The notes below the pieces were generated by a model. The model was not told where the DNA came from. It saw nothing but the letters and a program-made list of their open reading frames with translations, and ran no database searches. A stretch of 21,028 nt of DNA, taken from positions 1 through 21,028 of the IMG/VR virus record IMGVR_UViG_3300006751_000177; one strand, 5' to 3'. This stretch comes from a virus. Both the position numbers and the translations under genes were made by a program. The stretch's first letter is position 1. Each line of letters begins with the position of its first letter. Below are positions 1 to 21,028 of the stretch, one piece after another.

Positions 1-8627: not shown

Positions 8628-9227
8628 TTATACTTCTTTAGAATCTACTGATGCTATTAAAGTTCCTAGTATGTCTTCTTTTACTGCACCTAGCAAGTGT
8701 TCACCATATTTTTTCATTCCTAACATTAAGGACTTTTGAAAGAAACTAATACCATGAATCCCTTTTGTCCAAAGCACTTTTACTATTGCTATTTTTAACC
8801 CTGCTGTTGTCATGTATTGACCCCCCTCGCTTCTTGGCTGTAACCCTTTCTTTCTTATAAAAGAGCCAATCCCTTTATATATCCCATTCTTCTTTCCTTT
8901 GCCACTTCCAAATTTATAGGGGCTATCCTGTCTTTTGCCTTTCCAATTAATAAAATGCCTTCTACCCCCCCAACTGCCTTTATGCTTTCCTGACTTTATT
9001 GTGCCACCTGCACCCTTAACTCCTTTATCTACAAAAGTTCCATAATCTTCCATAAAAAACTGAACTACAAATCCATTTCCTTCAGGGACTACTTTAAAAT
9101 CTATTGACTTTTCTAATTTACCACCACCCTTATCTTTTGCCTTTAAATTGCTTTTAGCATTTTCCACTACTTCTGCCCCAAAGCTGTCAAGGTAGTTCTT
9201 TAGATTTTTAAAGTCATCTAGTGGCAT
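8628..9227 (-). CDS. HK97-gp10-like head-tail joining/tail completion protein
   Basis: This is a 199-residue basic protein. The segment FFMEDYGTFVDKGVKGAGG (about residues 57-75) recalls the beta-strand and loop around the 'YA.YVE.GT' region of HK97 gp10-like proteins, here widened by a Gly/Lys/Arg-rich insert (SGKHKGSWGGRRHFINW...). The N-terminal helix (DDFKNLKNYLDSFGAEVVENAKSNL) and the C-terminal helices also fit. Such proteins join the head-completion complex to the tail. It starts inside the stop of the preceding gene (TAATG). The extra basic loop is longer than usual, so the assignment is moderate. Confidence 0.5.
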   Translation of the reverse strand: MPLDDFKNLKNYLDSFGAEVVENAKSNLKAKDKGGGKLEKSIDFKVVPEGNGFVVQFFMEDYGTFVDKGVKGAGGTIKSGKHKGSWGGRRHFINWKGKRQDSPYKFGSGKGKKNGIYKGIGSFIRKKGLQPRSEGGQYMTTAGLKIAIVKVLWTKGIHGISFFQKSLMLGMKKYGEHLLGAVKEDILGTLIASVDSKEV

Positions 9228-9682
9228 TACTCAGCTATACCTACAAACAATTCTACTCTTGGATTGTAAGAAGCCCCAACAGGTTTAACTTGTAAGGATG
9301 CTATATCTTCCATTGTTCCAAATGAAGGACTTGTATCTTCTTCACCTAAAGCAATAGCTGCACCCTGTGAAAGTATATGAGAATTTCCTGGTGTTATTGT
9401 TACTTGATAATTACTAGCAGTTGTTACTATTGCTAATTCTATTTCTGCATTTTCATCTAAATTAGTTACTCTTATATACTTAGTTCTGTCAACATCAATA
9501 GCTCCTGCTGATGTGTGAGGACTAGCTGCAAAAGTTGCTATTGTTGTAGTTTGCGAATGCACACAAGTTACTATTCTTTCAAGGACATCACCTATCCCTG
9601 TTGTCGTTACTGAATTTACTGACCCTCTAACACTTCCGTTTAGTGTAACGGATTCGCTAAGGGTTGTTACTAAATCTGCCAT
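9227..9682 (-). CDS. Small structural protein, unknown
   Basis: This 151-residue protein begins MADLVTTLSESVTLNGSVRG and is a Thr/Ser/Val-rich, beta-predicted chain with one Cys. It contains KYIRVTNLDENAEIELAIVT and ITPGNSHILSQGAAIAL, which look like strands and turns of a small jelly-roll or Ig-like fold. It sits in the virion block between the tail-terminator-like and gp10-like genes. A decoration, connector or small tail protein is possible. I cannot name a family. Confidence 0.55.
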   Translation of the reverse strand: MADLVTTLSESVTLNGSVRGSVNSVTTTGIGDVLERIVTCVHSQTTTIATFAASPHTSAGAIDVDRTKYIRVTNLDENAEIELAIVTTASNYQVTITPGNSHILSQGAAIALGEEDTSPSFGTMEDIASLQVKPVGASYNPRVELFVGIAE

Positions 9683-9698
9683 TGTGTTTTGTTTTTAT

Positions 9699-9770
9699 TT
9701 ATATTTTTATTATTATTTTAAATTTCTTCCAACCTATCTCTATTATTAATCTTCCTATTCTCCACTTCAT
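9699..9770 (-). CDS. Possible 23-residue basic microprotein
   Basis: An ATG overlaps the stop of the preceding gene as TAATG (9772-9768), the same junction used by several true genes here. The frame runs 23 codons to a TAA at 9701-9699, 16 bases before the next start. The product is alternately hydrophobic and basic (MKWRIGRLIIEIGWKKFKI and so on), an amphipathic cationic pattern. The underlying DNA is very AT-rich, so chance is a serious alternative. Confidence 0.3.
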   Translation of the reverse strand: MKWRIGRLIIEIGWKKFKIIIKI

Positions 9771-10318
9771 TAATATCCTGCCCCTACTCTTGTTGCAGGA
9801 ATGTTACAAGTTTGGAAGTCGTGCATTACTTTAACTCCTAAATTGAACACCCATCCACAGCATAAATTGTCAAATCTTTCTTGGAATGGGTCTATTGTAA
9901 ATTGATCTTGTGTGAAATAAATAGCGTGATTAATATCATCAACACCTTCTATTGATTGTAGTGTACTATGCCTTAATATCCCTATAATATCGGTTGCTAT
10001 TCCTAGTGTTTGATTCCATACTTGCTGCTCGTTGTTTTTAGGGTCAACCAATTTTGTAAGTCCTTCTGCTTGATATGTTTGCCAATTTTCTTTTTCAGAT
10101 ACCATATCCATGATAAAGATTTGAAAGTTGTAAACAAGTTCTGATTCTCCTGTTGATACATTAACGGGGTTTATGTGCATTAAAACAAACTTAGTTTCTT
10201 TATTAATATCAATATCGTATATATCCCCAACTGATACTGTGGCTATTTGTTCATGATATTCCCCTATTCTACTCAGGGTATTAATTACATTGTTATAGGT
10301 CTTATTTGGTACTGCCAT
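9770..10318 (-). CDS. Tail-terminator/tail-completion-like protein
   Basis: This 182-residue protein begins MAVPNKTYNNVINTLSRIGE and contains a strand pair VGDIYDIDINKETKFVLMHI, then VYNFQIFIMDMVSEKENW, a helix with QVWNQTLGIATDIIGIL, and a C-terminal GWVFNLGVKVMHDFQTCNIPA. The order of helix, paired strands, 'F.IFIMD' strand and 'D...I...L' helix matches what I recall of small Bacteroidota phage proteins placed with tail terminators. Those cap the tail tube at the head end. The start lies within the predicted -1 frame extension of the chaperone gene (17-base overlap), suggesting coupled translation. The family name is uncertain. Confidence 0.5.
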   Translation of the reverse strand: MAVPNKTYNNVINTLSRIGEYHEQIATVSVGDIYDIDINKETKFVLMHINPVNVSTGESELVYNFQIFIMDMVSEKENWQTYQAEGLTKLVDPKNNEQQVWNQTLGIATDIIGILRHSTLQSIEGVDDINHAIYFTQDQFTIDPFQERFDNLCCGWVFNLGVKVMHDFQTCNIPATRVGAGY

Positions 10319-11080
10319 GTTTTACTTTATTTTGTGATTCTAAATCTGTTTCATAACTTAGCCAAGTTAGGCACTCTAAAAGGTTAAGTTTTGTTATTGT
10401 ATCTAACTTTGAAATATCTGCATTTGTTAATCTATACATCACCCCGAACCAACTCCACTTATCAGCAAAAGTTTCTGTTGCTATTGCGTCTTCATTTCCT
10501 TCAGCGTTTCCATCAAATATGATTGCATAATCGGCACAAATTCGTTTCCTAAATTGTAAAAAAAAACCAGCGCTGATTGCACTTGCTCTGCTGACATCTT
10601 CTTCATCTCTTCTGCCCTCATGGCTATCTCCCCATCATACGCTTCAATAGTATAGACCTCATTCTTTTCTTTAATTATTGGTCTATAAAGAACTGCCATT
10701 AACTCAGGCATATTCTTATCAATATCATTCTTAATAAAGGTTTCAATATCTGCATACTCCCCCAAACTTATTGAACTCAAATCAGGATGAAAGCCGTACC
10801 TTTTGCCATCTATTTCAATTATCCTTTTTAAAGAACTATCTTGTTTAGTTTGAAGCTGTGATACTTTACTTAGTATAACTGCTACATCTTTTAACTCCAA
10901 TTGCTTTATTAAGTCTTTTGGAATGTTAGATAATTCTTCTATTGTTCCTAATGCCTCACTACTCTTTGTGCCTTCCTGAAAATCAATCAGCTTCATCCAA
11001 CTCTCTAGTGTAACATCTTCCCACTTACTGATTAACTTAAACTCCTTTGCCTTTCCCTTCTTCTTGATTTTAATCTTCAT
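10302..11080 (-). CDS. Predicted -1 frameshift product of the tail assembly chaperone
   Basis: The zero-frame chaperone gene contains nine consecutive T on the coding strand (10566-10558), read GTT TTT TTT TAC. A -1 slip there enters a frame open from 10559 to a TAA at 10304-10302, adding 85 residues after residue 174 (about 259 in total). The added part includes NAEGNEDAIATETFADKWSW and GVMYRLTNADISKLDTITKL, which look like a real helical domain. It has no ATG before the Met in GVMYRL, so an independent start is unlikely. Codon third positions in this stretch are AT-rich like the neighbouring genes. This mirrors the G/GT arrangement of siphovirus tail chaperones. The slip is inferred; an uncounted base in the T run would instead fuse the frames. 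Confidence 0.6.
10481..11080 (-). CDS. Tail assembly chaperone (zero-frame product)
   Basis: This 199-residue protein has a basic start MKIKIKKKGKAKEFKLISKW, then ITxxSW-like residues (WEDVTLESWMKLIDFQ), a middle segment YGFHPDLSSISLGEYADIET (about 94-113) and a helical C-terminus with KNMPELMAVLYRPI. These blocks match my recollection of a widespread Bacteroidota phage protein encoded early in the tail operon. The overlapping -1 frame extension supports a chaperone that helps load the tape measure. It ends in TAG. It lies seven genes before the tape measure rather than next to it, which is unusual. The chaperone role is inferred. Confidence 0.6.
   Translation of the reverse strand: MKIKIKKKGKAKEFKLISKWEDVTLESWMKLIDFQEGTKSSEALGTIEELSNIPKDLIKQLELKDVAVILSKVSQLQTKQDSSLKRIIEIDGKRYGFHPDLSSISLGEYADIETFIKNDIDKNMPELMAVLYRPIIKEKNEVYTIEAYDGEIAMRAEEMKKMSAEQVQSALVFFYNLGNEFVPIMQSYLMETLKEMKTQ
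10558..10566 (-). promoter_or_regulatory. T9 slippery run, candidate -1 frameshift site
   Basis: Nine consecutive T on the coding strand contain the in-frame heptamer T TTT TTT, a classical X XXY YYZ slippery sequence. It lies 25 codons before the zero-frame TAG, and the -1 frame behind it is open for 85 codons. I did not identify a clear downstream pseudoknot by eye. Confidence 0.55.
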
Positions 11081-11084
11081 GCTA

Positions 11085-11095
11085 TTATATAATAG
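11085..11095 (-). repeat. CTATTATATAA motif, copy 2, before the tail chaperone
   Basis: It lies four bases before the ATG at 11080. Here it is part of the 14-bp perfect palindrome CTATTATATAATAG (11082-11095). Copies 1 and 3 are at 1675-1685 and 12670-12680. Confidence 0.4.
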
Positions 11096-11134
11096 AAAAG
11101 TTCATAATTTAGTTTACTGTTTAAATAATTAGTT

Positions 11135-11142
11135 TATATTTG
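11135..11142 (+). promoter_or_regulatory. Weak plus-strand TAnnTTTG element
   Basis: TATATTTG at 11135-11142 matches the Bacteroidota -7 consensus on the plus strand, opposite to all genes. A hairpin with a T-rich tail on the same strand follows about 20 bases later. No good -33 TTG was seen, and AT-rich DNA gives such matches by chance. Confidence 0.2.
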
Positions 11143-11164
11143 CCTGTTTTCATATACTTGTGGG

Positions 11165-11197
11165 GGGGTTGACTTAGGTCGCCCCTTCTTTTTTATT
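11165..11197 (+). terminator. Hairpin followed by T-rich tract, plus-strand orientation
   Basis: On the plus strand GGGG (11165-11168) and GAC (11171-11173) pair with GTC (11178-11180) and CCCC (11182-11185) around a TTAG loop, with a small internal loop. TTCTTTTTTATT follows. This looks like an intrinsic terminator for plus-strand transcription. On the minus strand the same hairpin lies just after the large terminase stop but lacks a U tail. The remaining 11081-11164 stretch shows only AT-rich leader sequence. Confidence 0.5.
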
Positions 11198-12395
11198 GCA
11201 CAAAATACTTCCCTGCATTAGGATTGTCTAAATGGTAGATAATGTTATAACGAATTGCATCTATTGCATGGTTGTAATTGTCAATGTATAATTTTGACCC
11301 CCTATCTTGATAGGCATAGTTGTTCAGCTCTTTAGCTATATTAGTTGATTCAGGAGTTACTACTAAGTGATAATCTTGCATTCTAGTTATGCCACTTTCA
11401 ATAGTTCCTTTCTTTACAGGTTTAATGTTTACGCCTAAATGTTTTAAGTCTGCAATAAGTCTAGGTTCTGCACTATCAGCTATGATTAACTTATTATCTA
11501 CTTTGTCTAGTATTATTTGAGCAAGTTCATGTGACTTTAAACCATTCCTATATATGTGTTCTTTTAAATATATCTTTTGTTTCTTTTTATCAATAGCTAC
11601 TTCAGTAAGACTGTCAGGATCAATACTGAATCCAAAGTCCATTCCACAAGAAGTTTGAAGCCCATCAGGATTAAATTCTCCAATACTCCAATTGTCAAAT
11701 ACTACACCCTCAGCTTTGTCTAACCACCCCCCTAAGATTTTATGAGTGTACTTCTTAAAGTTGTTATGCTTTATAGTCTTAATACGCTCTAGGAAGCTCT
11801 GTGAGAGATTATCTTTATTGTCTAGGTATGTACTGTGTATATAACATACATTGTCTTTAACGCCATTAAAACCCCCCTCTATTCCTTTGCTCTCAAAGAA
11901 TCTGTCATATATCCAATGCTCTTTAGTTACAGGATTCAATATAAGTATGATCCTATTCTGTATATTCTTTTCTCTAATGCTAAGGTCTATTGTATCAAAT
12001 ATATCTTCATCAATTAATTCTTCTGCTTCATCAAGAATCCAATTAGACACCCCTGTTAAAGACTTTAGACTTGCTGTCTGATTTCCTGCTGAAGTCTTTA
12101 TACCTCTAAATAGAATATCGGACTTATTCTTTAAGTTTACTACTTCAGCTTTGTTTATGCTAAATATATTCTCATATCCCAAAAGCCCTATCTTTTCTAA
12201 GAACTCAGGAATGATTGATAAATGGGCTGACACCATTGTGTATCTTGTAAACAATACCCTGATGTTTCTTGACATTGTTAGTAGTGTTAGAAAGACTGTA
12301 ACAGCATAAGACTTCCCTGACCCCCTACCGCCTGTTATTATGAAATAACGGCAGTCAGATTCAAATAAGGGATTGTATTTCTTACTCAGTATCAG
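11193..12395 (-). CDS. Terminase large subunit (Terminase_3/PBSX-like), probable CTG start
   Basis: The DNA-packaging motor. The ATPase motifs are Walker A GGRGSGKS (residues 22-29 from the proposed start, about 12332-12309), Walker B WILDEAEE and the coupling segment ILILNPVTKEHW. The nuclease acidic residues lie in CGMDFGFSIDPDSL, LIIADSAEPRLIADL and NHAIDAIRYN. The first ATG (12275) lies after Walker A, so it cannot be the true start. The frame is open back to a TAG just before AAA CTG ATA CTG AGT, with no ATG, GTG or TTG. CTG at 12395 gives a 400-residue protein starting (M)ILSKKYNPLFESD, a normal length. It overlaps the small terminase gene by 14 bases. Confidence 0.85.
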   Translation of the reverse strand: MILSKKYNPLFESDCRYFIITGGRGSGKSYAVTVFLTLLTMSRNIRVLFTRYTMVSAHLSIIPEFLEKIGLLGYENIFSINKAEVVNLKNKSDILFRGIKTSAGNQTASLKSLTGVSNWILDEAEELIDEDIFDTIDLSIREKNIQNRIILILNPVTKEHWIYDRFFESKGIEGGFNGVKDNVCYIHSTYLDNKDNLSQSFLERIKTIKHNNFKKYTHKILGGWLDKAEGVVFDNWSIGEFNPDGLQTSCGMDFGFSIDPDSLTEVAIDKKKQKIYLKEHIYRNGLKSHELAQIILDKVDNKLIIADSAEPRLIADLKHLGVNIKPVKKGTIESGITRMQDYHLVVTPESTNIAKELNNYAYQDRGSKLYIDNYNHAIDAIRYNIIYHLDNPNAGKYFVQ

Positions 12396-12639
12396 TTTCT
12401 ATAAATGTTATAAGTGGCATATTAAGACTTTCTTCATTTGAAGTTACATCTACCCTTTGCTGAGGTTTACCATAGAAGTATTCAAAGAACAACTTAACCG
12501 CCCATTGTTCTTTCTTTTCTAAACCTTTTTTAAGTGATTCTAAAGCCATTGGATTCATTGGTGTTAGATTCTCTATTAACTTTTGCTCTTCTGCCTTTGC
12601 CTTACGCCCTGCCCCTATTCTTTTTCCTCCATGTGTCAT
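12382..12639 (-). CDS. Small terminase-like protein
   Basis: This is an 85-residue protein directly before and overlapping the large terminase. It begins MTHGGKRIGAGRKAKAEEQK, the Gly/Arg/Lys-rich opening common to small phage packaging proteins. A helical segment (LESLKKGLEKKEQWAVKLFF) and FEYFYGKPQQRVDVTS follow; the latter motif ends many small terminase-like proteins of Gram-negative phages. It would bind the packaging site and deliver it to the large subunit. It is short for a full small terminase, so it may be a minimal form. Confidence 0.6.
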   Translation of the reverse strand: MTHGGKRIGAGRKAKAEEQKLIENLTPMNPMALESLKKGLEKKEQWAVKLFFEYFYGKPQQRVDVTSNEESLNMPLITFIETDTE

Positions 12640-12650
12640 TTTGAAATAAT

Positions 12651-12662
12651 TTGATTAATCAA
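12651..12662. repeat. 12-bp perfect palindrome upstream of the small terminase
   Basis: TTGATTAATCAA is a perfect palindrome 12 bases before the small terminase ATG, in the 44-base gap that also holds a CTATTATATAA motif. It could be a dimeric protein-binding site or part of a packaging recognition site. Nothing else is visible in the gap. Confidence 0.4.
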
Positions 12663-12669
12663 GTTGTTG

Positions 12670-12680
12670 TTATATAATAG
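12670..12680 (-). repeat. CTATTATATAA motif, copy 3, upstream of the terminase genes
   Basis: Third exact copy of the 11-mer, 30 bases before the small terminase ATG. The other copies are at 1675-1685 and 11085-11095. Confidence 0.4.
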
Positions 12681-12683
12681 AAA

Positions 12684-13067
12684 CTACTTGAATTCATTTG
12701 GAAGCATTAATCTTACACCTAATTCTGTTAAAGCCCATATCCTTATTTGTTCTGCGTATATCTCAAACTCTTTAGTGTTCATCCTTGCTGTGCTGTTTAC
12801 TGTTTGTAGTCCTACTTGCTTTTCGTTTATCTCTATGCTTTGCCATTCACTTGAAAATTTTACTTTGAGTGTATCGTGCATTTCATCAGGGAAATATCCT
12901 AACTCATTTGCTAATGGTTGTACTATACAAGCCCAATAATAACTGTTCTGCATATTTGATCTATTGTTTCTTTGTTTCTTTACTTTGACTATGTAATCAC
13001 TATCAAGTTCTTTTAAGTAATTAAAAAGCATTTGTTTATCTTGACTGTTCTTTATTACAAAGTTCAT
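12684..13067 (-). CDS. NinB-like recombination protein
   Basis: This 127-residue protein contains KQRNNRSNMQNSYYWACIVQ (about residues 31-50) and LGYFPDEMHDTLKVKF. These match the 'RS..QN.YYW..V..LA...GY..DEMH..LK..F' pattern of lambda NinB-type proteins. NinB (lambda Orf) binds single-stranded DNA and can help or replace host RecFOR functions. A NinG homologue lies about 2 kb upstream in the same operon, as in lambda's nin region. It starts within the stop of the neighbouring gene (TAATG). Confidence 0.65.
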   Translation of the reverse strand: MNFVIKNSQDKQMLFNYLKELDSDYIVKVKKQRNNRSNMQNSYYWACIVQPLANELGYFPDEMHDTLKVKFSSEWQSIEINEKQVGLQTVNSTARMNTKEFEIYAEQIRIWALTELGVRLMLPNEFK

Positions 13068-13327
13068 TAATCAAATGGTTCATTGATTCCTCTTTCCCCT
13101 ATTAATTTTTCTTTAGCCCCATCCCAAAGTTTATCACCTTTCTTACTTAATGATGGTTCAGTCCTTATTAAACAGGGGAAGCCATCAAAGTCTTTTTCTT
13201 CTTCTTGCATATATTCCCCACATTTACAAAGGGCTTCAACAGTTCTTATTTTACCATCTATTACTTTAAGAGTTGCTCTCATTAAGTGTTTAGCTTCACC
13301 GCAAGAATTACAAATAAATCTTATCAT
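13067..13327 (-). CDS. Small zinc-ribbon protein
   Basis: This 86-residue protein has a CxxC pair at the N-terminus (C6, C9: FICNSCGEAKH) and a CxC pair (C34, C36: LCKCGEYM), spaced as in a single zinc ribbon. A C-terminal tail follows with DFDGFPCLIRTEPS. Such small ribbons occur in phage early regions, but the target is unknown. The gene is locked into the operon by a TAATG junction downstream and an ATGA overlap with the gene before it. Confidence 0.65.
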   Translation of the reverse strand: MIRFICNSCGEAKHLMRATLKVIDGKIRTVEALCKCGEYMQEEEKDFDGFPCLIRTEPSLSKKGDKLWDGAKEKLIGERGINEPFD

Positions 13328-13599
13328 ATTGTTCCTGTGGGTGATAGTCCTCCTGTTCTAGTTTCGCCTTTCTTCAAGAGCTTGTCTAATTCAAAGTGTA
13401 AATGGTTTATAGCTTTCTGAATGTCTTGTTCGGCAGGGTTGCCTTCTTTTTTCCCTGCTCTAAGCAAATATGATACAGCCGTGCCACAATTATACCCTAA
13501 GTCAAAATCTTCAACTACACATCTTGCTGAGTAGCCGTATTTCGTTCCTGTGTAATAGTGTGGTTCAGGATGTGATTTGTAATCTTCTTTTTTTGTCAT
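13324..13599 (-). CDS. DUF3310 family protein
   Basis: This 91-residue protein has the DUF3310 pattern: HPEPHYYTGTKYGYSARCVV, then EDFDLGYNCGTAVSYLLRAG and KKEGNPAEQDIQKAINHLHF. These correspond to the conserved 'Y.AI.V.E...L.F..G.A.KYI.R.G.K......DL.KA..YL' string. The family is common in phages and has been linked, without firm biochemical proof, to nucleotide metabolism. It shares an ATGA overlap with the zinc-ribbon gene. Confidence 0.75.
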   Translation of the reverse strand: MTKKEDYKSHPEPHYYTGTKYGYSARCVVEDFDLGYNCGTAVSYLLRAGKKEGNPAEQDIQKAINHLHFELDKLLKKGETRTGGLSPTGTI

Positions 13600-13780
13600 T
13601 TTCTAGTATTTTAATTAACCCCTCTTGTGTGTTTAGTGTTCTTGGCTTTTTATAAGCTCTATATTCTTCAGGGCTGTATATTAACTTGACCTCCCTTACT
13701 AAATCATCATTATCATATTTGACTATCCATCTTTCTGAGTAGTGCATCTTGTTTCTTTTTAAGTGTGTTAGATAACTCAT
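13565..13780 (-). CDS. Small hypothetical protein
   Basis: This 71-residue basic protein reads MSYLTHLKRNKMHYSERWIV then a strand-rich middle (KYDNDDLVREVKLIYSPEEY) and a basic C-terminus. It overlaps the DUF3310 gene by 35 bases and the gene before it by an ATGA junction, so it looks like part of the operon. No family is recognised. Confidence 0.55.
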   Translation of the reverse strand: MSYLTHLKRNKMHYSERWIVKYDNDDLVREVKLIYSPEEYRAYKKPRTLNTQEGLIKILENDKKRRLQITS

Positions 13781-14181
13781 TCGCTGTATTTTTTATATAG
13801 TTTTTTTATTCCATCATAACAGGTTGATATACAAGAACCGCAATTAGTTCCTGTTCCGTAATTAGTCATATGTATTGTATTATAAAGTTCTATCATTTTC
13901 TTTTTAGCTGCTACATCTTTTGCTCTTCCTGTTTTTAAGTCTTTCCAAATATCTAAAATTTCATCTATAATTTCTTGTGGCAAATCATCAGGAGCTTTTA
14001 TTACTTCTGTTGTCTTTTGCCAAAAACCCTGTGAGCATTCCATAGGGGCAACTCTTGCTTTGATCTTCATGAAACACAAACACCTTTTGCATTGTCCTAA
14101 TATACTTGAATAATAAATACATTCCTTACAAATTGCCAAGCGTTCTTCATAGACTTCATTAGGTACAAAAAACTTATTCAT
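13777..14181 (-). CDS. Cys-rich, probably zinc-binding protein (DUF6171-like)
   Basis: Starting at the ATG at 14181 the protein has 134 residues: MNKFFVPNEVYEERLAICKE then C18xxC21, C31xxC34xC36 and C49 in ERLAICKECIYYSSILGQC and KRCLCFMKIKARVAPMECSQ. This spacing resembles a DUF6171-type zinc-binding motif. The middle is helical (EIIDEILDIWKDLKTGR), and the C-terminus has a second cluster TNCGSCISTCYDGI. In-frame ATGs further up (14235, 14196) would add up to 18 hydrophobic, poorly fitting residues. They overlap a separate small frame, so 14181 is preferred. Function unknown. Confidence 0.65.
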   Translation of the reverse strand: MNKFFVPNEVYEERLAICKECIYYSSILGQCKRCLCFMKIKARVAPMECSQGFWQKTTEVIKAPDDLPQEIIDEILDIWKDLKTGRAKDVAAKKKMIELYNTIHMTNYGTGTNCGSCISTCYDGIKKLYKKYSE

Positions 14182-14254
14182 ATTTCCTTTTGTCATTGGG
14201 ATGCCTAAAGCCAAAGTGCATAAAGAAAGTATCATTTATTTTAGGATCATACAT
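14174..14254 (-). CDS. Possible 26-residue microprotein between the sigma-like and Cys-rich genes
   Basis: An ATG at 14254 overlaps the end of the sigma-like gene by 8 bases, and the frame ends in TAA at 14176-14174, overlapping the preferred ATG of the Cys-rich gene by 8 bases. The product begins MYDPKINDTFFMHFGFRHPN and ends in a basic segment. It fills what would otherwise be an odd gap, with the tight overlaps used elsewhere in the operon. Against it are its size and the in-frame extension of the Cys-rich gene over the same bases. Confidence 0.4.
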   Translation of the reverse strand: MYDPKINDTFFMHFGFRHPNDKRKYE

Positions 14255-14801
14255 CTTCATTTAATTCTTTTTTAAGTATTGTCCTTACTTTGTCTATTGT
14301 TGTAAAAAGACTGTTGCGACTTATCCTAGTTTTTGATGCGAGTGAATCTAGTGTGTTGCCCTCGTAGTAGTACAATTTGAATAACTCCCTGTCGTACCAA
14401 TTTAACTTATCTAATTGTTTATCTATTTCCTCTAATTTTTTTAGCTGAGTATTATCTACTTCTTCATTCGGCATATTATAAATACTTCTATGAAAATTAT
14501 CTGGAGAAGTATTAGTCATATTGACACCATATAAATTAGTGTAATACTTTTCATATTTATAGTAAAAATTACTTCTTGTGCTTGTTAATGCTCTTCTTAA
14601 TGCGACAGCCCCATATCTTGTTACTCCATCTATTCCATCCTTTTCCCAAATAGCAGAAAGTGTGGTTGGATTCATACTCAGAAAATACAGCATCAATTCC
14701 TGCACAGCTTCATTTATTTTATTTTCATCTTTTGTTAAACCATAAGCCATAGTTCTGAACTTATCTGTCAGCTTAGATATTTCTAAATATATCTCAGTCA
14801 T
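14247..14801 (-). CDS. Sigma-factor-like helix-turn-helix protein
   Basis: This 184-residue protein has an N-terminal helical part (residues 1-40, including INEAVQELMLYFLSMNP) resembling sigma region 2 organisation. A C-terminal part (about 125-180) reads like sigma region 4: EEIDKQLDKLNWYDRELFKL, YYYEGNTLDSLASKTRISRN and SLFTTIDKVRTILKKEL. The last block is the helix-turn-helix with its recognition helix. The protein may direct host RNA polymerase to middle or late phage promoters. It lies just before the terminase and virion genes, which fits a late regulator. Region 2 is weak, so a non-sigma DNA-binding role, such as packaging-site binding, is possible. Confidence 0.55.
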   Translation of the reverse strand: MTEIYLEISKLTDKFRTMAYGLTKDENKINEAVQELMLYFLSMNPTTLSAIWEKDGIDGVTRYGAVALRRALTSTRSNFYYKYEKYYTNLYGVNMTNTSPDNFHRSIYNMPNEEVDNTQLKKLEEIDKQLDKLNWYDRELFKLYYYEGNTLDSLASKTRISRNSLFTTIDKVRTILKKELNEDV

Positions 14802-15150
14802 TGGTTGGTTCTAATTCATCTAGTCTGCTTACTGTTTCTTCAAGTAATTGGTCTAATACTACCTTATATGCTCTTACTATTGCAGAATTGCTTTTAGTTT
14901 CTATCCCTGCAAAGAATCCACTTGTAGCAACTGAAATGTTTATTGGCATTATCATTAACCAATCATAAAAATTATTTTCTTTTAATCCTGAGCCGTACCC
15001 ATTAGAGTATTCTATTATTAAATCTACTACTTCAAGATAATTATTGTATCTACTTTGGGTTGTGATTTCTTGGGTGAACTGTTTACACATGGCAGTATAA
15101 ACCTCAATTATTGTTCTGTGTTCTTCACTTGAATATATCGGCTTGTGCAT
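14794..15150 (-). CDS. Hypothetical protein
   Basis: From the ATG at 15150 the protein has 118 residues and begins MHKPIYSSEEHRTIIEVYTA. A TTG six bases earlier is a less likely start. The chain is mostly helical with one moderately hydrophobic stretch (YDWLMIMPINISVATSGFFA) that is too polar around it to be a sure membrane span. It overlaps the sigma-like gene by 8 bases. No family recognised. Confidence 0.6.
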   Translation of the reverse strand: MHKPIYSSEEHRTIIEVYTAMCKQFTQEITTQSRYNNYLEVVDLIIEYSNGYGSGLKENNFYDWLMIMPINISVATSGFFAGIETKSNSAIVRAYKVVLDQLLEETVSRLDELEPTND

Positions 15151-15153
15151 ACG

Positions 15154-15161
15154 CAAATATA
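15154..15161 (-). promoter_or_regulatory. Candidate TAnnTTTG promoter element before the sigma-like operon part
   Basis: TATATTTG on the coding strand lies after a T9 run and three bases before the ATG at 15150. If used, transcription would start at or near the ATG and give a leaderless message. No -33 TTG was found at the right distance, so this is tentative. Confidence 0.25.
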
Positions 15162-15170
15162 AAAAAAAAG

Positions 15171-15578
15171 TTACTCTATTCCCTTTTCTTTTTTTAAGTT
15201 TTTAACAGCTTCTTTGTAATAACTTATCTTTTCTTCATACTCTGTTTTGCCAATCTTTAAAGTTGTATGACCTAACACCACCAATTCATTAGCTAGTCCT
15301 TCTCCAAAGTTAGTGTCTAAAAAATGCCCAAACTTCCACTGCTCTCCATATTTAAAAACATTACAGCTTACGCATTGCGGGAAACAATTAGCCTCATGAA
15401 ATCTAGTAGCTAAATATCTTCTACTAACAAAATGACCACATTGAAGGGAACGCCAATTATCTATTTTTCCACAAGTACAACATTGATTGTTTCCATTATC
15501 ATCAGCACTTCTAAGTCTTATGTAAAGACTGAACCATTTATCTAGTTCTTTTTTAAGTTTGCTAATTGTTTTTAGCAT
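15171..15578 (-). CDS. ninG: NinG (Rap) family recombination protein
   Basis: This 135-residue protein matches NinG: a helical start MLKTISKLKKELDKWFSLYI, then CCTCG (C33, C34, C36), LQCGHFVSRRYLATRFHEAN (C47, H49 and the conserved RF..N) and CFPQCVSCNVFKYG (C65, C69, C72). These Cys and His residues bind zinc in the family's HNH-like core. In lambda the protein is a structure-specific DNA endonuclease acting at branched DNA such as Holliday junctions. It is shorter than lambda NinG but holds the full core. It overlaps the preceding gene by 17 bases. Confidence 0.85.
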   Translation of the reverse strand: MLKTISKLKKELDKWFSLYIRLRSADDNGNNQCCTCGKIDNWRSLQCGHFVSRRYLATRFHEANCFPQCVSCNVFKYGEQWKFGHFLDTNFGEGLANELVVLGHTTLKIGKTEYEEKISYYKEAVKNLKKEKGIE

Positions 15579-15873
15579 ATCCCAACTCTTCTTTCCATTT
15601 ATCTTGTATTTTACCTTTTCTTAATTCATAAGCTCTCCCTCTTAACTCAGGGCATTCTTCTTGTAGCTTCCTACGCATTCTTTCAATAGTCTTTATGTTA
15701 GTCAGTTTGTTATTAGCAAACATTTGCATAAATTCTAAGCCATTCATTTTGTTAGGATCAATTTCTTTTCTCTTTAATTCTCTCCACCAATAAGCGGCTA
15801 TTAACATATTGTCATTATCTCTTAAGTGGGGTTTAATAGTTAGCAACTCCCTTACAACTTCTTTTGTTTTCAT
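15562..15873 (-). CDS. Phage hypothetical protein with conserved ELRG motif
   Basis: This 103-residue helical protein contains LTIKPHLRDNDNMLIAAYWW, then KMNGLEFMQMFANNKLTNIK and RMRRKLQEECPELRGRAYEL. I recall this pattern ('P.LRD.DN.LI...W..EL', 'L..G.LTN..SI.R.RRKLQE..PELRG') from many unrelated phages, where the function is unassigned. It sits directly before ninG. It starts inside the stop of the 20-residue membrane microprotein (ATGA). Confidence 0.6.
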   Translation of the reverse strand: MKTKEVVRELLTIKPHLRDNDNMLIAAYWWRELKRKEIDPNKMNGLEFMQMFANNKLTNIKTIERMRRKLQEECPELRGRAYELRKGKIQDKWKEELGYAKNN

Positions 15874-15932
15874 TCTTTGAGTTTATTAATTATAAATAAA
15901 ATTATTGCAGTTATTATTACCCACCCTATCAT
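15870..15932 (-). CDS. 20-residue single-span membrane microprotein
   Basis: The frame reads MIGWVIITAIILFIINKLKE and stop. Its ATG (15932-15930) overlaps the TGA of the gene before it (15931-15929), and its TGA (15872-15870) overlaps the ATG of the next gene (15873-15871). Both junctions are perfect ATGA couplings, as used throughout this operon. The product is one hydrophobic helix of about 15 residues with a basic C-terminal end, so it should insert in the inner membrane. Without it the two flanking genes would be separated by an unexplained 55-base gap. Function unknown; a small membrane regulator or superinfection-related peptide is possible. Confidence 0.6.
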   Translation of the reverse strand: MIGWVIITAIILFIINKLKE

Positions 15933-16291
15933 TTGATGAGTTTTAAAGGTTCTTGATAAAAAGGCACATTCTTTTGCCCTAAAGTGTGTACTTGATGATA
16001 AGCATCATCTACTACTTTCTTGTGAACATAAACCCACCTGTAAAAAGTTCTGATATTTAAAAAGGGTTCTTCTTTCCCAAATCTTACTCCAAGTCTAAAA
16101 GCATCTTCAATTTGATTAAAGGTCATATTGCCAAAGCGTTTTTCTTGTATTAAATCTTGTGCAAATATCTTACTTAATGTTGCCATTGTATTTGCATCTG
16201 TTTTATGTCCTATCTCTACTGAAGTCTTTGCTACTAAGTCTAAGACCTTTTCAGTTAATTCTTTAAGTGTTTCGTTTTTTAGTGGTTTCAT
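15929..16291 (-). CDS. Phage hypothetical protein, replication region
   Basis: This 120-residue protein has an N-terminal helical half (MKPLKNETLKELTEKVLDLV) and a C-terminal block FNQIEDAFRLGVRFGKEEPF followed by LNIRTFYRWVYVHKKVVDDA. I recall the 'F..I..AF..GVR.G....F..I...T.YRW' pattern from Bacteroidota phages. The position right after the helix-turn-helix replication gene suggests an accessory replication role, such as a helicase-loader-like protein, but no motif proves it. It has ATGA overlaps on both sides. Confidence 0.55.
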   Translation of the reverse strand: MKPLKNETLKELTEKVLDLVAKTSVEIGHKTDANTMATLSKIFAQDLIQEKRFGNMTFNQIEDAFRLGVRFGKEEPFLNIRTFYRWVYVHKKVVDDAYHQVHTLGQKNVPFYQEPLKLIK

Positions 16292-16527
16292 TTTTTTTTA
16301 TTTATATGATATTCAATATCAAAAATAGTATCTTTTATTAATTTTTCTTCATCAAATTTATTAAAAAATAAATCATCAACTAATTCATCTAACTCATAAC
16401 CATCTTCATTTTGTATTATGTCGGGCATCATACCATTAACATACCATCTTGATATTATATTTAACACCTGCATTTCAGTTAGCCCTAAATCTTCTATGAT
16501 ATTTTCATTATATTCTAATTCTTTCAT
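16288..16527 (-). CDS. Small acidic hypothetical protein
   Basis: This 79-residue, strongly acidic protein begins MKELEYNENIIEDLGLTEMQ, with EDGYELDELVDDLFFNKFDE in the middle and a basic tail (INKKK). ATGA overlaps join it to both neighbours. The acidic nature might suit a DNA mimic or a partner of the replication protein upstream, but that is speculation. No family recognised. Confidence 0.55.
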   Translation of the reverse strand: MKELEYNENIIEDLGLTEMQVLNIISRWYVNGMMPDIIQNEDGYELDELVDDLFFNKFDEEKLIKDTIFDIEYHINKKK

Positions 16528-17150
16528 AATAGTTTTTTAGCTTGTTGCCATTCATTTAATTGTGAGTGTATCTTTCCCATTGTTTTAGGTTTATTCCAAT
16601 CCTTATCATTTTTTTTCCATCTTGCTAATCTTCTTTTAATATCAAAAGTGCTTTGCATTTCAAACTTCATTTTTGTGTTAGACTTATTTGTTTCAGTCCA
16701 ATAATCTGTAAACGACTTTTTGATACTAATATCATAATCTAATAAAGAAACATCATTTAAAAATTTTTGTTCTCTTATATATATATTATTACTTGTATTA
16801 TTAATACTTGTATTATTATCTTTAACAATTTTGTTAATAGGGATCACAACATCTTTATTTATACCCCCCCCACATAATTGTAAATACCTCTTATCAATTT
16901 CTTTAGTACCATTTTTGTAAATTATTTTTCTATTTATAAACCCATACTTAACTAAACTACTAATCCATCTGCTTATTGTTACTGTTGAAACTTCATAAAG
17001 ATTTGAAAAGTATTTATTACTCGCCCAACACATATTTTCTTTCCTAGACAAAGCAGTTATTTCTGCATAGAGCAATTTAGCATTAGGTGTTAAGTCTTTA
17101 CTATATCTTACCTCAGCAGGAATAATAGCATAGTAATTGGGTTTTGTCAT
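16524..17150 (-). CDS. Helix-turn-helix replication initiation-like protein
   Basis: This 208-residue protein starts MTKPNYYAIIPAEVRYSKDL. Residues about 15-80 form a winged helix-turn-helix of the replication-protein type (LTPNAKLLYAEITALSRKEN, then SNLYEVSTVTISRWISSLVK and YGFINRKIIY). The linker (about 90-130) is Asn/Thr/Ser-rich and is encoded by AT-rich DNA with direct repeats. The C-terminus (FTDYWTETNKSNTKMKFEMQ, FDIKRRLARWKKNDKDW) resembles the helicase-recruiting tail of DnaD- or O-like phage proteins. As in lambda O, the origin may lie within this gene. ATGA couplings on both sides. Confidence 0.65.
   Translation of the reverse strand: MTKPNYYAIIPAEVRYSKDLTPNAKLLYAEITALSRKENMCWASNKYFSNLYEVSTVTISRWISSLVKYGFINRKIIYKNGTKEIDKRYLQLCGGGINKDVVIPINKIVKDNNTSINNTSNNIYIREQKFLNDVSLLDYDISIKKSFTDYWTETNKSNTKMKFEMQSTFDIKRRLARWKKNDKDWNKPKTMGKIHSQLNEWQQAKKLL
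16790..16818. repeat. Tandem iteron-like repeats inside the replication gene
   Basis: TACTTGTATTATTA occurs at 16790-16803 and again at 16805-16818, a 15-bp period, beside a TATATATATAT run (from about 16776). The repeat encodes the NNTSI/NNTSN linker of the replication protein. Repeats with an AT-rich tract inside a replication gene recall the lambda O origin, but only two copies are seen. Confidence 0.4.
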
Positions 17151-17656
17151 ATAATCTCTAAGTTATAGTTGCAATCTGTCATCACAAACTTACACTTTTC
17201 TAGTTGATTATAGAAGTCTTTATAAGAAACTTTAATATCCACTTCCAATCTTCCTGATGTAACTCTAATTGTAGTTTGATGTTTCTCACTACTTTCAACG
17301 CCATTATCTCTTAAATATGATTCTAATTGTCCTTCATCTACAAAAGTTCTTTTAGCACCTTGTAGATTGCTATAAGCATTATAGACTTGATTAAAAATTT
17401 CACGATATTTAGGGAATGACCTATAATTAGATTCGTGCATTTTCTCATAGTGATAAATTAAACTTCTATCTCTTTTAAGTTCTTTAGCTATTGTTGTTCT
17501 ATGAGTTTCATCTATCATCCTAGCAACTATACTTGCAACGGCTCTAGGCACTTGATATTTTTGCTCTCGGCTTTTATAAGCAAGAGAACCCTTTCTCAAC
17601 CCTACTAAATTTGTAGTAAGATCACATAAGATTTTAAAATTAATTGCATCTATCAT
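17147..17656 (-). CDS. DnaA domain IV-like DNA-binding protein
   Basis: Starting at the ATG at 17656, one base after the stop of the SSB-like gene, the protein has 169 residues and begins MIDAINFKILCDLTTNLVGL. Residues about 15-75 read like the DnaA C-terminal duplex-binding domain: an initial helix, RKGSLAYKSREQKYQVPRAV (like the 'S.SR...V..AR.IA' helix), ARMIDETHRTTIAKELKRDR and SLIYHYEKMHES (like 'IG..FGRDHSTV.HA..KI'). No AAA+ ATPase domain is present. The protein would bind specific DNA, perhaps the phage origin or early promoter. An upstream ATG (17683) would add nine residues over the SSB-like gene and is less likely. Confidence 0.6.
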   Translation of the reverse strand: MIDAINFKILCDLTTNLVGLRKGSLAYKSREQKYQVPRAVASIVARMIDETHRTTIAKELKRDRSLIYHYEKMHESNYRSFPKYREIFNQVYNAYSNLQGAKRTFVDEGQLESYLRDNGVESSEKHQTTIRVTSGRLEVDIKVSYKDFYNQLEKCKFVMTDCNYNLEII

Positions 17657-17657
17657 C

Positions 17658-17999
17658 TTAAAACGGCATATCTGTATCACCATTCAACATATTATCTTTA
17701 TTGTCTAGCAAATTTACTTCAGGGTTGTCTGTTTGGTTTGTAAAGTGGTAGCCATCTATATTGTGATAGTATTTACCTTTATATTCTCTTGAATAAACAT
17801 TACACATAATAGCTACTGTCATTCCCTTTTGTAACATATTCATTTTGTTTACTTTATCTCCGAAAGCACTAACTGCAATCAAGTTATTAAATTCACCACC
17901 TGTATCAATTATAACTGTTTGCTTTTGCCATTCTTTTCCTGCTTTACTTGTTCCTGTTTCAAGATCAAGTTTCTTAACTAATTTACCTGTTACTTCCAT
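17658..17999 (-). CDS. DUF3127 family OB-fold protein, SSB-like
   Basis: This 113-residue protein begins MEVTGKLVKKLDLETGTSKA with WQKQTVIIDTGGEFNNLIAV and KGMTVAIMCNVYSREYKGKY, the strand pattern of DUF3127, an OB-fold family typical of Bacteroidota. The acidic C-terminus ends in DTDMPF, close to the DD(I/M)PF tail by which SSB recruits replication and recombination partners. It is therefore likely a single-stranded DNA-binding protein for phage replication. The next gene starts one base after its stop. Confidence 0.75.
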   Translation of the reverse strand: MEVTGKLVKKLDLETGTSKAGKEWQKQTVIIDTGGEFNNLIAVSAFGDKVNKMNMLQKGMTVAIMCNVYSREYKGKYYHNIDGYHFTNQTDNPEVNLLDNKDNMLNGDTDMPF

Positions 18000-18009
18000 T
18001 TTTATTTAT

Positions 18010-18402
18010 TTATTGATTATTATTTTTTTTAAAATCTTCACTTTCATCTTCACCAAATACGCCTAGTTCATAGAACCCTGTTAGCTTTAATACAGCCCTT
18101 GACATGGCTCTTTTCTCAGCCATTTCCATCACATACCAAGTATTACAATTTCCATCTTTAAACCCACCCTTTAGAGCTGATCCAAATGTTTGTATAGATG
18201 CCTCTCCTTTTAAAGCATTAGCTTTTACTACACAAAAATCTCTTTCACAGTTTATAACTTCATAGTCAATAATTATATTCTCTATTGCTTGGATCTTATC
18301 TATGCCTGATCTTGTGATGATTACATAGTGCTGATGTTTAAATACATCATCTTTATCTAAGCCGTAATGATGGTATTTTTCTTTAATCTTTTCTGTTTTC
18401 AT
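18010..18402 (-). CDS. Possible recombination-associated (single-strand annealing-like) protein
   Basis: The ATG at 18402 makes an ATGA junction with the preceding gene and gives 130 residues starting MKTEKIKEKYHHYGLDKDDV. A start at 18465 would add 21 basic residues over the neighbouring gene and is rejected. The core has strands (HYVIITRSGIDKIQAIENII, DYEVINCERDFCVVKANA) and the segment NTWYVMEMAEKRAMSRAVLK with LTGFYELGVFGEDE. The 'AE.RA.SRA...LTG' pattern recalls Erf/Sak-type annealing proteins, though the protein is short. Its position next to the SSB-like gene supports a DNA recombination role. Confidence 0.5.
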   Translation of the reverse strand: MKTEKIKEKYHHYGLDKDDVFKHQHYVIITRSGIDKIQAIENIIIDYEVINCERDFCVVKANALKGEASIQTFGSALKGGFKDGNCNTWYVMEMAEKRAMSRAVLKLTGFYELGVFGEDESEDFKKNNNQ

Positions 18403-18674
18403 TTTGTTTTTATGTATTTGTTTAATTGTTCTTTTATGTATTCTAAGTGTTCTGTATCTATCCATTCTAAAAAATTATAGCTATCAAAACAGATTTGAAA
18501 GTCTTTCCCAAATTCATCTGTTCCTCTTAAATAAACTTCATTTTCGTGGGCTTGGAATGTATTAATATCATTCATTCTTTTGTGTATCAGATCATCTTCC
18601 TGTTCAAGCTCAGGCATTTCCATAAGTTTATCTTCTAATTCTTTTTTTGTTGGTTCTAAAGGTATTGGTATCAT
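18399..18674 (-). CDS. Small acidic hypothetical protein
   Basis: This 91-residue protein begins MIPIPLEPTKKELEDKLMEM with an acidic N-terminal half. It has a stranded segment ENEVYLRGTDEFGKDFQICF and a C-terminal helix (WIDTEHLEYIKEQLNKYIK). It is coupled by TAATG to the gene before it and ATGA to the one after. No family recognised. Confidence 0.55.
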   Translation of the reverse strand: MIPIPLEPTKKELEDKLMEMPELEQEDDLIHKRMNDINTFQAHENEVYLRGTDEFGKDFQICFDSYNFLEWIDTEHLEYIKEQLNKYIKTK

Positions 18675-18955
18675 TATATTATATTTATTATTAGTGCTTT
18701 GTTTTTATATTGTTTTTTGTATTCTTTTAATTTGTCTTTATCCTCAAAGTCATGTCCTTCATTTAAGTTAAGACCTGAAGCTTCACAATAGTCATCAAGT
18801 GCTTTGTCTATTTGTTTTCTAGTTCCAAAGATTCTTATTGCTTGACTGTAATCTTGTATATCACTTTCATAACAACTAAATTCTTCATTCCACTTAGATG
18901 TTGTTTTAAATTCTCCATTAGGATAAAAATAGTACGAATCGCATTCTAGTATCAT
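18674..18955 (-). CDS. Small hypothetical protein
   Basis: From the ATG at 18955, two bases after the upstream stop, the protein has 93 residues and begins MILECDSYYFYPNGEFKTTS. A longer in-frame reading from 19024 would add a hydrophobic stretch that lies entirely over the neighbouring gene and is rejected. The C-terminal half is charged and helical (DKDKLKEYKKQYKNK). No family recognised. Confidence 0.5.
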   Translation of the reverse strand: MILECDSYYFYPNGEFKTTSKWNEEFSCYESDIQDYSQAIRIFGTRKQIDKALDDYCEASGLNLNEGHDFEDKDKLKEYKKQYKNKALIINII

Positions 18956-18957
18956 AA

Positions 18958-19194
18958 TTAGTAGTTTAAATGTAAATGTAATAAAAAAGATCCTAAAGCT
19001 AAAGCAATTAAACCAAAGCAACACAAAAAGAATTTAATTTGACTTATTTCATTAGTTTCATCATCAATAGAATAATCATCACCTAAGTTGATGTATTCTC
19101 CCTTAGCATTTTTAGAGTAAAAAAAATCTGCTGCCCCTTTACCACTCAGGTTAAAGCTATGACCTGTTTTTTTGTTTGTAATTTTCATTTTCAT
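18958..19194 (-). CDS. Small tail-anchored membrane protein, first gene of the early operon
   Basis: This 78-residue protein has a soluble N-terminal part (MKMKITNKKTGHSFNLSGKG, ADFFYSKNAKGEYINLGDDY) and one C-terminal membrane span (IKFFLCCFGLIALALGSFLL), so it should be tail-anchored with the bulk in the cytoplasm. It is the first gene after the control region, about 20 bases from a TAnnTTTG element. Early expression and membrane location would fit a host-takeover or superinfection-exclusion role, but nothing in the sequence proves it. Confidence 0.55.
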   Translation of the reverse strand: MKMKITNKKTGHSFNLSGKGAADFFYSKNAKGEYINLGDDYSIDDETNEISQIKFFLCCFGLIALALGSFLLHLHLNY

Positions 19195-19214
19195 ATATAT
19201 TGATTATTATGGCA

Positions 19215-19222
19215 CAAAAGTA
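19215..19222 (-). promoter_or_regulatory. Early promoter -7 element (TAnnTTTG)
   Basis: TACTTTTG on the coding strand is a perfect match to the Bacteroidota -7 consensus. It lies 20 bases before the ATG at 19194, giving a leader of roughly 15 bases. The -33 TTG is not clear. It is the best promoter candidate in the window and would drive the operon that runs leftwards. Confidence 0.55.
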
Positions 19223-19259
19223 ATAAAATAAAATGATATAAACAGAATTATTTACAAAG

Positions 19260-19283
19260 TTATTAACAGTTTAAGTGTTAATA
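19260..19283. promoter_or_regulatory. Inverted repeat, operator or DnaA-box-like pair
   Basis: TATTAACA (19261-19268) and TGTTAATA (19276-19283) are perfect 8-bp arms around a 7-bp spacer, about 40 bases upstream of the early -7 element. Including flanks, the arms read TTATTAACA and CTATTAACA, both similar to the DnaA box TTATCCACA. It may bind a dimeric regulator or the phage DnaA-IV-like protein. Confidence 0.45.
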
Positions 19284-19373
19284 GTGTTTTGACTAGATAA
19301 GCGACTTTAGGTGCTGTCTAGTATATAGGGGTCAAAAAAGCGTGAAAGTGCCTAAAACGGCTGAGGGGGGGGG

Positions 19374-20102
19374 TTATAAATCCATTAAAAGGTTGATTGG
19401 TAGTGTGCCATTGTTTAAAACTACTGCACAGCCGATTGCTTGTCTTTTGAAATTTCTAGCATAAGCTGCTGCATAAGTGTCAGCATCTACACCACAGCCG
19501 ACCTGCATTCCAAAAATTCTATACCTTTTCCCTACGAACCACTTACAATATGCCTCAGTATGTGTATGTCCGCAAATGCTTGACATTAGATTATTTTTTG
19601 CTTTACTCTGTGCCTGACCTCCCTCTCCATGCTCGTAAAGGACATCATCATATACTACTGATTCTACCCAATTCCAATTTGGAGTTCCTAAGACTTCATT
19701 GTAAGACTTGATCCAAGCGGCAGGAATTCCTCCTGTCATTGCTTTCCTTGCTGCCATCCTATCATGGTTTCCTATACATACATCAGCTTCAGGGAATGCT
19801 TTATACCACTCAGCTACTTTAACAATACTTTTTTCAAGTTCTAGTCCTGCTGAATCACCATTTACATCTGGCTCATGATATGAGAAAGCGTGGTTATCTA
19901 AAATGTCGCCAATGAATATAACTTGATTACAATTGTAGGTTTCGTACTGCTCTATGCAAAATTCTAAATAACCATCTAAACAAAAGGGTTCATGCAAGTC
20001 CCCGATAACTAGGATGTTCCTAGCTTCGGTTTCTCGCATTTTTTTAAGTGCCACCATTTCATGTGGCTTTAATCTGAATCTATTATTTTGCACTATCAGC
20101 AA
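19374..20102 (-). CDS. Calcineurin-like metallophosphoesterase
   Basis: This protein of about 242 residues carries all motifs of the metallophosphoesterase fold: GDLHEPF (D35, H37), GDILDN (D66, N70), GNHDR (N112, H113, D114), EHGE (H158) and GHTHTE (H179, H181). These bind a two-metal centre that hydrolyses phosphate esters. Phage relatives may act as nucleic-acid end phosphatases or nucleases; the substrate here is unknown. The start is not an ATG: a TTG at 20102 or GTG at 20093 (giving (M)QNNRFRLKPHEM) precedes the core, whereas the first ATG (20057) is only about 20 residues before the first motif. It overlaps the holin-like gene. Confidence 0.8.
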   Translation of the reverse strand: MLIVQNNRFRLKPHEMVALKKMRETEARNILVIGDLHEPFCLDGYLEFCIEQYETYNCNQVIFIGDILDNHAFSYHEPDVNGDSAGLELEKSIVKVAEWYKAFPEADVCIGNHDRMAARKAMTGGIPAAWIKSYNEVLGTPNWNWVESVVYDDVLYEHGEGGQAQSKAKNNLMSSICGHTHTEAYCKWFVGKRYRIFGMQVGCGVDADTYAAAYARNFKRQAIGCAVVLNNGTLPINLLMDL

Positions 20103-20262
20103 TACCTTGACCTACTACTAAAGTAAGACAGGCATAAAATAGATTAGATGCAGTTGTTTCATCAACTCCTAAATAGCTTACTATTAAAGGAATTACAATA
20201 CTACTTACTGCATACCAAAACTTCTTTGATTTTAACATTTGTCCGATTAGAAAATTTTTCAT
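20083..20262 (-). CDS. Holin-like small membrane protein
   Basis: This 59-residue protein begins MKNFLIGQMLKSKKFWYAVS. It has two hydrophobic segments (WYAVSSIVIPLIVSYLGV and SNLFYACLTLVVGQGIA) separated by an acidic turn (DETTA), with basic residues before the first. The size, two-span layout and position directly after the endolysin gene fit a class II-type holin. Its 3' end overlaps the possible starts of the metallophosphoesterase gene. Many small phage membrane proteins look alike, so the holin call rests mainly on context. Confidence 0.6.
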   Translation of the reverse strand: MKNFLIGQMLKSKKFWYAVSSIVIPLIVSYLGVDETTASNLFYACLTLVVGQGIADSAK

Positions 20263-20292
20263 TGTTATTTATTTTTGATTAGTAAATTTATT

Positions 20293-20745
20293 TTAATTGT
20301 ATAGCCAAAAAACATCTTGGTCTTTCTTGTTATCAACATCACAATGTATAAAAGTCTTTCCAATACCAATTCTAGTAATCCCAACTTCCATAAGTGCTTT
20401 TATCATTAATGCTCTATCCCCACTATTGTTGCAATGGATGTCAGCCGCGAATCCAAATTTATGTGATGAACCCCAACGACCCCCAACTTTGAGATTCCAT
20501 TTTTCTGATCTGTAACCTGAGTTTATTTTAAAAGGAATACCTGCATTGCCACGAGCATAGTCAAGTTTTTCAAGAAAGTTTTTATCCATTTTTGAGCCAG
20601 AACCTACCTCATCTGGACTATCAAATTCTTCTAGTTTAAAGTATTTAAGGTTTATTGCACTCAAATTAGAGGTAATAGGTTTTATAGATTTTACATCCTT
20701 TGACTTCTTGAATAAACTCCTTACGAACTTCAGAAGCTTTTTCAT
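20293..20745 (-). CDS. Peptidase M15-type endolysin (D-Ala-D-Ala carboxypeptidase fold)
   Basis: This 150-residue protein shows the M15 signature: FKINSGYRSEKWN, GSSHKFGFAADIHC (the SxHxxGxAxD motif with Zn-binding His and Asp) and a final FIHCDVD with the third zinc ligand His. Such phage enzymes cut the peptide part of peptidoglycan to release progeny. The first 30 residues (MKKLLKFVRSLFKKSKDVKS) are a basic amphipathic extension. They may be a membrane-associating segment, or a later start may be used. The gene is flanked by two small membrane-protein genes, completing a lysis cassette. Confidence 0.8.
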   Translation of the reverse strand: MKKLLKFVRSLFKKSKDVKSIKPITSNLSAINLKYFKLEEFDSPDEVGSGSKMDKNFLEKLDYARGNAGIPFKINSGYRSEKWNLKVGGRWGSSHKFGFAADIHCNNSGDRALMIKALMEVGITRIGIGKTFIHCDVDNKKDQDVFWLYN

Positions 20746-20771
20746 CTTTTTTATGATATTTAGGATTGGTG

Positions 20772-20936
20772 CTATTGAGCTTTGTTTTTTTCATAAATAA
20801 AAAATTTATATACAGTAAATACTATTGCAAGTGTTAGAGAAACAAAAGTTAAAACCTCGTTGCAATCTGTTATGCTGAATCCAATAGCTGATCCGTTAGC
20901 TATCCCTACTTGTATTGTATCTCTTAGATGTGTCAT
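20772..20936 (-). CDS. Small single-span membrane protein of the lysis block
   Basis: The ATG at 20936 opens 54 codons ending in TAG (20774-20772). The product begins MTHLRDTIQVGIANGSAIGF, has one membrane span (VLTFVSLTLAIVFTVYKFFI) and a short charged C-terminal tail (YEKNKAQ). It sits 26 bases before the endolysin start. It could be a second holin, an antiholin or a spanin-like partner. The sequence alone does not decide. Confidence 0.55.
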   Translation of the reverse strand: MTHLRDTIQVGIANGSAIGFSITDCNEVLTFVSLTLAIVFTVYKFFIYEKNKAQ

Positions 20937-21018
20937 TTTTATTTATTTTGGGCTTAGTTTCCAAGTAGGATTTCAGCTTAGTTATATTTATTGTTTTTGG
21001 TTTATAATGTTTCTTCAT
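20896..21018 (-). CDS. Possible small basic protein
   Basis: The ATG at 21018 opens 40 codons to a TAA at 20898-20896. The product is Lys-rich (MKKHYKPKTINITKLKSYLE and so on) and overlaps the start of the next membrane-protein gene by about 41 bases. It fills the gap to the right edge. The long overlap and simple composition keep confidence low. Confidence 0.35.
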   Translation of the reverse strand: MKKHYKPKTINITKLKSYLETKPKINKNDTSKRYNTSRDS

Positions 21019-21028
21019 TAATTTCCTG
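21002..21028 (-). CDS. Possible C-terminal end of a gene cut by the right edge
   Basis: Reading in from the right edge, a frame encodes QEINEETL followed by TAA at 21004-21002, overlapping the next possible ATG by 17 bases. Only eight codons are visible, so this is a guess. Confidence 0.25.
   Translation of the reverse strand, partial: QEINEETL

Follow-up and report, generated by a model that had tools for sequence, protein, structure and literature searches.

A conserved run of nine or ten T and predicted programmed -1 recoding of a tail-chaperone-like gene in aquatic tailed phages

The viral stretch analyzed here (IMG/VR record IMGVR_UViG_3300006751_000177; all of its 21,028 nucleotides are referred to as the window) carries on its minus strand a gene in which nine consecutive T lie where the zero-frame ORF overlaps a second, open frame shifted by -1. 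Such an arrangement raises the question of whether a single gene yields two proteins by a programmed slip and, if so, whether the ribosome or the RNA polymerase slips. It is well known that -1 frameshifting occurs in tail assembly chaperones (Xu, Hendrix and Duda 2004, as cited in PMC5009743 and PMC10885494). The features of the locus are as follows.

10481..11080, minus strand: zero-frame ORF of 199 aa, the putative short (G-like) form; from the ORF list
10558..10566, minus strand: T9 run (GTT TTT TTT TAC in the zero frame), the putative slip site; by direct reading
10559..10565, minus strand: in-frame slippery heptamer T_TTT_TTT within the T9 run; by direct reading
10302..10559, minus strand: -1 extension of 85 sense codons plus TAA, a putative T-like domain; by reading and alignment
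10481..10557, minus strand: overlap coded in both the zero and -1 frames; by reading and from homologues

The T run and its conservation

Direct reading of the minus strand around the run gives GCG CTG GTT TTT TTT TAC AAT TTA. The zero frame, whose protein has a beta/alpha N-terminal part followed by helices, stops at a TAG (10483-10481). The -1 frame stays open across the run and closes at a TAA (10304-10302); its earliest ATG encodes the Met of GVMYRL at codon 42, next to a GTG at codon 41. The original prediction had described nine T at 10566-10558 with the heptamer in frame, as well as an 85-codon open -1 frame reaching 10302 with no ATG before the Met of GVMYRL, and both descriptions were confirmed by this reading. 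Within the window, neither a T9 run nor such a junction is remarkable: three T9 runs were observed in this AT-rich sequence versus 5.5 expected from dinucleotide shuffles, and several other gene junctions also carry, by chance, overlapping ORFs with an in-frame heptamer. Therefore, the case depends on homologues.

Viral contigs were searched with the zero-frame protein, an alignment, gene 40 of Nonlabens phage P12024L and a distant relative (L156) as queries, and two further searches covered genome contigs and phage records, respectively. The resulting sample comprises 266 usable loci, 204 of them distinct over the compared stretch, from many metagenomes and a cultured phage, P12024L; protein identities range from nearly complete down to about 25%. 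The T run is present in all 204 distinct homologues (T9 in 188 and T10 in 16, none shorter) and in all 113 non-redundant representatives, again as T9 or T10. It is followed by a -1 ORF of 82-94 codons in every homologue with a complete end. The codons around the run vary (GTT..TAY/TGG/TGC, CTT TTT TTT TTC/TTA/TTG, TTT TTT TTT GTN, and CGG TTT TTT TTT GCT), and the heptamer T_TTT_TTT is in frame in every register observed. In the T10 loci the flanking codons differ, by which the -1 relation is kept. Parsimony on a quick tree of the 113 representatives suggested 13 register changes of the run, including T10 forms and forms displaced by one codon, and never a run below nine. Moreover, all 80 matches to the synonym-blind pattern GTN TTY TTY in the loci kept consist entirely of T (T9). 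Elsewhere in the same genes none of five Phe-Phe pairs is written TTTTTT and only 34% of Val codons are GTT. No T run of at least nine was present in the 343 kb of 467 further ORFs from these loci, with 0.3 expected. Conserved in this way among homologues, the run stands above chance.

The main alternative named beforehand was a T run miscounted during sequencing or assembly within one fused gene. Homopolymers are indeed prone to such errors, but the same -1 relation is found in 266 of 266 loci (204 distinct) from many metagenomes and the cultured phage, and the zero-frame stop always lies 18-87 codons past the run. The two frames are continuous in no homologue, P12024L and the T10 loci included. 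A miscount is thus refuted, and we give it next to no probability.

Selection on both frames and the missing start codon

Selection was assessed as dN/dS from 374 gapless pairs. Before the run, dN/dS was 0.115 in the zero frame. After the zero-frame stop, it was 0.197 in the -1 frame versus 1.26 and 2.18 in the other two frames, and this low value indicates that the -1 extension encodes genuine protein sequence. Within the overlap, values of 0.315 in the -1 frame and 0.83 in the zero frame were obtained, the latter reflecting weak constraint. Purifying selection acts on the zero-frame protein and on the -1 extension, each in the frame that encodes it. The zero-frame tail, being weakly constrained and variable in length, appears mainly to need to stop. 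Alignment of the extensions revealed a strongly conserved pattern, FxxKWGWxxxxYxLxxxDIxKxxxIT...CLxxLxYExD. Both predicted products are thus kept in the homologues.

The extension could also be a gene of its own, translated from a separate start. This is how genes 40 and 41 are annotated in P12024L, where the extension contains an ATG. However, 105 of 112 representatives carry no ATG in the interval from the run to the conserved KW motif (seven have one), and 99 of 112 carry no ATG, GTG or TTG there (13 have some start codon). As most homologues lack a start there, the extension is not a separate gene; moreover, conservation of the -1 frame begins at the run, and a separate gene would leave the T9 run unexplained. 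These comparative data refute the separate-gene reading for the family, and we regard it as highly improbable.

The pair in Nonlabens phages P12024L and P12024S (genes 40 and 41, assigned to phrog_32199 and phrog_38404, respectively) is homologous to that of the window, with the same T9 run, the same -1 relation and the same position after the terminase; the two genes are annotated as hypothetical proteins and are about 29% identical to the window pair.

With both frames under selection and the extension mostly without a start, the comparison supports the -1 slip in a two-product gene put forward in the original prediction. Programmed -1 recoding by itself appears near certain, and recoding of a gene that is specifically tail-chaperone-like, at whichever level the slip occurs, is very probable. 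On this model, expression from one start would give two proteins. The majority would terminate in the zero frame as a G-like protein of 199 aa, and a minority would slip back one nucleotide on the T9 run and read 85 more codons in the -1 frame, resulting in a G-T fusion protein roughly 260 aa long. The frequency of the slip would set the ratio of short to long form. The G part would coat the tape measure protein, as lambda gpG does, and the T part would recruit tail-tube subunits, as in lambda gpGT.

Protein identity and gene neighborhood

The zero-frame proteins matched phrog_32199 in 47 of 47 sampled homologues and the extensions matched phrog_38404 in 14 of 47; neither family has an annotated function. 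Weak profile matches of the zero-frame homologues to phrog_166 ('tail protein', 10 of 47) and phrog_3140 ('tail assembly chaperone', 1 of 47) were also detected. An AlphaFold2 (AF2) model of the zero-frame protein (pLDDT 88.6) had 3FGX as its best match among solved structures (Z 4.9, rmsd 6.0, 80 of 96 residues); the row after it reached only Z 2.4, and Z values below 8 fall short of proof. 3FGX has been counted among phage tail assembly chaperone structures (PMC9603447). Matches in BFVD include two annotated tail assembly chaperones with weak E-values. Foldseek against the PDB gave no match at E<=0.001, a PDB sequence search with the zero-frame profile returned nothing relevant, and Pfam had no match. 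The extension model was of low confidence (pLDDT 69.5), with no useful PDB match and only unnamed proteins in BFVD. The fold match is suggestive of a tail assembly chaperone; each structure or profile match to a known chaperone is weak when taken singly.

The design resembles that of lambda G/GT, in which a short protein and a -1 fusion with a C-terminal domain are made by a slip shortly before the first ORF ends. Chaperones of the lambda G/GT type are produced at a fixed ratio of the two forms and do not occur in the virion. The two systems differ in the slip site, which here consists of nine or ten T, and in location, as the present pair lies beside the terminase and the lambda pair between the tail tube and tape measure genes. 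Toward the wider lambda G/GT group (HK97 gp13, Geobacillus 3FGX, and B. subtilis YqbN), the weak fold similarity to 3FGX was found and no sequence similarity was detected. The pair is probably tail-chaperone-like by design, and we do not claim its membership in lambda G/GT by homology.

The gene neighborhood in the window was defined as follows.

11193..12275, minus strand: terminase large subunit, directly upstream of the chaperone pair; from PHROGs
9770..10318, minus strand: next gene, a conserved neighbor without assigned function, starting inside the end of the -1 ORF; from the ORF list, with the same order in relatives
1710..3485, minus strand: tape-measure-like gene on the same strand as the chaperone pair and 6.8 kb downstream of it; from PHROGs

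The window terminase is 65% identical to that of P12024L/S. The host is probably a member of Bacteroidota, because P12024L infects a flavobacterium and the terminase resembles those of Riemerella phages. Genes for G/GT chaperones usually lie between those for the tail tube and the tape measure; here, the pair instead adjoins the terminase large subunit gene (TerL) in the window, P12024L, L256 and L284. In L284 (1183-14932), the order is terminase, chaperone pair, neck-like, tape measure, protease, capsid-like and tail-tube-like genes. This order is unlike that of lambda, with the chaperone distant from both the tail tube and the tape measure (the capsid and tail-tube labels were assigned by eye).

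The conserved place beside TerL, the distance from the tape measure and putative tail tube genes, and the lack of a Pfam match would all suit a pair whose slip is programmed but whose products serve another step, for example packaging. The architecture, the -1 domain and the best fold match point to tail chaperones instead, and another role appears unlikely. Thus, the tail assembly chaperone of the original prediction draws on the architecture, on the -1 domain and on fold and profile matches that are weak, and the gene lies outside the usual position.

Several additional observations were made on this and related genomes. The tape-measure-like gene (3485 to 1710) is broken by a single in-frame TAA at 2741-2739 on the minus strand, where relatives L156 and L284 have glutamate; L155 is also uninterrupted. 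This TAA may be either a single-base error or a genuine nonsense mutation. A coding-strand A9 run at 16291-16299 overlaps both the stop codon that ends ORF 16288-16527 and the start codon of ORF 15929-16291; it probably represents an A-rich leader at an ATGA overlap. When Riemerella phage RAP44, Olleya phage Harreka_1 and Bacteroides phage BS-TP2 were scanned for a similar junction, apparently ordinary gene overlaps only were seen. In Flavobacterium phage 6H (L281, 10047-10927), gp10 resembles the fold neighbor R9VW65, to which it was matched by length. Beyond gp10 lies an unannotated stretch in another frame, the junction has no T run longer than T6, and at least two frames seem broken there, possibly by sequencing error.

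The level of the slip and its significance

Two levels of slippage could generate the predicted pair. In the ribosomal version, two Phe-tRNAs would slip in tandem on U_UUU_UUU. In the transcriptional version, the RNA polymerase would stutter on T9 so that some mRNAs carry U10 (or U7); these would be translated unshifted into the -1 ORF, and U9 messages would give the short form. We lean slightly toward the ribosomal slip, since well-studied chaperones of such design use it, and rate it a little above even; the transcriptional slip is rated somewhat below even. This weighting is a matter of judgement rather than of computation.

Stimulators of ribosomal slippage, such as a downstream structure or an upstream Shine-Dalgarno (SD)-like element, are common and not obligatory. 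No ribosomal stimulator was found here: the mean z of downstream RNA structure was near 0 at every offset past the run (by minimum free energy, pseudoknots being outside the method), and SD-like 4-5-mers upstream were present in just 10 of 204 homologues, which agrees with the transcriptional version. In E. coli, U_UUU_UUU is a weak site that shifts far less readily than A_AAA_AAG (PMC5009743). The lambda ratio of short to long form is about 30:1 (PMC5009743), which demands a low shift rate only and thereby makes the absence of a stimulator less weighty.

The length of the run also bears on this choice. The frame junction carries nine or more A or T in a row, as transcriptional slippage requires, in 204 of 204 homologues, and the run is never shorter than nine, though a ribosomal heptamer needs only seven. 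Four inferred losses of a T after the run are all accompanied by TTT before it, restoring nine; the direction is the expected one, and four events are too few for significance. Part of this constancy may come from the outer two T, where both frames encode hydrophobic residues (V/L/I/F before and Y/W/C after the run in the zero frame; Leu in the -1 frame), a partial explanation for these T. We consider that the universal run of at least nine T would fit transcriptional slippage about as well as ribosomal slippage.

Furthermore, A runs are avoided in other ORFs, with observed/expected ratios of 0.90 for A7, 0.66 for A8, 0.29 for A9 and 0.15 for A10. In the 467 nearby ORFs, A runs of at least nine are about 3-7 times rarer than in synonymous shuffles, with a sharp fall from A8 to A9. 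Selection against slippage becomes evident at nine A or T in many bacterial genomes (PMC1088944). However, replication slippage can also account for such avoidance. The constant length of at least nine, the avoidance of A runs and the nine-nucleotide threshold together make RNA polymerase slippage a serious rival to the ribosomal slip.

Nine identical A or T at a frame junction, with two products per gene, are also found in Thermus thermophilus dnaX and Shigella mxiE; in those genes, which do not encode tail proteins, the level of slippage has been established by experiment, whereas the window gene is known from its sequence. Thermus thermophilus dnaX (A9) slips transcriptionally and E. coli dnaX ribosomally, reaching the same outcome at another level. 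For tail chaperones, the literature searched, with subscription papers mostly outside it, yielded neither a poly-T site of this kind nor transcriptional slippage, and the established cases are ribosomal. It is quite possible, if short of probable, that aquatic, probably Bacteroidota-infecting, tailed phages make a chaperone pair by RNA polymerase slippage on T9/T10.

At either level, programmed recoding would explain phrog_32199 and phrog_38404, two families without assigned function, as the two products of a single gene. The phages with a conserved frameshift would thereby gain a large aquatic group, in which we found no such site described. The finding is also a warning for annotation, as the gene gets split or missed, as in P12024L. 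The unbroken T9 run offers a clean test case for the control of tail length by transcriptional versus ribosomal slippage. If RNA polymerase slippage is true, the same two-product design would arise at transcription rather than at translation.
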